Shown here piece by piece: positions 1 to 64,000 of a stretch of 64,000 nucleotides of DNA (position 1 is its first letter; each line of letters opens with the position of its first letter). The position numbers were made by a program, and so were the translations under genes. This stretch comes from Saccharothrix sp. S26. Lineage in GTDB: Bacteria > Actinomycetota > Actinomycetes > Mycobacteriales > Pseudonocardiaceae. Location of the stretch: NCBI RefSeq assembly GCF_021390395.1, contig NZ_JAJUWT010000026.1:62001-126000 (forward strand), given 5' to 3'. The notes beneath the pieces are model-generated. The model was not told where the DNA came from. It worked only from the letters and a program-made list of their open reading frames with translations, and ran no database searches.

Positions 1-1
1 G

Positions 2-532
2 CCGGTCGCGCCGGAGAGCGTCACCGTGTACTACCAGGGCATCCACGACATGCAACGCGCCGTCCCGTACCCGCCGAACCTGCGGTACGTCGTCGGCAAC
101 GCCCGGGCGACCAGCCCCGACCAGAACCCGTCCGCGCGGTGGTCGTGCACCACGCAGTCGCCGTCCAGCCGGGACTTCATGAACTGCCCGGCGGGCACCA
201 AGCTGGAGACCTACCTCGACTTCCCGACCTGCTGGAACGGCCGGGACACCGACAGCGCCAACCACAAGGACCACATCGTGTTCTGGGCGGGCTCGTGCCC
301 GTCCACGCACCCCGTGGTCCTGCCCAGGCTGGAGTTCCTGATCACCTACCCCGTCAACGGCGGCGGGCTGTCGCTGGGTGGCACGGTGAACGGGGTGAAC
401 GTGACCAACGCGCCGGGGTACACCTTCCACGGTGACTTCATCAACGCGTGGGACCAGCCGGAACTGGAACGGCGGGTGCGGGACTGCGTGAACGCGGGCC
501 GCATCTGCGGCACCAACGGCAACCCGATCTAG
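2..532 (+). CDS. DUF1996 domain protein, C-terminal part
   Basis: The reading frame is open from the window edge, so the start and any signal peptide lie upstream. The visible part matches the end of the DUF1996 fold of secreted actinobacterial and fungal proteins: a YYQG segment, six cysteines, an FPTCWNG(R/K) block, a DHIVFW block and a YPVNGGGLSLGG block, then a CxNxGRxCGT tail. The family is extracellular, sometimes attached to carbohydrate-binding domains, and has no established enzymatic role. A strong hairpin follows directly after the stop. The family call is firm, the function is not. Confidence 0.85.
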   Translation, partial: PVAPESVTVYYQGIHDMQRAVPYPPNLRYVVGNARATSPDQNPSARWSCTTQSPSSRDFMNCPAGTKLETYLDFPTCWNGRDTDSANHKDHIVFWAGSCPSTHPVVLPRLEFLITYPVNGGGLSLGGTVNGVNVTNAPGYTFHGDFINAWDQPELERRVRDCVNAGRICGTNGNPI

Positions 533-540
533 GGCTGCGC

Positions 541-569
541 GGGCGGCGGGGGATCACTCCCCGCCGCCC
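541..569 (+). terminator. GC-rich hairpin after the DUF1996 gene
   Basis: A perfect 11-bp inverted repeat (GGGCGGCGGGG and its complement) with a 7-nt loop begins 9 bp after the stop codon. There is no clear U tract, as is common in actinomycetes. Confidence 0.7.
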
Positions 570-621
570 GTCCACTTCGGACCGGTGCACGACCGGGTTC
601 CCGGGTGGCAGGATCTGCGGG

Positions 622-1224
622 ATGGAGCCCAGGGGCCGCCTGCCGGTCACCCTCGCGGTACTGGTCGTGGTGGCGGTCGCCGTGTCGGCCATCCGGCCCA
701 AGAGCTACGGCACGTGGCTGCTGGAGGTCGCGCCGATCCTGATCGCGCTGCCGCTGCTGGCGTGGACCCGCCGCCGGTTCCCGCTGACCCGGCTCGCGTA
801 CTGGCTGATCTTCGGCCACGCCCTGGTGCTCGCGCTCGGCGGCCACTACACCTACGCCGAGGTGCCGTTCGGCGACCTGTGGACCGACCGGAACCACTAC
901 GACCGGTTCGCCCACTTCGTGCAGGGCTTCGTGCCCGCGGTGCTGGTGCGGGAAGTCTTGTTGCGGCGGACACCGCTGCGGCCGGGGCGGTGGACGTTCT
1001 TCCTCGTGTCGGCCACGTGCCTGGCGATCAGCGCCGGCTACGAGTTCGTGGAGTGGGCGGGCGCGGTGGTCGGCGGCGAGTCGGCGACGGACTTCCTCGG
1101 CACGCAAGGCGACGTCTGGGACACGCACTGGGACATGCTGCTCGCGCTGGTGGGTTCGGTGGTCGCGCAGTGGGCGCTCGGGCAGGCGCACGACCGGCAG
1201 CTCGCGGAATTGTCGGTGCCGTAG
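622..1224 (+). CDS. YjdF-like (DUF2238) integral membrane protein
   Basis: A 200-residue polytopic protein with about five to six hydrophobic segments. The central block GGHYTYAEVPFGDLW, followed by NHYDRFAHFVQGFVPA and, further on, GYEFVEWAGA and DxxGTQGDxWDTHWDM, is the signature of the DUF2238/YjdF membrane family. The acidic and histidine residues within membrane segments suggest metal or ligand handling, but no function is established. ATG 622 was chosen because the first membrane helix follows directly; the frame is open further upstream without membrane-like sequence. It is separated from the DUF1996 gene by a terminator and so is probably its own unit. Confidence 0.8.
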   Translation: MEPRGRLPVTLAVLVVVAVAVSAIRPKSYGTWLLEVAPILIALPLLAWTRRRFPLTRLAYWLIFGHALVLALGGHYTYAEVPFGDLWTDRNHYDRFAHFVQGFVPAVLVREVLLRRTPLRPGRWTFFLVSATCLAISAGYEFVEWAGAVVGGESATDFLGTQGDVWDTHWDMLLALVGSVVAQWALGQAHDRQLAELSVP

Positions 1225-1274
1225 GGCAAGCTGCACCCGACGGATCTTGTGCAAGTCGTGGAGGTAGGTAGGCG

Positions 1275-1952
1275 ATGGCGAAGGCGAAGCAGAGCTCGTT
1301 GTCCCCGCAGGACATCGACCACCTGCGCGCGGAGTTGGCCGCGGGCCGCCCGCCCGCGGTCTGGTTCACCTCCGCCGCGGTGGGGGTGGAGGCCGGGCGG
1401 TCGGGGAAGGTGATGGCGTTCAGCGAGCCGGCGGAGGGTGACTTCATCCAGGTGCGGCCGACGGGGGAGAAGGACGACCTGTCGTTCTCGCCGGGCGAGC
1501 TGACCCTGGAGAAGCCCGCTCCGCGCAAACGGACGCCCGCGGCCGCTCCGGCGGCCAAGCCGGAGGCCCCGGCTCCCGTGGAGCACATCTACACGCCGGC
1601 CCCTGCGCCCGCGCCCCCGAAGCCGAAGCCCGCGCCGGCGCCGGCCGCACCCGCGGAACGCCGACCTGCCGCGCGCAAGCAGGCGAAGCCGGCGGAGGTG
1701 ACCGTGACGCTGACGTCGACCGCGGACGGCGAGTGGACGGTCGACGTGCAGTGGGGGGCGAAGCGGACGCTGAAGGCCGCGCCGGTGCCCGCTTCGGCGG
1801 TGTCCCAAGCCGCCAAACTGCTGCCCGCGGAGGTCGACGAGGCGGTCGAGAGCGTCCTCAGCGCCGCCCGCGAACGCCACCTCGCCCGGGTGGAGCAACT
1901 GCGCGCGGAGCTGGAGGCGGCGCAGCGGGCGTTGGACGAGCTGACCGGCTGA
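1275..1952 (+). CDS. DUF6319-type protein, full-length form
   Basis: A 225-residue soluble protein in three parts. Residues 1-80 are a compact conserved domain (LSPQDIDHLRAELAAGRPP, then FIQVRP and LSFSPGEL). Residues 80-140 are a low-complexity Ala/Pro/Lys linker. Residues 140-225 form a basic beta-rich segment (VTVTLTSTADGEWTVDV) ending in a coiled-coil-like helix. The C-terminal third is clearly paralogous to the protein at 57099-57572. The Lys/Pro linker makes IF-2-like or histone-like annotations common, but nothing shows such a role. Start ATG 1275 has a GGAGG-like site shortly upstream (gtggaggtaggtaggcg). It shares its strand with the Cys-rich peptide gene 146 bp downstream. Confidence 0.7.
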   Translation: MAKAKQSSLSPQDIDHLRAELAAGRPPAVWFTSAAVGVEAGRSGKVMAFSEPAEGDFIQVRPTGEKDDLSFSPGELTLEKPAPRKRTPAAAPAAKPEAPAPVEHIYTPAPAPAPPKPKPAPAPAAPAERRPAARKQAKPAEVTVTLTSTADGEWTVDVQWGAKRTLKAAPVPASAVSQAAKLLPAEVDEAVESVLSAARERHLARVEQLRAELEAAQRALDELTG

Positions 1953-2098
1953 CCTGGCAAGAACACGTATTGCAACGAGTTGATGATTGCCGTTCCGCGA
2001 TCGGGTGAGGGTACTTCCCCTGGCCGGCGGTAGGGGCGGACCGTGGGGTCGAAATACCTTCGGTCGCACGAAGTCCCTCGACGCCGCGGAGGCACAAG

Positions 2099-2200
2099 AT
2101 GGTTGTTGAGATCACGACGGTCGAGCAGGCCCAACTCGGCAGCTGCGGCTGCTGCACCGGCTGCACGGGCCCGGGCTGCGGGTGTTGCTCGAGCTGCTAG
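2099..2200 (+). CDS. 33-residue Cys-rich peptide with two CGCCxxC modules
   Basis: A small gene with a textbook ribosome binding site: GGAGG at 2088-2092, six bases before the ATG. Residues 1-15 are a short acidic, Cys-free leader (MVVEITTVEQAQLGS). Residues 16-33 contain eight cysteines arranged as two copies of CGCCxxC (Cys16, 18, 19, 22 and Cys27, 29, 30, 33) joined by TGPG, with no other large residues. A GC-rich hairpin follows 30 bp after the stop. The composition suggests either a minimal metallothionein-like thiol peptide or the precursor of a modified peptide. No maturation enzyme or transporter gene is adjacent, which favours metal or redox binding. I do not recognise the family. 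Confidence 0.6.
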   Translation: MVVEITTVEQAQLGSCGCCTGCTGPGCGCCSSC

Positions 2201-2229
2201 CCGACCGCTCCACCTGACAACACCACACC

Positions 2230-2258
2230 GGCCCCGGCCGCCCCAGCGCGCCGGGGCC
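2230..2258 (+). terminator. Hairpin after the Cys-rich peptide gene
   Basis: An 8-bp perfect inverted repeat (GGCCCCGG / CCGGGGCC) with a 13-nt loop, 30 bp downstream of the peptide stop codon. It is consistent with a monocistronic transcript ending here. Confidence 0.5.
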
Positions 2259-2402
2259 CGGAACCCACCACCCGGGCCCCAAAACACCGCCCCGAGCCGG
2301 GTTCCCACCCCACCTCACCTTCGCAATCCACCCGTTCGCGACACCGGCCCAGGCCACACAACAACTCGCCGCCCGATGCCGGCACCCACCGAGGGCCGCC
2401 AA

Positions 2403-2441
2403 GTGCACGCACACACGCAGACACGCGCGCGCATGCACACA
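2403..2441. other. Alternating purine-pyrimidine tract
   Basis: About 39 bp of almost unbroken purine/pyrimidine alternation (GTGCACGCACACACGCA, one break, then ACACGCGCGCGCATGCACAC). Such tracts can adopt left-handed DNA under negative supercoiling. Whether this one does is not shown by the sequence. Confidence 0.45.
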
Positions 2442-2578
2442 CCCCATCGCCGCTGCGGCCACTCATCCGCACCAATCCCCGCCACCGGACCGGCCCCACA
2501 CCGTGCGCGTTGGCGCGCAAAGTCTTCGACCCCTGCTGGCACCCTCCGCTCTCTCGCGGCTCGGCCGAGCGCCGTGTC

Positions 2579-2605
2579 CCGGCCGCCAAGCGGCTTGGCG
2601 GCCGG
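2579..2605. terminator. Perfect 12-bp hairpin in the gene-free block
   Basis: CCGGCCGCCAAG, a 3-nt CGG loop, and the exact complement CTTGGCGGCCGG. It could end transcription from either side. It marks the point where the strand composition changes. Confidence 0.5.
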
Positions 2606-2646
2606 ACGATTCGCCGTAGCGGCCGGACGATTCGGCGTAGCGGCTT
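2605..2646 (+). repeat. Tandem 21-bp repeat, two copies
   Basis: Two head-to-tail copies of a 21-bp unit beginning GGCCGGACGATTCG and ending GTAGC. They differ at one position (C or G after ATTCG). They lie immediately after the 12-bp hairpin. Confidence 0.6.
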
Positions 2647-2716
2647 TGGCTCGCCTCTTCGCTCGGCGTAACGGCTCTGGCCCGCATCCTGGCTCGGCGC
2701 GGTGGCTTGGCGCAGC

Positions 2717-2804
2717 GGCTGGGTGTGGCGGTCGGGCTTGGTGGCTGGGTGCGGCGGTCGGGTGTGGCGTTTCGCTCGGCGGCTGGGTGCGGCGGTCGGG
2801 TGTG
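2717..2804 (+). repeat. Three degenerate 24-bp G-rich repeats
   Basis: Copies at 2717-2740, 2743-2766 and 2781-2804 follow GGCTGGGTG(T/C)GGCGGTCGGG plus four bases. Shorter relatives (GGTGGCTGG) continue to about 2850. The G runs on one strand could favour G-quadruplex structures. Confidence 0.55.
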
Positions 2805-3140
2805 CCGGTTGGATCGGTGGCTGGATCGGTGGCTGGGCGTGGTGGCTCGGGCCCGCGGCGCAAGCCGGCCGATCTGGTGCCGCGTTCGCCTTGTGCGCCA
2901 TGGCATTCCAGTGGGCTGGCCCGCATCCCGTTGGTCCGCGATCCCGGCCACCGGCTCACCTGTGGTCGATCGTGGTTGTGGTCGGTTGCGGTTGGCGGTC
3001 GGCGGTGGTTGCGGGGGGCTGCTCGTTTTAACCGAGTGGCCGTAACAGTGTTTCCGTACATTGTCGGGGCATGATCACCCGATCGTGTTCGAGGTTCGGC
3101 GGGCAGAGGTGGGCTGACCTGCGTGAACGGCGAACAGCGG

Positions 3141-4685
3141 TCACGGGGGGCAGACGGTGCCGCTGGACGGGACCTTGGCGTTCACCAAGAACTCCTCCGC
3201 CGCCTTCGTCGCGCACGCCGACTGGCCGAGAGCGCCGTGACCGCCCCCCTGCCACCCCACCACGACCCCGGCCGGCAGGACCTGGGCGGCACGTTCGCTG
3301 CCCTCCCGCGGCGTCACGGGGTCGGTGGCCGTGGTCAGGACGAGGATCGGGGGTGCGCCCACCAGCCTCGGCACCTTGACCTGCTGCGGCACGGGGAAGG
3401 GGCCGCAGGACAGCAGCTCGCGGGCGAAGTGGGCGCCGAACAGCGGTTGCTTGGTCCGCCAGTCCGCGGTCAGGCCGGCCACTCGTTCGGGTGGAACGCG
3501 GGTCGTCGTGTCGTTGCAGCCCGTGATGATCCTGGCGTCGATGCGCGGCGGGTCGTCGTCCTGCTCCAGCAGCAACGGCCCGACGAACGCGCTCAGCTTG
3601 GACCCGTCCCCGCCTTCCGCCGCCACGATCGCCTCCGCCAGCGCACCCCACCGCGACCGGTCCGCCAGGCCGGCCAGCACCGCCTGCGTGGCGGTCCCCG
3701 GCGTGAGGTCGAAGTCACCGCCCCGCAACGGCCGGTCGCGCAACGACTCCAGCAACGCCTTGAACCGATCCGTCGCACCGGCACCCAACGGGCACCCGCG
3801 GATCACGCAGTCCTTCTGGAACGCCGAGAACGTCTCCTCCGCCGCCACCGCCCGCGTCTGCGCCACCACCGTCGCGTCCAGCGTCGGGTCCGGCGCGCCG
3901 TCGAACACCATCCGCCCGATCCGGTCCGGGAACCGCGACGCGTACAGCGTCAGCACCCGCGACCCCTCGCCGTAGCCGATCGCGTTCAGGTGCGGCACGT
4001 GCAGCGCCTCGCGCAACTGCTCCAGGTCCGCCGACGCCCGCCACGAGTCCACCGCGGGCAGCCGGTTCTCCATGTCGAGCACGCACTCGCGGCTCGCCAG
4101 CGCGTACGCGTCGACCAGATCCTCGTGCGACTCCGCGCCCGGATCGGCCTCCACGATCCCCTGGCGCGCCGCGTCCGGCACGCACTGCACCGGGTCCGAC
4201 CCACCGGTGCCCCGCCGGTCCACCCCGATCACGGTGAACGCGCTCAGCACCGAGGCGGGCAGGCTCGCCGCCAGCCGCGCCGCCTTCACCGTCCCCGGCT
4301 CGCCACCGGCCTCGCCGACCACCACCAGCGGGCTGCCGCCGGTGCCGACGCGCAGCAGCGACATGCCCAGGCTGCCCCGCCCGGGACGGCTCGGCATGTC
4401 CAGCCGCACGGTGAGCCGCGCGCACTCGTACTCCCACGTGCCCGCCGGGGCCGAGTCACCCATCCGCGCCCGCGTCGCGTCCGTGCACGGCGACCAGGCC
4501 AGCCCCGGGGCCTCGTAGTTCTCCAGCGGCGGGATCTCGCGCGGGCCGGGCGGGACGGCGGCGGTCGAGGGTTCGTCACCGTCACCGTGCACGGCGATCA
4601 CCGGCCGGGTCGACGGACCCGCGCTGCACGCGGCCAGCGCGCTCAGGGCCACCAGCATCCAAGTGGCGTGACGCCGACGCGGCAC
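3141..4685 (-). CDS. TAP-like alpha/beta-hydrolase lipoprotein lacking the nucleophile Ser
   Basis: A 514-residue member of the SlpD/SlpE/TAP aminopeptidase-like secreted hydrolases. The N-terminus has a basic start, a hydrophobic stretch and a lipobox (LSALAAC), so it is probably a lipoprotein. The fold landmarks are present: DRRGTGGSDP, the acid-loop ATDPVTP and the C-terminal GGHGALG histidine with the CA/CPP disulphide region. The nucleophile elbow reads GYGEGS where the family has GYSYG(T/S), so residue 239 is Gly instead of the catalytic Ser (codon GGC at 3971-3969). GTG 4685 is preferred over 4709 because AGGGG lies six bases upstream. It may be a binding or degenerate paralogue. Confidence 0.8.
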   Translation of the reverse strand: MPRRRHATWMLVALSALAACSAGPSTRPVIAVHGDGDEPSTAAVPPGPREIPPLENYEAPGLAWSPCTDATRARMGDSAPAGTWEYECARLTVRLDMPSRPGRGSLGMSLLRVGTGGSPLVVVGEAGGEPGTVKAARLAASLPASVLSAFTVIGVDRRGTGGSDPVQCVPDAARQGIVEADPGAESHEDLVDAYALASRECVLDMENRLPAVDSWRASADLEQLREALHVPHLNAIGYGEGSRVLTLYASRFPDRIGRMVFDGAPDPTLDATVVAQTRAVAAEETFSAFQKDCVIRGCPLGAGATDRFKALLESLRDRPLRGGDFDLTPGTATQAVLAGLADRSRWGALAEAIVAAEGGDGSKLSAFVGPLLLEQDDDPPRIDARIITGCNDTTTRVPPERVAGLTADWRTKQPLFGAHFARELLSCGPFPVPQQVKVPRLVGAPPILVLTTATDPVTPREGSERAAQVLPAGVVVGWQGGGHGALGQSACATKAAEEFLVNAKVPSSGTVCPP

Positions 4686-4793
4686 AGCGGTCCCCTCGCT
4701 CTCTCCCACGGCGTCGGGTTGCCCGTGGGTCCGTGCAGAGCCTCACACAGTCCAGGTGAGACTTCGGTGAGCGGGCTGGGGGAGGATGTCGCC

Positions 4794-5705
4794 ATGGTCA
4801 CGGTGCACGTCGAAGGCCTCCCGGAGCGCAAGCTGCGCGGCTCCGGTCCGCTCACGCTCGCCGCCAGGGCGTTCGGCGCGATCCCGCCGCCCGCCCTGGT
4901 GCTGCTGGGCGTGGTCAGCGTCCAGATCGGCGCGGCGGTGGCCAAGCAGCTGTTCACCCTGGCGGGCGCGACGGGCACGGTCACGCTGCGGCTCGTGCTG
5001 GCCGCCGTGATCCTGCTGCTGGTGTGGCGCCCGTCGCTGCGGCTGGACCGGCGCACGTACGCGGTGATCGTCGGCTACGGCCTGGTGCTCGGCGCGATGA
5101 ACCTGAGCTTCTACCAGGCGATCAAGCACATCCCGCTGGGCGCGGCGGTCACCATCGAGTTCCTGGGGCCGCTGGCGGTGGCCGTGGTGGGGTCGCGGCG
5201 CTGGCTGGACGGGGTGTGGGCGCTGCTCGCGGCGGCCGGCGTGCTGCTGCTGACCAGGGTCGACGGGGGCCTGTCGCTGACGGGCGTGCTGTTCGCGGCG
5301 GGCGCGGGCGCGTGCTGGGCCGGGTACATCCTGCTGACCGCGGCGCTGGGCAACCGCACGTCCGACGGCAAGGGCCTGGCGCTGGCGATGGCGGTGGGCG
5401 CGCTGCTGGCGCTGCCGTTCGGCGTCGCCGAGGCGGGCACGATGCTGCTCGACCCGGTGGTGCTCGTCGCGGGCGCGGCGGTGGCGCTGCTGTCGTCGGT
5501 GATCCCGTACTCGCTGGAGCTGGAGGCGTTGCGCAAGATCCCGCCGCGCGTGTTCGGCATCCTGATGAGCCTGGAGCCCGCGGTGGCGGCGCTGGCCGGG
5601 CTGGTGGTGCTGCACGAGGCGCTGCACCCGGCGCAGTGGCTGGCGGTGTTCTGCGTGGTGCTCGCGTCGGTCGGGGCGACCCGGACCGCGAGACCGGAGG
5701 TGTGA
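4794..5705 (+). CDS. EamA-family (RhtA-like) exporter
   Basis: A 303-residue membrane protein with ten predicted helices in two EamA repeats (roughly residues 30-150 and 165-295). The motifs LSFYQAIKHIPLGAAVTIEFLGPL and SVIPYSLELEALRKIPPRVFGILMSLEPAVAAL are those of the threonine/homoserine exporter RhtA branch. Such proteins export amino acids or metabolites in exchange for protons. Start ATG 4794 has GGAGG eight bases upstream. Its stop overlaps the GTG of the small DUF1801-like remnant. Confidence 0.9.
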   Translation: MVTVHVEGLPERKLRGSGPLTLAARAFGAIPPPALVLLGVVSVQIGAAVAKQLFTLAGATGTVTLRLVLAAVILLLVWRPSLRLDRRTYAVIVGYGLVLGAMNLSFYQAIKHIPLGAAVTIEFLGPLAVAVVGSRRWLDGVWALLAAAGVLLLTRVDGGLSLTGVLFAAGAGACWAGYILLTAALGNRTSDGKGLALAMAVGALLALPFGVAEAGTMLLDPVVLVAGAAVALLSSVIPYSLELEALRKIPPRVFGILMSLEPAVAALAGLVVLHEALHPAQWLAVFCVVLASVGATRTARPEV

Positions 5706-5872
5706 GCGGTCAGCCGCTCGGGTACGTGTCGCTCGCGTCGCAGAAGAACCACACCTCGCTCTACGTGCGGTTCCGGCGGCTCGACGACCTGCCGCTCGAC
5801 GTGATCGGACGTGAAGTCGCACGTCAGGGCGTGGCCGAGTTCGTGGCGAAGGTCCGCGCCGCTCAGGCTTGA
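5702..5872 (+). pseudogene. Truncated, internally deleted DUF1801 remnant
   Basis: The 56-residue frame starts at a GTG overlapping the exporter stop. It reads as two conserved DUF1801 blocks joined directly: PLGYVSLASQKNHTSLYV and then RFRRLDDLPLDVIGREVA followed by a VAEFV segment. In complete DUF1801 proteins these blocks are separated by about 40 residues and preceded by about 50 more. It therefore looks like a remnant with an N-terminal loss and an in-frame internal deletion. It could still be translated by coupling to the upstream gene. The tail overlaps the convergent gene by 10 bp. Confidence 0.55.
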
Positions 5873-6321
5873 AGCCGGGCGGTCGGCTCGGGTGTCGGTT
5901 CCTCGACGCCGAGCCTGCCGTCGACGAGCGCGCCGCCGCGCTCCTCGAAGATCGTCGCGTAGGCCGCCGAGTACTTGCGGTACACGGCCAGCGCGTCGCC
6001 GTCCGCCGCGGCCACGTCGGCGCGGAACTCGTCGCGCAGCCGCCGCATGGTGTTGACGTCGCCGCGCCGCTTGATGCTGTGCAGGTAGGGCTTGAACGTC
6101 ACGTTCAGGCCGCCGACCACGGCCGCGGCGAGCAGCAGCACCTTGCCCAGCGCCGTCTCCGACGAGGTGAAGCCCACCGCCAGCACGGCGGGCACCAGGA
6201 TCAGCACGACGGTGTAGCACAGCCCGGTCGTCCGGTGCACGACCCGCCACGTCGACAACCGCCGGCAGTCGTGTTGCATCCGGTCGTCCAGTTCCCGGAT
6301 GAGCGCGTCCACATCAGCCAC
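5863..6321 (-). CDS. Two-TM membrane protein, DUF4231/SLATT-like
   Basis: A 152-residue protein with an N-terminal amphipathic region, two adjacent membrane helices (residues about 33-53 and 60-80) and a C-terminal soluble helical part containing FKPYLHSIKRRGDVNTMRRLRDEF and YRKYSAAYATIFEERGG. The two-TM plus helical tail layout resembles DUF4231/SLATT proteins, which in some bacteria are pore-forming effectors beside nucleotide-signalling genes; no such partner is seen here. The GTG start at 6321 follows the ligase stop by 27 bp on the same strand. Function unknown. Confidence 0.55.
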   Translation of the reverse strand: MADVDALIRELDDRMQHDCRRLSTWRVVHRTTGLCYTVVLILVPAVLAVGFTSSETALGKVLLLAAAVVGGLNVTFKPYLHSIKRRGDVNTMRRLRDEFRADVAAADGDALAVYRKYSAAYATIFEERGGALVDGRLGVEEPTPEPTARLQA

Positions 6322-6348
6322 GGGCCATGACGGTACTCACCCGAGCGG

Positions 6349-7422
6349 TCACGCGGGGCGCACTTCGCCGCGCAGCACCGATTCCACGTCGTACCGCGCG
6401 GGCTGGTCGAGCTGGTCGTAGCGGCACGACGCCGGGTCGCGGTCGGGCCGCCAGCGGCGGAACTGGCCGTTGTGCCGCAGCCGGGCCGGCGCCGCGCCCT
6501 CGGTCTGCGAGTACGCGATCTCCAGCACGCGCTCGGGCCGCAACGGCACCCAGTCGGCGTGCTTGCCGCGCCACCGGTTGATCTCGCCGGGCAGGCGGCG
6601 GCCGTCCGGCTCCACCAGCCACGGGTGCTCGCCGGTGGTGATCAGGTCCTTGAACTCCTCGGCCAACGCGCGCCGCTCGGCCGCCTTGAACGAGCCGACC
6701 ACGCCGACGTGGTGCAGCACGCCCGCGTCGTCGTGCAGGCCCAGCAGCAGCGAGCCGACCGCCGTGCCCGGCTCGGTGTCCTTGTGCCAGCGCAGCCCGG
6801 CCACCACGCACTCGGCGGTGCGCGCGTGCTTGACCTTGATCATCGTGCGCTTGCCGGGCGTGTACTCACCGCCGGCGGGCTTGCCGATGACCCCGTCCAG
6901 GCCCGCGCCCTCGAACAGCTCGAACCACTGCGCGGCCAGGTCGCCGTCGGTGGTCGCGGGCGTGAGGTAGAGGCCGTCGCCGGGCGTGACCAGGCCCTCC
7001 AACGTGGACCGGCGTTCGGTGCACGGCCGGTCGAGCAGCAGGTCGTCACCCACGGCGAGCACGTCGAACGCCACGAAGCTGGCGGGCGTCTGCTCCGCCA
7101 GCAGCCGCACGCGGCTCTCCGCCGGGTGGATGCGCTCGGACAGCGCGTCGAAGTCCAGCTTGTCGTCCTTGGCCACGACCAGCTCGCCGTCGACCACGAC
7201 CCGGGGCGGCAGGGTGCGCTTGAGCGCGGACTCGGCCTCCGGGAAGTACCGGTTGAGCGGCTTGCCGCTGCGCGACTGCAGGTACACCTCGTCGCCGTCG
7301 CGGAACACCAGGCAGCGGTAGCCGTCCCACTTCGGCTCGAACACCAGGTCCGCGCCGGTCGGGATCCGGTCCACCGAGTTGGCCAGCATCGGCTGCACGG
7401 GAGGGGTCAACGGGAGCGCCAC
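6349..7422 (-). CDS. ligC: ATP-dependent DNA ligase (LigC-type)
   Basis: A 357-residue stand-alone ATP-dependent DNA ligase. Motif I, with the adenylated lysine, is EPKWDGYR (about residue 31). Motif III is FVAFDVLAV, motif IV is LDGVIGKP and motif V is MIKVKHARTAECVV, followed by the OB-fold region with VGSLLLGLHD and the C-terminal RxRH/GQF(R/L)RWRPD signature. It lacks the nuclease and polymerase domains of LigD, which matches the actinobacterial LigC branch used in alternative end joining and repair. No Ku gene is visible nearby. Start is GTG 7422. A role as backup repair ligase is inferred from the family. Confidence 0.9.
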   Translation of the reverse strand: MALPLTPPVQPMLANSVDRIPTGADLVFEPKWDGYRCLVFRDGDEVYLQSRSGKPLNRYFPEAESALKRTLPPRVVVDGELVVAKDDKLDFDALSERIHPAESRVRLLAEQTPASFVAFDVLAVGDDLLLDRPCTERRSTLEGLVTPGDGLYLTPATTDGDLAAQWFELFEGAGLDGVIGKPAGGEYTPGKRTMIKVKHARTAECVVAGLRWHKDTEPGTAVGSLLLGLHDDAGVLHHVGVVGSFKAAERRALAEEFKDLITTGEHPWLVEPDGRRLPGEINRWRGKHADWVPLRPERVLEIAYSQTEGAAPARLRHNGQFRRWRPDRDPASCRYDQLDQPARYDVESVLRGEVRPA

Positions 7423-7448
7423 CCGGCCATCCTGCCTGGTGAACCGGC

Positions 7449-7982
7449 CTAGCGCACGCGTTGGCGCTCCCTCTTGGCCAGATCGAGCCGCACGGCGGCG
7501 GGCAGCACGTCGACGCCGAGCGCGGCCCGTGCCCGGGACAGCACCCGGTCGTCCAACTGCCGCCACACGCCGGTCACGTCCGCGCCGTGGCGCAGGGTGA
7601 GCCGCAGCCGCAGCGCGGGCCTGCCCACCACCGCCACCTTGGCCCCCGCCACGCCGTCGACCTGCTCGGCGTCGGCCCGCACCGCCGCCGCGAGCGCCTT
7701 GGCGGTCACCACGACGTCGTCCAGCAGCACGTCCGGGTGCCGTTCGGGGCGGATCGCGCACCAGGCCCACCGCAGCCCGAGGACGACGGCCAGCACACCG
7801 AGCGCGATCAGCCCGATCCGGACCGGCAGCAGGTGCGCGCGGGCCCAGCCCAGCGCGACCGGGTCCAGCACCGGTCGGTCCACCTCGAAGCGGTGCAGCG
7901 CCACGGCGGCGCCGCCGACCAGCAGGGCGATCGCGCCCAGCACGGCGGCCATCACCCGTTCGGTGCGGTTCGGGCGGTTCAC
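7449..7982 (-). CDS. amaP: AmaP-like membrane anchor protein
   Basis: A 177-residue protein with two N-terminal membrane helices (about residues 11-30 and 50-70), then an Asp23-like soluble domain (LLDDVVVTAKALAAAVRADAEQ, RLRLTLRHGADV). Layout and position match AmaP, the membrane anchor of the alkaline shock protein Asp23. It is the last gene of a six-gene operon and starts inside the previous stop (overlap of four bases). It presumably tethers the two Asp23/Gls24 proteins encoded upstream. Confidence 0.7.
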   Translation of the reverse strand: MNRPNRTERVMAAVLGAIALLVGGAAVALHRFEVDRPVLDPVALGWARAHLLPVRIGLIALGVLAVVLGLRWAWCAIRPERHPDVLLDDVVVTAKALAAAVRADAEQVDGVAGAKVAVVGRPALRLRLTLRHGADVTGVWRQLDDRVLSRARAALGVDVLPAAVRLDLAKRERQRVR

Positions 7983-8482
7983 GGGCGGTCCTTGGGCGAG
8001 ATGACGACGACCGACACCTTCGGCCGCACGGGCATCGGCAGGTCCGCCACCGCCGCCTCGGCCACCTCCAGCAGCCGGGGCCGCAACGTCGCCTCGTCGT
8101 GCAAGCGGCTGGTCGCCCGGACCCGCACCCGGCGCCGCGACGCGGTGACCGACGCGTCCAGCACGCCGTCCTCCGCGCGCACCCGGTGCCCAACCACGCG
8201 GGCCAGCGACGTCGGCGTGGTGACCACGCGGACGCCGTCGGCCGGGTCGTCCAACGGCACCTGCCGCGCCCCGGCCCGTGACGCCACGACCAGCAGGAAC
8301 AGCCCGCCGACGGCCAGGCACGCGCCGACGAGGAGCACCGGCCGGTCGACCGAGGACCAGTCCGCCCGCACCGGCCACCCGCGCCCGGACCAGTGGCGGA
8401 CGACCACGGCGGCCAGCAGCGCGCCGGCGGCGGCCAGCGCCACCCCGAGCACCGGCGACAACACCCGCAGCAGGATCCGCAC
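7979..8482 (-). CDS. DUF6286-type membrane protein
   Basis: A 167-residue protein with two membrane segments (about residues 5-28 and 47-68) followed by a basic soluble domain (VVTTPTSLARVVGHRVRAEDGV, then RVRVRATSRLHDE). It belongs to the actinobacterial family that accompanies Asp23/Gls24 genes. It overlaps the AmaP-like gene by four bases and directly abuts the Asp23 gene upstream. The likely role is membrane attachment or organisation of the Asp23 layer; this rests on context. Confidence 0.65.
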   Translation of the reverse strand: MRILLRVLSPVLGVALAAAGALLAAVVVRHWSGRGWPVRADWSSVDRPVLLVGACLAVGGLFLLVVASRAGARQVPLDDPADGVRVVTTPTSLARVVGHRVRAEDGVLDASVTASRRRVRVRATSRLHDEATLRPRLLEVAEAAVADLPMPVRPKVSVVVISPKDRP

Positions 8483-8824
8483 CTACACCACCCGCGGCCG
8501 GGTCTCGGCGTGCAGGGCGGCGACCGTGACGGCGACCGACCGGACCCGGTAGCCGGTGATCCGCTCGACCTCCTCGGTGACGCGTCGCCGCACGTCCGCC
8601 GCGGCGGTGCGCACCGGCGACGGCCAGCGCAACGCCAACCTCACCGCGAGCTCCAGGTCACCGCCGTCCTCGCCGACCTTGACCGCCGCGCTCGGCTCCG
8701 CGCCGGGCACGAGGCGGACGGCCCGCGCGGCCACCTTCCGCACCACGTTCGGGTGAATCTCCAGCGAGCCCCCGGCATCGCCCGCGCCCGGGCGCGCCGC
8801 GACGGCCCCGTCCGCGCGCGTCAC
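8483..8824 (-). CDS. Asp23/Gls24 family protein (second copy)
   Basis: A 113-residue single-domain protein with the family signature: IHPNVVRKVAARAVRLVPGA at the start of the domain, a central ELAVRLALRWPSPV strand and VRRRVTEEVERITGYRVRSVAVTV at the end. Asp23/Gls24 proteins lie beneath the membrane and respond to envelope or alkaline stress. It overlaps the small membrane protein gene upstream by four bases. It is shorter and more divergent than the copy at 9254-9703. Confidence 0.8.
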   Translation of the reverse strand: MTRADGAVAARPGAGDAGGSLEIHPNVVRKVAARAVRLVPGAEPSAAVKVGEDGGDLELAVRLALRWPSPVRTAAADVRRRVTEEVERITGYRVRSVAVTVAALHAETRPRVV

Positions 8825-8997
8825 TTGTCGCGGCCCCGGCCGAGCAGGTCGCCCAGGTCGAGCTGTCCGTCGAGGACCCGGCCCACGACCAGCCCGATCA
8901 CGCCGACGGCCAGCGTCACCAGGAACGCGGTGAACCCGCCGGTCGCCGCCAGGCCCAGGACCAGCCCGGCGAGCAGCCCGGTCTGCGTTGCGCTCAT
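8821..8997 (-). CDS. Small single-span membrane protein of the Asp23 operon
   Basis: A 58-residue protein consisting of a long Gly-rich hydrophobic region (residues about 6-43, possibly two helices) and a charged tail (LDLGDLLGRGRDK). It resembles the small DUF2273-like proteins of Gram-positive Asp23 loci. ATG 8997 is chosen because GGAG lies five bases upstream; it overlaps the preceding stop as ATGA. Confidence 0.6.
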   Translation of the reverse strand: MSATQTGLLAGLVLGLAATGGFTAFLVTLAVGVIGLVVGRVLDGQLDLGDLLGRGRDK

Positions 8998-9257
8998 GTG
9001 CACTCCCACTCCACGTCGGCCACCACGACGTCCACCGGCGCCGGGCCGGCCACCCCGGCCACCCGCGCCCGCAGCTCCGGCACCACCTCGCCGATCGGCC
9101 GACCGGGGCGCAGCACCACCGCCACCTCCACCCGGTCGCCGACCCGGACGCCGTCCACGCGCCGCCCCGGCAGGTAGGAGGCGATCGCGCCGTCCAGCCG
9201 CGCCACGTCCGGGTGGGCGAGCAACGCCGCCTCGACGGCCTCCGACACGTCCGTCAC
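8994..9257 (-). CDS. Small Asp23-operon protein
   Basis: An 87-residue soluble protein without membrane segments. It has alternating strands and helices (VEAALLAHPDVARLDGAIAS, RVGDRVEVAVVL, PVDVVVADVEWEC) compatible with a shortened Asp23-like alpha/beta fold. It overlaps the genes on both sides by four bases and so is translationally coupled within the operon. I do not recognise a named family. Confidence 0.6.
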   Translation of the reverse strand: MTDVSEAVEAALLAHPDVARLDGAIASYLPGRRVDGVRVGDRVEVAVVLRPGRPIGEVVPELRARVAGVAGPAPVDVVVADVEWECT

Positions 9258-9703
9258 TCGACCCGGGAGCCCGTGGTCGACTCGTGGTCGTCGTCGTCCT
9301 CGGGCAGGTGGATGTCGTTGACCGCGATGTTGACCTCGATGACCTCCAGCCCGGTCATCCGCTCCACCTGCCCGATCACGTTGCGCCGCACGGCCCGCGC
9401 CAGGTCGACGATGCTCGCGCCGTACTCGACGATGATGTCCAGGTCGACCGCGGCCTGCTTCTCGCCCACCTCGACGGCCACGCCCGCGGTGCTCGCGGTG
9501 CCCGCGCCCGGGATCCGCTCGCGCAGCGCGCCGAACGCCCGCGACACGCCGCCGCCCACGGCGTGCACGCCGGAGATCTCCCGTGCCGCGATGCCCGCGA
9601 CCTTCTGCACGACCGACGACGCGATCGTGGTCCTGCCCTGCTCGGCGTCGTCGGCCGAACGCGCGGCGCCGGTCTCCGGCTTCACGGCGGTGCTCTGAGC
9701 CAC
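9254..9703 (-). CDS. Asp23/Gls24 envelope stress response protein
   Basis: A 149-residue protein and the first gene of the operon. The domain spans residues about 25-130: GRTTIASSVVQKVAGIAAREISGV, VGEKQAAVDLDIIVEYGASIVDLA and VRRNVIGQVERMTGLEVIEVNI. The C-terminus is acidic (PEDDDDHES). The family forms a membrane-proximal layer under alkaline or cell-wall stress. GTG 9703 is the start, with a weak upstream site (GGGATCAGCC). The promoter of the six-gene unit should lie between here and the reductase gene. Confidence 0.85.
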   Translation of the reverse strand: MAQSTAVKPETGAARSADDAEQGRTTIASSVVQKVAGIAAREISGVHAVGGGVSRAFGALRERIPGAGTASTAGVAVEVGEKQAAVDLDIIVEYGASIVDLARAVRRNVIGQVERMTGLEVIEVNIAVNDIHLPEDDDDHESTTGSRVE

Positions 9704-9757
9704 GGCTGATCCCCTCCGAATCGGTGCGTGCCCGTTCGGGTGCGGACCGTATCGGGC

Positions 9758-10531
9758 TCAGGCCGGTGATGTGCCCGATGTCACCGGATCAGGCGTCACC
9801 TTCCGGTACCGCAGCAGGAGCGCGCTTTCGTGGTGCAGCACCGATTCCAGCTCCATCGACCGGGGTGACGGCGGCAGCGGCCCGACCGCGATCCGACCGG
9901 CGTCGCCGCCCGCCAGCAGCGGCGAGAACGTCACGCACAGCACGTCCACCAGGTCCGCGTCGATCAGCGCGCCGAGCACGTGCGGCCCGCCCTCGCAGTC
10001 GACCCGGCGCAGCCCGCGCTCGTCCAGCGCCCGCAGCGCCAGGTCCATGGACACGGTCTCCTCACCGGCCACGACCACGTCCGCGCCGGCGGCCGCCAGG
10101 GCGTCCCGCCGCTCCCGGGGCGCGGCCCGCGTGGTGAGGATGATCGGCGGTGCGGACGTGCTGGTCAGCAGCGTGGACGTGGGCAGGATCGAGCACCGCC
10201 CGGTCACCACGGCGATCGGCGGCACGGGCGCGAGGCCCAGCCTGGCCCGCCGCGACGCGCGCACCTCGCCCGCCTTGACCCCGTGGTAGCCCTCGACCAG
10301 GGCCGTGCCCGCGCCGACGAGCACCACGTCGCAGAGGTCGCGGCCGAGCATGAACACCCGGCGGTCGGCGTCGTTGCCCAGGCCCTCCGACCGCCCGGCC
10401 ACCGACACCGCACCGTCCACGCTGGACACGAAGTTGACCTGCACCCACGGCCGGTCGAGCCCGTCGGGGTAGTCGTAGAGCCGCTCCAGCTCGTCGTCGG
10501 TGATCTCGCCGTCACGTGGTGGCCACAACAT
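9758..10531 (-). CDS. RibD C-terminal-type pyrimidine reductase
   Basis: A 257-residue protein containing only the reductase domain of RibD. Conserved elements are RPWVQVNFVSSVDGAVS near the N-terminus, GNDADRRVFMLGRDLCDVVLVGAGT, VVTGRC, and VDCEGGPHVLGALIDADLVD near the C-terminus, which bind NADPH and the pyrimidine. In actinobacteria such stand-alone reductases are of uncertain role (riboflavin, folate or other pyrimidine reduction). No other rib gene is present. The start may be ATG 10531 or an in-frame GTG at 10537 or 10543. The ZapE gene is divergent, 39 bp away. Confidence 0.8.
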   Translation of the reverse strand: MLWPPRDGEITDDELERLYDYPDGLDRPWVQVNFVSSVDGAVSVAGRSEGLGNDADRRVFMLGRDLCDVVLVGAGTALVEGYHGVKAGEVRASRRARLGLAPVPPIAVVTGRCSILPTSTLLTSTSAPPIILTTRAAPRERRDALAAAGADVVVAGEETVSMDLALRALDERGLRRVDCEGGPHVLGALIDADLVDVLCVTFSPLLAGGDAGRIAVGPLPPSPRSMELESVLHHESALLLRYRKVTPDPVTSGTSPA

Positions 10532-10570
10532 CCGCACCGCCACATCCCAGCACGCCGTTACGATCCGGTC

Positions 10571-11578
10571 ATGTCCGCCCCGCCGCGCCTGTCCGACCGA
10601 ACCCCGCACGTCGCCGCGGACGAGCTGGTGGACGCGATGGTCCCGCCGCCCCGCTTCGACGCCGTGCGGTTCGACACCTACCTGCCCAACCCGGACGAGC
10701 CCAGCCAGGCGGCGGCCGTGCGGGCGTGCCGTGAGTTCGCCGAACGCGTGTCCGAGGGCGGCGGCCGCGGCGTGCTGGGCCGGCTGTTCAAGCGCTCGTC
10801 CGACGAAGCCAAACCGGGCCTGTACCTCGACGGCGGGTTCGGCGTCGGCAAGACCCACCTGCTGGCCTCGCTGTGGCACGCGGTGCCCGGGCCCAAGTCC
10901 TACGGCACGTTCGTGGAGCTGACCAACCTGGTCGGCGCGCTGGGCTTCGGCGAGACGGTGCGCAGGCTGTCGTCGCACAAGCTGCTCGCGATCGACGAGT
11001 TCGAGCTGGACGACCCGGGCGACACGATGCTGGTCACCCGCCTGATCAAGGAGCTGACCGCGGCGGGCGTGTCGGTCGCGGCCACGTCGAACACGCTGCC
11101 GGACAAGCTGGGGGAGGGCCGGTTCGCCGCCGCCGACTTCCTGCGCGAGATCCAGTCGATGTCGGCGAAGTTCACCGTGGTCCGGGTCGACGGGCCCGAC
11201 TACCGCCACCGCGGCCTGCCGGACGCGCCGCCGCCGATGACCAACGAGGACCTGGTGGCCAAGGCCCGCAGCACGCCCGGCAGCACGTTGGACGACTTCG
11301 CCGACCTGTGCGCCGCGCTGGCCCGGATGCACCCGTCGAGCTACGGCCGGCTCGTGGACGGCGTCACGGCGGTGCACCTGCGCGACGTGCGGCCCGCACC
11401 CGACCAGGCGGTGGCGTTGCGGCTGGTGGCGCTGGGCGACCGGCTCTACGACCGGGACATCCCGGTGGCGGTGTCCGGCGAGCCGCTCTCGGAGCTGTTC
11501 ACCGCCGAGATGCTGCGCGGCGGCTACCGCAAGAAATACCTGCGGGCGGTATCGCGACTGGTGGCCCTCTCGCGCTGA
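10571..11578 (+). CDS. zapE: ZapE/AFG1-family ATPase
   Basis: A 335-residue P-loop ATPase. Walker A is GGFGVGKTH (about residue 98), Walker B is LLAIDEFEL, and the sensor region is VAATSNTLPDKL followed by the FLREIQSM segment and the conserved DYR(H/T)R block. These are typical of AFG1/LACE1/ZapE proteins, linked to cell division in Proteobacteria and to membrane-protein quality control in mitochondria. The protein is probably cytoplasmic and membrane-associated. It is monocistronic, followed by a short hairpin. Confidence 0.88.
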   Translation: MSAPPRLSDRTPHVAADELVDAMVPPPRFDAVRFDTYLPNPDEPSQAAAVRACREFAERVSEGGGRGVLGRLFKRSSDEAKPGLYLDGGFGVGKTHLLASLWHAVPGPKSYGTFVELTNLVGALGFGETVRRLSSHKLLAIDEFELDDPGDTMLVTRLIKELTAAGVSVAATSNTLPDKLGEGRFAAADFLREIQSMSAKFTVVRVDGPDYRHRGLPDAPPPMTNEDLVAKARSTPGSTLDDFADLCAALARMHPSSYGRLVDGVTAVHLRDVRPAPDQAVALRLVALGDRLYDRDIPVAVSGEPLSELFTAEMLRGGYRKKYLRAVSRLVALSR

Positions 11579-11592
11579 TCTTGCCTGCTCAG

Positions 11593-11608
11593 ACCCCCGA
11601 TCGGGGGT
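11593..11608. terminator. Palindromic hairpin after zapE
   Basis: A perfect 16-bp palindrome (ACCCCCGATCGGGGGT) located 14 bp after the stop and followed by GGTTTT on the + strand. It resembles a short intrinsic terminator. Confidence 0.55.
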
Positions 11609-11646
11609 GGTTTTGGGGGTGGGGCGCCGGGTATCCCACGGCCGTG

Positions 11647-11889
11647 ATGAGCGAAGCGGAACGCCGCACCCTCAGTGAGATCGAGAGCAGACTCGCGGAC
11701 GAGGAGCCGGGCCTGGCCTCGGCGCTCGTCGCCGGGAAACCCCGGCACCCGGTGCTCAGCTACGCCCTCGTGGCCACGTTCGCCGGCCTGGGCGTGCTGC
11801 TGCTGTTCCTCGGCGCGTTCGGACCCGCCCTGGCGTCGCTGGGGTTCGGCGCGTTGCTGCTGCTGATGCGCGGCTCCACCTGGCGGTGA
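11647..11889 (+). CDS. DUF3040 membrane protein
   Basis: An 80-residue protein with the canonical DUF3040 layout: SEAERRTLSEIESRLADEEP at the N-terminus, then two membrane helices (residues about 39-58 and 60-76). The family is widespread in actinobacteria, has two transmembrane segments and no known function. ATG 11647 is preferred; a GTG lies three bases before it. Confidence 0.85.
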   Translation: MSEAERRTLSEIESRLADEEPGLASALVAGKPRHPVLSYALVATFAGLGVLLLFLGAFGPALASLGFGALLLLMRGSTWR

Positions 11890-11899
11890 GCGGGCAGCG

Positions 11900-12422
11900 T
11901 CACGGCACCAGGCGCACGCTGGCCGTGCAGCTGCCCACGCACGCCATCGCGTCGTAGTTCTCCCACCGCACCACCCCTTCCGCGGGGTCCTGGACCAGCA
12001 ACCCGGCGAAGCCCGCGCCCATCAGCCGCAACGAGCTCATCCGCGTGCACCCGGTGACGACCCGCGCGTGACCGGGCACGAAGCTGATGGACGGCCGCTC
12101 CTCACGCACCTCGGCCAGGTACTCGGTGAACGTCGGCGCGGTCGACACCCGCACGGACAGCGCCTTGCCGGTCAGCTCCCGCACGGCCGGCGCCACGTCG
12201 CCCCCCGTGCCGCGCACCGGCGCCTCCTCGGTGCCCAGCCCCAGCTCCGACGCCAGCCGCTCCTGGTCGTAGCGCTAGCGGTAGAAGTCCAGCAGCACCT
12301 GCACGCGGCCAGCGTCCACGCGTCGGTCTCCTGCCGCGGCGGCCGCACGCACGGCGGCAGCGTGCGGATGTCCACCCTGGGCCGCAGCACCTCCTCGACC
12401 AGCGCAGGTCGACCGAAACCAT
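11900..12422 (-). pseudogene. Broken papain/C39-like peptidase-type gene
   Basis: Three consecutive pieces of one protein lie in three frames. ATG 12422 has an excellent GGGGAGGG site and opens the first frame. The next piece, from RPALVEEVLRPRVD through the PPRQETDAWTLAA segment, is shifted. The rest continues near 12305 in a third frame as VQVLLDFYR, an in-frame TAG at 12277-12275, RYDQERLASELGLGTEEAPV and, at the C-terminal end, SISFVPGHARVV plus a DPAEGVVRWENYD block. The GHA...DP pair resembles the His/Asp part of C39 or papain-like peptidases. At least two frameshifts and one nonsense codon are needed to explain it. Sequencing error cannot be excluded. Confidence 0.6.
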
Positions 12423-12513
12423 CGCCGAACCCTCCCCGTGAACCGCCTGTGCACGAGGGAGTCGCGTCACAGTTCGCAGATACGGCCAAATCCGCTGGCC
12501 ATCCGCGGTGGCC

Positions 12514-14151
12514 ATGGCCGACCATGCGCGGGTGGGATACCTGGACGCGAACGGCCTCGCCTTCCGCCTGCCCGACGGTCGCGAGCTGTTCCGCGACGTG
12601 TCGTTCAAGGTGGGCACGAACAGCGTGGTCGCCCTGGTCGGCGCGAACGGCGTCGGCAAGACGACGCTGCTGCGGATCCTGTCCGACGAGCTGACCCCGA
12701 CCGCGGGCAGCGTCCGCGTGCAGGGCGGCCTGGGCGTGATGCCGCAGTTCGTCGGCTCGGTCCGCGACGAGAGCACCGTGCGCGACCTGCTGCTGGCCGC
12801 GTCACCGGCGCCGCTGCGGGCCGCGGCGAAGGCGTTGGACGAGGTCGAGCTCCAGCTCATGGAGAACGACGACGAGCCGACCCAGATGCGCTACGCCGAC
12901 GCGATCACCGCGTGGGGCGAGGTCGGCGGGTACGACGCCGAGGTGCTGTGGGACACCGTCACGGTCGCCGCGCTGGGCGTGCCGTTCGACCGGGCCCGGT
13001 TCCGCGAGGTCCGCACGCTGTCCGGCGGCGAGCAGAAGCGGCTGGTGCTCGAAGCGCTGCTGCGCGGTCCCGAACAGGTGCTGCTGCTCGACGAGCCGGA
13101 CAACTACCTCGACGTGCCGGGCAAGCGGTGGCTGGAGGAGCGGCTGCGCGAGACCGGCAAGGCCGTGCTGCTGGTCAGCCACGACCGGGAGCTGCTCGAC
13201 GTGGCCGCGACGCACGTGGTCACGGTGGAGGCGCACTCGGCCTGGACGCACGCCGGCTCGTTCGGCACCTGGCACGCCGCCCGCGCGGCCCGGATCGAAC
13301 GCCTGGCCGAGCTGCACCGCCGCTGGAACGAGGAGCACGACCACCTCAAGGAGCTGGTCCGCACGCTCCAGATCCAGGCCCGCGTCAGCGAGGTCATGGC
13401 CGCGAAGTACCGGGTCATGCGGGCCAAGCTGGAGCGGTTCGAGGAGGCGGGCCCGCCTCCGGAGCTGCCCACCGACGAGAAGGTGGCGCCGAGGCTGCGC
13501 GGTGGCCGCACCGGCGTCCGCGCGATCACCTGCGAGGACCTCGAGCTGACCGGGTTGATGAAGCCGTTCAGCGTGGAGGTCTTCTTCTCCGACCGGGTGG
13601 CGGTGCTGGGCTCGAACGGGTCCGGCAAGAGCCACTTCCTGCGGCTGCTCGGCGGCGGCGACGTCGCGCACACGGGCGTGTGCCGGCTCGGCGCCCGGGT
13701 CGTCCCCGGCCTGTTCGCGCAGACCCACCAGCACCCGGAGTGGATCGGCCGCACGCTGGTCGACGTGCTGTGGCACGGCGAAGGCGGCCGCAAGGGGCTC
13801 GACCGGGGCGCGGCGATGTCCGTGCTGAGCCGCTACGGCCTGGGCAAGCAGGGCGACCAGCGGTTCGAGACGCTGTCCGGCGGGCAGCAGGCGCGGTTCC
13901 AGGTGCTGCTGCTGGAGCTGTCCGGCGCGACGTTGTTGCTGCTCGACGAGCCGACCGACAACCTCGACCTGAACTCGGCCGAGGCGTTGCAGGACGCGCT
14001 GGAGGGGTTCACGGGCACGGTCGTCGCGGTCACGCACGACCGCTGGTTCGCCCGCGGCTTCGACCGGTTCCTGCTGTTCCGCTCCGACGGCGAGGTGGTC
14101 GAGGTGGACGAGCCGGTGTGGGACGAGACGCGGGTGAAGCGGGCCCGGTAG
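12514..14151 (+). CDS. ABC-F family ATPase
   Basis: About 545 residues with two ABC cassettes and no membrane helices. Cassette 1: Walker A GANGVGKTT, signature LSGGEQKRL, Walker B LLLDEPDNYLD. Cassette 2: Walker A GSNGSGKSH, signature LSGGQQARF, Walker B LLLLDEPTDNLD. A helical linker (residues about 255-320) carries LKELVRTLQIQARVSEVMAAKYR. ABC-F proteins act on the ribosome as translation factors or antibiotic-protection proteins; which applies here cannot be told. Start is ATG 12514 or GTG 12508. It is divergent from the broken peptidase-like gene. Confidence 0.88.
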   Translation: MADHARVGYLDANGLAFRLPDGRELFRDVSFKVGTNSVVALVGANGVGKTTLLRILSDELTPTAGSVRVQGGLGVMPQFVGSVRDESTVRDLLLAASPAPLRAAAKALDEVELQLMENDDEPTQMRYADAITAWGEVGGYDAEVLWDTVTVAALGVPFDRARFREVRTLSGGEQKRLVLEALLRGPEQVLLLDEPDNYLDVPGKRWLEERLRETGKAVLLVSHDRELLDVAATHVVTVEAHSAWTHAGSFGTWHAARAARIERLAELHRRWNEEHDHLKELVRTLQIQARVSEVMAAKYRVMRAKLERFEEAGPPPELPTDEKVAPRLRGGRTGVRAITCEDLELTGLMKPFSVEVFFSDRVAVLGSNGSGKSHFLRLLGGGDVAHTGVCRLGARVVPGLFAQTHQHPEWIGRTLVDVLWHGEGGRKGLDRGAAMSVLSRYGLGKQGDQRFETLSGGQQARFQVLLLELSGATLLLLDEPTDNLDLNSAEALQDALEGFTGTVVAVTHDRWFARGFDRFLLFRSDGEVVEVDEPVWDETRVKRAR

Positions 14152-14171
14152 CGCGATCTACGCTGCCGGAC

Positions 14172-15029
14172 GTGAACGCTGTGCGGCTCACCGTCCGACA
14201 GCCCGCGCACGCGGCGGCCGTCGCGGCGCTCGTGGCCAACGTGCTGATCGTGCTCACCGGCGCGCTCGTGCGCCTGACCGGCTCGGGGCTGGGGTGCCCG
14301 ACCTGGCCCACGTGCACCGACGACTCGTTCGTCACCACGCCGGAGATGGGCGTGCACGGGGTGGTCGAGTTCGGCAACCGGGTGCTCGGCGTGGTCGTCG
14401 GGCTGATCACCCTGGCCTTGCTCGTCGCGGTGGCCCGGCACCGGCGACGCCCGCCGAAGGCGCTGCCGCTGGCCGTCGGCGTCCTGGTCGGCGTGGGCTT
14501 GCAGGGCCTGATCGGCGGGCTCAGCGTGCGGCACACGCTCGCGCCCGGGATCGTCGCGGTCCACTTCCTGGTCAGCATGGCGCTGGTGGCGGCGCTCGTC
14601 GTGCTGGTCGACCTGCTCGGCCGGCCCGACGCGGTGCGCCGCGCTCCAGCCGACGCCCGGCTCCGGATCGGGGCGGCGGCGATGCCCGTGGCGCTCGCCG
14701 CGGTGCTGGTGCTGGGCACGCTGGTCACGGGCAGCGGCCCGCACGCCGGTGACGAGGACGCGCTCCGGTTCGGCCTCGACCCCGCCGCGGTCGCGTCGCT
14801 GCACGCGTCGGCCGTCGTGGTGCTGGTCGGGCTCCAGCTCGGCGCGGCGATCGTGCTGCGCACCCCGGCCGCGTTCGCGGCGCTCGCGTTGTCGCTGGCC
14901 CAGGGCGTGATCGGCGCGGTGCAGGAGGCGTCGGCGTTGCCGGTGCCGCTGGTGGCGGCGCACGTCGTGACGGCCGCGTTGGTCGTCGCGGCCACCACCC
15001 ACCTGGTCGTGCGGACGTTGCGCGTCTAG
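14172..15029 (+). CDS. ctaA: Heme A synthase CtaA/COX15
   Basis: A 285-residue protein with eight membrane helices. Four conserved heme-ligand histidines are visible in VHGVVEFGNR, GIVAVHFLVS, SLHASAVV and AAHVVTAAL, and the N-terminal extracellular loop has the CPTWPTC cysteine pair. It converts heme O to heme A for cytochrome aa3 oxidase. It starts at GTG 14172, 20 bp after the ABC-F gene. Its stop overlaps the convergent nnrD stop by four bases. Confidence 0.92.
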   Translation: MNAVRLTVRQPAHAAAVAALVANVLIVLTGALVRLTGSGLGCPTWPTCTDDSFVTTPEMGVHGVVEFGNRVLGVVVGLITLALLVAVARHRRRPPKALPLAVGVLVGVGLQGLIGGLSVRHTLAPGIVAVHFLVSMALVAALVVLVDLLGRPDAVRRAPADARLRIGAAAMPVALAAVLVLGTLVTGSGPHAGDEDALRFGLDPAAVASLHASAVVVLVGLQLGAAIVLRTPAAFAALALSLAQGVIGAVQEASALPVPLVAAHVVTAALVVAATTHLVVRTLRV

Positions 15030-15880
15030 CGCGACCGCAGTTCCACCAGCACGCGCGGCACCTCGTCCAGCAGCTCGCGGGCCAGCATCCCGGTCAGCCC
15101 GGTGCGCGGCACCAGGCGCTGTCCGGCCATCGCGTGCACGTGCCCGGCCCAGCAGGTGGCGAGCGCCGGGTCGGACTCGCGGGCCAGCATCCCGCCGACC
15201 AGCCCGGCCAGCACGTCGCCGCTGCCCGAGGTGGACAGCCCGACGTGCCCGGTGCCGTCCTGCCAGACCCGGCCGTCGGGTGCGGCCACCACGCCCATCA
15301 GGTTCACCACCGTGTCGTACTTCCCGGCTATCGCCACCGCGGCCTCCACGTGGTCCTCGACCTCCGACCCCAGCAGGTACCCGCCCTCCACCACGTTCGG
15401 CGTGAGCACCACCCGACCGCGCACCGGGTCGCCCAGCGACGGGTGCAGGCCCAGCGCGCCCAGTGCGAACGCGTCGAGCACCACGGGCCCCCGCGTCGCG
15501 GGCAGCAACCGCTCCAGCAGGGCGGCCGTCTCGTCCGGGTCGACCAGGCCGGGTCCGATGACCACCGCCGAGGCGTCCGCCACCAGGTCGCCCAGCTCGT
15601 CCGCCGCCGCGCGCGACACCGCGCCCGACTCCGTCTCCGGCAGGCCGACCACCAGGGCTTCGGGCACCGCCAAGCCGAGGCCGGAGGCGTGCCGGTCCGC
15701 CACGGCCAGCTGCAGCGTCACCGCGCCGGTGCGCAGCGCCGCGATCCCGCTGAGCAGCACCGCGCCCGGCACGCGCCGTGACCCGCCCACGACCAGCACG
15801 GTGCCGCCGTCCTCGCGTCCTCGCGGCCACTCCCGCAACAGGGCCGACGTGATGGGCTCAGGCTGAACGGGTGGTGGCAT
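15026..15880 (-). CDS. nnrD: ADP/ATP-dependent NAD(P)H-hydrate dehydratase
   Basis: A 284-residue protein equivalent to the C-terminal half of YjeF/NnrD. Ribokinase-like motifs are VLVVGGSRRVPGAVLLS near the N-terminus, IGPGL, LTPNVVEGGYLL and STSGSGDVLAGLVGGML near the C-terminus, with the catalytic Asp in GSGD. It repairs hydrated NAD(P)H. The epimerase half (NnrE) is absent. It starts inside the histidine phosphatase gene (23-bp overlap), so the two form an operon. Confidence 0.85.
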   Translation of the reverse strand: MPPPVQPEPITSALLREWPRGREDGGTVLVVGGSRRVPGAVLLSGIAALRTGAVTLQLAVADRHASGLGLAVPEALVVGLPETESGAVSRAAADELGDLVADASAVVIGPGLVDPDETAALLERLLPATRGPVVLDAFALGALGLHPSLGDPVRGRVVLTPNVVEGGYLLGSEVEDHVEAAVAIAGKYDTVVNLMGVVAAPDGRVWQDGTGHVGLSTSGSGDVLAGLVGGMLARESDPALATCWAGHVHAMAGQRLVPRTGLTGMLARELLDEVPRVLVELRSR

Positions 15881-16562
15881 CTTCGGTCTCCGTGGGCTCG
15901 GCGCCGTGCTCGATCAAGTGGTCGCTCTCGAACTCCCGCTCCAACAACCACACGCCGTCCTCGCGCCGCCACGACGTCAGCGAGCCGTTGGGCACGGTCG
16001 AGTTGTGCGCGTAGGCCAGCATGTCGCGCTCCGGCAGGCCCTCCAACAGGTAGCGCAGCAGGAACGGCGTGATCTCGTGGGCGAACAGGAGCACCCGCTG
16101 CCCGTCGAGGTCGCGCAGCAGCGACCGCAGCCGCAGCAGCACATCGGCCCACGACTCGCCGCCCGGCGGCCGGTAGTAGAACTTGCCGAGCCGGCGCTTG
16201 CGGACCAGCTCGTCCGGGTACCGGTTCGCCACGCCGTGCGTGGTCAACAGGTCGAGCACGCCCAGTTCGCGGTCGCGCAGCCGTTCGTCGACCAGCATCC
16301 GGGGGTGCCCCCGCAGTGCCAGCGCGGCGGTGTCGAGGGCCCGCCGGTACGGCGAGGCCACGACCAGGTCCGGCCACCGCTCGGGCGGCATCGAGGCGAA
16401 CCACCGCCCCAGTGCCCGGCCCTGCTGCTCGCCGGCGGGGGACAGCCGCACGTCCGCGTCCCGCTCGGCGATGTCGATGACGTCGTCGCCGGCCGACTCG
16501 GCGGCTTCGCGCGCCACGTTGCCGTTGCTCTCGCCGTGCCTGATGACCCCTATCCACTCCAC
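15858..16562 (-). CDS. Histidine phosphatase family protein
   Basis: A 234-residue phosphoglycerate-mutase-like phosphatase. The catalytic IRHGESNGN lies at residues 6-14, LSPAGEQQGRALGRWF and ASPYRRALDTA follow, and the second catalytic histidine is in LLFAHEITPF. The substrate cannot be read from the sequence. GTG 16562 places the RHG motif close to the N-terminus as usual; ATG 16598 is an in-frame alternative. It overlaps nnrD and probably shares its transcript. Confidence 0.82.
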   Translation of the reverse strand: MEWIGVIRHGESNGNVAREAAESAGDDVIDIAERDADVRLSPAGEQQGRALGRWFASMPPERWPDLVVASPYRRALDTAALALRGHPRMLVDERLRDRELGVLDLLTTHGVANRYPDELVRKRRLGKFYYRPPGGESWADVLLRLRSLLRDLDGQRVLLFAHEITPFLLRYLLEGLPERDMLAYAHNSTVPNGSLTSWRREDGVWLLEREFESDHLIEHGAEPTETEDATTRSA

Positions 16563-16644
16563 CCCAGCGAACTTAGTGGCACGGGGCCGCGGCGGCATTC
16601 CAGGGGACGTCCGCCGAGGTGGAAACTTCCGGTGGCCCGTCGGG

Positions 16645-18018
16645 TCATTCGCGTTCAGCGGGCAGTCGACCGGACTTGACCGCCGCGACCAGCTCCTCGT
16701 GGTCGGCGCACGTGCGGTCGGCGTAGTCCAGCGCGTACCGGGCGATCGCGGCGTCCAGCTCCTCACCGCCCGCGCAGTACCCGGCCAGCAGCCGGGGGTC
16801 CACCGAACGGCTGTGCGCGCGGGCCAGCAGCGCGCCCGCGAGCCTGCCGTAGTCGTCCAGGTCGTCCCGCTTCAACGTGGTCGCGTCGATCTCGCCCTTG
16901 CGGTTGCGGAACTGCCGGACGATGTAGTCGCGGCCCTCGATCGTGGTCCAGCCGAGCAGGATGTCGGTCTCGGCCTGCACGAGCCGCGCGCCGTGCACGA
17001 TCCGCTTGCCCTCGTGCTTGACCGGCGGCGCGCCGAGGAACGGCGCGAGCGCCGACGGCCGTGCCTCCTTGGCCTGCAACACCAGGGCCTCGTCACCGTT
17101 GCCGTGCAACAGGACCAGGTAGTTGCGCCAGCCCACGCTGCCCGTGCCGACGACGCGGAACGCCACGTCCGACACGCTGTAGCGCATGATCAGGTTGTAC
17201 CGCGACTCGCGCAAGGTGTCCACATAGGACGGCAGGGCGTCCACGACGGATCGCGCTTCCCCGTCCGGGATCCGGGACAGCACCGGCGGGTCCGGCACGA
17301 ACCGGATGTGCTCGCCCTCGCGCCGCGTCCACTTCGCCGCCACCCGCGCGCTGGTGTTCTTGCGCGCCTTGGACGCGGCCTTGGTGAAGTCGTCCATCAG
17401 GTCGTCGGCCTTGGACTTGGACAACGCCGACTCGTCGCCCAGCGCGTTCCACGACTCCATGAACGGGATCTCGGCCAGGTGCCGTGCCGCGCCCCGGTAG
17501 GCGCGCACCGCGTCGGACGCCGCGTCGCGGCAGCCCTTCTCCGACACGCCGCCTTCCCGGCCCGCCAGCACCAGCGAGGTCGCCAGCCGCTTGAGGTCCC
17601 ACTCCCACGGGCCGGGCAGCGTCTCGTCGAAGTCGTTGATGTCCATCACGATCCGCCCCTCGGGCGTGCCGTAGAGGCCGAAGTTGGCCGCGTGCGCGTC
17701 GCCGCACAACTGCGCGTCCAGCCCGCTGCGCGCGCCGACGGCCAGGTCGCCCGCCATCAGCCCGGCGCTGCCCCGGAAGAACGCGAACGGCGACCCGAGC
17801 ATCCGGCCGACCCGCAGCGGCACGAGGTGCGGCAGGCGGCCCCGGTTCGACGCGTCCATGAACTCGACCACAGTGGGCCGGTCCGGCGCGAGCGACACCG
17901 CGCGGTGCGCCTCGTGGCCCACCGCCGCCCGCAGCTCGCGGCCGCGCGCCAGGACCTCTTCCGGCTCCACCCACCGTCCCAGCGCGACGGCCGCTTCAGC
18001 CCGCTTGCGTTCACCCAT
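16645..18018 (-). CDS. DUF2252 protein, kinase-like fold
   Basis: A 457-residue protein of the DUF2252 family, distantly related to protein-kinase-like phosphotransferases. Conserved blocks are MDASNRGRLPHLVPLRVGRM, SPFAFFRGSAGLMAGDLA, LCGDAHAANFG followed by VMDINDFDETLPGPWEWDLKRL, and RYSVSDVAFRVVGTGSVG. The GDAH...NFG and DxNDFDE segments occupy the catalytic-loop and metal-binding positions. The substrate is unknown. It is probably monocistronic. Confidence 0.88.
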   Translation of the reverse strand: MGERKRAEAAVALGRWVEPEEVLARGRELRAAVGHEAHRAVSLAPDRPTVVEFMDASNRGRLPHLVPLRVGRMLGSPFAFFRGSAGLMAGDLAVGARSGLDAQLCGDAHAANFGLYGTPEGRIVMDINDFDETLPGPWEWDLKRLATSLVLAGREGGVSEKGCRDAASDAVRAYRGAARHLAEIPFMESWNALGDESALSKSKADDLMDDFTKAASKARKNTSARVAAKWTRREGEHIRFVPDPPVLSRIPDGEARSVVDALPSYVDTLRESRYNLIMRYSVSDVAFRVVGTGSVGWRNYLVLLHGNGDEALVLQAKEARPSALAPFLGAPPVKHEGKRIVHGARLVQAETDILLGWTTIEGRDYIVRQFRNRKGEIDATTLKRDDLDDYGRLAGALLARAHSRSVDPRLLAGYCAGGEELDAAIARYALDYADRTCADHEELVAAVKSGRLPAERE

Positions 18019-18119
18019 GCGGGTAAGGATGCGGTACCGGCCCACGGGATACGTGGGCCGCGACACGTCTGTGACCTGCGGTAACGGTCCGTGGTCGGCT
18101 GGTGTGGACCGGAAGCGGG

Positions 18120-19349
18120 TCAATCGGACACAGTGGTCAAAACCTGGCCGATCGCGTCGATGCCGAGGTCGAGCTCCTCGCGCGTGACCACGAGCGGCGG
18201 CGCGACCCGCAGGGTGGTGTCCTGGGTCTCCTTGCACAGCACGCCGAGCGCGGCCAGCGCCTCCGACGCCGCCCGGCCGCGCGGTCCGCCGGGCGCGATC
18301 TCGACGCCGGCCCACAGCCCGCGCCCGCGCACCTCGGCCACGCCGTGCCCGACCAGCTCGCCCAGCCGCGCGTGCAGGTGCGCGCCCAGCTCGCGGGACC
18401 GCTGCTGGAACTCCCCGGTCGCCAGCAGCCGCACCACGGCCCGCCCGACCGCGCACGCCAGCGGGTTCCCGCCGAACGTCGACCCGTGCTCGCCGGGCCG
18501 CAGCACGCCCAGCACCGCGCGGCTGCCGACCACCGCCGACACCGGCATGATCCCGCCGCCCAACGCCTTGCCCAGCGTGTACAGGTCGGCGCGCACGCCC
18601 TCGTGGTCCAGCGCCAGCAGGTCGCCCGTGCGGCCCAGGCCCGACTGGATCTCGTCCGCGATCAGCAGCACGTCGTGCTCGTCGCACAGCGCCCGCACCC
18701 CGGCGAGGTAGCCCGCGGGTGGCACGACCACGCCAGCCTCGCCCTGGATCGGCTCCAGCAGGACCGCCGCCGTCCGCTCGGTGATCGCGTCGCGCACCGC
18801 GTGCAGCGACCCGTACTCGACGACCTCGAAGCCCGGCGTGAACGGACCGAAGTCGTTGCGCGCGGTGTCGTCGGTGGAGAACGAGACGATCGTGGTGGTG
18901 CGGCCGTGGAAGTTGGACCCGGCGACCACGATCTCGGCCGTGCCGTCCGGCACGCCCTTCACCCGGTAGGCCCACTTGCGGGCGACCTTGATCGCGGACT
19001 CGACGGCTTCCGCGCCGGAGTTCATCGCGAGCACCATCTCGGTGCCGGTCAGCTCGGCCAGCTCGCGGCAGAACAGGCCGAACTGGTCGTGGTGGAAGGC
19101 GCGGCTGGTGAGCGTGACGCGGCCGAGCTGCTCGACCGCGGCGGCCACCAGGTCGGGGTGGCGGTGGCCGAAGTTCAGCGACGAGTAGCCGGACAGGAAG
19201 TCCAGGTAGCGGCGACCTTCGACGTCGGTGACCCACGCGCCCTCGCCGTGCGAGATCACGACCGGCAGCGGGTGGTAGTTGTGCGTGCTCCACTCCTCGT
19301 CGAGCGCGATGAAGTGCGAGGAGCTCAGGGCTGCGGCCGTGGTGGTCAT
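18120..19349 (-). CDS. rocD: Ornithine aminotransferase
   Basis: A 409-residue class III PLP aminotransferase. EYGSLHAVRDAI, LLEPIQGEAGVVVPP, LLIADEIQSGLGRTG and the PLP-binding lysine in LYTLGKALGGG are clear, and the N-terminal LDEEWSTHNYHPLPVVIS and FLSGYSSLNFGHRHP are typical of ornithine-oxo-acid transaminases. It converts ornithine to glutamate semialdehyde in arginine catabolism. ATG 19349 is preferred over 19385. The divergent intergenic region to ppk2 carries three TTGCGC repeats, a plausible site for an Lrp/AsnC-type regulator. Confidence 0.9.
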   Translation of the reverse strand: MTTTAAALSSSHFIALDEEWSTHNYHPLPVVISHGEGAWVTDVEGRRYLDFLSGYSSLNFGHRHPDLVAAAVEQLGRVTLTSRAFHHDQFGLFCRELAELTGTEMVLAMNSGAEAVESAIKVARKWAYRVKGVPDGTAEIVVAGSNFHGRTTTIVSFSTDDTARNDFGPFTPGFEVVEYGSLHAVRDAITERTAAVLLEPIQGEAGVVVPPAGYLAGVRALCDEHDVLLIADEIQSGLGRTGDLLALDHEGVRADLYTLGKALGGGIMPVSAVVGSRAVLGVLRPGEHGSTFGGNPLACAVGRAVVRLLATGEFQQRSRELGAHLHARLGELVGHGVAEVRGRGLWAGVEIAPGGPRGRAASEALAALGVLCKETQDTTLRVAPPLVVTREELDLGIDAIGQVLTTVSD

Positions 19350-19394
19350 GTCACCACAGTAAGGGGCCTGCGCCAGCGATTTCATCCGTCAGCC

Positions 19395-19453
19395 GTTGCG
19401 CGTTCATCATGTTCGTTGCGCAATCGAACGGTTTCGCGGTGATTCGTTGCGCA
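19395..19453. promoter_or_regulatory. Three phased GTTGCGC repeats between rocD and ppk2
   Basis: GTTGCGC occurs at 19395-19401, 19415-19421 and 19446-19452. The last two are embedded in an identical 11-mer (TTCGTTGCGCA), and the middle one forms the palindrome TTGCGCAA. The spacings of 20 and 31 bp are near two and three helical turns. This is the pattern of a multimeric regulator such as Lrp/AsnC, members of which often control rocD. The regulator gene is not in the window. Confidence 0.45.
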
Positions 19454-19490
19454 GGCGGTACGGCCAAGATCGGCGGGATACCCTCCGACG

Positions 19491-20360
19491 ATGGCCGACA
19501 AGTCCACGCAGGTCCAGTCGATATCCGACACCTTCCGGGTGCGGCCCCAGGACTTCGACCTGGCCGAGGTCGACCCCGCCGCGCTGCCGGTCGGGCCGAA
19601 GTCCAAGGCCGCCGCCGCGGCCGACATGGCGGCGATCGGTCGGGAGCTCGACCGACTCCAGGAAGCGCTGTACGCCGAGGGCACGGGCGGCGGCAACCGG
19701 CGCGTGCTGCTCGTGCTCCAGGGCATGGACACCTCCGGCAAGGGCGGCACGATCCGGCACGTCGCGGGCCTGGTCAACCCGCAGGGCCTGCGGATCGCGT
19801 CGTTCAAGAAGCCCACCCGGGCCGAGCTGCGGCACGACTTCCTGTGGCGCATCCGCCGCCAGGTGCCGCAGCCCGGCTACATCGGCGTGTTCGACCGCTC
19901 CCACTACGAGGACGTGCTGGTCGCGCGGGTGGACAACCTCGTGCCGTCGACCGAGTGGCGGCGGCGGTACCGGCAGATCAACGCGTTCGAGGCCGAGCTG
20001 GCCGAGCAGGGCGTGACCACGGTCAAGTGCTTCCTGCACATCTCGCCGGAGCGGCAGCGGGAGCGGCTCATCGCCCGGCTGGAGGACCCGCTCAAGCACT
20101 GGAAGTACAACCCCGCCGACCTGGAGGTGCGGGCGAAGTTCTCCCGCTACCAGCTCGCGTACTCCGACGCGCTGGTGAAGTGCTCGACGCCGGTCGCGCC
20201 GTGGTTCGCCGTGCCGTCGGACCGCAAGTGGTACCGCAACTGGGTCGTGGCGCGGCTGCTGCTGGAGGCGCTGCGGGACCTCGCGCCCTCCTACCCCGAA
20301 CCCTCGTACGATCCGGCCGTCGAGTTGGCACGGCTCCGGGAGGCCGACCCGTTGCGCTAG
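19491..20360 (+). CDS. ppk2: Polyphosphate kinase 2 family protein
   Basis: A 289-residue single-domain PPK2. Walker A is LQGMDTSGKGGTI, Walker B is IGVFDRSHYEDVLVARV, and the lid carries RIRRQVPQPG with basic residues; LEDPLKHWKYNPADLEVRAKF and APWFAVPSDRKWYRNW are family blocks. PPK2 enzymes phosphorylate nucleoside mono- or diphosphates with polyphosphate. The single-domain form fits class I or III; the preferred nucleotide cannot be read off. Start is ATG 19491. Confidence 0.9.
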   Translation: MADKSTQVQSISDTFRVRPQDFDLAEVDPAALPVGPKSKAAAAADMAAIGRELDRLQEALYAEGTGGGNRRVLLVLQGMDTSGKGGTIRHVAGLVNPQGLRIASFKKPTRAELRHDFLWRIRRQVPQPGYIGVFDRSHYEDVLVARVDNLVPSTEWRRRYRQINAFEAELAEQGVTTVKCFLHISPERQRERLIARLEDPLKHWKYNPADLEVRAKFSRYQLAYSDALVKCSTPVAPWFAVPSDRKWYRNWVVARLLLEALRDLAPSYPEPSYDPAVELARLREADPLR

Positions 20361-20445
20361 ATGCAATCTTCGTTGCGCCTCTTGCTCAAGGGCAGTGGTC
20401 CAGGCCACTGTGGGATCGCCGCGGGCGGTCGAGCGGAGGTTCGGT

Positions 20446-21585
20446 GTGGTTGTGGACAGGCGGCGGTTCCTGGGGGCCGTTGGCGTGGGAGCGGGGTTGC
20501 TGATGACCGAGGGTGTCGCGCGAGCGGACGAGTCCGCGGTGGGCCACGGCCGGAAGGAGGTCCGCGCCTACCTGGGCACCTACACGTCCTGGGCGGGCGG
20601 CGGCACGGGCCTCGGGCTCGGCGCGTACGACCCGGCCACGGGCCGGTTGCGCGTCACGGGCGTGGTCCCGGACGTGCCCAACCCGTCGTTCGTGATCGAC
20701 GCGGGGCGCTGGGTGTACGCGGTCAACGAGAAGTCCGACGGCGAGGTGACCGCGCTGGCGGTCGGCGCGGACGGCGTGCCCAAGGTGATCGGCAGCCGGA
20801 GCACCGGTGGCGCGGATCCGTGCCACCTGGCGCTGCACCAGGGCTTCCTGCTCTCGGCCAACTACAGCTCCGGCAGCGTGGCCGTGCACCCGGTGCTCGA
20901 CGGCGGCGGGCTGGGCGAGCGCACCGACCTGGTCGTGCACTCCGGCGCGGGGCCGGACCCGGACCGGCAGGAAGGGCCGCACGCGCACCAGGTGCTGCCC
21001 GACCCGACCGGCGAGTTCGTGCTGGCGGTCGACCTGGGCACGGACTCCGTCTACAGCTACCGGCTCAGCGACGAGGGCAAGCTGGTCGCGGCCGGCTCGG
21101 CGCGCGTGCACCCCGGTGCGGGGCCGCGGCATTTGGCGTTCCACCCGTCGGGCAAGTTCGCCTACATCGCCAACGAGCTGGACTCGACGGTCGTCGTGGC
21201 GTCCTACGATCGCGGTGTGCTCACGCCCGGCCCGAAGGTGAGCACCCTGCCCGCCGGCGCGCCCACCACCCCGCGCAACTACCCGGCGGAGATCGTGGTG
21301 TCGGCCGACGGCCGGTTCGCCTACCTGTCCAACCGGGGTCACGACAGCGTGGCCGTGTTCGCGGTGGAACGCGGCGGCGCGGCGCTGCGGCTGGTCGAGG
21401 CCACCCCGGTGGGCGGGAAGTTCCCCCGGCACATCGTGCTCGACGCGGCGGGCCGGTTCCTGCTGGCGGCCAACCAGAACTCCGACACGATCACCGCGTT
21501 CGCGGTGGACCGGGCGACCGGGAAGCTGCGGAGCACGGCCACCACGGCGTCACCCATCCCGGTCTGCGTCGCCCTGACGAGGTAA
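20446..21585 (+). CDS. Tat-exported lactonase-family beta-propeller
   Basis: A 379-residue seven-bladed propeller protein of the 6-phosphogluconolactonase/YbhE type. Repeated blade motifs include YLGTYTSW, YAVNEKSDGEVTAL, GPHAHQVLPDPTGEFVLAVDLGTDSVY, GPRHLAFHPSGKFAYIANE and FPRHIVLDAAGRFLLAANQ. The N-terminus (VDRRRFLGAVGVGAG) is a Tat signal, so it acts outside the membrane rather than in the pentose phosphate pathway. GTG 20446 has GGAGG six bases upstream. The substrate is unknown. Confidence 0.85.
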   Translation: MVVDRRRFLGAVGVGAGLLMTEGVARADESAVGHGRKEVRAYLGTYTSWAGGGTGLGLGAYDPATGRLRVTGVVPDVPNPSFVIDAGRWVYAVNEKSDGEVTALAVGADGVPKVIGSRSTGGADPCHLALHQGFLLSANYSSGSVAVHPVLDGGGLGERTDLVVHSGAGPDPDRQEGPHAHQVLPDPTGEFVLAVDLGTDSVYSYRLSDEGKLVAAGSARVHPGAGPRHLAFHPSGKFAYIANELDSTVVVASYDRGVLTPGPKVSTLPAGAPTTPRNYPAEIVVSADGRFAYLSNRGHDSVAVFAVERGGAALRLVEATPVGGKFPRHIVLDAAGRFLLAANQNSDTITAFAVDRATGKLRSTATTASPIPVCVALTR

Positions 21586-21640
21586 CTCCCGACGGGTTAA
21601 CTTCGGCCGGCGGCACTGTCCACAGTGGTAGGCCAGGGGC

Positions 21641-22411
21641 ATGAAGATGCTCGTGGTCGCACTGGTGATGGCACTGTCCCCCGCCCCGGTCGCGCCGGAG
21701 CTCGTCGCGTTGGGCGATTCCTACGCGGCGGGCCTCGGCGCGGGCGACGAGGCGTCCGACGACTGCCGGCGCAGCCCGCACGCGTACCCGCAGCTGTGGG
21801 CGCGGCGCAACAACGCGTCGCTGGTGTTCGCCGCGTGCGCCGGCGCCACGACCGACGAGGTGGTCGGCCAGGCGGAGCGGATCACGCCCAACGCCTCGCT
21901 GGTCAGCATCACCGCCGGCGGAAACGACGCCGGGTTCGGCGATGCGATGACGACGTGCACGTTGGGCGACGAGGAAGAGTGCGGGCGGCGGGTGGACGTG
22001 GCCGTGGCGTTCATCCGGGACGAGCTGCCGGGCCGGTTGGACGCGCTGTACGACGCGGTGCGCGACCGGACGTCGGCGAAGGTCGTGGTGCTGGGCTACC
22101 CGAGGCTGTTCTCCTTCCAGACGTGGTGCCTGATGAGCGGCCGCAAGCGGCAGGCGGTCAACCGGGCGGCCGACGCGCTGGCCGAGGTGACCGGCGACCG
22201 GGCGCGGGCGGCCGGCTTCACGTTCGCCGACGTGCGGCAGGCGTTCGAGGACCACGGCGTCTGCGCCACCGACGCCTGGATGAACGGCGTGGTCCTGGTC
22301 CCGGTCGACCGCTCCTACCACCCGAACCGGGCCGGCCAGGAGTCCGGCTACCTGCCGGCCCTGACCACCGCCGCGTCCGGTAACCGGTTGGCGGTGCCCG
22401 CCACCGATTGA
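21641..22411 (+). CDS. Secreted SGNH/GDSL esterase
   Basis: A 256-residue SGNH hydrolase with a short hydrophobic signal sequence (MKMLVVALVMALSPAPVAP). Block I is VALGDSYAAGLG (nucleophile Ser about residue 28), block III is ITAGGNDAGF, and block V is VDRSYHPNRAG with the catalytic Asp/His. Paired cysteines suggest disulphides. The pattern matches the Streptomyces-type secreted esterase/lipase group. ATG 21641. Confidence 0.88.
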   Translation: MKMLVVALVMALSPAPVAPELVALGDSYAAGLGAGDEASDDCRRSPHAYPQLWARRNNASLVFAACAGATTDEVVGQAERITPNASLVSITAGGNDAGFGDAMTTCTLGDEEECGRRVDVAVAFIRDELPGRLDALYDAVRDRTSAKVVVLGYPRLFSFQTWCLMSGRKRQAVNRAADALAEVTGDRARAAGFTFADVRQAFEDHGVCATDAWMNGVVLVPVDRSYHPNRAGQESGYLPALTTAASGNRLAVPATD

Positions 22412-22413
22412 CC

Positions 22414-23220
22414 ATGATGCCGGGCGTGAATGCCTCACCAGGGCTGCGCCAGGTCGCGGCCACCCGCTACGTCACGCCCTTCCGGGAGGGCGGCTCCCTG
22501 CCCGGGCTCGTCGAGGCCGACGACCTCGGCATGTACGTGCTCAAGTTCCGCGGCGCGGGCCAGGGCGTGAAGGCGCTGATCGCCGAGATCGTGGTCGGCG
22601 AGCTGGCCCGGCGCCTCGGCTTCCGGGTGCCCGAGATCGTGCTGGTCGAGCTGGACCCGGAGCTGGGCCGGGCCGAGCCCGACCAGGAGGTGCAGGAGCT
22701 GCTGAAGGCCAGCGGCGGGCTCAACCTCGGGCTGGACTACCTGCCCGGCTCGTTCGACTACAACCCCGTGGTGCGTGAGCCGTCGGCCGACACCGCCGCC
22801 CGGCTGCTGTGGCTGGACGCGCTCACGCTCAACGTCGACCGCAGCTGGCGCAACCCGAACACCCTGCTGTGGCACCGCGAGCTGTGGCTGATCGACCACG
22901 GCGCGTCGCTGTACTTCCACCACTCGTGGCGGCCGGAGAAGTTCCCCGCGGCCACCTACCGGTTCGACGCGGCCGACCACCTGATGCTGCCGTTCGCGGG
23001 CGACCTCGCCGGGGTCGACGCCGAGCTGACCGCCCGCGTCACGCCCGACCTCGTGCGCGAGGTGCTCGCGCTCGTGCCCGACGCGTGGCTCGCGCAGGAC
23101 GAGGCGTTCGGCACGCCGCAGGCCGTGCGCGAGGCGTACGAGTCGTTCTTCACCGCCCGCCTGGCCGCGCCGCGGACCTGGGTCGACGCTCTGGAGGCCG
23201 CCCGTGCCGCACGTGTTTGA
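22414..23220 (+). CDS. HipA-like kinase family protein
   Basis: About 268 residues with a kinase-like core of the HipA type: a lysine-bearing strand (MYVLKFRGAGQGVKALIAEI), VGELARRLGFRVPEIVLVEL, the catalytic loop TLNVDRSWRNPNTL and the metal-binding LWLIDHGASLYF. The N-terminal HipA domain is missing, as in the family found beside DUF3037 genes. It overlaps the DUF3037 gene by 17 bp. Full-length HipA phosphorylates glutamyl-tRNA synthetase; the target here is unknown. There is no HipB-like antitoxin. Confidence 0.8.
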   Translation: MMPGVNASPGLRQVAATRYVTPFREGGSLPGLVEADDLGMYVLKFRGAGQGVKALIAEIVVGELARRLGFRVPEIVLVELDPELGRAEPDQEVQELLKASGGLNLGLDYLPGSFDYNPVVREPSADTAARLLWLDALTLNVDRSWRNPNTLLWHRELWLIDHGASLYFHHSWRPEKFPAATYRFDAADHLMLPFAGDLAGVDAELTARVTPDLVREVLALVPDAWLAQDEAFGTPQAVREAYESFFTARLAAPRTWVDALEAARAARV

Positions 23221-23593
23221 GTACGCGGTGCTGCGCGCCGTGCCCAGGCAGGAGCGCGGCGAGTTCGTCAACGTCGGCGTGCTGGTCTACTGCAAGGACC
23301 TGGACTTCCTGGGCGCGCGCGTGCACGTCGACGAACGCCGGGTGCTGGCGCTGGACCCGTTCCTGGACGTGGAGGTGCTGCGGGCCACGCTGGAGCACCT
23401 GGGGCTGTCGTGCGACGGGGTGCCGAAGGCGGGCCCGGTGTCGCGCACGTCGGCCGGTCAGCGGTTCCGCTGGCTGACCGCGCCGCGCAGCACCATCGTG
23501 CAGACCTCGCCCGCGCACACCGGCCTCACCGACGACCCGGAGGCCGAGCTGGACCGCCTGCTGGCCGCGCTGGTGCTGCCGCCCGACCACTAG
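23204..23593 (+). CDS. DUF3037 protein, partner of the HipA-like kinase
   Basis: A 129-residue soluble protein with the DUF3037 signature: FEYAVLRAVPRQERGEFVNVGVLVYC at the N-terminus, then LGARVHVDERRVLALDPFLD, GPVSRTSAGQRFRWLTAPRST and PAHTGLTDDPEAELDRLLAALV. Start GTG 23204 lies within the kinase gene, so translation is coupled. This gene pairing is repeated in many bacteria; its function is not established. It could be a regulator, adaptor or substrate of the kinase. Confidence 0.8.
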   Translation: MPHVFEYAVLRAVPRQERGEFVNVGVLVYCKDLDFLGARVHVDERRVLALDPFLDVEVLRATLEHLGLSCDGVPKAGPVSRTSAGQRFRWLTAPRSTIVQTSPAHTGLTDDPEAELDRLLAALVLPPDH

Positions 23594-23664
23594 GGTGGCA
23601 ACCTCTTGCCGCGCACCGCGTCTTTAGGTGCGAGCAGTGACCGACACACGGACGGGGTCGCGTG

Positions 23665-24777
23665 ATGAGCGCCGGATACCAGCAGGGCGGGTATCAGCAA
23701 GGCGGGTACCGACAGGGCGGGCAGCCGCACCGGCGCGGGCCCCAAGGCCCGCGGCAGGGCCACGGGCCGGGCGGGTACCCGCGGCAGCCCTCCTACCAGC
23801 AGGCCGCACGTCCCGCGCCGCGCCGCCGCAAGCCGAGGATCGGTCGGATCATCGGGGTGGTCCTGGTGCTGCTGCTGGTGCTCGGCGTGGGCATGTGGTT
23901 CTACGTCGACGGGTCGTTGCGCCGGATCGACGCGCTGGCCGACTACGAGGGCAGGCCCGCGGACACCCCGGGCACCAACTGGTTGCTGGTCGGGTCGGAC
24001 GCGCGCGACGACCTGACCGAGGAGCAGAAGCAGGACCTGTCCACCGGTGACGCGGGCGGGCGGCGCACGGACACCATCATGCTGCTGCACATCCCGGAGG
24101 GCTCCGGGAAGTCCACTTTGGTCAGTGTGCCGCGCGACTCCTACGTGCCGATCCCCGGCAACGGCCAGAACAAGATCAACGCGGCGTTCGCGTTCGGCGG
24201 GCCGTCGTTGCTCGTGCAGACCGTCGAAGGGGCCACGGGCATCCACATCGACCACTACATGGAGGTCGGCTTCGGCGGGTTCGCGGGCATCGTGGACGCG
24301 GTCGGCGGCGTGGACATGTGCATCGAGGAGCCGATGAAGGACCCGTTGGCGGGGCTGGACCTCCAGCCGGGCTGCCAGGAGCTCGACGGCGCGCAGGCAT
24401 TGGGCTTCGTCCGCTCGCGGGCGTTCGCCACGGCCGACCTGCAACGGGTGGAGAACCAGCGCAAGTTCCTCGCCGCGCTGACGGAGAAGGCGACGAGCTT
24501 CGGCACGCTGGCCAACCCGTTCCGGGCGTTCCCGCTGCTGTTCGCGGGCACGGACTCGATCTCGGTGAACTCCGACGACCACCTGCACCACCTCGCGGGC
24601 ATGGCGTTCGCGATGGGCGGGGGAGTGGACACGGTGACCGTGCCGGTGGGCGGCACGCCGACCGTGCCGGGCGCGGGCTCGGTCGTGCAGTGGGACCGGG
24701 AGAACGCGCTGCGCCTGTTCGGCGCGCTGGAGAAGGACGAGCCGGTGCCCGCCGACCTCCTGCCGCAGCCGAAGTAG
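23665..24777 (+). CDS. LytR-CpsA-Psr (LCP) family protein
   Basis: About 370 residues. A disordered Gln/Gly/Tyr-rich cytoplasmic N-terminus with YQQGGYQQGGYRQGG repeats (residues 1-50) is followed by one membrane helix (about 56-77) and the extracellular LCP domain: LLVGSDARDD, RRTDTIMLLHIP, VSVPRDSYVPIPG, KINAAFAFGGPSL, VGGVDMCIEEPM and LGFVRSR...DLQRVENQR. The arginines and aspartates that bind pyrophosphate-linked lipids are present. LCP enzymes attach glycopolymers to peptidoglycan. The start is ATG 23665 or GTG 23662. Confidence 0.9.
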   Translation: MSAGYQQGGYQQGGYRQGGQPHRRGPQGPRQGHGPGGYPRQPSYQQAARPAPRRRKPRIGRIIGVVLVLLLVLGVGMWFYVDGSLRRIDALADYEGRPADTPGTNWLLVGSDARDDLTEEQKQDLSTGDAGGRRTDTIMLLHIPEGSGKSTLVSVPRDSYVPIPGNGQNKINAAFAFGGPSLLVQTVEGATGIHIDHYMEVGFGGFAGIVDAVGGVDMCIEEPMKDPLAGLDLQPGCQELDGAQALGFVRSRAFATADLQRVENQRKFLAALTEKATSFGTLANPFRAFPLLFAGTDSISVNSDDHLHHLAGMAFAMGGGVDTVTVPVGGTPTVPGAGSVVQWDRENALRLFGALEKDEPVPADLLPQPK

Positions 24778-24793
24778 CGCCACCCACCAAACC

Positions 24794-24826
24794 GACGGGC
24801 CGCCGGGGCACACCCGGCGGCCCGTC
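24794..24826. terminator. Bidirectional terminator hairpin
   Basis: A perfect 14-bp stem (GACGGGCCGCCGGG) with a 5-nt loop, between the convergent LCP and MFS genes. Confidence 0.8.
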
Positions 24827-24837
24827 CGCGTTTCGTC

Positions 24838-26004
24838 CTACGCCTTGACCGCCGGGATGTCGGGCACGCCGAGCCGCCGCACCGCGCGCGGCACGACCAC
24901 CGCGCCCGCCAGGATCATCGCGGCGGCCACCACGCACGCCACCCACCAGTGCGCCCCGTCGTACAGCACGCCCGCGACCAGGCTGCCGATCAACGCCCCG
25001 ACCAGGCACGCCGCCTCGTACACGCCCATCGCGCGGCCCACCCGGCCGTCGGCCGCCTCGGCGATCACGGCCTGCTGCACCGGCATCACCGCCGCCCACG
25101 CCAACCCGCTGAGCACCCACAGCCCCGCGATCACGTACGGGTTGGGCGCCCAGGCCAGGCCGATCGCGAACGCGCCGCTGGCCAGCGACGCGCCGGTCAG
25201 CACCACCCGCCTGCCGAACCGCAGCACGTACCGGTGCAGGTGCTCGGCGGCGGCGCTCATCGCGATCGCGCCGGGCAGGAACACGTACGCCACCTCCCGC
25301 AGCTCCAGGCCGAACCCGCGTTGCAGGTGCAGGAGCAGCAGCAACCCGACGGCCGCCTCCGCCGCCATGGTCATCACGACCGCGAACAGCATCGGCCGCA
25401 ACCGCCTGCCCACCGCGCCCAGCCCGGCCGCCGCCACCCCTCGGCCGCCGCGTTCGCGCCGGCGCGGTGCGGCGAGCAGGAACACCGCCGCCGCGGCGCA
25501 CGCCGCCGAGCACGCCCAGAACAGCCCGGCATACCCGAACGCGCCCACCAGCGCCAGCCCGGTCACGAACGCCACCCACGTCCCCGTCTCCTGCGCCGAC
25601 AGCAGGCGCGGGAACACCGCCGTGTCCTCGTCGAGCCGTTCGCTGACGATCGCCCGCACGGCCACCCACAGCAGCGCGCCACCGGCACCGCCCACCGCCG
25701 CCGCGCCGTACGCGAGCGCCGCGCTCTGGGCCACCGCGTACCCCGCGCACGACAGGGCGTAGAGCAGCGCGCCCGCGGCGGCGGTGTGCCGTCGTTCCCA
25801 CCGGTCGGCCAGCACGCCCGCGAGCGGCCGCACGACCACCGACACCGCCAGCTCCACCGCCATCAGCACGCCCACCTCGGTCGCGCTCAACCCGATGGCC
25901 GCGCCCGCCCACAGCGGCAGCACGAAGTCGACCAGCTCGGTCGGGCCGTTGGCCAGCGTCGCCGCCGTCAGCGTCCGCCGTTCCCTTCGCAACCCCCGGT
26001 CCAC
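24838..26004 (-). CDS. MFS transporter divergent from a TetR gene
   Basis: A 388-residue major facilitator with about twelve helices; the loop 2/3 motif reads RPLAGVLADRWERR (about residue 65). It lies back to back with a TetR-type regulator across 61 bp that contain a 24-bp palindrome, the usual layout of a drug or metabolite efflux pump under its own repressor. Start GTG 26004 is preceded by a G-rich site. The substrate is unknown. Confidence 0.85.
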   Translation of the reverse strand: MDRGLRRERRTLTAATLANGPTELVDFVLPLWAGAAIGLSATEVGVLMAVELAVSVVVRPLAGVLADRWERRHTAAAGALLYALSCAGYAVAQSAALAYGAAAVGGAGGALLWVAVRAIVSERLDEDTAVFPRLLSAQETGTWVAFVTGLALVGAFGYAGLFWACSAACAAAAVFLLAAPRRRERGGRGVAAAGLGAVGRRLRPMLFAVVMTMAAEAAVGLLLLLHLQRGFGLELREVAYVFLPGAIAMSAAAEHLHRYVLRFGRRVVLTGASLASGAFAIGLAWAPNPYVIAGLWVLSGLAWAAVMPVQQAVIAEAADGRVGRAMGVYEAACLVGALIGSLVAGVLYDGAHWWVACVVAAAMILAGAVVVPRAVRRLGVPDIPAVKA

Positions 26005-26026
26005 GTCCGTCCCCCAAACTCCGAAC

Positions 26027-26050
26027 ACCGTTCGTACAACTCCGAACGGT
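26027..26050. promoter_or_regulatory. TetR-type operator between MFS and regulator
   Basis: ACCGTTCG-N8-CGAACGGT is a perfect 8-bp inverted repeat in the 61-bp divergent promoter. A direct repeat of AACTCCGAAC (26017-26026, 26038-26047) overlaps it. It is the expected binding site of the adjacent TetR protein. Confidence 0.65.
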
Positions 26051-26065
26051 ATACTGAGTTTCACC

Positions 26066-26794
26066 ATGACCGCAAAGGACGACGCCCAGCGGCGCGTGCT
26101 CGAACTGCTGTGGAAGGACGCCCGCCGCCCGGCCCGCGGCCCTCGGCGCGGCCTCACGACGGAGCGGATCGTGGCCGCCGCGATCCAGGTCGCGGAGACC
26201 GAGGGGCCGGCCGCGCTGTCCATGCGCCGGGTGGCGGAGGAGCTGGGCGTCGGCACGGCGTCGCTCTACACCTACCTGCCGGGCAAGGCGGAGCTGGAAG
26301 CCCTGATGGTCGACGCGATCGGGGCCGAGGACACGTTGCCCGACGACCGGCCGGGCGACTGGCGGGCCAAGGTCGAGGCGTGGGCCCGCGCCGACCACCA
26401 GCTCTTCCGCGAGCACCCGTGGGTGCTGCACCTGGTGGCGACGGTGGCCGCGCCCGGCCCGAACCTGCTGCGCTGGATGGACTCGGCGCTGCGGGTGCTC
26501 GCGGGCACCGGGTTGACCGAGGCGGAGAAGATGGCCGTGGTCGAGTCGGTCGACGCCTACGTGCGCGGTCAGGCTCGGCTGAGCCTCGACACGCGCGAGC
26601 CCAGCGCCGAGGAGGTGCGCGAACGCGACGCCCTGCTCGGCGAGCTGGTCGACTTCTCGCCCTACCCGGCGCTGGTCGAGGCCGTGCGGGCGGGCGTGTC
26701 GCCGTACACGGGGGACAAGTTCGAGTTCGGGCTGCGGCTGCTGTTGGACGGCGTCGAAGCCCTCATCTCCTCGCGGAGGGCTTCGACGCCCTGA
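26066..26794 (+). CDS. TetR/AcrR-family regulator of the divergent MFS gene
   Basis: A 242-residue regulator. The helix-turn-helix is residues about 30-75: GLTTERIVAAAIQVAETEG, then MRRVAEELGVGTASLYTYLPGKAEL. The C-terminal ligand domain follows the TetR_C pattern (WRAKVEAWARADHQLFREHP). The N-terminal extension with RRPARGPRRGL is common in this subgroup. ATG 26066 leaves 61 bp to the transporter start. It probably represses the transporter and itself through the 24-bp palindrome. Confidence 0.88.
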   Translation: MTAKDDAQRRVLELLWKDARRPARGPRRGLTTERIVAAAIQVAETEGPAALSMRRVAEELGVGTASLYTYLPGKAELEALMVDAIGAEDTLPDDRPGDWRAKVEAWARADHQLFREHPWVLHLVATVAAPGPNLLRWMDSALRVLAGTGLTEAEKMAVVESVDAYVRGQARLSLDTREPSAEEVRERDALLGELVDFSPYPALVEAVRAGVSPYTGDKFEFGLRLLLDGVEALISSRRASTP

Positions 26795-26803
26795 AAGACC
26801 TGG

Positions 26804-26968
26804 TCAGCCCTCGTCCGGGGTCGGCGGCTGGTCGGTCTGCCCACCAGCCTGCTCGTCGGCCTGCTCCGAGGTCGGTGCGGCGGTCTGGACCGCTTCGGCG
26901 GCCTCGCTGACGCGGATGATGCCCTCGAACTCGCGCAGCAGGTCGTCGTAGATCGGCGTGAGTGACAC
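26804..26968 (-). CDS. Small acidic hypothetical protein
   Basis: A 54-residue protein if GTG 26968 is used. The N-terminal half (SLTPIYDDLLREFEGIIRVS) looks like a conserved amphipathic helix; the C-terminal half is low-complexity Ala/Gln/Glu/Pro (EQADEQAGGQTDQPP). No named family is recognised. It ends 9 bp after the convergent TetR stop and could share a terminator. A longer start at 27010 is possible but adds unlikely sequence. Confidence 0.45.
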   Translation of the reverse strand: MSLTPIYDDLLREFEGIIRVSEAAEAVQTAAPTSEQADEQAGGQTDQPPTPDEG

Positions 26969-27163
26969 TTCGTAACCCCCAAAACCTCGTACGTCCCCCG
27001 AACGGGCCAAAGCAGCGTACCTACGGTCGTACCGTCACTTCACCCGGTATTGGGCAATCCGATCAGTACCCGGCTAACTGTCGGCTAAACACATGGGTCG
27101 ACCACACGTTGTGGGGCTTGGTCACATGGGCGACCAACCGCAGGTCACCTAGCGTTTCGGGCC

Positions 27164-27931
27164 ATGACGAGTGTCCCCGGTCACAGCGACGACCTGTCCG
27201 GTCGCACCGCCCTGGTCACCGGCGCCGGCAGCGGCATCGGGCGGGCGTGCGCCCTCGCCCTCGCCCGCGCCGGCGCGAAGGTGCACCTGGTCGACCGCGA
27301 CCGCGACTCGGTCACCGAGGCGGCCCGCGAGACCGGCGGCGCGGAGCACGTGGTCGACCTCGCCGCCGACGACCCCGTCCGGGACCTGCCGACCGAGGTC
27401 GACATCCTGGTCAACAACGCGGGCCTGCAACACGTCGCCCCGGTCCACGAGTTCCCGCCCGAGCGGTTCGAGCTGCTCCAGCGGGTCATGGTCACCGCGC
27501 CGTTCCTGCTCGCCCGGCACGTCCTGCCGCACATGTACCAGCGCGGCTGGGGCCGGGTGGTGAACATCTCCAGCGTGCACGGCACGCGCGCCAGCGCGTT
27601 CAAGGCCGCCTACGTCGCCGCCAAGCACGGCCTGGAAGGGCTGAGCAAGGTCGTCGCGCTGGAAGGCGCGCCGCACGGCGTGACCAGCAACTGCGTCAGC
27701 CCCGGTTACGTGCGCACCCCGCTGGTGGAGAACCAGGTCGCCGACCAGGCCCGCGCGCACGGCATCGGGCCCGAGCAGGTGCTGGCCGACGTGATGCTCA
27801 CCCGGCACGCCATCAAGCAGCTCATCGAACCGGCCGAGGTGGCCTCCGTCGTGCTGTGGCTGTGCGGCGCGCACTCCGGTCACGTCACCGGCTCGTCGTT
27901 CACGATCGACGGCGGCTGGACCGCCCAGTAA
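27164..27931 (+). CDS. bdhA: 3-Hydroxybutyrate dehydrogenase
   Basis: A 255-residue short-chain dehydrogenase. The NAD site is VTGAGSGIGRA; NNAG is at about residue 85; the catalytic Ser is in ISSVHG and the Tyr/Lys pair in YVAAKHG. The features QHVAPVHEFP, SVHGTRASAFKAAY and the C-terminal HVTGSSFTIDGGWTAQ are typical of 3-hydroxybutyrate dehydrogenase. It interconverts 3-hydroxybutyrate and acetoacetate. An MHS transporter and a PucR-type regulator follow on the same strand, suggesting a uptake-and-use operon. Confidence 0.85.
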   Translation: MTSVPGHSDDLSGRTALVTGAGSGIGRACALALARAGAKVHLVDRDRDSVTEAARETGGAEHVVDLAADDPVRDLPTEVDILVNNAGLQHVAPVHEFPPERFELLQRVMVTAPFLLARHVLPHMYQRGWGRVVNISSVHGTRASAFKAAYVAAKHGLEGLSKVVALEGAPHGVTSNCVSPGYVRTPLVENQVADQARAHGIGPEQVLADVMLTRHAIKQLIEPAEVASVVLWLCGAHSGHVTGSSFTIDGGWTAQ

Positions 27932-27970
27932 CCCCCTCGTTCCCCCAACCCCAACGAAGTGGTGACCGAC

Positions 27971-29308
27971 ATGACCAACGCCGCCCCACCGCAGCCGAAG
28001 AAATCCTTCACCAAGGTCGTCATAGCCAGCCTGATCGGAACCACGATCGAGTGGTACGACTTCTTCCTGTACGGATCCGCCGCCGCCCTGGTGTTCAACA
28101 AGCTGTTCTTCCCCACCGCGGACCCGCTCAACGGCACCCTGCTCGCGTTCACCACCTACGCGATCGGCTTCCTGGCCCGCCCGCTGGGCGGCCTGGTGTT
28201 CGGCCACTTCGGCGACAAGCTCGGCCGCAAGAAGCTGCTCGTGCTGAGCCTGGTGCTGATGGGCGGCGCGACGTTCGCCATGGGCCTGCTGCCCACCTAC
28301 GCGGCGATCGGCGTGGCCGCGCCGTTGCTGCTGACGCTGCTGCGGTTGATCCAGGGCTTCGCGCTGGGCGGCGAGTGGGGCGGCGCGGTCCTCATCGTGT
28401 CCGAGCACGGCAGCGCGGAGCGGCGCGGGTTCTGGGCGTCGTGGCCGCAGGCGGGCGTACCGATGGGCAACCTGCTCGCCACCGCCGTGCTCGCGGTGCT
28501 GGCAGCCGTGCAGAGCGACGAGGCGTTCCTGTCGTGGGGTTGGCGGGTGCCGTTCCTGCTGTCCGGCGTGCTCGTCCTCATCGGACTGTGGATCCGGCTC
28601 AGCGTCTCGGAGTCGCCGGTCTTCCTGGAGGCCCAGTCCAAGATCGAGGCGGGCAAGCTCAAGGAGAAGCCGCCGATCGTGGCGGTCGTGCGCGACCACT
28701 GGCGCGAGGTGCTGATCGCGATGGGCGCCCGCATGGCCGAGAACGTGTCGTACTACGTGATCACCGCGTTCATCCTGGTCTACATCACCTCGGAGCTGGG
28801 GATGCCGCGGTCGGCGGGGTTGAACGCGGTGCTGATCGCCTCGTTCGTGCACCTGGTCACGATCCCGTTGTGGGGCGCGCTGTCGGACCGCATCGGCCGC
28901 CGCACCACGTACCTGATCGGCACGGTCGGCATCGGGGTGTGGATGTTCGCGTTCTTCGCGCTGCTGGACACGAAGTCGTTCGTCCCGATGACGCTCGCGG
29001 TCACCATCGGCCTGTTCCTGCACGGCGCGATGTACGGCCCGCAGGCCGCGTTCTTCTCCGAGCTGTTCGGCACGAAGGTGCGCTACTCGGGTGCGTCGAT
29101 CGGCTACCAGTTGGCGTCGATCGCGGCGGGCGCGGTGGCGCCGCTCATCGCCACGGCGCTGCTGGCGAGCTACGACAGCTCGTTCCCGATCGTGCTGTAC
29201 GTGCTCGGGATGTGCGTGCTGACCGTGATCGCCGTGGTGGTGGCGAAGGAGACGAAGGGCACTTCCCTGAACCGGGCCGACGCCGACCAGGCCGCGGTGC
29301 GAGCATGA
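27971..29308 (+). CDS. MHS-family metabolite transporter
   Basis: A 445-residue twelve-helix transporter of the metabolite:H+ symporter branch. The signatures are TTIEWYDFFLYGSAAALVF, RPLGGLVFGHFGDKLGRKK and the LRLIQGFALGGEWGGAVL motif, with KVRYSGASIGYQLASI near the C-terminus. Members carry carboxylates and similar small acids with protons. The position between bdhA and a PucR regulator suggests 3-hydroxybutyrate or a related acid as substrate. Confidence 0.85.
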   Translation: MTNAAPPQPKKSFTKVVIASLIGTTIEWYDFFLYGSAAALVFNKLFFPTADPLNGTLLAFTTYAIGFLARPLGGLVFGHFGDKLGRKKLLVLSLVLMGGATFAMGLLPTYAAIGVAAPLLLTLLRLIQGFALGGEWGGAVLIVSEHGSAERRGFWASWPQAGVPMGNLLATAVLAVLAAVQSDEAFLSWGWRVPFLLSGVLVLIGLWIRLSVSESPVFLEAQSKIEAGKLKEKPPIVAVVRDHWREVLIAMGARMAENVSYYVITAFILVYITSELGMPRSAGLNAVLIASFVHLVTIPLWGALSDRIGRRTTYLIGTVGIGVWMFAFFALLDTKSFVPMTLAVTIGLFLHGAMYGPQAAFFSELFGTKVRYSGASIGYQLASIAAGAVAPLIATALLASYDSSFPIVLYVLGMCVLTVIAVVVAKETKGTSLNRADADQAAVRA

Positions 29309-29312
29309 GGGC

Positions 29313-31163
29313 ATGAGCGAGGCGGACGCGGTGGAGCACCTGTTGGAGCTGCTCGACCTGCTCGCGGCGGACGCGGGCAGTGAGCGGCTGGCGGCGGTGC
29401 TCCCCGCGGCCCGCGCGGCGGGCGTGCCGGACCACGAGCTGGACCGCATCGCCCGCGCCACGGAGTGGGCGTTGCGCATCCGCCGCACGCTCACCGCGCA
29501 CCGCCGCCGTGAAGCCGAGCTGGAGGCGTTGTTCGACACCGCGAACGACCTGGCGGGCGTGCGCGACCCGGACGCCGTGCTGCGGTCCATCGTGCGGCGC
29601 GCCCGGCTGCTGCTCGGCGCGGACATCGCCTACCTGAGCATGAACGAGCCCGGCGAGCGCGGCACGTACATGAGGGTCACCGACGGCTCGATCTCCGCGC
29701 TGTTCCAACAGGTCCGGCTCGGCATGGGCGAGGGCCTGGGCGGCCTGGTGGCGCAGACCGCCCAGCCGTACGTGACCGCCGACTACTTCGCCGACGACCG
29801 GTTCAACCACACCGGCCCGATCGACGCGGCCGTGCGCGACGAGGGGCTGGTCGCGATCCTGGGCGTGCCGCTCAAGCTCGACCGCCGGGTCATCGGCGTG
29901 CTCTACGCGGCCAACCGCTCGCCGCGCCAGTTCCCGCCCGACGAGGTGGCGCTGCTGTCGTCGCTGGCCGACCACGCCGCGATCGCGCTGGACACCGCGC
30001 ACCTGCTGGAGGAGACCCGCGCGGCCGGCGAGACGATCCGCGCGCACAACGAGGCCATGCGCCGCGCCGAGGACGCCCACGACCGGCTCACCGACCTGGT
30101 GCTGCGCGGCGCGGACGTGCCGGAGGTGGCCGCCGCCGTGGCCAAGGTGCTCGACGGCGGGATAGTGGTGCACGACAGCGACGGCGCGGAGCTGGCCCGC
30201 ATCGGCACGACCCGCGCGCTCGCACCACGGGCCGCGGTCAACGCCTCCCGCGCCAGCGGCCGCGCCATCCCGCAGGACGGCACGTGGGTGTGCGCCGTGC
30301 TGGCGGGCCGCGAGCTGCTGGGCAGCATCACGCTCACCGACCGCCCGGACCTCGGCGACGCCGACCGCAGGCTGTTCGAGCGCGCGGGCGTCGTCACGGC
30401 CCTGCTGCTCCTGCTGCGCCGCACGGTCGCCGAAGCCGAGAACAAGGTGCGCGGCGAGCTGATCACCGACCTGCTGACCGCCGCGGTGGACTCGGTGGCC
30501 CTGCGCGCCCGCGCCCGCCGGGTCGGCGTCGAACTGGCGGCCGACCACGTGGTGCTGGTCGCGGACGGCCCGCGGGACCGGCTGCCGGCCGCCGCCGCGC
30601 ACCACGCGTCGGCGTGCCGGGGCCTCGCGGGCGTCCACGGCGAGCACGTGGTGCTGGTGCTGCCCGGCGCGGACCTGGCGTGCGCGGCGCGGGACGCGGC
30701 CCGGGTGCTGGGCAAGGCGGTGGGCCTGCCGGTGACCGTCGGCTCGGGCGGCCCGGCACACGGCCCGGAAGGCGTCGCCGCCGCGCACGCCGAGGCCGTG
30801 CGCTGCCTGAAGGCGTTGCTGCAACTGGGGCGCAAAGGCACTGGGGGCACGCTCGCGGACCTCGGGTTCGTCGGCGTCCTGCTGGGCGACCGGGCGGACG
30901 TCGCCGGGTACGTCCGGTCCACCCTGGGCCCCCTGCTGGACTACGACGCCAGCCGCGGCACCGAACTGGTCCGCACGGTCACGGCGTACTTCGCGTGCGG
31001 CGCCAACCTCAGCCGCGCCAAGGACGAGCTGCACGTCCACGTGAACACGGTGGTGCAGCGCCTGGACCGGGTGGCGAGCCTGCTGGGCGAGGACTGGCAG
31101 TCGCCGGAACGGGTGCTCGAAGTCCAGCTCGCGCTCAAGCTGATGAAGGTGCTGGGCGACTGA
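29313..31163 (+). CDS. GAF-PucR family transcriptional regulator
   Basis: A 616-residue regulator. Residues about 70-235 are a GAF domain (ADIAYLSMNEPGERGTYMRV, MGEGLGGLVAQTAQPYVTADYFAD, ILGVPLKLDRRVIGVLYAAN). The middle part has no clear domain, and the C-terminus is a PucR-type HTH (TVTAYFACGANLSRAKDELHVHVNTVVQRLDRV). It starts 4 bp after the transporter stop and so belongs to the bdhA operon, which it probably activates in response to a metabolite bound by the GAF domain. Confidence 0.85.
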   Translation: MSEADAVEHLLELLDLLAADAGSERLAAVLPAARAAGVPDHELDRIARATEWALRIRRTLTAHRRREAELEALFDTANDLAGVRDPDAVLRSIVRRARLLLGADIAYLSMNEPGERGTYMRVTDGSISALFQQVRLGMGEGLGGLVAQTAQPYVTADYFADDRFNHTGPIDAAVRDEGLVAILGVPLKLDRRVIGVLYAANRSPRQFPPDEVALLSSLADHAAIALDTAHLLEETRAAGETIRAHNEAMRRAEDAHDRLTDLVLRGADVPEVAAAVAKVLDGGIVVHDSDGAELARIGTTRALAPRAAVNASRASGRAIPQDGTWVCAVLAGRELLGSITLTDRPDLGDADRRLFERAGVVTALLLLLRRTVAEAENKVRGELITDLLTAAVDSVALRARARRVGVELAADHVVLVADGPRDRLPAAAAHHASACRGLAGVHGEHVVLVLPGADLACAARDAARVLGKAVGLPVTVGSGGPAHGPEGVAAAHAEAVRCLKALLQLGRKGTGGTLADLGFVGVLLGDRADVAGYVRSTLGPLLDYDASRGTELVRTVTAYFACGANLSRAKDELHVHVNTVVQRLDRVASLLGEDWQSPERVLEVQLALKLMKVLGD

Positions 31164-31172
31164 CGGCACCCA

Positions 31173-31451
31173 CTACCGGGCACCCGGATCGGACTCCCGC
31201 AGGGGGAACGCTCCGTCGTCGCCCGGCGCACCGACCTCCGCCTCGAAGCCGCGACCGTCGCCCAACCGGACCTCGCAGGGCCCGCCCAGCTCGAAGAGCG
31301 TCCGGTCGTCGTCGGTCGCCGGGGCGACGTGCCCCGACCAACCGTGCCCGGTGACCGAGGACGTGCCGTGCCCGGTCGCCGTCAGGTCGAGCGCCGAGTT
31401 CATCGTCCAGACCAGCTCGACCCTGCCTCGATAGGACTCCACGACCGCCAC
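31173..31451 (-). CDS. Hypothetical small beta-rich protein
   Basis: A 92-residue soluble protein with alternating short strands (YRGRVELVWTMNSALDLTAT, HGWSGHVAP, TLFELGGPCEVRLGDGRGFEAEV) and no signal or membrane segment. It faintly resembles DUF4873-like beta domains, but I do not assign it. It ends 10 bp after the convergent PucR-type gene and starts 23 bp downstream of the TetR stop, so it may be co-transcribed with the TetR gene. Confidence 0.5.
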   Translation of the reverse strand: MAVVESYRGRVELVWTMNSALDLTATGHGTSSVTGHGWSGHVAPATDDDRTLFELGGPCEVRLGDGRGFEAEVGAPGDDGAFPLRESDPGAR

Positions 31452-31473
31452 CGTGCCTCATGCCGGCTGCTCA

Positions 31474-32025
31474 TCACACGGTCGGCTGGGACAGACCGGT
31501 GAGCACGACGTCGATGGCGCGGTCGAGGGTGTCGGGGCTCGTCGGGGTGGTGGCGGAGGCCTGGGCCAGGCCGCGGATGAGCAGGTAGACCTCCTCGACC
31601 GTGACGGGTGCGCGTACCGCGCCGACGTCCTGCGCCCGGCGGAGCACGTCGCTCACGGCGGCCTTCAACCGGGTCGCCGCGGCGGCGGCGCTGTCCGGGA
31701 AGCCCCTGCCGTCGGTCAGGACCGAGATCAGGGCGAGTTTCGTGGCCCCGCTCTCGATCATGGCGCGGACGAGGACGCGCCACGCCACGGCGGGGTCGGC
31801 CTCGGCGGCGAGCGCGTGGGCCCGTGCGGTGAGGTGGTCGAAGTGCCGCAGCAGCGCGGCCTCGATCAACCCGCCCTTGGTCGGGAAGTGGCGGAAGACC
31901 GTGCCGATCCCGACGCCGGCCCGCCGCGCCACCTCCTCGGTCGACCCGGTGACGCCGTGCGCGCCGAAGACCTCCTCCGCCGCGGCCAGGATCCGTTCCC
32001 GGTTCTCCCGCGCGTCCTGCCGCAT
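31474..32025 (-). CDS. TetR-family regulator of the SnoaL gene
   Basis: A 183-residue regulator with HTH residues about 8-55: NRERILAAAEEVFGAHGVTGSTEEVARR, then GVGIGTVFRHFPTKGGLIEAA. The C-terminal domain (ILRGLAQA region) is typical of small actinobacterial TetR repressors. It is divergent from a SnoaL-like gene, and the 98-bp gap contains two 18-bp palindromes, so it very likely controls both genes. Confidence 0.88.
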   Translation of the reverse strand: MRQDARENRERILAAAEEVFGAHGVTGSTEEVARRAGVGIGTVFRHFPTKGGLIEAALLRHFDHLTARAHALAAEADPAVAWRVLVRAMIESGATKLALISVLTDGRGFPDSAAAAATRLKAAVSDVLRRAQDVGAVRAPVTVEEVYLLIRGLAQASATTPTSPDTLDRAIDVVLTGLSQPTV

Positions 32026-32063
32026 CCAGACCTCCTGCCGAGCCGGCCGTGGGAGGACTTTAT

Positions 32064-32107
32064 CCGGAGTTGCGACTCCGGTACATTAACCGGAGTCGGG
32101 ACTCCGA
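32064..32107. promoter_or_regulatory. Tandem 18-bp operators
   Basis: Two inverted repeats, CCGGAGTTGCGACTCCGG (32064-32081) and CCGGAGTCGGGACTCCGA (32090-32107), lie 26 bp apart centre to centre in the divergent TetR/SnoaL promoter. The arms CGGAGT and ACTCCG are conserved in both. Confidence 0.7.
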
Positions 32108-32123
32108 TTCTGTGGGGGAAGTC

Positions 32124-32594
32124 ATGCCGTCACCAGCCGAGGTCGTCCGCGCCGTCGCCGTCGGCGTCAGCCGCCTGATCGCGGGCGACCCCACCGGGTC
32201 CGAGCGCGAGGCGCTGCTCGACCACCTGGCCGGCCTGTACGCCGAGCGCACCGACGTCCGGCACCCGTTCTCGCCGCTGGGCGACCCACCGCTGCGCACC
32301 CGCGCCGAGCTGCGCCGGCACTTCGCCGAGGGACCGGGCCGGGCCCGCGGAGCCGACCGGTTCGAGGCCGTGGGCGTCGTCCGCGAGACCGGGGACCCCG
32401 AGCTCGTGGTGTTCGAGTTCGACTACGTCGGCTCGGTGAACGGCTCGCCCTTCGCGGTGCCGTGCGTCTTCGTGACCAGGGTGCGCGACGGCGTCATCGT
32501 CGAATCGCGGGACTACGTCGATCACCTGGGCATGGCCCGCGCCTTCGGCCGCTTGGGCGACCTGGCCGCCGCACTCACCACCGCGGCACGCTGA
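32124..32594 (+). CDS. SnoaL/NTF2-like protein
   Basis: A 156-residue protein of the nuclear transport factor 2 fold: an N-terminal helix (REALLDHLAGLYAERTDVRHPF), a helix with RTRAELRRHFAEGP and the closing strands LVVFEFDYVGSVNG and FVTRVRDGVIVESRDYVDHLGMARA. Members are small-molecule isomerases, hydrolases or binding proteins. GGGGGAA precedes ATG 32124. It is under a divergent TetR with tandem operators, so it probably handles a small molecule sensed by that regulator. Confidence 0.8.
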   Translation: MPSPAEVVRAVAVGVSRLIAGDPTGSEREALLDHLAGLYAERTDVRHPFSPLGDPPLRTRAELRRHFAEGPGRARGADRFEAVGVVRETGDPELVVFEFDYVGSVNGSPFAVPCVFVTRVRDGVIVESRDYVDHLGMARAFGRLGDLAAALTTAAR

Positions 32595-32596
32595 GG

Positions 32597-32635
32597 CCCG
32601 CCGCTCGGCCGCCTCGCAAGCAGCCGAGCGGCGGG
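32597..32635. terminator. Bidirectional terminator hairpin
   Basis: A perfect 13-bp stem (CCCGCCGCTCGGC and complement) with a 13-nt loop between convergent genes, 2 bp after the SnoaL stop. Confidence 0.75.
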
Positions 32636-32638
32636 AGG

Positions 32639-33946
32639 TCACGCCAGCGCGCACTCCGTCGCGTTCACGACCGCGGGACGCGGCACGGTCGCCGAGGCGG
32701 GCGGTTGCGTGCCGGTCAGCCAGCCCTCCAGGGCCGCGAACGCGGTGCGGTGGCACGGGGTCAGTGGCCGCAGCCGGTCCGGGAACGCGTCGAACAGCGA
32801 GTCCACGTGCGTGCCGCCCTCGATCCGGTAGTAGCGGAACAGCGCGCCGCGACCGGCCTGGCGGACCATGTCCGCGTAGACGTCGGAGTCGCGGGAGATG
32901 GGCAGCAGCACGTCCAGCGTGCCGTGCAGGGTGAGCAGCGGTTTGCCGATCCGGCCGGTGAGCGCGATGCGCTCGACCGCCCGCTGCGCCCCAGGCCGTG
33001 AGGCGTAGTCGTAGTCCGCGTCGCACCGCGGCGTGCCGGGAGCGCAGAACGGCGTGCCCGCCTCGACGTCACCGTCCCACGCCGGGTCCAGCTCCTCGCG
33101 GTAGATGCGCTGGGTCAGGTCCCAGTAGTACTGGTGGTGGAACGGCCACAGGAACTCCGACTCGGCCGGGAACCCGGCCGCCACGACCGCCGCCTTGTCC
33201 CCGGTGGCGTAGCCCTTCAGCGCGGGCGGCAGGAACGTCAGCAGGTTCGGGCCCTGGGCGGTCCACAAGGTGCCCTCCCAGTCCACGCCGCCGTCGTACA
33301 GCTCGGGGTGGTTCTCCAACTGCCAGCGCACGAGGTAGCCGCCGTTCGAGATGCCGGTGGCCAGGGTCCGCGACGGCGGTCGGCAGTACCGCTGCGCCAC
33401 CACGGCCCGCGCGGCCCGGGTCAGCTGCGTGACCCGGTGGTTCCACTCGGCGATCGCGTCACCCGGCCGCCTGCCGTCGCGGTGGAACGCCACGCCGGTG
33501 TTGCCCTTGTCGGTCGACGCGAACGCGTAGCCGCGGGCCAGCGCGAAGTCGCTGATCGCGCGGTCGTTGGCGTACTGCTCGCGCACGCCGGGCGAGCCGG
33601 TCACGACCAGGCCGCCGTTCCAGCGCTGCGGCAGCCGGATCACGAACTGCGAGTCGTGCGCCCAGCCGTGGTTGGTGTTGCCGGTGGAGGAGTCGGGGAA
33701 GTAGCCGTCCACCTGGGTGCCCGCCACCGGCGTCGGAGCGGGCAGGCCGGCCGGGGTCAGCCCGGCCCAGTCGGCGGGATCGGTGCGGCCCCCGGCGGTG
33801 GACAGGTCGGCGAGGTGGGTCAGTTCCTGGTGCTCGGCACCCGGAACGCGCAGGGGCCCGCATCCGTGGGCGGACGCGGGAACGGCCTGCGCCGTCGTCG
33901 CGAGGAGCGCTGCGATCAGCGGAACGGCGATGTTCACCCGAGGCAC
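32639..33946 (-). CDS. Secreted esterase, tannase/3HB-oligomer-hydrolase-like
   Basis: A 435-residue secreted alpha/beta-hydrolase with a signal peptide (residues 1-25, hydrophobic core VPLIAALLATTAQAVPASA). Blocks include FVIRLPQRWNGGLVVTGSPG, DKGNTGVAFH, the nucleophile elbow LATGISNGGYLVRW (GxSxGG), KPLLTLHGTLDVLLPI with the Asp, and a C-terminal GGTHVDSLFD carrying the His. It resembles the tannase/feruloyl-esterase and 3-hydroxybutyrate-oligomer hydrolase groups. The nearby 3-hydroxybutyrate genes make the latter attractive, but this is inference. GTG 33946 is set by the signal peptide. Confidence 0.7.
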   Translation of the reverse strand: MPRVNIAVPLIAALLATTAQAVPASAHGCGPLRVPGAEHQELTHLADLSTAGGRTDPADWAGLTPAGLPAPTPVAGTQVDGYFPDSSTGNTNHGWAHDSQFVIRLPQRWNGGLVVTGSPGVREQYANDRAISDFALARGYAFASTDKGNTGVAFHRDGRRPGDAIAEWNHRVTQLTRAARAVVAQRYCRPPSRTLATGISNGGYLVRWQLENHPELYDGGVDWEGTLWTAQGPNLLTFLPPALKGYATGDKAAVVAAGFPAESEFLWPFHHQYYWDLTQRIYREELDPAWDGDVEAGTPFCAPGTPRCDADYDYASRPGAQRAVERIALTGRIGKPLLTLHGTLDVLLPISRDSDVYADMVRQAGRGALFRYYRIEGGTHVDSLFDAFPDRLRPLTPCHRTAFAALEGWLTGTQPPASATVPRPAVVNATECALA

Positions 33947-34341
33947 GGTAAAACCGCCCGCGGCGCGGCGGAATGGGGCCGGACGCCATGGCCGGCGGGG
34001 CGGATGTGGTGCGCGAAACCACCGGCATAACGCCTCCGAGTGACCCTCACACCCGTGGTCGTATCGACGGACCGTCACGAACGGCCCGGACCGCGGAGTT
34101 CACTGCCACAGGTGACGTCGATCGGTGCATGACCGAGCCGTGATCGGGCGCCACGACCGCTCGAACGGCCCTGTTCTGCCGGTCCCCGCGTGCACGGCGT
34201 TGCCTCTAGCTCGGCGGTGGAACCTTGAGTACCACGATCGGTGCGTTTTCGGCGCCTGGGCAGGGGTAGCTGAGTTGACCCAGCGAAGTTCGCACTGCCA
34301 GGTGATTTACGTTCACCCGGCGTGAGGTGTCTGCTTCCGGG

Positions 34342-34608
34342 GTGACTGAGCAACGGCGCTCTACGCGCACTGACCAGGAGTGGGACCTGATCCGGCGCAT
34401 CCAGAACCTGGCCCACCGGGCCGAACGCACCGCGTTCGACCACTCGAACCTCGTCGGTCCGCCACCGTCCCAGCAGCACCTGGACATCCTGGCGGAGATC
34501 CGTGCGCTCACCGAGCAGGCGGTGGCGCAGCGGATGCCGAGACCGGCCGCGCTGCCGCGGCAGGCGCAGCCCGTCGCCGACGAGAAGGTCTCCGCGCCCG
34601 TCCGGTGA
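34342..34608 (+). CDS. Small hypothetical protein upstream of secA2
   Basis: About 88 residues. A helical, charged first half (TDQEWDLIRRIQNLAHRAERT) and second segment (SQQHLDILAEIRALTEQAV) suggest a small helical bundle; the tail is Pro/Ala/Lys-rich. No family is recognised. The start may be GTG 34342 or GTG 34327, and neither has a strong ribosome binding site. It is convergent with secA2 across a hairpin. Confidence 0.5.
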   Translation: MTEQRRSTRTDQEWDLIRRIQNLAHRAERTAFDHSNLVGPPPSQQHLDILAEIRALTEQAVAQRMPRPAALPRQAQPVADEKVSAPVR

Positions 34609-34612
34609 CCTC

Positions 34613-34650
34613 CGCGCGCGGGGCCGGGCCTGACTCCCGGCCCGCGCGCG
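34613..34650. terminator. Bidirectional terminator hairpin with a bulge
   Basis: A 15-bp stem (CGCGCGCGGG-CCGGG paired with its complement) with one bulged G and a 7-nt loop, between convergent genes. Confidence 0.7.
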
Positions 34651-34657
34651 GGACGCC

Positions 34658-36976
34658 TCAGCGGCGTCGGACCAGCTTCACCAGACCCTTGAACGTCTCC
34701 TCGAGACCGGAGGAGAACGGGTTGTCGTTGACCAGGTAGGTCCAGGTGGTGTTCGGGCGCTGCACGCCCGCCTCGGCCAGGTGCGCGCCGTCGGCGTCGA
34801 TCACCACCTTGGCGAAGGTCTCCTCCGCCTCGTCCCACGCGTCCGGGATGATCTTGTGGTAGGCCGGGATGGCCTCGCGGTGGAACTCGTCGAGCGGGTT
34901 CTGCCGCGCCAGCGCCCGCAGGTGGATGCCCTCCCGCAGGTCGGTCAGGAACGTCAGGTGGTCGCTCCACCGCTGGTCGAGGTGGTGCAGCGCGATCAGC
35001 CGGGCCGCGGAGACCTTGACGTCGGAGTCCAGGTCCTTGATCTCGTGGGCCTTGTCCGGCTTGCGCTCCGACAGCTCCTCCCACGCCAGGTCCGTGCGCA
35101 GCAGCTTGTCGCGGTACTCCAGCAGCAGTTGGCGCTGGTGCTCGATCAGCTTGTTGTACCGCCAGGTGTTGCGGTGGATCTCCAGGTGCACGCCCTCGGC
35201 CACGCGCTGCGCGTGCTCCACGGTGTGCAGCGTGCCCGCGTCGGTGATCCGGCCCTCGTCGTCCACCTCGGCCGGCTCGTCGTGGTCGGGCACGTACTGC
35301 GTGACCAGGTCGTCCTGCAAGGAGGAGAAGAACACCGACCCGCCGGGGTCGCCCTGCCGGCCCGCGCGGCCGCGCAGCTGGTCGTCCAGCCGGCTGCTGG
35401 AGTGGCGGCCGGTGCCGATCACGTACAGGCCGCCCAGCTCGGCGATGCGCTCCCGGTCGGTCGAGTCGTGCCCGCCGAGCCGGATGTCCGTGCCGCGGCC
35501 CGCCATCTGGGTCGACACGGTGACCCGCTCGAACGAGCCCGCGTCGGCGATGATCGCGGCTTCCTCGGCGTCGTTCTTGGCGTTGAGGACCACGCACTCC
35601 AGGCCCGCGTCGGCGAGCTTGCGCGACAGGCGCTCGGACTCGGCCACGTCCAGCGTGCCGACCAGGATCGGTCGGCCGGTCTCGTGCACCTTCTTGATCT
35701 CGGCGACGATCGCGGCTTCCTTCTGCTCCAGCGTCGCGTACAGCCGGGGCGCCTCGTCCTCGCGGATCGTCTCCACGTTCGGCGGGATGACCAGCACTTC
35801 CAGCTGGTAGAAGTCGCGCAGCTGCTCGGCGACCGCCACCGCGGTGCCGGTCATGCCGCACACCGTCGGGTAGCGGCTGAGCAACGCCTGGACCGTGATG
35901 GAGTCCAGCACCTCGCCCGCGTCCGTGGTGGCCACGTTCTCCTTGGCCTCGACCGCGGCCTGCAGGCCGTCGGGCCAGCGCTGGAGCTTCGCGATCCGGC
36001 CGCGCGTGTCGTTGATCAGGTGCACCTTGCCGTCGCGGACGATGTAGTCCACGTCCCGGTGCAGCAGCACCTGCGCGTGCAGGGCCACGTTGACCTTGCT
36101 CAGCGTGGTCGACACGTGCTCGTCGGAGTACAGGTCGATGCCGCCGAGCGCGCGTTCGACCAGCTCGCTGCCCGCGCCGGTGAGGTAGACGTTGCGCTCT
36201 TCGTCGTCGATCTCGAAGTGCAGGTCGCGGCGCAGCCGCTTGACCAGGTCGGCCAGCGCCGGGTCGACCGCCGGGCCCGCCGTGGAGCCCGCCAGGACCA
36301 GCGGCACGCGAGCCTCGTCCACCAGCACCGAGTCCGCCTCGTCCACCAGGGCGACGCGCGGCTTGGGCACGATGAGGTCGTCCACGTCGGTGGCCAGCCG
36401 GTCGCGCAGCACGTCGAAGCCGATCTCCGAGACCGAGGCGTACATGACCTCGGCCTGGTAGGCGGCGCGACGCTCCTCGGGCTTGGAGCTCTGGTTGATC
36501 CAGCCGACGCTGACGCCCATCAGCTCGTAGAGCGGGCCCATCCACTCGGCGTCGCGTTGGGCCAGGTAGTCGTTGACCGAGACCACGTGCACCTGGTCGC
36601 CGCGCAGCGCGAAGCCCGCCGCGGCGATGGCGCCGGAGAGCGTCTTGCCCTCACCGGTGGCCATCTCGACCACGTGGCCCTCCAGGAGGCCGAGCGCACC
36701 GAGGATCTGCACGTCGAACGGGCGCAGGCCGAGCGCGCGGTCGGCGGCCTCGCGGCCGAGCGCGCAGACCTCCACCAGCTCGGGGCGGCCGAAGTCCGTT
36801 TTGTCGCGCAGTGCGGCCGCCGCGGCGGTCAGTTCCTCGTCGCTGAGCTTCTTCACGCGCTCGGCCTGCTCGTTGACCTCTTCGAGCAGCTTCCGGTAGG
36901 GCGTGAGGTCGGCGGAGCCGGGCTTCTGCGCGAACCGACGCAGCCGCTGCTTGAACCGTCCCAGGAGAGTGGTCAC
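34658..36976 (-). CDS. secA2: Accessory protein translocase ATPase SecA2
   Basis: A 772-residue SecA-type ATPase. Motifs: ATGEGKTL (Walker A, about residue 107), VDEADSVLVDEARVPL (DEAD box), preprotein cross-linking region around 220-360, GMTGTA, RPILVGTLDVAESE, STQMAGRGTDIRLGG and RLDDQLRGRAGRQGDPG. It lacks the C-terminal linker and zinc-binding tail of housekeeping SecA and is about 150 residues shorter, as in actinobacterial SecA2. It exports a small set of proteins together with SecYEG. Start GTG 36976. Confidence 0.9.
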   Translation of the reverse strand: MTTLLGRFKQRLRRFAQKPGSADLTPYRKLLEEVNEQAERVKKLSDEELTAAAAALRDKTDFGRPELVEVCALGREAADRALGLRPFDVQILGALGLLEGHVVEMATGEGKTLSGAIAAAGFALRGDQVHVVSVNDYLAQRDAEWMGPLYELMGVSVGWINQSSKPEERRAAYQAEVMYASVSEIGFDVLRDRLATDVDDLIVPKPRVALVDEADSVLVDEARVPLVLAGSTAGPAVDPALADLVKRLRRDLHFEIDDEERNVYLTGAGSELVERALGGIDLYSDEHVSTTLSKVNVALHAQVLLHRDVDYIVRDGKVHLINDTRGRIAKLQRWPDGLQAAVEAKENVATTDAGEVLDSITVQALLSRYPTVCGMTGTAVAVAEQLRDFYQLEVLVIPPNVETIREDEAPRLYATLEQKEAAIVAEIKKVHETGRPILVGTLDVAESERLSRKLADAGLECVVLNAKNDAEEAAIIADAGSFERVTVSTQMAGRGTDIRLGGHDSTDRERIAELGGLYVIGTGRHSSSRLDDQLRGRAGRQGDPGGSVFFSSLQDDLVTQYVPDHDEPAEVDDEGRITDAGTLHTVEHAQRVAEGVHLEIHRNTWRYNKLIEHQRQLLLEYRDKLLRTDLAWEELSERKPDKAHEIKDLDSDVKVSAARLIALHHLDQRWSDHLTFLTDLREGIHLRALARQNPLDEFHREAIPAYHKIIPDAWDEAEETFAKVVIDADGAHLAEAGVQRPNTTWTYLVNDNPFSSGLEETFKGLVKLVRRR

Positions 36977-37222
36977 GGCACGGCAACGTACGGCAAGTCC
37001 ACAACGTTCCGCACGTCACCCGGTTGACAGTTCACTCGTCGGGTGCGTCGACGGCAGTCGACCCAGCGCCCGTCACGGTCCGTAGAAGTGCGGGCGTGCC
37101 CGCCTCCGAGCGGGCTAACTCGTCCGATTCCGGGCAGCGGGGTCGTTCGAGTGCTCCCGATCGTGACTACTCGCCGCTAACGTCCGATTCCCAGGCGTGA
37201 CCGCCTCTTGTTGGGGGGCGAC

Positions 37223-38206
37223 GTGCTGAAGCGATTCGTCGAGTGGCTGGACGAGCTCTTGGCCGACGAGGGCTCGGCGGCGGTCGTGAGGGCAGTGGTC
37301 GGCCTCATGTCGTTCGCCGTGCTCTTGGGCGCGGTTCTCGGGAACACGGTGGCCAAGGCGGGTGCGCTGGTGGCCGCCATTTTCTCGGTGCTCTCGTCCG
37401 GGTTGCTGCTGCTGGCCGACCGGTGCAATCTCGTGCGGCAGGTCGAGATGCACAAAGAGCTGGTTCCGCGCTACTCCAAGATCGTCGCCGACGACCGCCA
37501 CCCCTCCTACGCCGTCATGACGTGGGAGGAGTACGCCGCCATCGAGCCGAACGGCGATGCGCGCAAACAGGTCACCATCCGGGCGAAGGTCCTCAACGAC
37601 CTGCGCGTGCTGCGCCTGGTGCAGGGCTGCGGCTGGGCGCAACCGGCCAGGTACCGCCGCAAGGTGCGCGTCCAGGTGCGCAAGCTGCTGGTGGGCGACC
37701 TGCCCGGGGCGAGCCTAACCACGACGGTGGCATGGCTCAGGAACGGGCAACTGGTCCTGATGGTGCATCTGCCCGAACCGCCGAAGGTCGGCAGCGAGCT
37801 GACCATCGCGGTGGAGTTCACGTGGCCGGGCATGTGCGCCCCGCTGATGCGCGACCGGCGTCCCGACAGATTCCAGTTGAGATTCGCCACGCCGGTCACC
37901 TACGCGCGATACAGCGTGGTGCTGCCGCGTGGTTATAACGCCTGCGTCGAACCGGTGGGTTTCAAGGAGCACCAGAATGGCTACTCATGCGGACCGGTGA
38001 GCAATGAGGACGGTCGGCCCATGTTCCTCTTCGAGGGGTTCGACCTGCCGGTGCACGAGCCGGTGGGAATGCGGCTTGACGCACAACCCGGAAGCGGAGT
38101 CGGGAGCATCGCTCAGCGCGCGTCGGCTGTGTTGAGGCTGGTGATCTGCCGAATGGAGTACGGCCTGACCGCTCTTCGCTTGCTGTTCGCCCGCCGGCCG
38201 GCGTGA
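37223..38206 (+). CDS. Orphan two-TM protein with a large beta-rich domain
   Basis: A 327-residue protein. Two membrane helices lie at residues about 22-43 and 46-66 (VVGLMSFAVLLGAVLGNTVA, GALVAAIFSVLSSGLLLLAD). The remaining 250 residues are soluble and strand-rich (KVRVQVRKLLVGDL, LTTTVAWLRNGQLVLMVHLP, ELTIAVEFTWPGMCAPLMRD). Third codon positions are looser than in neighbours (GGT TAT, ATT TTC, AAA), hinting at transfer. The layout recalls two-TM beta-rich effectors of nucleotide-signalling systems, but no cyclase or sensor gene is adjacent. GTG 37223 follows a GGGGGG site; no family is recognised. Confidence 0.65.
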   Translation: MLKRFVEWLDELLADEGSAAVVRAVVGLMSFAVLLGAVLGNTVAKAGALVAAIFSVLSSGLLLLADRCNLVRQVEMHKELVPRYSKIVADDRHPSYAVMTWEEYAAIEPNGDARKQVTIRAKVLNDLRVLRLVQGCGWAQPARYRRKVRVQVRKLLVGDLPGASLTTTVAWLRNGQLVLMVHLPEPPKVGSELTIAVEFTWPGMCAPLMRDRRPDRFQLRFATPVTYARYSVVLPRGYNACVEPVGFKEHQNGYSCGPVSNEDGRPMFLFEGFDLPVHEPVGMRLDAQPGSGVGSIAQRASAVLRLVICRMEYGLTALRLLFARRPA

Positions 38207-38208
38207 GC

Positions 38209-38236
38209 AGAGGGGCCCGCGGGTGCGGGTCCCTCT
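38209..38236. terminator. Bidirectional terminator hairpin
   Basis: A 12-bp stem AGAGGGGCCCGC / GCGGGTCCCTCT with a single G-T pair and a 4-nt loop, between convergent genes. Confidence 0.75.
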
Positions 38237-38252
38237 CCCTCGACCGCCGACG

Positions 38253-39539
38253 TCAGACTTTGTGGGTTTCCCGCAGCCCGAGCACCGATGCCAGCGTCAC
38301 CACGCCCATGACCAGCAGGAACGCCGACACCGACAGCGACGTGCCGGTCGCCACCAGCAATGCCGTCATGATGAACGGGGTGCCGCCGCTGACCAGGATC
38401 GACGCCAACTGGTAGGCCAGCGACGCGCCCGAGTACCGCACCTGCGGTTCGAACAGTTCCGCCAGGTAGGCCGCCACCGGGCCGTAGACGAGGCTCGACC
38501 CGACCCCCGACACGGCCAGCGCGACGAAGATCAGGCCCAAAGACGCGGTGTCGATCAGCCAGAAGTACGGGAACGCCCACACGATCATCGCCACCGCGCC
38601 CGCCACGATCAGCGGACGCCTGCCGTGCCGGTCCGACCAACGGCCAGCCAGCAGGATGACCGGCACGCTGACCAGCGACGACAGCAGCGTCACCACCAGC
38701 ACCGAGTTGCGCGCCAACCCCAGCTCACGGGTCGCGTAGTCGAGCACGCCGGCGATGCTGACGTAGAACACGGCGTTCGACGCGAACATCAGCCCCGCGC
38801 CCAGCAGCACCGGCCGCCGGTGCGTCCGCAGCACCTCCTTCAACGGCGCGGGTGGCGGCCCGGACGGGCGCCGGTCCTTGATCTCCCGGAACACCGGGCT
38901 GTCCTCCACCTTCAGCTGGATGAACAGCACCACCGGGAACAGCAGCGCGCTCGCCAGGAACGGCACCCGCCACCCCCACGTGGCGAACGACGCGGCCGGC
39001 ACCGCCGCGCCCACCACCAGGAACGCCACGTTGCCCAGGATCACCCCGAGCGGCACGCCCGCCTGCCCGAACGTGCCCGCGAACCCGCGCCGCCCCGGCC
39101 CGGCGGTCTCGGTCAGCAGCAGCACGACACCACCCCACTGCCCGCCCACCGCGATGCCCTGGAGGAACCGCAGCAGCACCAGCAGCACGGGAGCCATCAC
39201 GCCCAGCGTGGCGCTGGTCGGCAGCAACCCGATCAGGAACGTCGCCGCGGCCATCAGCGCCAGGCACGTCACCAGCGCGGGCTTGCGGCCGAACTTGTCG
39301 CCCACGTGCCCGAACACCAGCCCACCGACCGGCCGGGCGATGAACCCGGCCCAGAACGTGCTGAACGACAGCAGCAGCCCGATCAGCGGCGACGCCTCGG
39401 GGAAGAACAACTTCGGGAACACCAGCGCCGCGGCGGTCGCGTAGATGAAGAAGTCGTACCACTCGAGCGACGAGCCGACGAGCCCGGCCGCCATGAGTTT
39501 GCGCAACGTGCGCCGCTCGGGGGGAGCGGTCGTGACCAT
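38253..39539 (-). CDS. MHS-family transporter next to acyl-CoA carboxylase
   Basis: A 428-residue metabolite:H+ symporter. Signatures are SSLEWYDFFIYATAAALVFPK, RPVGGLVFGHVGDKFGRK and LRFLQGIAVGGQWGGVVLL, with VRYSGASLAYQLASI near the end. It lies 13 bp downstream of the carboxylase gene and presumably shares its transcript, so it may import the acid whose CoA ester is carboxylated. It is a paralogue of the transporter at 27971. Confidence 0.87.
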   Translation of the reverse strand: MVTTAPPERRTLRKLMAAGLVGSSLEWYDFFIYATAAALVFPKLFFPEASPLIGLLLSFSTFWAGFIARPVGGLVFGHVGDKFGRKPALVTCLALMAAATFLIGLLPTSATLGVMAPVLLVLLRFLQGIAVGGQWGGVVLLLTETAGPGRRGFAGTFGQAGVPLGVILGNVAFLVVGAAVPAASFATWGWRVPFLASALLFPVVLFIQLKVEDSPVFREIKDRRPSGPPPAPLKEVLRTHRRPVLLGAGLMFASNAVFYVSIAGVLDYATRELGLARNSVLVVTLLSSLVSVPVILLAGRWSDRHGRRPLIVAGAVAMIVWAFPYFWLIDTASLGLIFVALAVSGVGSSLVYGPVAAYLAELFEPQVRYSGASLAYQLASILVSGGTPFIMTALLVATGTSLSVSAFLLVMGVVTLASVLGLRETHKV

Positions 39540-39552
39540 GTGCTGTTCCCTT

Positions 39553-42519
39553 TCACCAGGTGTCCACGAACGGGCGTTTCTTGCCGGTCCTGACCTGGAC
39601 GGGGTCGGGGCCGGTGAGCAGGGTGGTGATCCAGCGGCGCGTGTCGGCCGGGTCGATCACGTCGTCGATCTCGTAGGCGGAGGCCACGTTGAGCGCCTTG
39701 CCGTGCTCGTAGGCGGCGGAGACCATCGCCTCGAACATCTCCTCGCGCTGCGCGGGGTCGTCGATCGCGTCCAGCTCGCGCCGGTACCCCAGCCGCACCG
39801 CGCCTTCCAGCCCCATCGGGCCGAACTCGCCGCTGGGCCACGACACCGCGAACAGCGGCACCTTCAAGCTGCCCGCCGCCATGGCCTGCGCGCCGAGCCC
39901 GTAGGCCTTGCGCAGCGCCACGAACCCGAACGGCACGTCGAGGTTCGCGCCGGCCACGAGCATCCGGGTCAGGTGCCGCACGGTCGCGGTGCGCTCGGCG
40001 TCCGGTCCGACCATGAACCCCGGCGTGTCGCACAGCGACACCACGGGCAGGTCGAACGCGTCGCACAGCCGCAGGAACCGCGCGGCCTTGTCGGCGGAGT
40101 CGGCGTCGATCGCGCCGCCGAGGTGGCCGGGGTCGTTGGCGATCAGCCCGAGCGGCTTGCCCTCGACCCGGATCAGCGCGGTGACGATGCCGCGCCCGAA
40201 CTCGGGTCGCAGCTCCAGCACCGAGCCGGTGTCGGCGACGGTCCCCACCACCGACCGCACGTCGTAGGCGCGGACCCGGTTCTCCGGCACGAGGTGGCGC
40301 AGCAGCCGCTGGTCGGCGCACTCCCAGGTGTCCACCGGGCCCTGGAAGTACGACAAGTACTTCTTGGCCACCGCGACGGCCTCGGCCTCGTCGGCCACGA
40401 GCACGTCGATCACGCCGTTGGGCACCTGCACGTCGACCGGCCCGACCTCCTCCGGCCGGAACACGCCGAGCCCGCCGCCCTCGATCATGGCCGGGCCGCC
40501 CATGCCGATGGTGGCGTCACGGGTCGCGATCACCACGTCGCACGTGCCCAGCAGCACGGCGTTGCCCGCGAAGCACCGGCCGGACGCGATGCCGACCAGC
40601 GGCACCAGCCCGGACAGCTTGGCGAACAGGTGGAACGCCATGCAGTCCAGCCAGCTCACGCCACCGTGGTCGGTGTCGCCGGGCCGTCCGCCGCCCCCCT
40701 CGGCGAACAGCACCACGGGCAGCCGCTTCTGCTCGGCCAGCGTGAACATCCGGTCCTTCTTGGCGTGGTTGCGGATGCCCTGGGTGCCGGCCAGCACCGT
40801 GTAGTCGTAGGACATCGCGACGACCTGGCCGCCGTTGACCCGGCCGACGCCCGCCACCAGCCCGTCGGCGGGCGTGCGCTCGACCAGCTCGTCCAACGAC
40901 CGGCGGCGGCGTTGCGCGGCGATGGCCAGCCCGCCGTACTCGACGAAGTCCTCGCACAGGTCGGCGATGTTCTCCCGGACCGTGCGCCGGCCGGCCGCGT
41001 GCCGCTTCGCCTCCGCCTCGGGCCGGGAGAAGTCGTGCCGCGCCAGCGTTTCCGCGAGGTCGGGACGCACGTCGTCCAGGTCGACCTCGACGGCCTTCTC
41101 CTCGACGGCGACGTCCACCCCCTCGGCGAGCAGCGCGCCTTCCGCGACCGTGTCGCCGACCTCGACCAGCACCCGCGCGTCGCCGATCGGCACGACGTGC
41201 TGCATCTTCATCGCTTCCACGACGACCGTGCCGTCCTCGATCGCGACGACGGTCCCCTGCACGGGAGTACGCGCTCCGGTGTCCTCGCGGGGCAACGAGT
41301 CGACCAGGCCCGTGTGGGCCTTCAGGACGTCCGGGTGGTCCAGGAGCCCGCGCAGGAAGCCGATGTTGGTCCGCGCGCCGTCCACGGTGAACTCGTCCAG
41401 GGCGCGGCGGGCGCGGCGCAGGGCGGTGTCCAGGTCGTCGGCGTGCACCACGACCTTGGCCAGCAGCGGGTCGAAGCCGAGGCCCGCCCGGTAGCCGACG
41501 GACGCGTGCGTGTCGACGCGCACGCCCGGCCCGGTCGGGGGAACGAACGCCGACAACCGTCCCGTGGACGTCAGGCTCACGCGCAGTTGCAGCGCGCTGC
41601 CGCGGGGCGTGTGGGTCAGGTCCGGCTCGACCTCGGTCGCGAGCAGCAGTTGGGCCCGCACCAGGTCCAGCCCGGTGACCTGCTCGGTGACGGTGTGCTC
41701 GACCTGGAGCCTCGGGTTGGCCTCCAGGAACGCGAACCGGCCGTCCGGCGCGACCAGGAACTCGACCGTGCCCAGCCCGGTGTAGCGGACGGCGCGCGCG
41801 ATCGTGGCCGCCGCCTCGTGCAGCGCGGACCGCAGGCCGGGGGAGAGGTCCGGTGCGGGCGCGATCTCGACCAGCTTCTGGTGCCGGGCCTGCAACGAGC
41901 AGTCCCGGTCGCCGAGCACCGTCGTGCCGACGAGCTGCACCTCCACGTGCCGCGCGGGTTCCAGCAGCTCCTCCACGAACACGGTGCCGTCGCCGAACGC
42001 GGCCAGCGCCTCGGCCCGGCACCGCTCGACCGCGGCGGCGAGGTCGGCCAGTCGCCGCACCACCCGCACGCCCTTGCCGCCACCGCCCGCGACGGCCTTC
42101 ACGACCACCGCGCCGTGCGCGCGGAAGAAGTCCTCGAACCCGTGGTCGGCACCCGCGAGCACGGGTACGCCCACCTCGGCGGCCAGCGCGCGGGCCCGGC
42201 CCTTGTCGCCGAGCAGCTCCAGCACCTCCGGCGGTGGTCCGACGAACGTCAGCCCGGCCTCGGCGCAGCGGCGGGCGAACCCGGCGTTCTCGGCCAGGAA
42301 CCCGTAGCCGGGGTGCACCAGGTCGCACCCCTCGGCGGCGGCGAGCACGGCGTCCACGTCGAGGTAGGAGCCGCGCAGCCGGACCGCGCGGTCGGCGTAC
42401 CGACCGTGCGCGTCATCGGAGTCGGTGACCAGGGCGACGGTCCGCCAGCCGAGGTCGGCGGCGGCGCGCAGCACCCGGACGGCGATCTCTCCCCGGTTGG
42501 CGACGAGCAGCGTGGGCAC
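39553..42519 (-). CDS. Single-chain biotin-dependent acyl-CoA carboxylase
   Basis: A 988-residue fusion. Residues 1-about 400 are a biotin carboxylase (ANRGEIAVRVLRAA, VVVKAVAGGGGKGVRVV ATP-grasp loop, LEANPRLQVEHTVTE). Residues about 415-475 are a biotinyl domain with the biotin lysine in VVEAMKMQHV. Residues about 490-988 are a carboxyltransferase of the beta-chain type (GLVAGVGRVNGGQVVAMSYD, GRCFAGNAVLLGTCD, CDTPGFMVGPDAERT, PMGLEGAVRLGYRRELD). Most actinobacteria split these between two subunits. The substrate is unknown. GTG 42519 has AGGAGG six bases upstream, and a TetR-type operator lies directly before it. Confidence 0.9.
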   Translation of the reverse strand: MPTLLVANRGEIAVRVLRAAADLGWRTVALVTDSDDAHGRYADRAVRLRGSYLDVDAVLAAAEGCDLVHPGYGFLAENAGFARRCAEAGLTFVGPPPEVLELLGDKGRARALAAEVGVPVLAGADHGFEDFFRAHGAVVVKAVAGGGGKGVRVVRRLADLAAAVERCRAEALAAFGDGTVFVEELLEPARHVEVQLVGTTVLGDRDCSLQARHQKLVEIAPAPDLSPGLRSALHEAAATIARAVRYTGLGTVEFLVAPDGRFAFLEANPRLQVEHTVTEQVTGLDLVRAQLLLATEVEPDLTHTPRGSALQLRVSLTSTGRLSAFVPPTGPGVRVDTHASVGYRAGLGFDPLLAKVVVHADDLDTALRRARRALDEFTVDGARTNIGFLRGLLDHPDVLKAHTGLVDSLPREDTGARTPVQGTVVAIEDGTVVVEAMKMQHVVPIGDARVLVEVGDTVAEGALLAEGVDVAVEEKAVEVDLDDVRPDLAETLARHDFSRPEAEAKRHAAGRRTVRENIADLCEDFVEYGGLAIAAQRRRRSLDELVERTPADGLVAGVGRVNGGQVVAMSYDYTVLAGTQGIRNHAKKDRMFTLAEQKRLPVVLFAEGGGGRPGDTDHGGVSWLDCMAFHLFAKLSGLVPLVGIASGRCFAGNAVLLGTCDVVIATRDATIGMGGPAMIEGGGLGVFRPEEVGPVDVQVPNGVIDVLVADEAEAVAVAKKYLSYFQGPVDTWECADQRLLRHLVPENRVRAYDVRSVVGTVADTGSVLELRPEFGRGIVTALIRVEGKPLGLIANDPGHLGGAIDADSADKAARFLRLCDAFDLPVVSLCDTPGFMVGPDAERTATVRHLTRMLVAGANLDVPFGFVALRKAYGLGAQAMAAGSLKVPLFAVSWPSGEFGPMGLEGAVRLGYRRELDAIDDPAQREEMFEAMVSAAYEHGKALNVASAYEIDDVIDPADTRRWITTLLTGPDPVQVRTGKKRPFVDTW

Positions 42520-42528
42520 TGGAACCTC

Positions 42529-42544
42529 CTGAGCGACCGCTTAG
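42529..42544. promoter_or_regulatory. CTAAGC-type operator upstream of the carboxylase
   Basis: CTGAGC-GACC-GCTTAG differs at one position from the perfect CTAAGC-N4-GCTTAG palindrome seen three more times in this window. It abuts the carboxylase ribosome binding site, so binding there would block transcription or translation initiation. Confidence 0.6.
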
Positions 42545-42564
42545 TATGTGACCGCGGTCGCATA
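42545..42564. promoter_or_regulatory. Adjacent 20-bp palindrome
   Basis: TATGTGACCGCGGTCGCATA is symmetric apart from one base pair per arm and starts immediately after the CTAAGC-type site. It could be a second operator or part of a composite site between the divergent carboxylase and SpoOM genes. Confidence 0.45.
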
Positions 42565-42676
42565 GTGGCACCCGCGCTTAGCGTTCGTCCAGAGGGAACC
42601 GATGCACCCATCAAGGCGTCCTTGGAGAAACCCGAGGTCAAGGGCGTGACACACAGCAGGCCAGGAGGCACTCACC

Positions 42677-43474
42677 GTGGTTTTCAAGAGGATGTTGCGC
42701 GCGTTCGGAGTCGGCGGTCCCTCGGTGGACACGGTCCTGGCCAACCCCAACGCGCGACCCGGTGAGCTGCTCACCGGCGAGGTGCGCATCGCGGGCGGCG
42801 ACCACGCCGCCGACATCGACCACGTCAAGCTGTCGCTGGTCACCCGGGTCGAGGTGGAGAGCGGCGACAACGAGTACAACCGCGACGTCGAGTTCGCCCA
42901 GGTGGTGGTCGGGCAGCGGATCACCGTCGCGCCGGGGCAGCACCTGGTGCTGCCGTTCCAGTTCCCCGTGCCGCTGGAGACGCCGCTGACCGTCGTGCAC
43001 GGCCGGCACCTGCACGGCATGACGATGGGCCTGCGCACCGAGCTGGAGGTGCGCGGCGCGATCGACCCCGGCGACCTCGACCCGGTGGCCGTGCACCCGA
43101 CCCGGTCGCAGGAGCACGTGCTCAACGCGTTCGGGGCCCTCGGCTTCCGCTTCCAGCGTGCCGACAACGAGTCCGGGCGCATCCACGGCGTGCCGCAGCG
43201 GCTGCCGTTCTACCAGGAGATCGAGTTCCTGCCGCCGGGGCAGTTCCTGGCCAAGATCAGCCAGTTGGAGCTGACCTTCGTGACCGACCAGCACCACCTG
43301 TACGTGGTGCTGGAGGCCGACCGGCGCGGCGGGCTGTTCCGGGCGGGCGGCGACACGTTCGGGCACTTCGCCATGTCGCACGATGAGGTGATCCGCACGG
43401 ACTGGGCGGCGCTGCTGCACCAGTGGATGGACCAGGTGGCCGGGCGGCGATCTTCCCACGGTTTCGGCCACTAG
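42677..43474 (+). CDS. SpoOM-family arrestin-like protein
   Basis: A 265-residue protein with the two-beta-sandwich arrestin-like pattern of Spo0M: MVFKRMLRAFGVGGPSVDTVL at the N-terminus, PGELLTGEVRIAGGDHAADI, VSG-like strands RITVAPGQHLVLPFQFPVP, and LRTELEVRGAIDPGDLDPVAVHP. It is linked in Bacillus to sporulation control and cytoskeleton interaction; in actinomycetes the role is unclear. GTG 42677 has AGGAGG upstream. Confidence 0.85.
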   Translation: MVFKRMLRAFGVGGPSVDTVLANPNARPGELLTGEVRIAGGDHAADIDHVKLSLVTRVEVESGDNEYNRDVEFAQVVVGQRITVAPGQHLVLPFQFPVPLETPLTVVHGRHLHGMTMGLRTELEVRGAIDPGDLDPVAVHPTRSQEHVLNAFGALGFRFQRADNESGRIHGVPQRLPFYQEIEFLPPGQFLAKISQLELTFVTDQHHLYVVLEADRRGGLFRAGGDTFGHFAMSHDEVIRTDWAALLHQWMDQVAGRRSSHGFGH

Positions 43475-43627
43475 GGCGGCCGTCGCGCGGGCCGTCGCGG
43501 CGGGGGACCGCGGCCGCCAGGCGTGTGGTTGGGGCTGCGGACGGCGTCCCGGGTGGGGATGATGAGCGGTGAGGCCCTCGGCGAGGTCGGGGACTTCTTC
43601 GAAGGCGACTAACCCGCAGGAGGCATC

Positions 43628-43900
43628 GTGGGCATCGGCGGTGTGATCAGCGCTCTGATCGTGGGTCTCATCCTCGGTTTGCTGGGCAAGCTCGTGGCGC
43701 CGGGCAAGCAGGCCATCCCCATCTGGCTGACGATCATCGTCGGCATCGTGGCGGCGTTCATCGGCACGTTCATCGCCCGGGCGCTCGGCGTCGAGGACAC
43801 GCCCGGCATCGACTGGATCGAGGTCATCGTGCAGGTGATCATCGCCGCCATCGGCGTCAGCCTCGTGGCGGGGTTCTACGGCAAGAAATCCGTTCGCTAG
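43628..43900 (+). CDS. GlsB/YeaQ/YmgE stress-response membrane protein
   Basis: A 90-residue protein with three membrane helices. The GVISALIVGLILGLLGKLVAPGKQ start and TIIVGIVAAFIGTFIA segment are those of the transglycosylase-associated GlsB/YeaQ family. Members are stress-induced; no enzymatic activity is known. GTG 43628 has AGGAGG upstream. A strong hairpin lies 54 bp after the stop. Its presence alongside the Asp23 operon elsewhere in the window is notable, since GlsB and Gls24 genes are neighbours in some Gram-positives. Confidence 0.85.
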   Translation: MGIGGVISALIVGLILGLLGKLVAPGKQAIPIWLTIIVGIVAAFIGTFIARALGVEDTPGIDWIEVIVQVIIAAIGVSLVAGFYGKKSVR

Positions 43901-43953
43901 ACCACGCACGCCGGACCGCCGACCGACCGACAGCCCTGCCCGGAGGGGTTTGC

Positions 43954-43982
43954 GCAGGGGTCCTCGCCACGAGGACCCCTGC
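43954..43982. terminator. Strong bidirectional terminator hairpin
   Basis: A perfect 13-bp stem (GCAGGGGTCCTCG and complement) with a 3-nt CCA loop, between the convergent GlsB-type and P450 genes. The outer CAGGGGTCC resembles the hairpin at 58791. Confidence 0.85.
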
Positions 43983-44066
43983 CGTTCGTTCACCCGGTGG
44001 TCAGTGCACGTGACGCATGATCGTCCCCCTTCCCGTCGCCGCCGGGCGTGATCGCCGGCGGCATTG

Positions 44067-45236
44067 TCATCCCGTCGCCACGACGAGCCGTTCGAGGCCG
44101 CGCAACGTGGCGTTGCGGCGGAACACCGGCTCCGCCACGAGCCGCAGCCCCGGGTGGTCGCGGGCCGCGGCGGTCAGCACCGCCCGCGCCAGCACCAGGG
44201 CGAGCGTCGAGCCGGGGCAGGCGTGCGGCCCCCGGCCGAAACCCAGGTGCGGGTTGGGCACGCGGTCGAAGCGCACCGCGCCCGGCTCGGCGAACACGTC
44301 CGGATCGCGGTTGGCCGCGCCGAGCAGCACGGTGACGGTCTCGCCCGCGCGGATCGGCCGCCCGGCCAGCTCCGCGTCCGCCACGCAGCCGCGGGCCTCC
44401 GCCTGCACCGGCCCCGCGAGCCGCACGAGCTCCTGGAGCGCCGCGTCGGGCACGCCGTCCGCGAACCGCTCCAGCGTCCCCGGTTCGTCCAGGCACGCGA
44501 GCAGCGCGTTGCCGAGCAGGCGGCTCGCCGACTCGTAGCCGGAGTGCAGGACGACCCGCAGCGAGTTGCGCAGCACGCCCTCGTCGACCGAGTCGTCGCG
44601 GTGCGCGGCCAGGAAGGCGATCATCCCGTCGCGGGTCGGGTGCGCGAGCCAGCCGCCGGTCAGTTCCGCCAGCTCGGCCCGCGCCCGCCGGCCCGGCGTC
44701 GCGGTCTCGGGGCGCAGCGCGTAGTCCATGGAGTCCACGATCGCCGAGGACAGCCCGGCGAACGACGCGGTGTCGGGCGGGTCCGCGCCGAGCACGTCGG
44801 TGACCGCCTCCAGCGCGAGCGGCACCGCGAAGTCGGCCATGAAGTCGAACGACGGCCGACGCGCCAGCGCGTCGAGCCGGGCGCGGACGCGGTCGTCCAC
44901 CCGGCGGGCGAAGCCCTCCCAGTCCCGCGCCCGGAACGCGGCCACGAGCAGCTTCCGCGCCGCCGTGTGCTCCGGCGGGTCGAGGGTCTGCACCGACAGC
45001 GCCGAGGGCGGCACGTCGTCGCCGATGCGGCGCCAGTCCGAGCAGAAGCGCCCAACGTCCAGCAGCACGGCGGCGCACGTCGCGTGGTCGGCCACCACCC
45101 AGGAATCCAGGACCTCGCTGCGCCAGACCCGGTCGCGGCGGCGCACCGCCGACCACACCGATTCCGGATCCCGCAGGCCGCGCGGCGTGAGCAGGTCGGG
45201 CAGGGGGTCGTTCCCCACCGGCGTGCCGATGACCAC
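44067..45236 (-). CDS. Cytochrome P450
   Basis: A 389-residue bacterial P450. The heme-binding loop is LGFGRGPHACPG (Cys ligand about residue 335), the K-helix ExxR is ELVR, and the I-helix reads VLHSGYESASRL, where Ser replaces the usual proton-relay Thr. RPLSVQTLDPPEHTAARKL-type C-helix sequence is present (LDPPEHTAARKLLVAAF). There is no adjacent ferredoxin or reductase gene and no biosynthetic cluster, so the substrate is unknown. Start is GTG 45236. Confidence 0.9.
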   Translation of the reverse strand: MVIGTPVGNDPLPDLLTPRGLRDPESVWSAVRRRDRVWRSEVLDSWVVADHATCAAVLLDVGRFCSDWRRIGDDVPPSALSVQTLDPPEHTAARKLLVAAFRARDWEGFARRVDDRVRARLDALARRPSFDFMADFAVPLALEAVTDVLGADPPDTASFAGLSSAIVDSMDYALRPETATPGRRARAELAELTGGWLAHPTRDGMIAFLAAHRDDSVDEGVLRNSLRVVLHSGYESASRLLGNALLACLDEPGTLERFADGVPDAALQELVRLAGPVQAEARGCVADAELAGRPIRAGETVTVLLGAANRDPDVFAEPGAVRFDRVPNPHLGFGRGPHACPGSTLALVLARAVLTAAARDHPGLRLVAEPVFRRNATLRGLERLVVATG

Positions 45237-45386
45237 GACGACCTCCCAGCGCCCGGAAGCGGCGACGATGCGGCTCTCCCCTCCCAGGGTGCACGCCCGC
45301 CCGTCGCGAACGGGTGACGGACGACCGCCATCACCCGATCCAACGACACCCGATCCAGTGACACCGGGACGTGCCCGGTCCCCGGG

Positions 45387-46004
45387 TCAGGCCGCGCCCA
45401 CCATCCGCAGCACCAGGTCGGCGTAGAGGTCGCCGATCTCGGCCGGCGTGCGGTGGCCCGTCGGCCGGTACCAGCGGGCCACGTCGATGCACAGCGACAG
45501 CACCGCGAGGGTCGCGCCACGCACGTCCGGCACGTCGAACGCGCCCGCCGCGACGCCGTCGGAGATCATGTCCCGCACCGCGGCCTCGATCCGCCGCCGC
45601 AGCTCCACCACCTCGGTCAGGTGCTCCGGCGTCAACGCGCTCAGCTCGTACTGCACGACCCGCGCCGTCGTGTGGTACTCCGCGTGCCACGACGCGAACG
45701 CCCGCACCGCCGCCGCCAACCGTCCCGCCGGGTCCACCTCGGACACACCGGTCAGCACCGCCAACGACGTCGCGTGCCCGATCCGCGAGATCTGGAACAG
45801 CAGTTCCTCTTTGGACCGGTAGTGGATGTAGACCGCCGCGGGTGACATGCCGGCCTGCGCCGCGATGTCACGGGTCGTCGTCGCGTGGTACCCGCGCACC
45901 GAGAACGCGGCGGCGGCGGCGATCAGCATCCGCCGGGCCGCCGGCGGCGTCACCGAGGACCACGTCTCGTCCAGGAGTGCGAACTCACCACTGGTCGTCG
46001 TCAC
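45387..46004 (-). CDS. TetR-family regulator of the acyl-CoA genes
   Basis: A 205-residue regulator. HTH residues about 24-70: MLIAAAAAFSVRGYHATTTRDIAAQ, then MSPAAVYIHYRSKEELLFQI. The C-terminal domain (YHTTARVVQYELSALTPEHLTEV) is of the type seen in repressors of fatty-acid and acyl-CoA degradation genes. GTG 46004 has AAGGAGG upstream. It is divergent from the acyl-CoA dehydrogenase operon, with tandem CTAAGC-N4-GCTTAG palindromes between, and is the best candidate to bind all four such sites in the window. Confidence 0.87.
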   Translation of the reverse strand: MTTTSGEFALLDETWSSVTPPAARRMLIAAAAAFSVRGYHATTTRDIAAQAGMSPAAVYIHYRSKEELLFQISRIGHATSLAVLTGVSEVDPAGRLAAAVRAFASWHAEYHTTARVVQYELSALTPEHLTEVVELRRRIEAAVRDMISDGVAAGAFDVPDVRGATLAVLSLCIDVARWYRPTGHRTPAEIGDLYADLVLRMVGAA

Positions 46005-46044
46005 AGCCGGCCCTCCTTGACACGAACCCGAACGATACCGCACG

Positions 46045-46078
46045 CTAAGCACACGCTTAGACCTAAGCAACCGCTTAG
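46045..46078. promoter_or_regulatory. Tandem CTAAGC-N4-GCTTAG operators
   Basis: Two perfect 16-bp palindromes, CTAAGCACACGCTTAG (46045-46060) and CTAAGCAACCGCTTAG (46063-46078), 18 bp apart centre to centre, lie between the TetR and acyl-CoA dehydrogenase genes. The second ends 3 bp before the dehydrogenase ribosome binding site. Confidence 0.8.
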
Positions 46079-46094
46079 TATGGAGGATCCGAGA

Positions 46095-47240
46095 GTGCGC
46101 CGCACGTTGTTCGAACCCGACCACGAAGCGTTCCGCGAGACCGCGCAGGCGTTCTGCGACCGCACCCTCAGGCCGAACTACGAGCGGTTCGTCGAGCAGC
46201 GCGCCATCGACCGCGACGTGTGGCTGGAGGCGGGCAAGCAGGGCCTGCTCGGCCTGGAGGTCCCCGAGCAGTACGGCGGCAGCGGCGCGAACGACTACCG
46301 GTTCAACGCCGTGCTGGGCGAGGAGCTGTCCAAGGTCAGCGCCGGCATGTCGTCCTGCCTGGGCATCCACGGCGACGTCGTCGCGCCCTACCTGGTCGAC
46401 CTGTGCACCGAGGAGCAGAAGCAGCGCTGGCTGCCGAGGTTCTGCTCGGGCGAGATGACGACCGCCATCGGCATGACCGAGCCCTCCGGCGGCTCCGACC
46501 TGGCCGCGCTCAAGAGCGCCGCCGTCCGCGACGGCGACGACTGGATCCTCAACGGCTCCAAGACCTTCATCACCAACGGCTTCTCCGCCGACCTGGTCGT
46601 CGTCGCCGCGCGCACCAGCCCGGAGAAGAAGGCCAAGGGCATCACGCTGTTCGCGGTCGAGACCGGCATGAAGGGCTTCGAGCGCGGGCGCAAGCTCGAC
46701 AAGGTCGGCCAGCCCGAGTCCGACACCGCCGAGCTGTTCTTCGAGGACGTCCGCGTGCCGGCCGAGAACGTGATCGGCGAGGTGGACCGGGGCTTCATCT
46801 ACATGATGGAACGCCTGCCGCAGGAACGCCTCGGCGGTGCGATCTCCAACCTGGCCCACGCCAAGCAGATCCTGCTGGAGACGATCGGGTACGCCAAGGA
46901 GCGCAAGGCGTTCGGCCAGGCCATCGGCTCGTTCCAGCACAACAAGTTCACCCTCGCCGAGCTGGTCACCAAGATCGACGTGACGCAGGCGTTCCTGGAC
47001 CAGTGCACCGACGCGCACACCCGGCGCGAGCTGACCGCGGTGGACGCGGCCAAGGCCAAGTGGTGGAGCGCCGACGTGCAGAACGCCGTCATCGACGCGT
47101 GCGTGCAGCTGCACGGCGGCTACGGCTACATGACCGAGTACCGCGTGGCCCGCGCCTGGATGGACGCCCGCGTGACCCGGATCTGGGCCGGCTCCAACGA
47201 GATCATGAAGGAACTCATCGGCCGCGACCTCGGCCTCTAG
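46095..47240 (+). CDS. Acyl-CoA dehydrogenase (IVD/LCAD-type active site)
   Basis: A 381-residue flavin-dependent dehydrogenase. FAD and substrate motifs: MTEPSGGSDLAALKS, FITNGFSADLVVV, ERKAFGQAIGSFQHNKF and LHGGYGYMTEYRVARAW. The position of the MCAD-type catalytic Glu reads RIWAGSNEIM, with Ala in place of Glu, whereas MERLPQERL supplies the Glu used in the isovaleryl/long-chain group. It catalyses alpha,beta-desaturation of an acyl-CoA. GTG 46095 fits the conserved RRTLFEP start and has GGAGG eight bases upstream. Confidence 0.9.
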   Translation: MRRTLFEPDHEAFRETAQAFCDRTLRPNYERFVEQRAIDRDVWLEAGKQGLLGLEVPEQYGGSGANDYRFNAVLGEELSKVSAGMSSCLGIHGDVVAPYLVDLCTEEQKQRWLPRFCSGEMTTAIGMTEPSGGSDLAALKSAAVRDGDDWILNGSKTFITNGFSADLVVVAARTSPEKKAKGITLFAVETGMKGFERGRKLDKVGQPESDTAELFFEDVRVPAENVIGEVDRGFIYMMERLPQERLGGAISNLAHAKQILLETIGYAKERKAFGQAIGSFQHNKFTLAELVTKIDVTQAFLDQCTDAHTRRELTAVDAAKAKWWSADVQNAVIDACVQLHGGYGYMTEYRVARAWMDARVTRIWAGSNEIMKELIGRDLGL

Positions 47241-47257
47241 CCACCAGGAGCACCGCC

Positions 47258-48460
47258 ATGCCCGAGGCTGTCATCGTCGCCACCTCGCGTTCGCCGATCG
47301 GCCGGGCGCGCAAGGGGTCGCTGGTCGACCTGCGCCCGGACGACCTGGCCGCGCAGGTCGTCGCCGCCGCGCTGGACCAAGTGCCGGAACTGGACCGCGC
47401 CGAGATCACCGACCTGCACCTGGGGTGCGCCGAGCCGCAGGACGAGCACGGCCAGAACGTGGCCCGCCGCATCGCCGTCCAGCTCGGCCTGGACACCCTG
47501 CCCGGCACCACGGTCAACCGGTTCTGCGCGTCGTCGGTGCAGACCGCGCGGATGGCCTTCCACGCCATCAAGGCGGGCGAGGGCCACGCGTTCATCAGCG
47601 CCGGCGTGGAGTGCGTCTCGCGCTACCGGCACGGCGACCCGCACTTCAACCCGCTGTTCGACGCCGCACGCGACCGCACGCAGCGCACCGCCGAGACCAA
47701 CGAGCCGTGGCACGACCCGCGCGAGGACGGTGAGCTGCCCGACTACTACATCGCGATGGGCCAGACCGCCGAGAACGTCGCGACCCTGCTCGGCATCGGC
47801 CGCCGCGACCAGGACGAGTTCGGCGTCCGCTCGCACAACCTCGCCGAGAAGGCCATCGCGGACGGCTTCTTCGCCCGCGAGATCACCCCGGTCACCCTCC
47901 CGGACGGCACGGTGGTCTCCACCGACGACGGACCGCGCCAGGGCGTCACCTACGAGGCCGTGTCGGCGCTCAACCCGTCGTTCCGCCCGCAGGGCACCGT
48001 CACGCCCGGCAACTGCTGCCCGCTCAACGACGGCGCGGCGGCCGTGGTCGTCATGAGCGACGTGAGGGCCAAGGAACTGGGGCTGACGCCGTTGGCGCGC
48101 ATCGTGTCCACCGGCGTGTCCGGCCTCTCCCCGGAGATCATGGGCCTCGGCCCGGTCGACGCCACCAAGCAGGCCCTCGCGCACGCGAACCTGACCATCG
48201 ACGACATCGACCTGGTCGAGATCAACGAGGCGTTCGCGGTGCAGGTGCTGGGCAGCCAGCGCGCGCTCGGCATCGACATGGACAAGCTGAACGTGCACGG
48301 CGGCGCGATCGCGCTGGGCCACCCGTTCGGCTCCACCGGCGCCCGCATCATGACCACCCTGATCAACGGGATGCGCGCGCGTGACGCCCAGTTCGGGCTG
48401 GAGACGATGTGCGTCGGCGGCGGTCAGGGCATGGCGATCATCCTGGAGAGGTTGAGCTGA
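47258..48460 (+). CDS. Acetyl-CoA acyltransferase (thiolase)
   Basis: A 400-residue thiolase. The nucleophile Cys is in NRFCASSVQ (about residue 90), the base His in GHPFGSTGAR and the second Cys in CVGGGQG; NEAFAVQ is also present. It cleaves or forms 3-ketoacyl-CoA. It is preceded by the acyl-CoA dehydrogenase (17 bp gap) and followed without gap by an SDR gene, giving three steps of a beta-oxidation-like sequence on one transcript. Confidence 0.92.
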   Translation: MPEAVIVATSRSPIGRARKGSLVDLRPDDLAAQVVAAALDQVPELDRAEITDLHLGCAEPQDEHGQNVARRIAVQLGLDTLPGTTVNRFCASSVQTARMAFHAIKAGEGHAFISAGVECVSRYRHGDPHFNPLFDAARDRTQRTAETNEPWHDPREDGELPDYYIAMGQTAENVATLLGIGRRDQDEFGVRSHNLAEKAIADGFFAREITPVTLPDGTVVSTDDGPRQGVTYEAVSALNPSFRPQGTVTPGNCCPLNDGAAAVVVMSDVRAKELGLTPLARIVSTGVSGLSPEIMGLGPVDATKQALAHANLTIDDIDLVEINEAFAVQVLGSQRALGIDMDKLNVHGGAIALGHPFGSTGARIMTTLINGMRARDAQFGLETMCVGGGQGMAIILERLS

Positions 48461-49222
48461 ATGGGAATCCTGGACAAGTTCCGGCTGGACGGCCAGGTCG
48501 CGATCGTCACCGGCGCGTCCTCCGGCCTGGGCGTGGCGTTCGCCAAGGGCCTCGCGGAGGCGGGCGCGGACGTGGTGCTCGCCGCGCGGCGGGTGGACCG
48601 GCTCAAGGACACCGCGAAGCTGGTCGAGGACGCGGGCCGGCGCGCGCTGATCGTGCAGGCGGACGTGGCCCAGCCCGACGACTGCCGCGAGGTGGCCCGT
48701 GCCGCGGCGGAGTTCGGCCCCGTGCGGGTGCTGGTGAACAACGCCGGTGTGGCGTCGGCCGTGCCCGCGTCCCGGGAGACGCCCGAGCAGTTCCTCGGCG
48801 TCATGGACGTCAACCTCAACGGCGCGTACTGGATGGCGCAGGCGGCGGCGGCCGTGATGACCGAGGGCGGCTCGATCGTCAACGTCTCCAGCGTGCTCGG
48901 CCTGGTCTCCGGCGGCCTGCCGCAGGCCGCTTACTCGGCGTCGAAGGCGGGTCTGCTCGGCCTGACCCGCGACCTGGCGCAGCAGTGGACCGGGCGCAAG
49001 GGCATCCGGGTCAACGCGCTCGCGCCGGGTTACTTCGCCTCCGAGATGACCGACCAGTACCCCGAGGGCTACCTCGAATCGCACATCTCGCGCCTGCCGA
49101 TGGGCCGGGTGGGCGACCCGGAGGAACTGGCCGCGGCCGTCGTGTTCCTGGCCTCGCCGGCCAGCGGCTACACCACCGGCGCGACCTTCGTAGTGGACGG
49201 CGGCGTCACGCTCGGCGGCTGA
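48461..49222 (+). CDS. SDR-family 3-hydroxyacyl-CoA-dehydrogenase-like protein
   Basis: A 253-residue classical [16 protein letters not shown] (cofactor site), NNAG, NVSSVLG (Ser), YSASKAG (Tyr/Lys), and the C-terminal [15 protein letters not shown]. The segment [11 protein letters not shown] after beta-strand 2 suggests NADP(H) preference. It starts directly at the thiolase stop. From context it probably oxidises or reduces the 3-hydroxyacyl-CoA between dehydrogenase and thiolase; the substrate is inferred. Confidence 0.85.
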
Positions 49223-49297
49223 CTTGTAACCCATCCCGGCGGCACGGCGATCTAGCCTGGTAGGCAGGGGAGATCGCCGTCCGCACGGGGGAGTTCC

Positions 49298-50485
49298 GTG
49301 GTCGCGAAGAGCTCGACCGAAGAACCCGCGTTAACCATCCTCGACCCGCCGCGCCCGGTGTTCCGGCGCAAGCGCTTCGTGCTGCCGTTCGGCGTGTCGG
49401 CGGGGATCGCGCTGGCGGGCGTGGTCGCGCTGCTGGCGTCCGGCACGGTCGCGCTGCCGTTCCGCGGCGTCACGATCGTGCGGGCCATGATGGCCTCGAA
49501 GGTCGAGTTCTTCTCCGATGTCGAGGTCCGCCGCATCCTGATGGCCAACGGCATCCAGGTGCACCTCACCGACTCCGGCGGCTCGACCGAGATCGCCAAG
49601 GAACGGGCCGACCCGACGTCGTTCGACTTCGTCATGCCGTCCGGCCAGCTCACGGCCCGGCAGATCCACGACCGGGTGGGCGGCACCCCGTTCTACCCGT
49701 TCACCACGCCGCTGGTGATCGCCGCGTTCAGCGACTACGCGCGGGCGCTGGCGCACGCCGGGGTGGCCGAGCCCCAGCCGGACGGCGACGGGCTCTACTA
49801 CACGCTGGACATGACGGCGTTCGTCGGGTTGACGCTGGAAGGCAAGACCTGGAAGGGCATCGAGGGCGGCGGCCTGACCAACGAGAACCAGGTCATCGCC
49901 CAGTCGCCGGATCCCTGCCGGGCCTACTCGGGCGCGGCGTACCTGGCGGTGGTGGCGTTCGCCGCCAACGGCCGGCGGGCGCCGACGGAGGCCGAGGCCG
50001 CGGCGGTCGCGACGAGGATCAAGCCGCTGTTCGAGGTGGAGGGCCAGTTCGGCGCGGGCATCGGCCGCACGTTCTTCGGCCCGGACGGCCGCACGTTCGC
50101 CCCGCTCGGCGTCATGTACGAGCACCAGTACCTGGCCTACCAGATCCGCACCAAGGAGCGGACCGGCGAGGTCGACCGCGACCGGGTGCTGCTCTACCCC
50201 GACGCCCACCACCACGCCGAGCCGTGGCTGATCGCGTTCAGCGAGGCGGGGGAGAAGGTGGGGCGGCTGTTGCAGGAGAACCAGGACCTCCAGCGGCGCG
50301 CGTTGGAGCTGGGGTTCCGCCTGGGGCGGGCGGGCAGCGCGTCGGTGGGCACCGTGCTCGCCGAGCGCGGCATCCCGGTGGGCAACCCCGGCCAGGGCGA
50401 CACCGAGGCGCACGTGGCCAAGCCCGCCGCGCTGACCACGATGATCGGGGAGCTCGGCGACTGCCCGAGCGGGGTGCCGCTGTGA
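49298..50485 (+). CDS. Membrane-anchored periplasmic-binding-protein-like protein
   Basis: A 395-residue protein with a cytoplasmic N-terminus (about 30 residues), one membrane helix (VLPFGVSAGIALAGVVALLASG) and a large extracellular domain. VEFFSDVEVRRILMANGIQVHLTDSGGSTEIA and FDFVMPSGQLTARQI read as the first lobe of a type 2 solute-binding fold, and TPFYPFTTPLVIAAF as a hinge. It overlaps the SBP-VWA gene by four bases. No ABC permease is nearby. Function unknown; it is the first gene of a conserved-looking three-gene unit. Confidence 0.65.
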   Translation: MVAKSSTEEPALTILDPPRPVFRRKRFVLPFGVSAGIALAGVVALLASGTVALPFRGVTIVRAMMASKVEFFSDVEVRRILMANGIQVHLTDSGGSTEIAKERADPTSFDFVMPSGQLTARQIHDRVGGTPFYPFTTPLVIAAFSDYARALAHAGVAEPQPDGDGLYYTLDMTAFVGLTLEGKTWKGIEGGGLTNENQVIAQSPDPCRAYSGAAYLAVVAFAANGRRAPTEAEAAAVATRIKPLFEVEGQFGAGIGRTFFGPDGRTFAPLGVMYEHQYLAYQIRTKERTGEVDRDRVLLYPDAHHHAEPWLIAFSEAGEKVGRLLQENQDLQRRALELGFRLGRAGSASVGTVLAERGIPVGNPGQGDTEAHVAKPAALTTMIGELGDCPSGVPL

Positions 50486-51945
50486 GGGCGCCGGCCGTCG
50501 TCCTGGTGACCTTCGCCGTGCTGGCCGGCTGCACCACGGCCAAGCCCGACCCGGTCACGTTGACCGTGCTGGCCAGCTCGGAGCTGGCGGACCTGGGGCC
50601 GGTGCTGGCGGACCTGCGCCGGGACACCGGGGTCGAGCTGAAGCTGGACCCGCGCGGCACGGTGCGGGCGAGCGAGGAGCTGGCCGCGGGCGTGGACCAC
50701 GACCTGGCCTGGCCGGCCACGAACCGGTACCTGCGGCTGACCGGCGCGGACGTGCCGCTGTCCACCAGCATCATGGTGTCGCCGCTGGTCCTGGGCGTGA
50801 AGGTGGGCAAGGCGGACGCGCTGCGCGACGCGTCGTGGGCCGACGTGGCGAGCCGTGCGGCGGCGGGGGAGCTGCGGTTCGGGATGGCCGACCCGAGGGT
50901 GTCCGGCAGCGGCATGGCGGCGTTGATCGGGGTGGCCACGGCCGCCGCGGGCACCGGCGCGGCGCTGCGTGCCGAGGACGTGACCTGCGACAAGCTCCAG
51001 GGCTTCCTGACCGGACGGGTGTTCGGCGCGTCCGGTGCGGCGGAGGTCGGCGAGGAGTACGTGAAGCGGCAGGACGAGGTGGACGCCGTGGTCGCGTACG
51101 AGTCGACCGTGCTGTCGCTCAACGCCTCCGGGCAGCTCCGGGAGCCCTTGCGGGTCGTGTACCCCAGGGACGGGATCGTGCTGTCGGACTACCCGTTGAT
51201 GCTGCTCAAACCGGACAAGCGGGCCGCGTACGACCGGGTGGTGGACTGGCTGCGCACGCCGGCGGCCCAGCGGTCGATCATGGAACGCACACACCGCCGG
51301 CCGGTCGACCCGCAGGTCGAGCGCGGGGCGGCGCTGCGCGAGCCGATCGGCACCGGGCTGTACTTCCCCGGCACGCGGGAGGTCGTGGACACCCTGCTCG
51401 CCGCGTACGACCGCGCGGGCAGGCCGGGACGGGTGGTGTTCGTGCTCGACCACTCGACGTCCATGGCGGGCGCGCGGATCGCCGGGTTGCGGGAGGCGTT
51501 CGCGACGTTGAGCCGGGCGGGCGGGTTCGACCGGTTCCGGGTGGGGGAGACGGTCGTGCTGGTGCGGTTCGCGGGGACCGTGATGGAGGAGCGCAGCGTC
51601 GTCGTGCGGGGCGGCGCGGACCTGGAGGCACTGGCCGTTGCACTGGAGACGGCGGAGCTGGCCGACGACGGCACGGCGATCTGGTCCGCGCTCGACCACG
51701 CCTACCGGGTCGTCGGCGACGGCACGGTGGTGCTGATGACCGACGGCGAGAACAACGCGGGGATGAGCGCGGACGAGTTCCTGGCCGCTTGGCCGCGGCC
51801 GTCCGCGCGCACGTACGCGATCCGGTTCGGCGAGGCCGACCCGGTGGAGCTGGACCGGGTGGCGCGGGCGACCGGCGGGCGCGTGGTGGACGCCGGTTCC
51901 GGCTCGCTGCTGGAGGCGGTGAAGGAGATCCGTGGCTGTCGATAG
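50482..51945 (+). CDS. Lipoprotein with solute-binding and VWA domains
   Basis: A 487-residue protein with a lipobox (FAVLAGC). Residues about 25-290 are a type 2 solute-binding fold (LTVLASSELADLGPVLADL, DPRVSGSGMAALIGVA, VVAYESTVLSLN, YPLMLLKPDKRAAYDRVVDWL). Residues about 310-487 are a von Willebrand A domain with the metal-ion-dependent adhesion site DHSTSM (DxSxS, here D-x-S-x-S) and the second motif VVLMTDGENNAG. The combination is known in actinobacteria but functionally uncharacterised. It overlaps both neighbours, so the three are coupled. Confidence 0.82.
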   Translation: MRAPAVVLVTFAVLAGCTTAKPDPVTLTVLASSELADLGPVLADLRRDTGVELKLDPRGTVRASEELAAGVDHDLAWPATNRYLRLTGADVPLSTSIMVSPLVLGVKVGKADALRDASWADVASRAAAGELRFGMADPRVSGSGMAALIGVATAAAGTGAALRAEDVTCDKLQGFLTGRVFGASGAAEVGEEYVKRQDEVDAVVAYESTVLSLNASGQLREPLRVVYPRDGIVLSDYPLMLLKPDKRAAYDRVVDWLRTPAAQRSIMERTHRRPVDPQVERGAALREPIGTGLYFPGTREVVDTLLAAYDRAGRPGRVVFVLDHSTSMAGARIAGLREAFATLSRAGGFDRFRVGETVVLVRFAGTVMEERSVVVRGGADLEALAVALETAELADDGTAIWSALDHAYRVVGDGTVVLMTDGENNAGMSADEFLAAWPRPSARTYAIRFGEADPVELDRVARATGGRVVDAGSGSLLEAVKEIRGCR

Positions 51946-52699
51946 GACGCTGTGGTGGTCGGTCTGGTGGCCGTGGGTGGTGGTGTGGGGCGTGACCGCG
52001 CTGGCGCTCGCCGTGGCCGCCGGGGTCGCGGTGTGGGCGTGGCGGTCGCGGCACCGGTTCGCGCCGGCGCGCGAGGTGCCCGGTCTGACCATCTACCTGC
52101 ACGAGAAGTCCGTGATGGACCTCTACCAGGTCGGGCGGTACGGCGACGCGATGACCAAGGAGGTCGTGGACCGGGTCGGCGTCACCAAGGACGGCAAGAT
52201 CGCGTTGAAGGGCCTCGACCTGGGGGTGGAGGGCGCGCGGACGTCCGGGCGCGAGGTGGTGAAGACCTACATCGAGCAGTACGAGCCGATCGCGGTGGTC
52301 GGCGTGCTGCTGGACGCGCTGGAGTCGGCGTCCGGGGTGGTGCACGTGGACCTGCGCGACCTGACCGTGCGCCGGAACACGGCGGTGGAGAAGCACCTGG
52401 AGCAGCACTCGGGCCTCACCGACGTGGTGCGGCTGCGGCGGGTCGACTCGTACGTGTCGGTGAAAGGCGTGTTCCGGGTGGCGTCCGACGGTGACGGCAC
52501 GACGGTGTTCCTCGCGCCGTTCGGCGACCCGGACGACCCCGAGTCCGGGCCGCAGGTGCGGGTCGAGTGCTACAACGGCGGGCTGCGCGACGACGTCGTG
52601 CCCGAAGGCGGGTTCCAGGCGCGCTGCCTGGGCAAGGTGCAGGCGTGGAAGGCCGACGACCGGCAGCTGGTCATCCGGCCGATCGCCATGTTCCAGTGA
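51932..52699 (+). CDS. Single-pass membrane protein, third gene of the VWA unit
   Basis: A 255-residue protein with one N-terminal helix (residues about 13-36) and a soluble domain containing LTIYLHEKSVMDLYQVGRYGDAM, VVDRVGVTKDGKIALKG, IAVVGVLLDALE and VRLRRVDSYVSVKGVFRV. The YLHEKSVMDLY start of the domain is reminiscent of DUF6414-like proteins, but this is not secure. It overlaps the VWA gene by 14 bp. The orientation of the soluble domain is uncertain; the Trp-rich N-terminus argues for a cytoplasmic tail. Confidence 0.6.
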   Translation: MAVDRTLWWSVWWPWVVVWGVTALALAVAAGVAVWAWRSRHRFAPAREVPGLTIYLHEKSVMDLYQVGRYGDAMTKEVVDRVGVTKDGKIALKGLDLGVEGARTSGREVVKTYIEQYEPIAVVGVLLDALESASGVVHVDLRDLTVRRNTAVEKHLEQHSGLTDVVRLRRVDSYVSVKGVFRVASDGDGTTVFLAPFGDPDDPESGPQVRVECYNGGLRDDVVPEGGFQARCLGKVQAWKADDRQLVIRPIAMFQ

Positions 52700-52721
52700 T
52701 CGGGCGTGCGATGCTTGGCCC

Positions 52722-53294
52722 ATGGCATCGGTACCGGAGCGGCTGATCGACGCCGCGACGCGGTTGTTCGCCGCCAAGGGCTTCGACCGGGTCGCGGTGC
52801 AGGACATCGTGGACCTGGCGGGCGTGACCAAGGGCGCGATGTACCACTACTTCGGGTCCAAGGACGACCTGCTGCACGAGATCTACGGCAGCCTGCTGCG
52901 GATGCAGACCGAGCGGCTGGACCACATCGCGTCCGGGTCCGCGCCGGTGGCCGAGCGGCTGCACGCGGCGGCGGTCGACGTGGTGGTCACCTCGGTGGAC
53001 AACTTCGACCAGGCGCGCGTGTACTTCCGGTCGGCCGACCACCTGGCCGAGGACAAGCGGCGCGAGATGCGGGCGGAACGGCGTCGCTACCACGAGCGGT
53101 TCCGGTCCCTGGTCGAGGAAGGGCAGGCGGCGGGCGTGTTCCGCGATGACGTGCCCGCGGACCTGACCGTGCACTACTTCTTCGGCAGCGTCCACCACCT
53201 CGGCCAGTGGTACAGCGCGGACGGCCCGCTGTCGGCCAAGCAGGTGGGCCGCCACTTCGCGGACCTGCTGCTGGCGTCCCTGCGCCCGGTGTGA
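52722..53294 (+). CDS. TetR-family regulator
   Basis: A 190-residue regulator with HTH residues about 5-50: PERLIDAATRLFAAKGFDRVAVQDI, then GVTKGAMYHYFGSKDDLLHEIY. The C-terminus (RVYFRSADHLAEDKRREMRAERRR and HYFFGSVHHLGQWY) matches the KstR2-like subgroup that responds to acyl-CoA derivatives. It is followed 10 bp later by a DinB gene. Its targets are not evident; the SDR at 55329 has an unassigned palindrome of suitable type. Confidence 0.82.
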   Translation: MASVPERLIDAATRLFAAKGFDRVAVQDIVDLAGVTKGAMYHYFGSKDDLLHEIYGSLLRMQTERLDHIASGSAPVAERLHAAAVDVVVTSVDNFDQARVYFRSADHLAEDKRREMRAERRRYHERFRSLVEEGQAAGVFRDDVPADLTVHYFFGSVHHLGQWYSADGPLSAKQVGRHFADLLLASLRPV

Positions 53295-53304
53295 GGATTG
53301 CTCG

Positions 53305-53868
53305 GTGAAATCAGATCTGCACCGCTACCTGCGGGCCGCGCGCGAGGCGATGTTGTGGAAGCTCGACGGCCTGTCGCCCTACGACGCGCGCCGCCCGTTG
53401 ACGCCGACCGGCACGAACCTGCTGGGCCTGGTCAAGCACCTGGCCGCGATGGAGGTCGGCTACTTCGCGGACACGTTCGGCCGACCGTTCGGCGAGCGGT
53501 ACGGGTGGATGGGCGACGACGCCGAGCCCAACGCCGACATGTGGGCCACGGCCGACGAGTCGCGCGAGGACGTCGTCGGGCTGTACCGGCGGGCGTGCGC
53601 GCACGCGGACACGACGATCGAGGCCCTGGAGATCGACGCGCCGGGGGTCGTGCCGTGGTGGTCGGAGGAACGCCGGGCGGTCACGCTGCACCAGGTGCTC
53701 GTGCACATGATCGCCGAGACCAACCGGCACGCCGGTCACGCCGACATCGTGCGCGAGCTGATCGACCGCACGGCCGGCCTGCGCCCGGACAACGACAACA
53801 TGCCCTCGGTGGACTGGCAGGCGTACCACGCGAAGCTGGAGCGCGTCGCCCGCGAAGCCCGGGCCTGA
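53305..53868 (+). CDS. DinB-family metal-binding protein
   Basis: A 187-residue four-helix-bundle protein. The three histidines expected for the metal site lie in LGLVKHLAAMEVGYF, VLVHMIAETNRHAGHADIVREL; TGTNLLGLVKHL and ADTFG are further family features. Related actinobacterial proteins act as thiol transferases or maleylpyruvate-isomerase-like enzymes with mycothiol, but the substrate here is unknown. It is downstream of the TetR gene and probably co-transcribed. Confidence 0.83.
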   Translation: MKSDLHRYLRAAREAMLWKLDGLSPYDARRPLTPTGTNLLGLVKHLAAMEVGYFADTFGRPFGERYGWMGDDAEPNADMWATADESREDVVGLYRRACAHADTTIEALEIDAPGVVPWWSEERRAVTLHQVLVHMIAETNRHAGHADIVRELIDRTAGLRPDNDNMPSVDWQAYHAKLERVAREARA

Positions 53869-53909
53869 ACGTCCTCGCCGACACCGGACCCGGACGGCGT
53901 CGGTCACGA

Positions 53910-53949
53910 GCGGGAGCAGGGCCTCCTCGGCGCCAGACCCTGCTCCCGC
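53910..53949. terminator. Bidirectional terminator hairpin
   Basis: A perfect 12-bp stem (GCGGGAGCAGGG and complement) with a 16-nt loop between the convergent DinB and MaoC genes. Confidence 0.7.
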
Positions 53950-53957
53950 CCGTGCGA

Positions 53958-54416
53958 TCAGGCGGCCGGCACCAGCAGGACCACGGTCTCCGCCACGCAC
54001 GCGGGCTTGGGGTTGCCGTCGATCTCCACGGTCACCTTGACCACGGCCTGCTTGCCCTGGGCCACGTCGGTGACCTCGGCCAGCTCCGCCCCGGCGCGCA
54101 CGCGCGAGCCGACGACGACCGGGCTCGGGAAGCGGACCTTGTTCAGGCCGTAGTTCACGCCCATCGACAGGCCCCGCACCGCGTAGATGTCCCGCACCAG
54201 CAGCGGGATCAGGGACAAGGTCAGGTAGCCGTGCGCGACCGGCGCGCCGAACGGGCCCGCGGCGGCCTTCTCCAGGTCCACGTGGATCCACTGGTGGTCG
54301 CCCGTGGCGTCGGCGAACAGGTTGATCTCGGCCTGCGTGATCTCGTGCCACTCGCCGTGGCCGAGGTGCTCGCCCTTGGCGGCGGCCAGCTCGTCGAGGT
54401 TCGCGAATACCCGCAT
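53958..54416 (-). CDS. MaoC-family enoyl-CoA hydratase
   Basis: A 152-residue single hot-dog protein. The catalytic hydratase-2 motif is FADATGDHQWIHVD followed by PFGAPVAHGYLTLSLIP, with NYGLNKVRFPSPVVVGSRVR downstream. It hydrates a trans-2-enoyl-CoA or acts as dehydratase. It begins two bases after the FabG-like stop and is the second gene of that operon, giving a reductase/dehydratase pair. Confidence 0.9.
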   Translation of the reverse strand: MRVFANLDELAAAKGEHLGHGEWHEITQAEINLFADATGDHQWIHVDLEKAAAGPFGAPVAHGYLTLSLIPLLVRDIYAVRGLSMGVNYGLNKVRFPSPVVVGSRVRAGAELAEVTDVAQGKQAVVKVTVEIDGNPKPACVAETVVLLVPAA

Positions 54417-54418
54417 CG

Positions 54419-55180
54419 TCAGTCCTTCGGTCCGCCGGCGACGTAGATGACCTGACCGGACACGAACCCGGCACCCTCGCTGACCAGGAAAGAAGCCGTG
54501 TGCGCGATGTCCTCGGGCGTGCCGACGCGCTGCACCGGGATGGCCGCCGCCGCGCCCTTCTTGAAGTCCTCGAAGTCGACGCCGACCCGGGCCGCCGTCG
54601 CGGCGGTCATCTCGGTCGCGATGAACCCCGGCGCGATCGCGTTCACCGTCACGCCGAACTTGCCCAGCTCGATCGCCAACGTCTTGGTGAACCCCTGCAG
54701 GCCCGCCTTGGCGGCCGAGTAGTTCGCCTGGCCCCGGTTGCCCAGCGCGGACGTGCTGGACAGGTTGACGATCCGGCCCCACTTCGCCGCCGTCTGGAAC
54801 TTCTGCACCGCCCGGCTCATCAGGAACGACCCGCGCAGGTGGACGTTGATCACCGCGTCCCAATCGTCGTCGGTCATCTTGAACAGCAGGTTGTCCCGCA
54901 GGATGCCCGCGTTGTTGACCAGGACGGTCGGCGCGCCCAGCTCGTCGGCGACCCGCTGCACGGCCGCGTCGACCGCCGCGCTGTCGCTGACGTCGACGCC
55001 CACCGCGATCGCGGTGCCGCCGGCGGCCTTGATCTTCTCCACGGCCTCGGCGCAGCTGTCCTCGGTGAGGTCGAGCAGCGCGACGGCCATGTCGTCCCGC
55101 GCGAGCCGCGTGGCTACGGCGGCGCCGATGCCGCGTGCGGCACCGGTGACGATGGCCACCCGTGCTTCCGTCTCGGCCAC
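54419..55180 (-). CDS. fabG: FabG-type 3-oxoacyl reductase
   Basis: A 253-residue SDR. VTGAARGIGAAVA, NNAGI, NLSSTSALG (Ser), YSAAKAG (Tyr/Lys) and ATEMTA...RVGTPEDIA are those of 3-oxoacyl-ACP/CoA reductases. GTG 55180 has AAGGAGG upstream. A perfect CTAAGC-N4-GCTTAG palindrome lies 25 bp before the start, linking this operon with the MaoC gene to the TetR at 45387. Confidence 0.88.
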   Translation of the reverse strand: MAETEARVAIVTGAARGIGAAVATRLARDDMAVALLDLTEDSCAEAVEKIKAAGGTAIAVGVDVSDSAAVDAAVQRVADELGAPTVLVNNAGILRDNLLFKMTDDDWDAVINVHLRGSFLMSRAVQKFQTAAKWGRIVNLSSTSALGNRGQANYSAAKAGLQGFTKTLAIELGKFGVTVNAIAPGFIATEMTAATAARVGVDFEDFKKGAAAAIPVQRVGTPEDIAHTASFLVSEGAGFVSGQVIYVAGGPKD

Positions 55181-55205
55181 GGTCAGTCCTCCTTGATCTG
55201 CGGGC

Positions 55206-55221
55206 CTAAGCAACCGCTTAG
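55206..55221. promoter_or_regulatory. CTAAGC-N4-GCTTAG operator upstream of fabG
   Basis: CTAAGCAACCGCTTAG is identical over 16 bp to the site at 46063-46078, nine kilobases away. It lies 25 bp upstream of the fabG start codon. Confidence 0.75.
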
Positions 55222-55268
55222 TAACCTACCGGCGGCGTCGCCTTGACGCCAGGGCGTGTCAGGAGAAC

Positions 55269-55288
55269 CATACCGACTGGTCGGAATG
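55269..55288. promoter_or_regulatory. 20-bp palindrome upstream of the SDR gene
   Basis: CATACCGACTGGTCGGAATG is symmetric except for one pair and has a perfect CCGAC-TG-GTCGG core. This is a typical TetR-type operator and is 40 bp upstream of the SDR start. Its sequence is unrelated to the CTAAGC sites. Confidence 0.6.
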
Positions 55289-55328
55289 TGGGCGAGCGCG
55301 TTCGACACGTCAGCTCAGAGGAGGCGCG

Positions 55329-56138
55329 GTGGAGTTCTCGGGCAAGGTCGCACTGGTCACCGGGGCCGCGAACGGCATCGGCGCGGGGGTGGCGCGCCGA
55401 CTGGCCGCCGCCGGTGCGTCCGTCGTCGTCGCGGACGTGGACGACGTGCGGGGTGAAGCCGTGGCCGAAGAGGTGGGCGGTGTGTTCGCGCACTGCGACG
55501 TGCGCGACCCCCGGCACAGCGAAGCGGCGGTCGCGACCGCGGTGCGGAGGTTCGGCGGGCTCGACATCGCCGTGCTCAACGCGGGCATCGCCACCGGGTT
55601 CGGGCTGGGTGACGACTTCGACCCCGAGCGGTACCGCACGGTCATGGGGATCAACCTCGACGGTGTCGTGTACGGCGTGCACGCGGCCCTGCCCGAGCTG
55701 CGCAGGCGCGGCGGCGGGCACATCGTCGCCACGGCCAGCATGGCAGGTCTGATGGCCATGCCCATGGACCCCCTGTACGGCGCGAACAAGGCCGCCGTGG
55801 TCGGGCTCGTGCGCGGCCTGGGGCCGGTGGCCGCCGACGACGGCATCACGGTCAACGCCGTGTGCCCGTCGTTCGCCGACACCGCCATCATCACCGACGT
55901 CAAATCCGCCCTGGAGTCGGCGGGGATGCCGGTGATGAGCGTGGACGACGTGGTGGACGCGTTCATCTCCGTGTTGCGCGACGGCAAACCCGGTGAATGC
56001 TGGTTCGTGCAGGCCGGACGCCCCAGCGCGCCGTTCACCTTCCCCAACCCGCCCGGCCCGCGCACCGCCACCGGCGAGCGCGTCCGCCTCGACCGCGACC
56101 CGATCGCGACCACACCGCCCGTCACGAAGGAGAGCTGA
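55329..56138 (+). CDS. SDR-family dehydrogenase
   Basis: A 269-residue SDR: VTGAANGIGAGVA, Asp at the end of beta-2 (VVADVDD, NAD-preferring), LNAGIA, TASMAG (Ser), YGANKAA (Tyr/Lys). The C-terminus is extended by about 30 residues (GPRTATGERVRLDRDP), unlike canonical FabG. Start GTG 55329 with GAGGAGG upstream. It is followed 5 bp later by a quinone-oxidoreductase-like gene and preceded by a TetR-type palindrome. Confidence 0.85.
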   Translation: MEFSGKVALVTGAANGIGAGVARRLAAAGASVVVADVDDVRGEAVAEEVGGVFAHCDVRDPRHSEAAVATAVRRFGGLDIAVLNAGIATGFGLGDDFDPERYRTVMGINLDGVVYGVHAALPELRRRGGGHIVATASMAGLMAMPMDPLYGANKAAVVGLVRGLGPVAADDGITVNAVCPSFADTAIITDVKSALESAGMPVMSVDDVVDAFISVLRDGKPGECWFVQAGRPSAPFTFPNPPGPRTATGERVRLDRDPIATTPPVTKES

Positions 56139-56143
56139 CACCC

Positions 56144-57130
56144 GTGCGCGCCATCCAGATCACCGAGTTCGGCGGACCCGAGGTCCTCAACGAGGTCGAG
56201 CTGCCCGACCCCGTCCCGGGCCCCGGCGAGCTGCTCGTCGAGGTCAGCCGCGCGGGCCTGAACTACGCCGACACCCACCAGGCGGAGAACAGCTACCTGT
56301 CGAAGATGGAGCTGCCGCTCGTGCCCGGCGGCGAGGTCGTCGGCCGGGCGGGCGACCGGCGCGTGGTCGGCCTCACCAACTTCGGCGGGTACGCGGAGAA
56401 GGCCGTCGTGCCCGAGGCGACCGCGTTCGACGTGCCGGACGGGGTGGACGACCTCACGGCGTTGAGCATGGTCGTGCAGGGGGCGACGGCGTGGCTGCTG
56501 CTGCGGCGCAGCGCGCACCTGGAGCCGGGGGAGAGCGTCGTCGTGCACGCCGCCGCCGGCGGGGTCGGGTCGCTGGCCGTGCAGCTGGCGAAGAAGTGGG
56601 GCGCGGGCCGCGTCATCGCCACCGCCAGCACCGAGGAGAAGCGGAAGCTGGCGCTGGACCTGGGCGCGGACATCGCGGTGGACTCGACCGCGCCGGACAT
56701 GACGGACGCGTTGCGCGAGGCCAACGGCGGCCGGCGGGTCGACGTCGTGCTGGACATGACCGGCGGCGCGGTGACGGACCAGAGCATCGCGGCGCTCGCG
56801 CCGTTCGGGCGGCTCGCGTTCTACGGCATGGCCAGCCGGGAGAAGCCCACGCCGGTCGACCCGGGCCGGCTGCTGGTCCGGTCGACGGCGATCGCGGGCA
56901 TGTGGCTGCCGCACGCGTTCAAGCTGCCGGGCAAGGTCGTGCACCGGGCCATGGCCGAGCTGTTCGACCTGGTCCTGGCCGGTGAGCTGCGGGCCGTGCC
57001 GGGCGGGGAGTACGGGCTGTCGGAGGTGCGCCGGGCGCACGAGGACCTGCGGGCCCGCCGCACCACCGGCAAGCTGGTGCTGGACCCGTCCCGGTGGCTC
57101 AGTCGCTCAGCTCGGCCAGCGCGGCCTTGA
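56144..57130 (+). CDS. Zinc-independent NADPH:quinone-oxidoreductase-like MDR
   Basis: A 328-residue medium-chain reductase. The N-terminal ITEFGGPEVLNEVELPDPVPGPGE, YADTHQ, the NADPH fold VVVHAAAGGVGSLAVQLAKKWG and FYGMASRE are typical of quinone oxidoreductases; no zinc-ligand pattern is seen. It probably reduces quinones or enoyl substrates. It is co-transcribed with the SDR, and its last 32 bp overlap the convergent DUF6319 gene. Confidence 0.87.
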   Translation: MRAIQITEFGGPEVLNEVELPDPVPGPGELLVEVSRAGLNYADTHQAENSYLSKMELPLVPGGEVVGRAGDRRVVGLTNFGGYAEKAVVPEATAFDVPDGVDDLTALSMVVQGATAWLLLRRSAHLEPGESVVVHAAAGGVGSLAVQLAKKWGAGRVIATASTEEKRKLALDLGADIAVDSTAPDMTDALREANGGRRVDVVLDMTGGAVTDQSIAALAPFGRLAFYGMASREKPTPVDPGRLLVRSTAIAGMWLPHAFKLPGKVVHRAMAELFDLVLAGELRAVPGGEYGLSEVRRAHEDLRARRTTGKLVLDPSRWLSRSARPARP

Positions 57131-57572
57131 CCCGCGCGAGCTCGGCCTCCAGCTCCTCCATCCGCGTGCGGTGCTGGGCGCGGGCCGCCTCGATGACCTC
57201 GTCGATGCCGCCCGCGATGTCGTCGTGCAGCTCCTTGGCCGCCCGCGACACCGCCGCGGCCGAGATCGGCAGGCCCTGCACGACCCGCTTGGTGCCGTGC
57301 ACCAGGTCGGCCTGCCACTCGCCGTCCGCCGTGCCGGTGACGGTCAGCGTCAGCTCGACCGTGCGGGTCTTCTTGGCCGTCGACTTCGGCCGCTTGGCGG
57401 GCTTGGCCTCGGCGTCCGCGGACTTCGCCTCGGGCTCCGCGGGCTTGGCCCCCGTCTCGTCGTTCGAGGGCTGCTCTGCCTGAGCCACGGGTGCGACCTC
57501 CTGCTGCACGGGTGCGGCGGGCGCCTCGGCGTCCACCGTCTCTACCTGCTCCACGAGCGTGTCCGCCTGCAC
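57099..57572 (-). CDS. DUF6319-type protein, short form
   Basis: A 157-residue protein. The first 70 residues are low-complexity Ala/Glu/Pro/Lys. The C-terminal 85 residues (VELTLTVTGTADGEWQADL, GLPISAAAVSRAAKELHDD, then a coiled-coil-like end) align block by block with the C-terminal third of the protein at 1275-1952. The conserved N-terminal domain of that paralogue is missing. It is divergent from the DUF6401 gene across a LexA-type box. Function unknown; nucleic-acid binding is a guess from the basic linker. Confidence 0.65.
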   Translation of the reverse strand: MQADTLVEQVETVDAEAPAAPVQQEVAPVAQAEQPSNDETGAKPAEPEAKSADAEAKPAKRPKSTAKKTRTVELTLTVTGTADGEWQADLVHGTKRVVQGLPISAAAVSRAAKELHDDIAGGIDEVIEAARAQHRTRMEELEAELARVKAALAELSD

Positions 57573-57619
57573 GTTCTCGTTGTTCCTCTCTGCGCATCCG
57601 GCTCGACCCGGCGTGATCA

Positions 57620-57635
57620 TAGAACACGTGTTCGA
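57620..57635. promoter_or_regulatory. LexA (SOS) box
   Basis: TAGAACACGTGTTCGA, read on the other strand TCGAACACGTGTTCTA, matches the actinobacterial SOS box TCGAAC-N4-GTTCGA at all but one position. It lies in the 104-bp gap between the divergent DUF6319 and DUF6401 genes, 42 bp before the latter. Confidence 0.7.
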
Positions 57636-57676
57636 TGGTGGGTCGATTGCCCCGCACAGCGTAGGGTGTCGGCCTT

Positions 57677-58024
57677 GTGAGCGGTTGGAGGGACTTCTCC
57701 GCTCGCCGGTTCTTGGACCGGTTGAGCGACGAACTCGGTGTTGCGGCGGTGTTGGCGCCCGGCGTCCTGGCGCCCGGTGTGCTCGCGGCGATCGACCAGC
57801 ACGGTGCGGCGGTGCGCGACATCCTCGCGTTCGGCGTGCCCGCGGCGGCCGTGGCGGGCGCGGTGCTGCTGGCCGGGTACGCCAAGGGCGTGCTGGACGA
57901 GGCGAGGGCGCAGGGCTGGTCACCGCCCGCGATCGTGGACTGGCCGAACGCCGACTGGCTGACGCTGAGACTGGCCGCCGTGTGTCACCTCGCCCGCCGC
58001 GACGAACCGGCGCTCGAGGCCTGA
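57677..58024 (+). CDS. DUF6401-family protein
   Basis: A 115-residue helical protein: RRFLDRLSDELGVAAV, AAIDQHGAAVRDIL, LAGYAKGVLDEARAQGW and the closing VDWPNADWLTLRLAAVCHLAR, the signature of the actinobacterial DUF6401 family, often labelled as natural-product-associated without functional proof. GTG 57677 is the start; a tandem VLAPG repeat (VLAPGVLAPGVLA) sits at residues 25-37. The upstream LexA-type box suggests induction by DNA damage. Confidence 0.75.
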   Translation: MSGWRDFSARRFLDRLSDELGVAAVLAPGVLAPGVLAAIDQHGAAVRDILAFGVPAAAVAGAVLLAGYAKGVLDEARAQGWSPPAIVDWPNADWLTLRLAAVCHLARRDEPALEA

Positions 58025-58030
58025 CCGGGA

Positions 58031-58720
58031 CTAGCGCGGGCGCACGGCCCTGATCCACAGGTGCCACGGGAACGCGTCGCCGGTGACCTGCGGTTCCCTG
58101 AGGGCCTCGATGAGCAGCCCGGTGTCCTCCAGGGCGGCGGTGTAGGCGCTCAACGGGTGGTTCCACCCGGTGAACCTCATCCGCATCCCGTCCCGCTCGA
58201 CCTCCTCCTCGAAGCGGTGGCGCCCGAAGTAGGGGCGGTCGAGGACGAACACGCCGTCGCGCCGGCTGCCGGTGTTGGTGATCGGGTGGGTGATCGACAG
58301 GCAGAGCCCGCCGCCCGGTTCGAGCACCCGACCGATCTCGCGGACCGTGCCCGGCAGGTCGTCCACGTCCATCAGCACGTTGTAGGCGACGACGAGGTCG
58401 AAGCCGCCGTCCGGGAACGGCAGGTCCGCCGAGTCGGCCACCAGGTACCGCCCCTCGGGGTCGGCCCCCCGTGCCGCCTCCACGAGGGTCGGCGAGGCGT
58501 CCACACCGGTCACCTGGTGTCCCCGCGCGGCCAGGTCACGCGCCACCCGCCCCTCACCGCAGCCGAGGTCGAGCGTCGCCCGCCCGGCGGCGGGCACCAG
58601 CTCGAAGAACCGGTCGCGGTACCGCCAGTACGAGTCGAACCCGGGCCTGCGCACCCAGACGACCCAGTTGCGCGCCTGCTCTTCCCACTCCCGCGCGGTC
58701 GACGTGCGCTCACCCACCAC
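58031..58720 (-). CDS. Class I SAM-dependent methyltransferase
   Basis: A 229-residue Rossmann methyltransferase. Motif I is LDLGCGEGRVARDLA (about residue 50), with VTGVDAS after it, ADSADLPFPDGGFDLVVAYNVLMDV as motif II and LEPGGGLCLSITHPI as motif III. The fold is that of small-molecule methyltransferases (Methyltransf_11). The substrate is unknown. It is convergent with the DUF6401 gene (6 bp between stops). Confidence 0.88.
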   Translation of the reverse strand: MVGERTSTAREWEEQARNWVVWVRRPGFDSYWRYRDRFFELVPAAGRATLDLGCGEGRVARDLAARGHQVTGVDASPTLVEAARGADPEGRYLVADSADLPFPDGGFDLVVAYNVLMDVDDLPGTVREIGRVLEPGGGLCLSITHPITNTGSRRDGVFVLDRPYFGRHRFEEEVERDGMRMRFTGWNHPLSAYTAALEDTGLLIEALREPQVTGDAFPWHLWIRAVRPR

Positions 58721-58790
58721 CGCAGCCTAATCCGGCCCGTTCCCGGAGCAACCGTGTTGACGACCGCGCTCGCTGACGGCGGTCACGAAA

Positions 58791-58817
58791 CAGGGGTCCC
58801 CTTGGCGGGGACCCCTG
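58791..58817. terminator. Terminator hairpin downstream of the TM-helix protein gene
   Basis: An 11-bp stem (CAGGGGTCCCC / GGGGACCCCTG) with a 5-nt loop; on the - strand it is followed by TTTCGTG. It lies 14 bp after the stop of the gene at 58831. Confidence 0.75.
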
Positions 58818-58830
58818 CGGGGCGTGGTGG

Positions 58831-59742
58831 TCAGCGTTGTTCGCCCGGCGGGTACTGGCCGGGGTGCGGCTGGACCGGGCGGGTGGGCTGGGCCGGCGGC
58901 ATCGGCTGGCCCACCGGCGGGGTCGGCATGCTGGCCGCGTGGGCCGGGGTCTCGGTGACGCGGGTCGTCTGCTCGGCCGGCGAGACGCCCTGGGTCGTCC
59001 GCCGCACGTCCTCACGGCCGCGCTGGTACGCCTCGGCCTGGGCCTTGGCCTGCGGGGCCTCGTTCTCGGCCCTGGTCAGCCAGCCCTCCCAGCGCTGCTG
59101 CATGGGCTTGATCAAACCACCGCCCACGCCGACGACCAGGATGCCGCCGATCGTGGCCAGGATGGTGATCAGGATCGGGGTGGTGACGGTGGTGGCGACG
59201 CCGATCTGGTTCAGCGCCGCGATCACACCGAGCGCGATGATGAACCACGCGGCGATCTTGCCCAGCGTCGGCCCGTAGGACAGGCTGCCGAGCGCACGGG
59301 TGGCGATGTCCTGCACGGCACGGGCGATGGCGGCGGCCACGACGACGATGATGATCGCGACGATCGCCCGCGGCAGCCAGGCCACGATCTCGGTCAGCAG
59401 GGTGCTCACCGGGTTCGGCCCGAACACGCCGAACGCGATCTGGAGCGCGATCAGCAGCACGGCGTAGTACACGATCTGGGCGACCAGGCCCGAGGCGTCG
59501 AACTTCGACCGCGCCAGCGCGTCACCGATCCCGCCGCGCTGGACCGCGCGGTCGAAGTGGACGCGTTCCAGCACCTTGTTCACCGCCGCGCGCAGCAACC
59601 GGGCGACGATCCACCCGATGAGCAGCACGACGAGGAACCCCACGAGCTTGGGCACGAAGGTCACCACTGAGCGCAAGGCGTCACCGGCGGCGTCGCCGAT
59701 GCCTTGAGCCTGCGCCGTCTGCACGGCGAGCAGGGCTTTCAT
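58831..59742 (-). CDS. TM-helix/MscS-like membrane protein
   Basis: A 303-residue protein with about five membrane helices in two similar pairs (FVPKLVGFLVVLLIGWIVARLLR, then LVAQIVYYAVLLIALQIAFGVFG, AWLPRAIVAIIIVVVAAAIAR). The conserved helix-repeat PF05552-type sequences place it with CmpX/small-conductance mechanosensitive-channel relatives. The cytoplasmic tail (residues about 235-303) is Pro/Gln-rich. ATG 59742 has GAGGAGG upstream. Confidence 0.82.
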   Translation of the reverse strand: MKALLAVQTAQAQGIGDAAGDALRSVVTFVPKLVGFLVVLLIGWIVARLLRAAVNKVLERVHFDRAVQRGGIGDALARSKFDASGLVAQIVYYAVLLIALQIAFGVFGPNPVSTLLTEIVAWLPRAIVAIIIVVVAAAIARAVQDIATRALGSLSYGPTLGKIAAWFIIALGVIAALNQIGVATTVTTPILITILATIGGILVVGVGGGLIKPMQQRWEGWLTRAENEAPQAKAQAEAYQRGREDVRRTTQGVSPAEQTTRVTETPAHAASMPTPPVGQPMPPAQPTRPVQPHPGQYPPGEQR

Positions 59743-59838
59743 CGTCTTCGACCTCCTCGGACGACCGGTTCGTCTCACCCAGCCGGTTACCCGAGGTCGC
59801 CGCCCCAAACCTGTGCCGCCCGACCGGGTGACAAAGCC

Positions 59839-60075
59839 TCACCCTTCGGGCGGCAGCCGGACCTCGCGGTCCACTTCGACGTGCGCGACACCGGGCACGG
59901 CCCCGAGCAGGTCACCCACACCCGGCGCGACCGACCCGGTGACCAGGCCCAACCCGTCCAGCACGCGCTCCACCACCATCCCGGCGTCCCGCAGCGCCGC
60001 CACGACGGTGGGCAGGTGCGCCAGGCTGTCGTCGGCGACCGAGACCACGACCTTGTCCACGGACGCCTCCACCAC
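59839..60075 (-). CDS. Stand-alone subtilase-propeptide-like protein
   Basis: A 78-residue soluble protein with a beta-alpha-beta-beta-alpha-beta order: DKVVVSVADDSL, LPTVVAALRDAGMVVERV, GLGLVTGSVAP, VGDLLGAVPGVAHVEVD and REVRLPPEG. This is the layout of the inhibitor I9/propeptide domain of subtilisins, including the closing V-x-V-x-x-D-x-x-V strand. It starts three bases after the stop of the subtilase gene on the same strand. It could act in trans as chaperone or inhibitor of that protease. The fold assignment is by pattern only. Confidence 0.6.
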   Translation of the reverse strand: MVEASVDKVVVSVADDSLAHLPTVVAALRDAGMVVERVLDGLGLVTGSVAPGVGDLLGAVPGVAHVEVDREVRLPPEG

Positions 60076-60078
60076 GGC

Positions 60079-61269
60079 CTAGGGTGCCTGCACCAGTCCC
60101 GCGCCGACGTCGGTCGAGGGCAGGCCCAGCCGACGAGCGGTCTGCGCCAGCCTCGCCCACAGCTCCCACCCGCGCGCGCCGTGCTTCTCCGCGATGAGCG
60201 CCGCGACGCCCGCGACGTGCGGGGTGGCCATGCTCGTGCCCTGGATGCGCTTGTGCATCCCGAGCCCGCCGTCCTCGACGTTCCAGCTCGAGTAGACGTC
60301 CACGCCGGGGCCGACCACGTCGACCTGGCCGACGGTGTCGACCGTGCCGCAGGAGAAGAACGCGACGGCCCGCTTCACGTCCACCGCGCCCACGGAGAGG
60401 ATCGACGGGCAGTTGGCCGGGTGCCCGACCGGCGCGACCTTGCCCGGCCGGTTGCTCTCGTTGCCCGCCGCCGCGACGATCAACGTGCCCTTGGCCATCG
60501 CGCGCGTGGCGGCCTGCTCGAAGATCTGCGAGTGCGGCGTGCCCGGTCGCACGCTCGCGCCCAACGACATCGACACGACCGCGCACCCGTTGGCGATGGC
60601 CCACTCGATGCCGGCCAGGATGCCGCTGTCGCTGCCGCTGCCCCGGTTCGACAGCACCTTGCCCGCGTAGATCTCGGCTTCGTGCGCGACGCCGTAACCC
60701 GGACGGCCGCCGGCCGCCTGGCGCGGACCCGCGGCGGAACCGATGCAGTGCGTGCCGTGGCCGTGCGCGTCGTCCACCGACTCACCCTCGATGAACGACT
60801 GCGTCATCATGGCGCGGCCCGCGAAGTCGGGGTGCGCGACGGTGAACCCGGTGTCGAGCACGGCGAGCCGGACGCCCTTGCCGGTGGCGGAGCAGAGGTT
60901 CGCGCCCACGGCCTGCAAGCCCCACGTGAACACGGACTCGTCCACCGCCGCGGCCTCGTCGGCGTCCGGCGGCGCGGTGTAGGCGTGCACGACGCGTTCG
61001 GCCTCGACCACGGCGATCGGGCCCGGCGCCTCGACGGCCCGGGTCAGCCGCGTGACCTGGTCGGGCGTGGCGTTGACCACGGCGACGCCGAGCTCTTGGA
61101 AGATGACGCCATCGGCCGCGGCGAGCTCCGCGCGGGTGGCGGAGTCCGCGGTGCTGGCGGCGCTGATCCCGGCGACCCGGTTCATCTCCCGCGCGCCGGC
61201 CGCGACCGACTTGTCGTCGAGGAGCACGAGATAGCGACCGGTGGTCTCGGCGCCCGTTGGCTGTGACAT
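60079..61269 (-). CDS. Subtilisin-family (S8) serine protease without signal peptide
   Basis: A 396-residue subtilase with the complete triad: Asp139 in AVLDTGF, His171 in HGHGTHC, Ser346 in GTSMATPH, and the oxyanion Asn270 in AAAGNE. Residues about 12-95 form an N-terminal I9-like prodomain (RYLVLLDDKSVAAGAREMNR, VVEAERVVHAY). The N-terminus (MSQPTGAETTG) is not a secretion signal, so the enzyme is probably intracellular or exported by another route. ATG 61269 has AAGGGGG upstream. The small gene directly after it encodes a second propeptide-like domain. Confidence 0.88.
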   Translation of the reverse strand: MSQPTGAETTGRYLVLLDDKSVAAGAREMNRVAGISAASTADSATRAELAAADGVIFQELGVAVVNATPDQVTRLTRAVEAPGPIAVVEAERVVHAYTAPPDADEAAAVDESVFTWGLQAVGANLCSATGKGVRLAVLDTGFTVAHPDFAGRAMMTQSFIEGESVDDAHGHGTHCIGSAAGPRQAAGGRPGYGVAHEAEIYAGKVLSNRGSGSDSGILAGIEWAIANGCAVVSMSLGASVRPGTPHSQIFEQAATRAMAKGTLIVAAAGNESNRPGKVAPVGHPANCPSILSVGAVDVKRAVAFFSCGTVDTVGQVDVVGPGVDVYSSWNVEDGGLGMHKRIQGTSMATPHVAGVAALIAEKHGARGWELWARLAQTARRLGLPSTDVGAGLVQAP

Positions 61270-61315
61270 GACGACCCCCTTCGGGGTTGGACGGCAGTCA
61301 GGTGTAACCCCGGAC

Positions 61316-61364
61316 CACGTTCGCGCTCAATCGGCCGGAAGAGTTGGCCGTGAGCGCGAACGTG
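61316..61364. terminator. Large perfect hairpin between antiporter and subtilase
   Basis: CACGTTCGCGCTCA and its exact complement form a 14-bp stem around 21 nt. The loop contains a further CGGCC/GGCCG pair, so the stem can extend. It lies 45 bp after the antiporter stop and 47 bp upstream of the subtilase start, so it probably ends the antiporter transcript. Confidence 0.7.
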
Positions 61365-61408
61365 CCTGTATGCCGTAGTGGAGCCGTCGTGCGGGGAAGA
61401 GATACAGG

Positions 61409-62593
61409 TCACGCGGTCGCCGGTGCGTTACCACCTTTTCGGGTGAACTTCTTGGCCAGCGGTTCGACCACGCGTGCCGCGACCGGGCCCAGCACCGCCA
61501 TCAGCAGCACGTAGGCCGTCGCCAGCGCCGCCAGCCGCGCGTCCACCGCGCCGGACGCCACCGTCAGCGACGCGATCACGATCGAGAACTCGCCGCGTGC
61601 CACCAGCGCCGCGCCCGCCCGGGCCCGGCCCATCCGCCCGATGCCCTGCCGCCGCGCGGCCCACCACCCGGTGGCCACCTTCGTCGCCGTCGTCACCACG
61701 GCCAGCGCCACCGCGAGCCCCAGCACCGGCGGGATCGACGCCGGGTCGGTGTTCAGCCCGAACACCACGAAGAACATCGCCGCGAACAGGTCGCGCAGCG
61801 GCTCCAGCATCCGGGTCGCGTTCTCGGCGGTCGACCCCGAGATCGCGATGCCCAGCAGGAACGCGCCCACCGCCGCCGACACCTGCAGCTCCGAGGCCAC
61901 ACCGGCGACCAGCAGCGCCGCCCCCAGCACCTTCAGCAGGAACACCTCGGGGTCGGGGCTGTCCACGATCGCCGAGACGTACCGGCCGAACTTCAACGCG
62001 ATGACCAACACCACCGTGATGGCGGCCAGCGAGATGCCCACCGCCGTCAGCCCGCCGGCGAAGCTCACGCCCGCCAGCACGGCGGTCAGGATCGGCAGGT
62101 ACACCGCCATCGCCAGGTCCTCGAACACCAGGACCGACAGCACGACCGGCGTCTCCCGGTTGCCCAGCCGACCCAGGTCGCCGAGCACCTTGGCGATGAT
62201 CCCGGACGACGAGATGTAGGTGACGCCACCCATCGCCAGCGCGCCCAGCGGGCCCCAGCCCAGGATGAGGGCCGCGATCACGCCCGGCGTGGCGTTGAGC
62301 ACGATGTCCACCAGCCCGGCCGTCCACGACCGCTTGAGCCCCGTCACGAGCTCGGCCGCCGAGTACTCCAGGCCCAGCAGGAGCAGCAGGAGGATGACGC
62401 CGATCTCGCTGGACAGGTGGGTGAAGTCCTCGATGCCGTGCAACGGCACCAGGCCGCCCTGCCCGAAGGCCAGGCCGCCGATCAGGTAGAGCGGGATCGG
62501 GGAGATGCCGATCCGCCACGCCATCTTGCCGAGCAGGCCCAGCCCGAAGAAGACCGCGCCGAGTTGGATCAGTGCGAGTGCGGTGCTGTGCAA
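61409..62593 (-). CDS. CPA2 K+/H+ antiporter, KhtU-like
   Basis: About 394 residues with twelve to thirteen membrane helices of the CPA2 fold. LLLLLLGLEYSAAEL, YISSSGIIAKVLGDLGRLGNRETPVVLSVLVFEDLAMAVYLP (discussed in parts: the ISSSG unwound helix and the FEDLAMA acidic motif) and VARGEFSIVIAS are diagnostic. It has no C-terminal RCK domain; the separate gene upstream supplies a TrkA-C domain, as in KhtTU. No ATG or GTG suits the frame; TTG 62593 is the most likely start, with CTG 62602 as alternative. Confidence 0.87.
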   Translation of the reverse strand: MHSTALALIQLGAVFFGLGLLGKMAWRIGISPIPLYLIGGLAFGQGGLVPLHGIEDFTHLSSEIGVILLLLLLGLEYSAAELVTGLKRSWTAGLVDIVLNATPGVIAALILGWGPLGALAMGGVTYISSSGIIAKVLGDLGRLGNRETPVVLSVLVFEDLAMAVYLPILTAVLAGVSFAGGLTAVGISLAAITVVLVIALKFGRYVSAIVDSPDPEVFLLKVLGAALLVAGVASELQVSAAVGAFLLGIAISGSTAENATRMLEPLRDLFAAMFFVVFGLNTDPASIPPVLGLAVALAVVTTATKVATGWWAARRQGIGRMGRARAGAALVARGEFSIVIASLTVASGAVDARLAALATAYVLLMAVLGPVAARVVEPLAKKFTRKGGNAPATA

Positions 62594-62598
62594 GGTGC

Positions 62599-63081
62599 TC
62601 AGCCACCACCCAGCAACTCGGCCGCGGCGCCCAGGCCGTCCACCGTGCCGACCACGACGACCAGGTCGCCGCCCTCGAAGACGAAGTCCGGGCGCGGCGA
62701 CGGGTGCACCGAGCCGCGGCGCACCACGGCCACGATGGACGCGCCGGTGCGGGTGCGCAGCTCGGTCTCGGCCAGCGGGCTGCCGTCGAACCGGGAGCCG
62801 GGCACGACCGGGAACTGCTTGGTCGAGATGCCCGCGACCTCGCGGTGCTGCTCCTGCAGGTGCGCGACCAGCTGCGGCGAGCCGAGCAGGCCGGCCAGGG
62901 TGCTGGCCTCCGCGGGTGTGAGGGCTATCGACGCCGTGCAATCGTCGGGATCGTCCAGTGAGGACACGATCAGCTCGAACTTCCCGTCCCGGTGGGTGAT
63001 CACCCCGATCCGGCGGCCGGCGCGGATCATGAAGTCCTGACGGGTGCCGATCCCCGGAAGCGGCGTCACCTCGACGTTCAC
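62599..63081 (-). CDS. TrkA-C regulatory subunit, KhtT-like
   Basis: A 160-residue protein. Residues 1-75 form a small N-terminal domain (VTPLPGIGTRQDFMIRAGRRIGVI); residues about 85-160 are a TrkA-C/RCK_C domain (SRFDGSPLAETELRTRTGASIVAVVR and DFVFEGGDLVVVVGTVDGL). It matches the KhtT-type cytosolic regulator that binds nucleotides and gates the KhtU antiporter, encoded directly downstream. Start GTG 63081. Confidence 0.87.
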   Translation of the reverse strand: MNVEVTPLPGIGTRQDFMIRAGRRIGVITHRDGKFELIVSSLDDPDDCTASIALTPAEASTLAGLLGSPQLVAHLQEQHREVAGISTKQFPVVPGSRFDGSPLAETELRTRTGASIVAVVRRGSVHPSPRPDFVFEGGDLVVVVGTVDGLGAAAELLGGG

Positions 63082-63100
63082 AGCATGTGATCCTAGACGA

Positions 63101-64000
63101 GTGGGTACACGCGTTCGGGCGATAAGTCGGGGATGGGTGGTTCGGGACCGGGTGCCCGGCCCGGACGTGGACGAGTTCGCCGAACCGGAGCGCGTTGTCG
63201 CCGCCCTGGCCCGCGCGCGCCCCGGCACGCTGCTCGCGGTGCAGCACCCGCACCGCACGCCCGCCGCGCTGGCCGCCGGGTTGTCGCTGCTCGACGCCCT
63301 GCCGCACGCCGTCGCCGAACTCGCCCACCTGCGGAGCACCGCCTACCGCGAGGTGCGGGACGTGGTCGCGCCCTACCGCGTGGACGGCCCGGACGGCACC
63401 GCGCACGGGCTGCTGTGCTTGGTGGACCCGGCGGCGGTCGGGCACACCGAGGACGTCTACCCCGACGTGGTCGCCGAACGCGCCCGCGTGCTGTCCGGCC
63501 TGGGCTGCCTGACCAGCGCCGCGATGCTCGTGCCGGTGGCGCGCGAGGTCCGGCTGACCCGGCTGGTGGCCGAGGTGGACGACGAGCCCGCCGTGTCCGT
63601 GGTCGACCCCGGCGGGCGTCGTCACTGGCTGTGGCTGGTCGGTCCGGGCGAACGCCAGGACGCCCTGCTGGCCGCGGCGGGCGAGCACCCGTTGATGGTC
63701 GCCGACGGCAACCACCGGGTCGCCGCCTCGGCGGGCCTGTCCGGGCTGTTGGCGCTGGTCACGGCCGGCCCCGACCTGCGGATCGGGCCGATCCACCGCG
63801 CCGTGGCGGGCACCGGGCTGTCGCTTTCGGACATGGCGGCGGCCTGGCGCGCGCTCGGGCTGGCGGTCACGCCCGTGGACGCCGCCACCCGCCCGTCGCC
63901 GGGCGCGGTGGTCGCGGCGGCCGGGTCGGCGGCGGTGCGGGTCGAGCTGCCGTCGGCGGGCGTGGACCACGCGTTCGTCGAGTCGGTGCTGCTGGACAAG
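63101..64000 (+). CDS. DUF1015 protein, N-terminal part
   Basis: The frame runs from GTG 63101 through the window end (300 codons, no stop), so the 3' end lies outside. DUF1015 features visible: PERVVAALARARPGTLLAVQHP, YREVRDVVAPYRVDGPDGT, HTEDVYPDVVAERARVL and the diagnostic LMVADGNHRVAAS. The family is widespread, often next to serine or glucosamine metabolism genes, and has no firm function. The extra N-terminal residues before DEFAEPE may not be translated. It is divergent from the khtT-like gene with 19 bp between the starts. Confidence 0.75.
   Translation, partial: MGTRVRAISRGWVVRDRVPGPDVDEFAEPERVVAALARARPGTLLAVQHPHRTPAALAAGLSLLDALPHAVAELAHLRSTAYREVRDVVAPYRVDGPDGTAHGLLCLVDPAAVGHTEDVYPDVVAERARVLSGLGCLTSAAMLVPVAREVRLTRLVAEVDDEPAVSVVDPGGRRHWLWLVGPGERQDALLAAAGEHPLMVADGNHRVAASAGLSGLLALVTAGPDLRIGPIHRAVAGTGLSLSDMAAAWRALGLAVTPVDAATRPSPGAVVAAAGSAAVRVELPSAGVDHAFVESVLLDK

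Follow-up and report, generated by a model that had tools for sequence, protein, structure and literature searches.

A 33-codon open reading frame that places eight cysteines in its last 18 residues, MVVEITTVEQAQLGSCGCCTGCTGPGCGCCSSC, raises two questions: is so short a G+C-rich stretch a gene, and if so, what might its product do? The reading frame lies in a 64,000-nucleotide stretch (hereafter the window) of Saccharothrix sp. S26, whose genome comprises 9.08 Mb in 54 contigs. We report that it is best explained as an unannotated single-gene unit with its own promoter, a Shine-Dalgarno site, an ORF of 20-36 codons among relatives, and a hairpin. The original prediction, made from the letters of the window, had listed a GGAGG site, an ATG, 15 Cys-free leader residues, eight cysteines arranged as CGCCxxC-TGPG-CGCCxxC and a hairpin 3' of the stop, and all of these were recovered (Table 1). 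The cysteines occupy peptide residues 16, 18, 19, 22, 27, 29, 30 and 33.

Table 1. Positions of the peptide gene and associated elements in the window
Feature	Position	Strand	Basis
33-codon peptide gene	2099..2200	+	ATG at 2099, stop TAG 2198-2200; genus homologues, codon-position pattern
Shine-Dalgarno GGAGG	2088..2092	+	six bases 5' of the ATG
Eight-Cys core module, 18 residues, CGCCTGCTGPGCGCCSSC	2144..2197	+	alignments, codon-position pattern
Promoter element, local form CTTCCCCTGGCCGGCGGT of the family motif TCACYCGnnnnRGYGGT	2014..2031	+	EM motif search, -10 spacing, genus conservation
-10-like hexamer TACCTT	2055..2060	+	stands at the conserved distance from the promoter element
G+C-rich hairpin 3' of the stop; a probable transcription terminator, though lacking a T run	about 2230..2258	+	own z -2.78

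Conservation of the reading frame

Homologues with identical cysteine spacing were found in 25 of 25 genus genomes (weakest E 4.3e-8), with the reading frame, the stop and a purine-rich Shine-Dalgarno sequence all kept; one contig from Saccharothrix sp. NRRL B-16348 encodes a peptide 97% identical to that of the window. Frameshifts or unconserved cysteines in relatives, which had been named in advance as evidence against a gene, were looked for and not seen in the genus. The other two forward frames contain stops in 17/25 and 9/25 of the genus sequences.

A comparison of codon substitutions among homologues had also been proposed. Of the 19 core codons in the 25 genus sequences, 3 vary at the first position, 3 at the second and 15 at the third, and the 22 distinct DNA forms of the core translate into 8 peptides. 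Third-position variation hence dominates the core and pN/pS is 0.10 there, compared with 0.50 in the leader (computed from the 19 distinct leaders of the 33-residue forms), a codon-level pattern that shows purifying selection on the peptide core. Residues other than cysteine, i.e. those of TGPG and CGCC, are also under selection.

In the window, a single ATG-started ORF of ≤60 residues has eight cysteines in 18 residues, and none occurs in 40 random 64-kb sequences (first-order Markov, with the dinucleotide make-up of the window). Conservation in the genus together with the codon-position pattern is stronger evidence than this random-sequence test; taken with it, they rule out a chance ORF and strongly support the earlier proposal that the peptide is translated and selected rather than a product of chance in GC-rich DNA.

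Gene neighbourhood

Among the first 39 loci that were read, 38 are real and one (L073) is false. A convergent gene for a TAP-like hydrolase starts within about 650 bases downstream in 19 of these 39 loci; the nearest downstream gene identified in the window is also of this kind (3141-4709, minus strand), and the automated pick for the window in this survey was an overlapping frame. Upstream, a DUF6319-cluster gene is present within 2 kb and on the same strand in 10/39 loci. Among the 59 nearest neighbours at 29 relocated loci, each Pfam family was found in five at most, and a consistently adjacent metal transporter or regulator was not seen (cobW matched 2/59). The hairpin after the stop is a regular feature of the 25 genus loci, with a median z of -3.05 and z < -2 in 22 of them. 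In the genus the gene has a standalone layout.

Such a gene could be suspected of being a cysteine-responsive attenuator, where translation of a Cys-rich upstream ORF controls a downstream operon. The high content of Cys codons and the hairpin just 3' of the stop would fit, as would the nearest called downstream gene, which is co-directional at 13 of the 29 relocated loci. However, the convergent hydrolase gene lies close downstream in nearly half of the first 39 loci, residues other than Cys are under selection, and the gene has a Shine-Dalgarno site. Since the nearest downstream gene identified in the window is on the minus strand, there is no operon here for an attenuator to control, and we find this explanation hardly credible.

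Peptide length and sequence variation

All 38 real loci of the first set encode peptides that end in the core plus 0-1 residue, and 12 of these peptides have 21-23 residues; at L081 the start is ambiguous (59 residues chosen automatically, a 21-residue reading preferred). Fifteen of 20 further loci are real, most of them with 20-22 residues counted from the start nearest the core, where several could start a few codons earlier and two (L129 and L133) have longer alternatives. Many relatives thus consist of only 20-23 residues, nearly all core, with 0-5 residues before it. No signal peptide was seen in the short tails when read by eye.

Alignments A2 and A4 show no variation in the C-terminal half, CGCCxxC. 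The first half varies and includes CSCC, CNCC, CGCGCxxC and CCGCxxC; in L130 it reads CxCxCxxC and in L131 CCxCxxC, with the number of cysteines kept in both, and L120 and L133 have seven cysteines only, three of them in the first half. The exact duplication that was originally pointed out is therefore present in the window, but it is partly a local accident. In alignments of 36 and 33 diverse members there is little or no variation in the cysteines, in one Gly and in the CGCCxxC half, and neither His nor any aromatic residue is conserved.

These data bear on the two options that had been offered, "very small metal- or thiol-binding peptide" and "modified-peptide precursor", of which the first is favoured. 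A variable leader followed by a conserved C-terminal core of Cys, Ser, Thr and Gly, as seen in the genus, could suggest a precursor that enzymes modify after ribosomal synthesis (RiPP). The leader is, however, weakly constrained and fast-evolving, and in many relatives it is near-absent, so that leader recognition as in such precursors was not found. The original prediction had noted that no modification enzyme is adjacent; in the relatives, none was seen to recur among the neighbours read at the 39 loci, nor is there one among the 25 most frequent of the 89 Pfam families of the 59 nearest neighbours. We regard a RiPP precursor as very improbable.

Distribution

Saccharothrix is placed within the Pseudonocardiaceae in the NCBI taxonomy, and the family set of 297 genomes is here taken to correspond to this family. 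Profile A1 matched 173 of the 297 genomes and the broader profile A4 matched 206, in both cases in 39 of 46 genera; both counts are lower bounds, and one genome (G010) matches with A1 but not with A4. Some genomes carry second copies of the gene (L029-L031).

In the order, 64 of 397 genomes matched, 58 of these inside the family, and in the class 11 of 394, two of them inside the family. Four of the six non-family matches from the order and eight of the nine from the class, 12 of 15 in all, were inspected and judged to be chance because the reading frame continues past the module; none is a peptide gene ending at the module. The phylum search returned the Saccharothrix sp. S26 genome alone (1/296, E 0.008), with little power given a profile of 18 positions. 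Of 367 pattern stretches in a contig scan just 3 were confirmed, with a filter that is strict for so short a query, and tblastn gave no match in plasmids and phages, where the low-complexity filter probably masks such queries.

Most of the genomes sampled from a large family of antibiotic producers have accordingly retained the gene, yet it matches no NCBIfam or Pfam model, probably because its length is far below the usual limits for genes. At 20-23 residues, the shorter forms would come close to the minimum size of any conserved gene product.

Promoter element

An EM motif search on 53 upstream regions gave TCACYCGnnnnRGYGGTRTC. We carried on 42 of these regions; most of the 11 dropped had a weak or misplaced match, while two of them (L045 and L055) scored as high as some that were retained. 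When offsets of 36-47 were permitted, a TAnnnT hexamer was present at offset 40 or 41 in 32/42 regions. A model, R1, was trained on 25 of the 42 regions, picked for a clear -10.

Run against 25 genomes, R1 matched 13 sites at E <0.002, and a peptide gene follows each of them; 12 of the sites are training sequences and one (from G020) is not. Five more peptide genes were matched at E 0.03-0.33 (G209, G131, G053, G049 and G000), and for the remaining genomes the peptide gene was not among the matches listed. The window's own element is a diverged form that is conserved in the genus; its R1 match is weak (E 0.33) and not the best in its own genome. The 15 further matches that were read revealed no second target, since 14 were without the peptide and one was the G209 peptide gene.

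A test set of 31 loci shared one gene with the training set (L107, identical with L128), leaving 30 non-training loci. At E ≤0.02, 16 of these 30 matched, each just upstream of the peptide core and on the same strand, with no match elsewhere at this threshold; 14 were without any match. The test is not independent, as at least 11 of the 16 matched loci are from genera also represented in training. In the scans made, the element with its fixed spacing is nearly private to the peptide gene.

By its position, the element would suit an activator that contacts RNA polymerase near -35. No known metal-sensor operator was recognised in the promoter. A promoter of such fixed geometry offers a direct route to the identification of a sensor and its signal.

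The module inside other proteins

In a Thermoplasmata archaeon (SUTA01000013.1), CNCCDECTGPGCGCCEDC lies at the N-terminus of an AhpC/TSA peroxiredoxin (L041:9980-10831), which also has a C-terminal tail rich in Lys, Ala and Pro. Within the order of this archaeon the module was detected in 1 of 81 genomes, the source itself, and in 0 of the 80 others.

Seven viral contigs carry the module (L168, L169, L170, L171, L172, L180 and L181). The G+C content of L168, L169, L170, L171, L172 and L181 ranges from 34 to 70%; the exact Cys spacing is found in L169, L170 and L181, and the first half differs in L168, L171 and L172. A further pattern match, L214, was rejected, being without the full module.

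The host proteins on the viral contigs are of several kinds. In L168 the module is part of a Mu-like I protein/head maturation protease, and in L169 (E 0.004) and L172 (E 0.0015) of proteins weakly matching the head protease; the module protein of L171 matched no family. In L170 the protein is large and includes portal-like as well as 2'-5' RNA ligase regions; here one frame of 1513 codons (L170:1260-5801, of which 4002-5798 was scanned) seems to unite portal-like, ParB-like, Cys8-module and 2'-5' RNA ligase regions. The 129-kb IMG/VR contig L180 has a freestanding 42-residue reading with seven cysteines (4373-4501, minus strand) behind a GGAGG site.

Inside other proteins the module could act as an autonomous metal-binding unit. 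Whether its occurrence in phage proteins and in a peroxiredoxin reflects transfer or convergence on one metal-binding solution is a testable question.

The peroxiredoxin also bears on another explanation, that the peptide is a thiol redox buffer or switch. Its cysteine pairs would then alternate between the dithiol and disulfide states, perhaps by exchange with mycothiol or a partner enzyme, and any metal would play an incidental part. Fusion to a peroxiredoxin would suit such a role, as would msrB near 12 and a chlorite-dismutase-family gene near 7 of the 39 loci. However, the fusion occurs in a single genome, and genes for EamA, DNA ligase, LigD polymerase and an AFG1-type ATPase are among the farther neighbours in parts of the 39 loci too, so msrB may be there incidentally. 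Adjacent CC pairs and movable spacing are moreover unusual for a redox active site. We consider a primarily redox function unlikely.

Proposed function

On present sequence data we favour, as reasonably probable, the reading that the product is a minimal metallothionein-like metal-thiolate peptide. The product packs eight thiols into 18 residues, has no conserved His and tolerates shifted spacing in its first half; the gene is standalone with selection on its Cys core, no modification enzyme was seen, and the module occurs inside unrelated proteins, all of which favours this reading. A metal cluster also suits the data better than a fixed disulfide framework would, since L130 and L131 keep the cysteine number while the spacing of the first half shifts.

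The peptide, almost wholly the 18-residue Cys8 module, would stay in the cytosol, where its eight thiolates may hold soft metal ions, Zn(II) or Cu(I), in a small cluster. It might thereby buffer or sequester metal, and secondarily oxidants, like a minimal metallothionein, with the variable N-terminal tail probably serving as a handle or solubility segment only. Binding of an activator at the conserved upstream element would switch expression.

AlphaFold predicted no confident fold for the metal-free peptide (pLDDT 57, pTM 0.17), as might be expected for an apo-metallothionein and equally for any short peptide. The seven-Cys variants L120 and L133, the lack of a consistent metal-gene neighbour, of a recognised metal-sensor operator and of similarity to metallothionein models speak against metal binding, and most of the supporting observations would also suit a redox or protein-binding role. 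If the peptide does bind metal, few genetically encoded metallothionein-like proteins would be smaller, and its size would allow it to be synthesised and solved in full.

More tentatively, and with some doubt, we suggest a single Cys8 metal-thiolate module that exists both as a freestanding protein of 20-23 residues, with a dedicated single-gene promoter across most of the Pseudonocardiaceae, and as a portable insert in an archaeal peroxiredoxin and phage head proteins.

Comparison with known systems

Searches at E up to 10 gave the peptide no match among NCBIfam and Pfam models, metallothionein models included. It also matched no PHROGs family, and with profile A4 no PDB chain was matched, again at E up to 10. 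The core spellings TGPGCGCC, SGPGCGCC, SGPSCGCC and TGPSCGCC were absent from the literature text searched, and the literature search returned no paper title on this peptide. Its small size and very high content of cysteine in CxC, CC and CxxC motifs are those of a metallothionein, apart from the few 7-Cys variants. We do not file it as a member, since it has no sequence similarity to a known family (Pfam, NCBIfam, PDB); at most, it may work like a metallothionein.

The Neurospora-type fungal copper metallothionein resembles the peptide in having about 25 residues, about seven cysteines and no aromatic residues. It differs in being eukaryotic and in its CxC pattern without CC pairs, and our peptide matched no Pfam model. 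The bacterial metallothioneins SmtA, MymT and PflQ2MT are larger than this peptide and several use His ligands, whereas the peptide has no conserved His, a minimum of 20 residues and another Cys pattern. SmtA is described as forming zinc, MymT copper and PflQ2MT Zn3Cys9His metal-thiolate clusters (PMC7387436, PMC10612145). They share small size and richness in cysteine with the peptide, and cluster formation is a feature of the metallothioneins.

Haloferax volcanii has small C(P)XCG zinc-finger proteins, reported to be below 70 residues; the majority bind zinc and several do not (PMC11241148). They resemble the peptide in being very small and prokaryotic with paired Cys motifs; they have C(P)XCG motifs and predicted zinc-finger domains, whereas the peptide has CxCCxxC/CGCCxxC in as few as 20 residues.

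Closer in phylogeny, Canestrari et al. in 2020 (cited in PMC9031893) reportedly described mycobacterial polycysteine leaderless short ORFs that act as operon attenuators. As far as that account goes, these are, like the peptide gene, short, Cys-rich and actinobacterial; they are leaderless and control operons, whereas the peptide gene is preceded by a Shine-Dalgarno site, stands alone in the window and encodes conserved residues besides cysteine.
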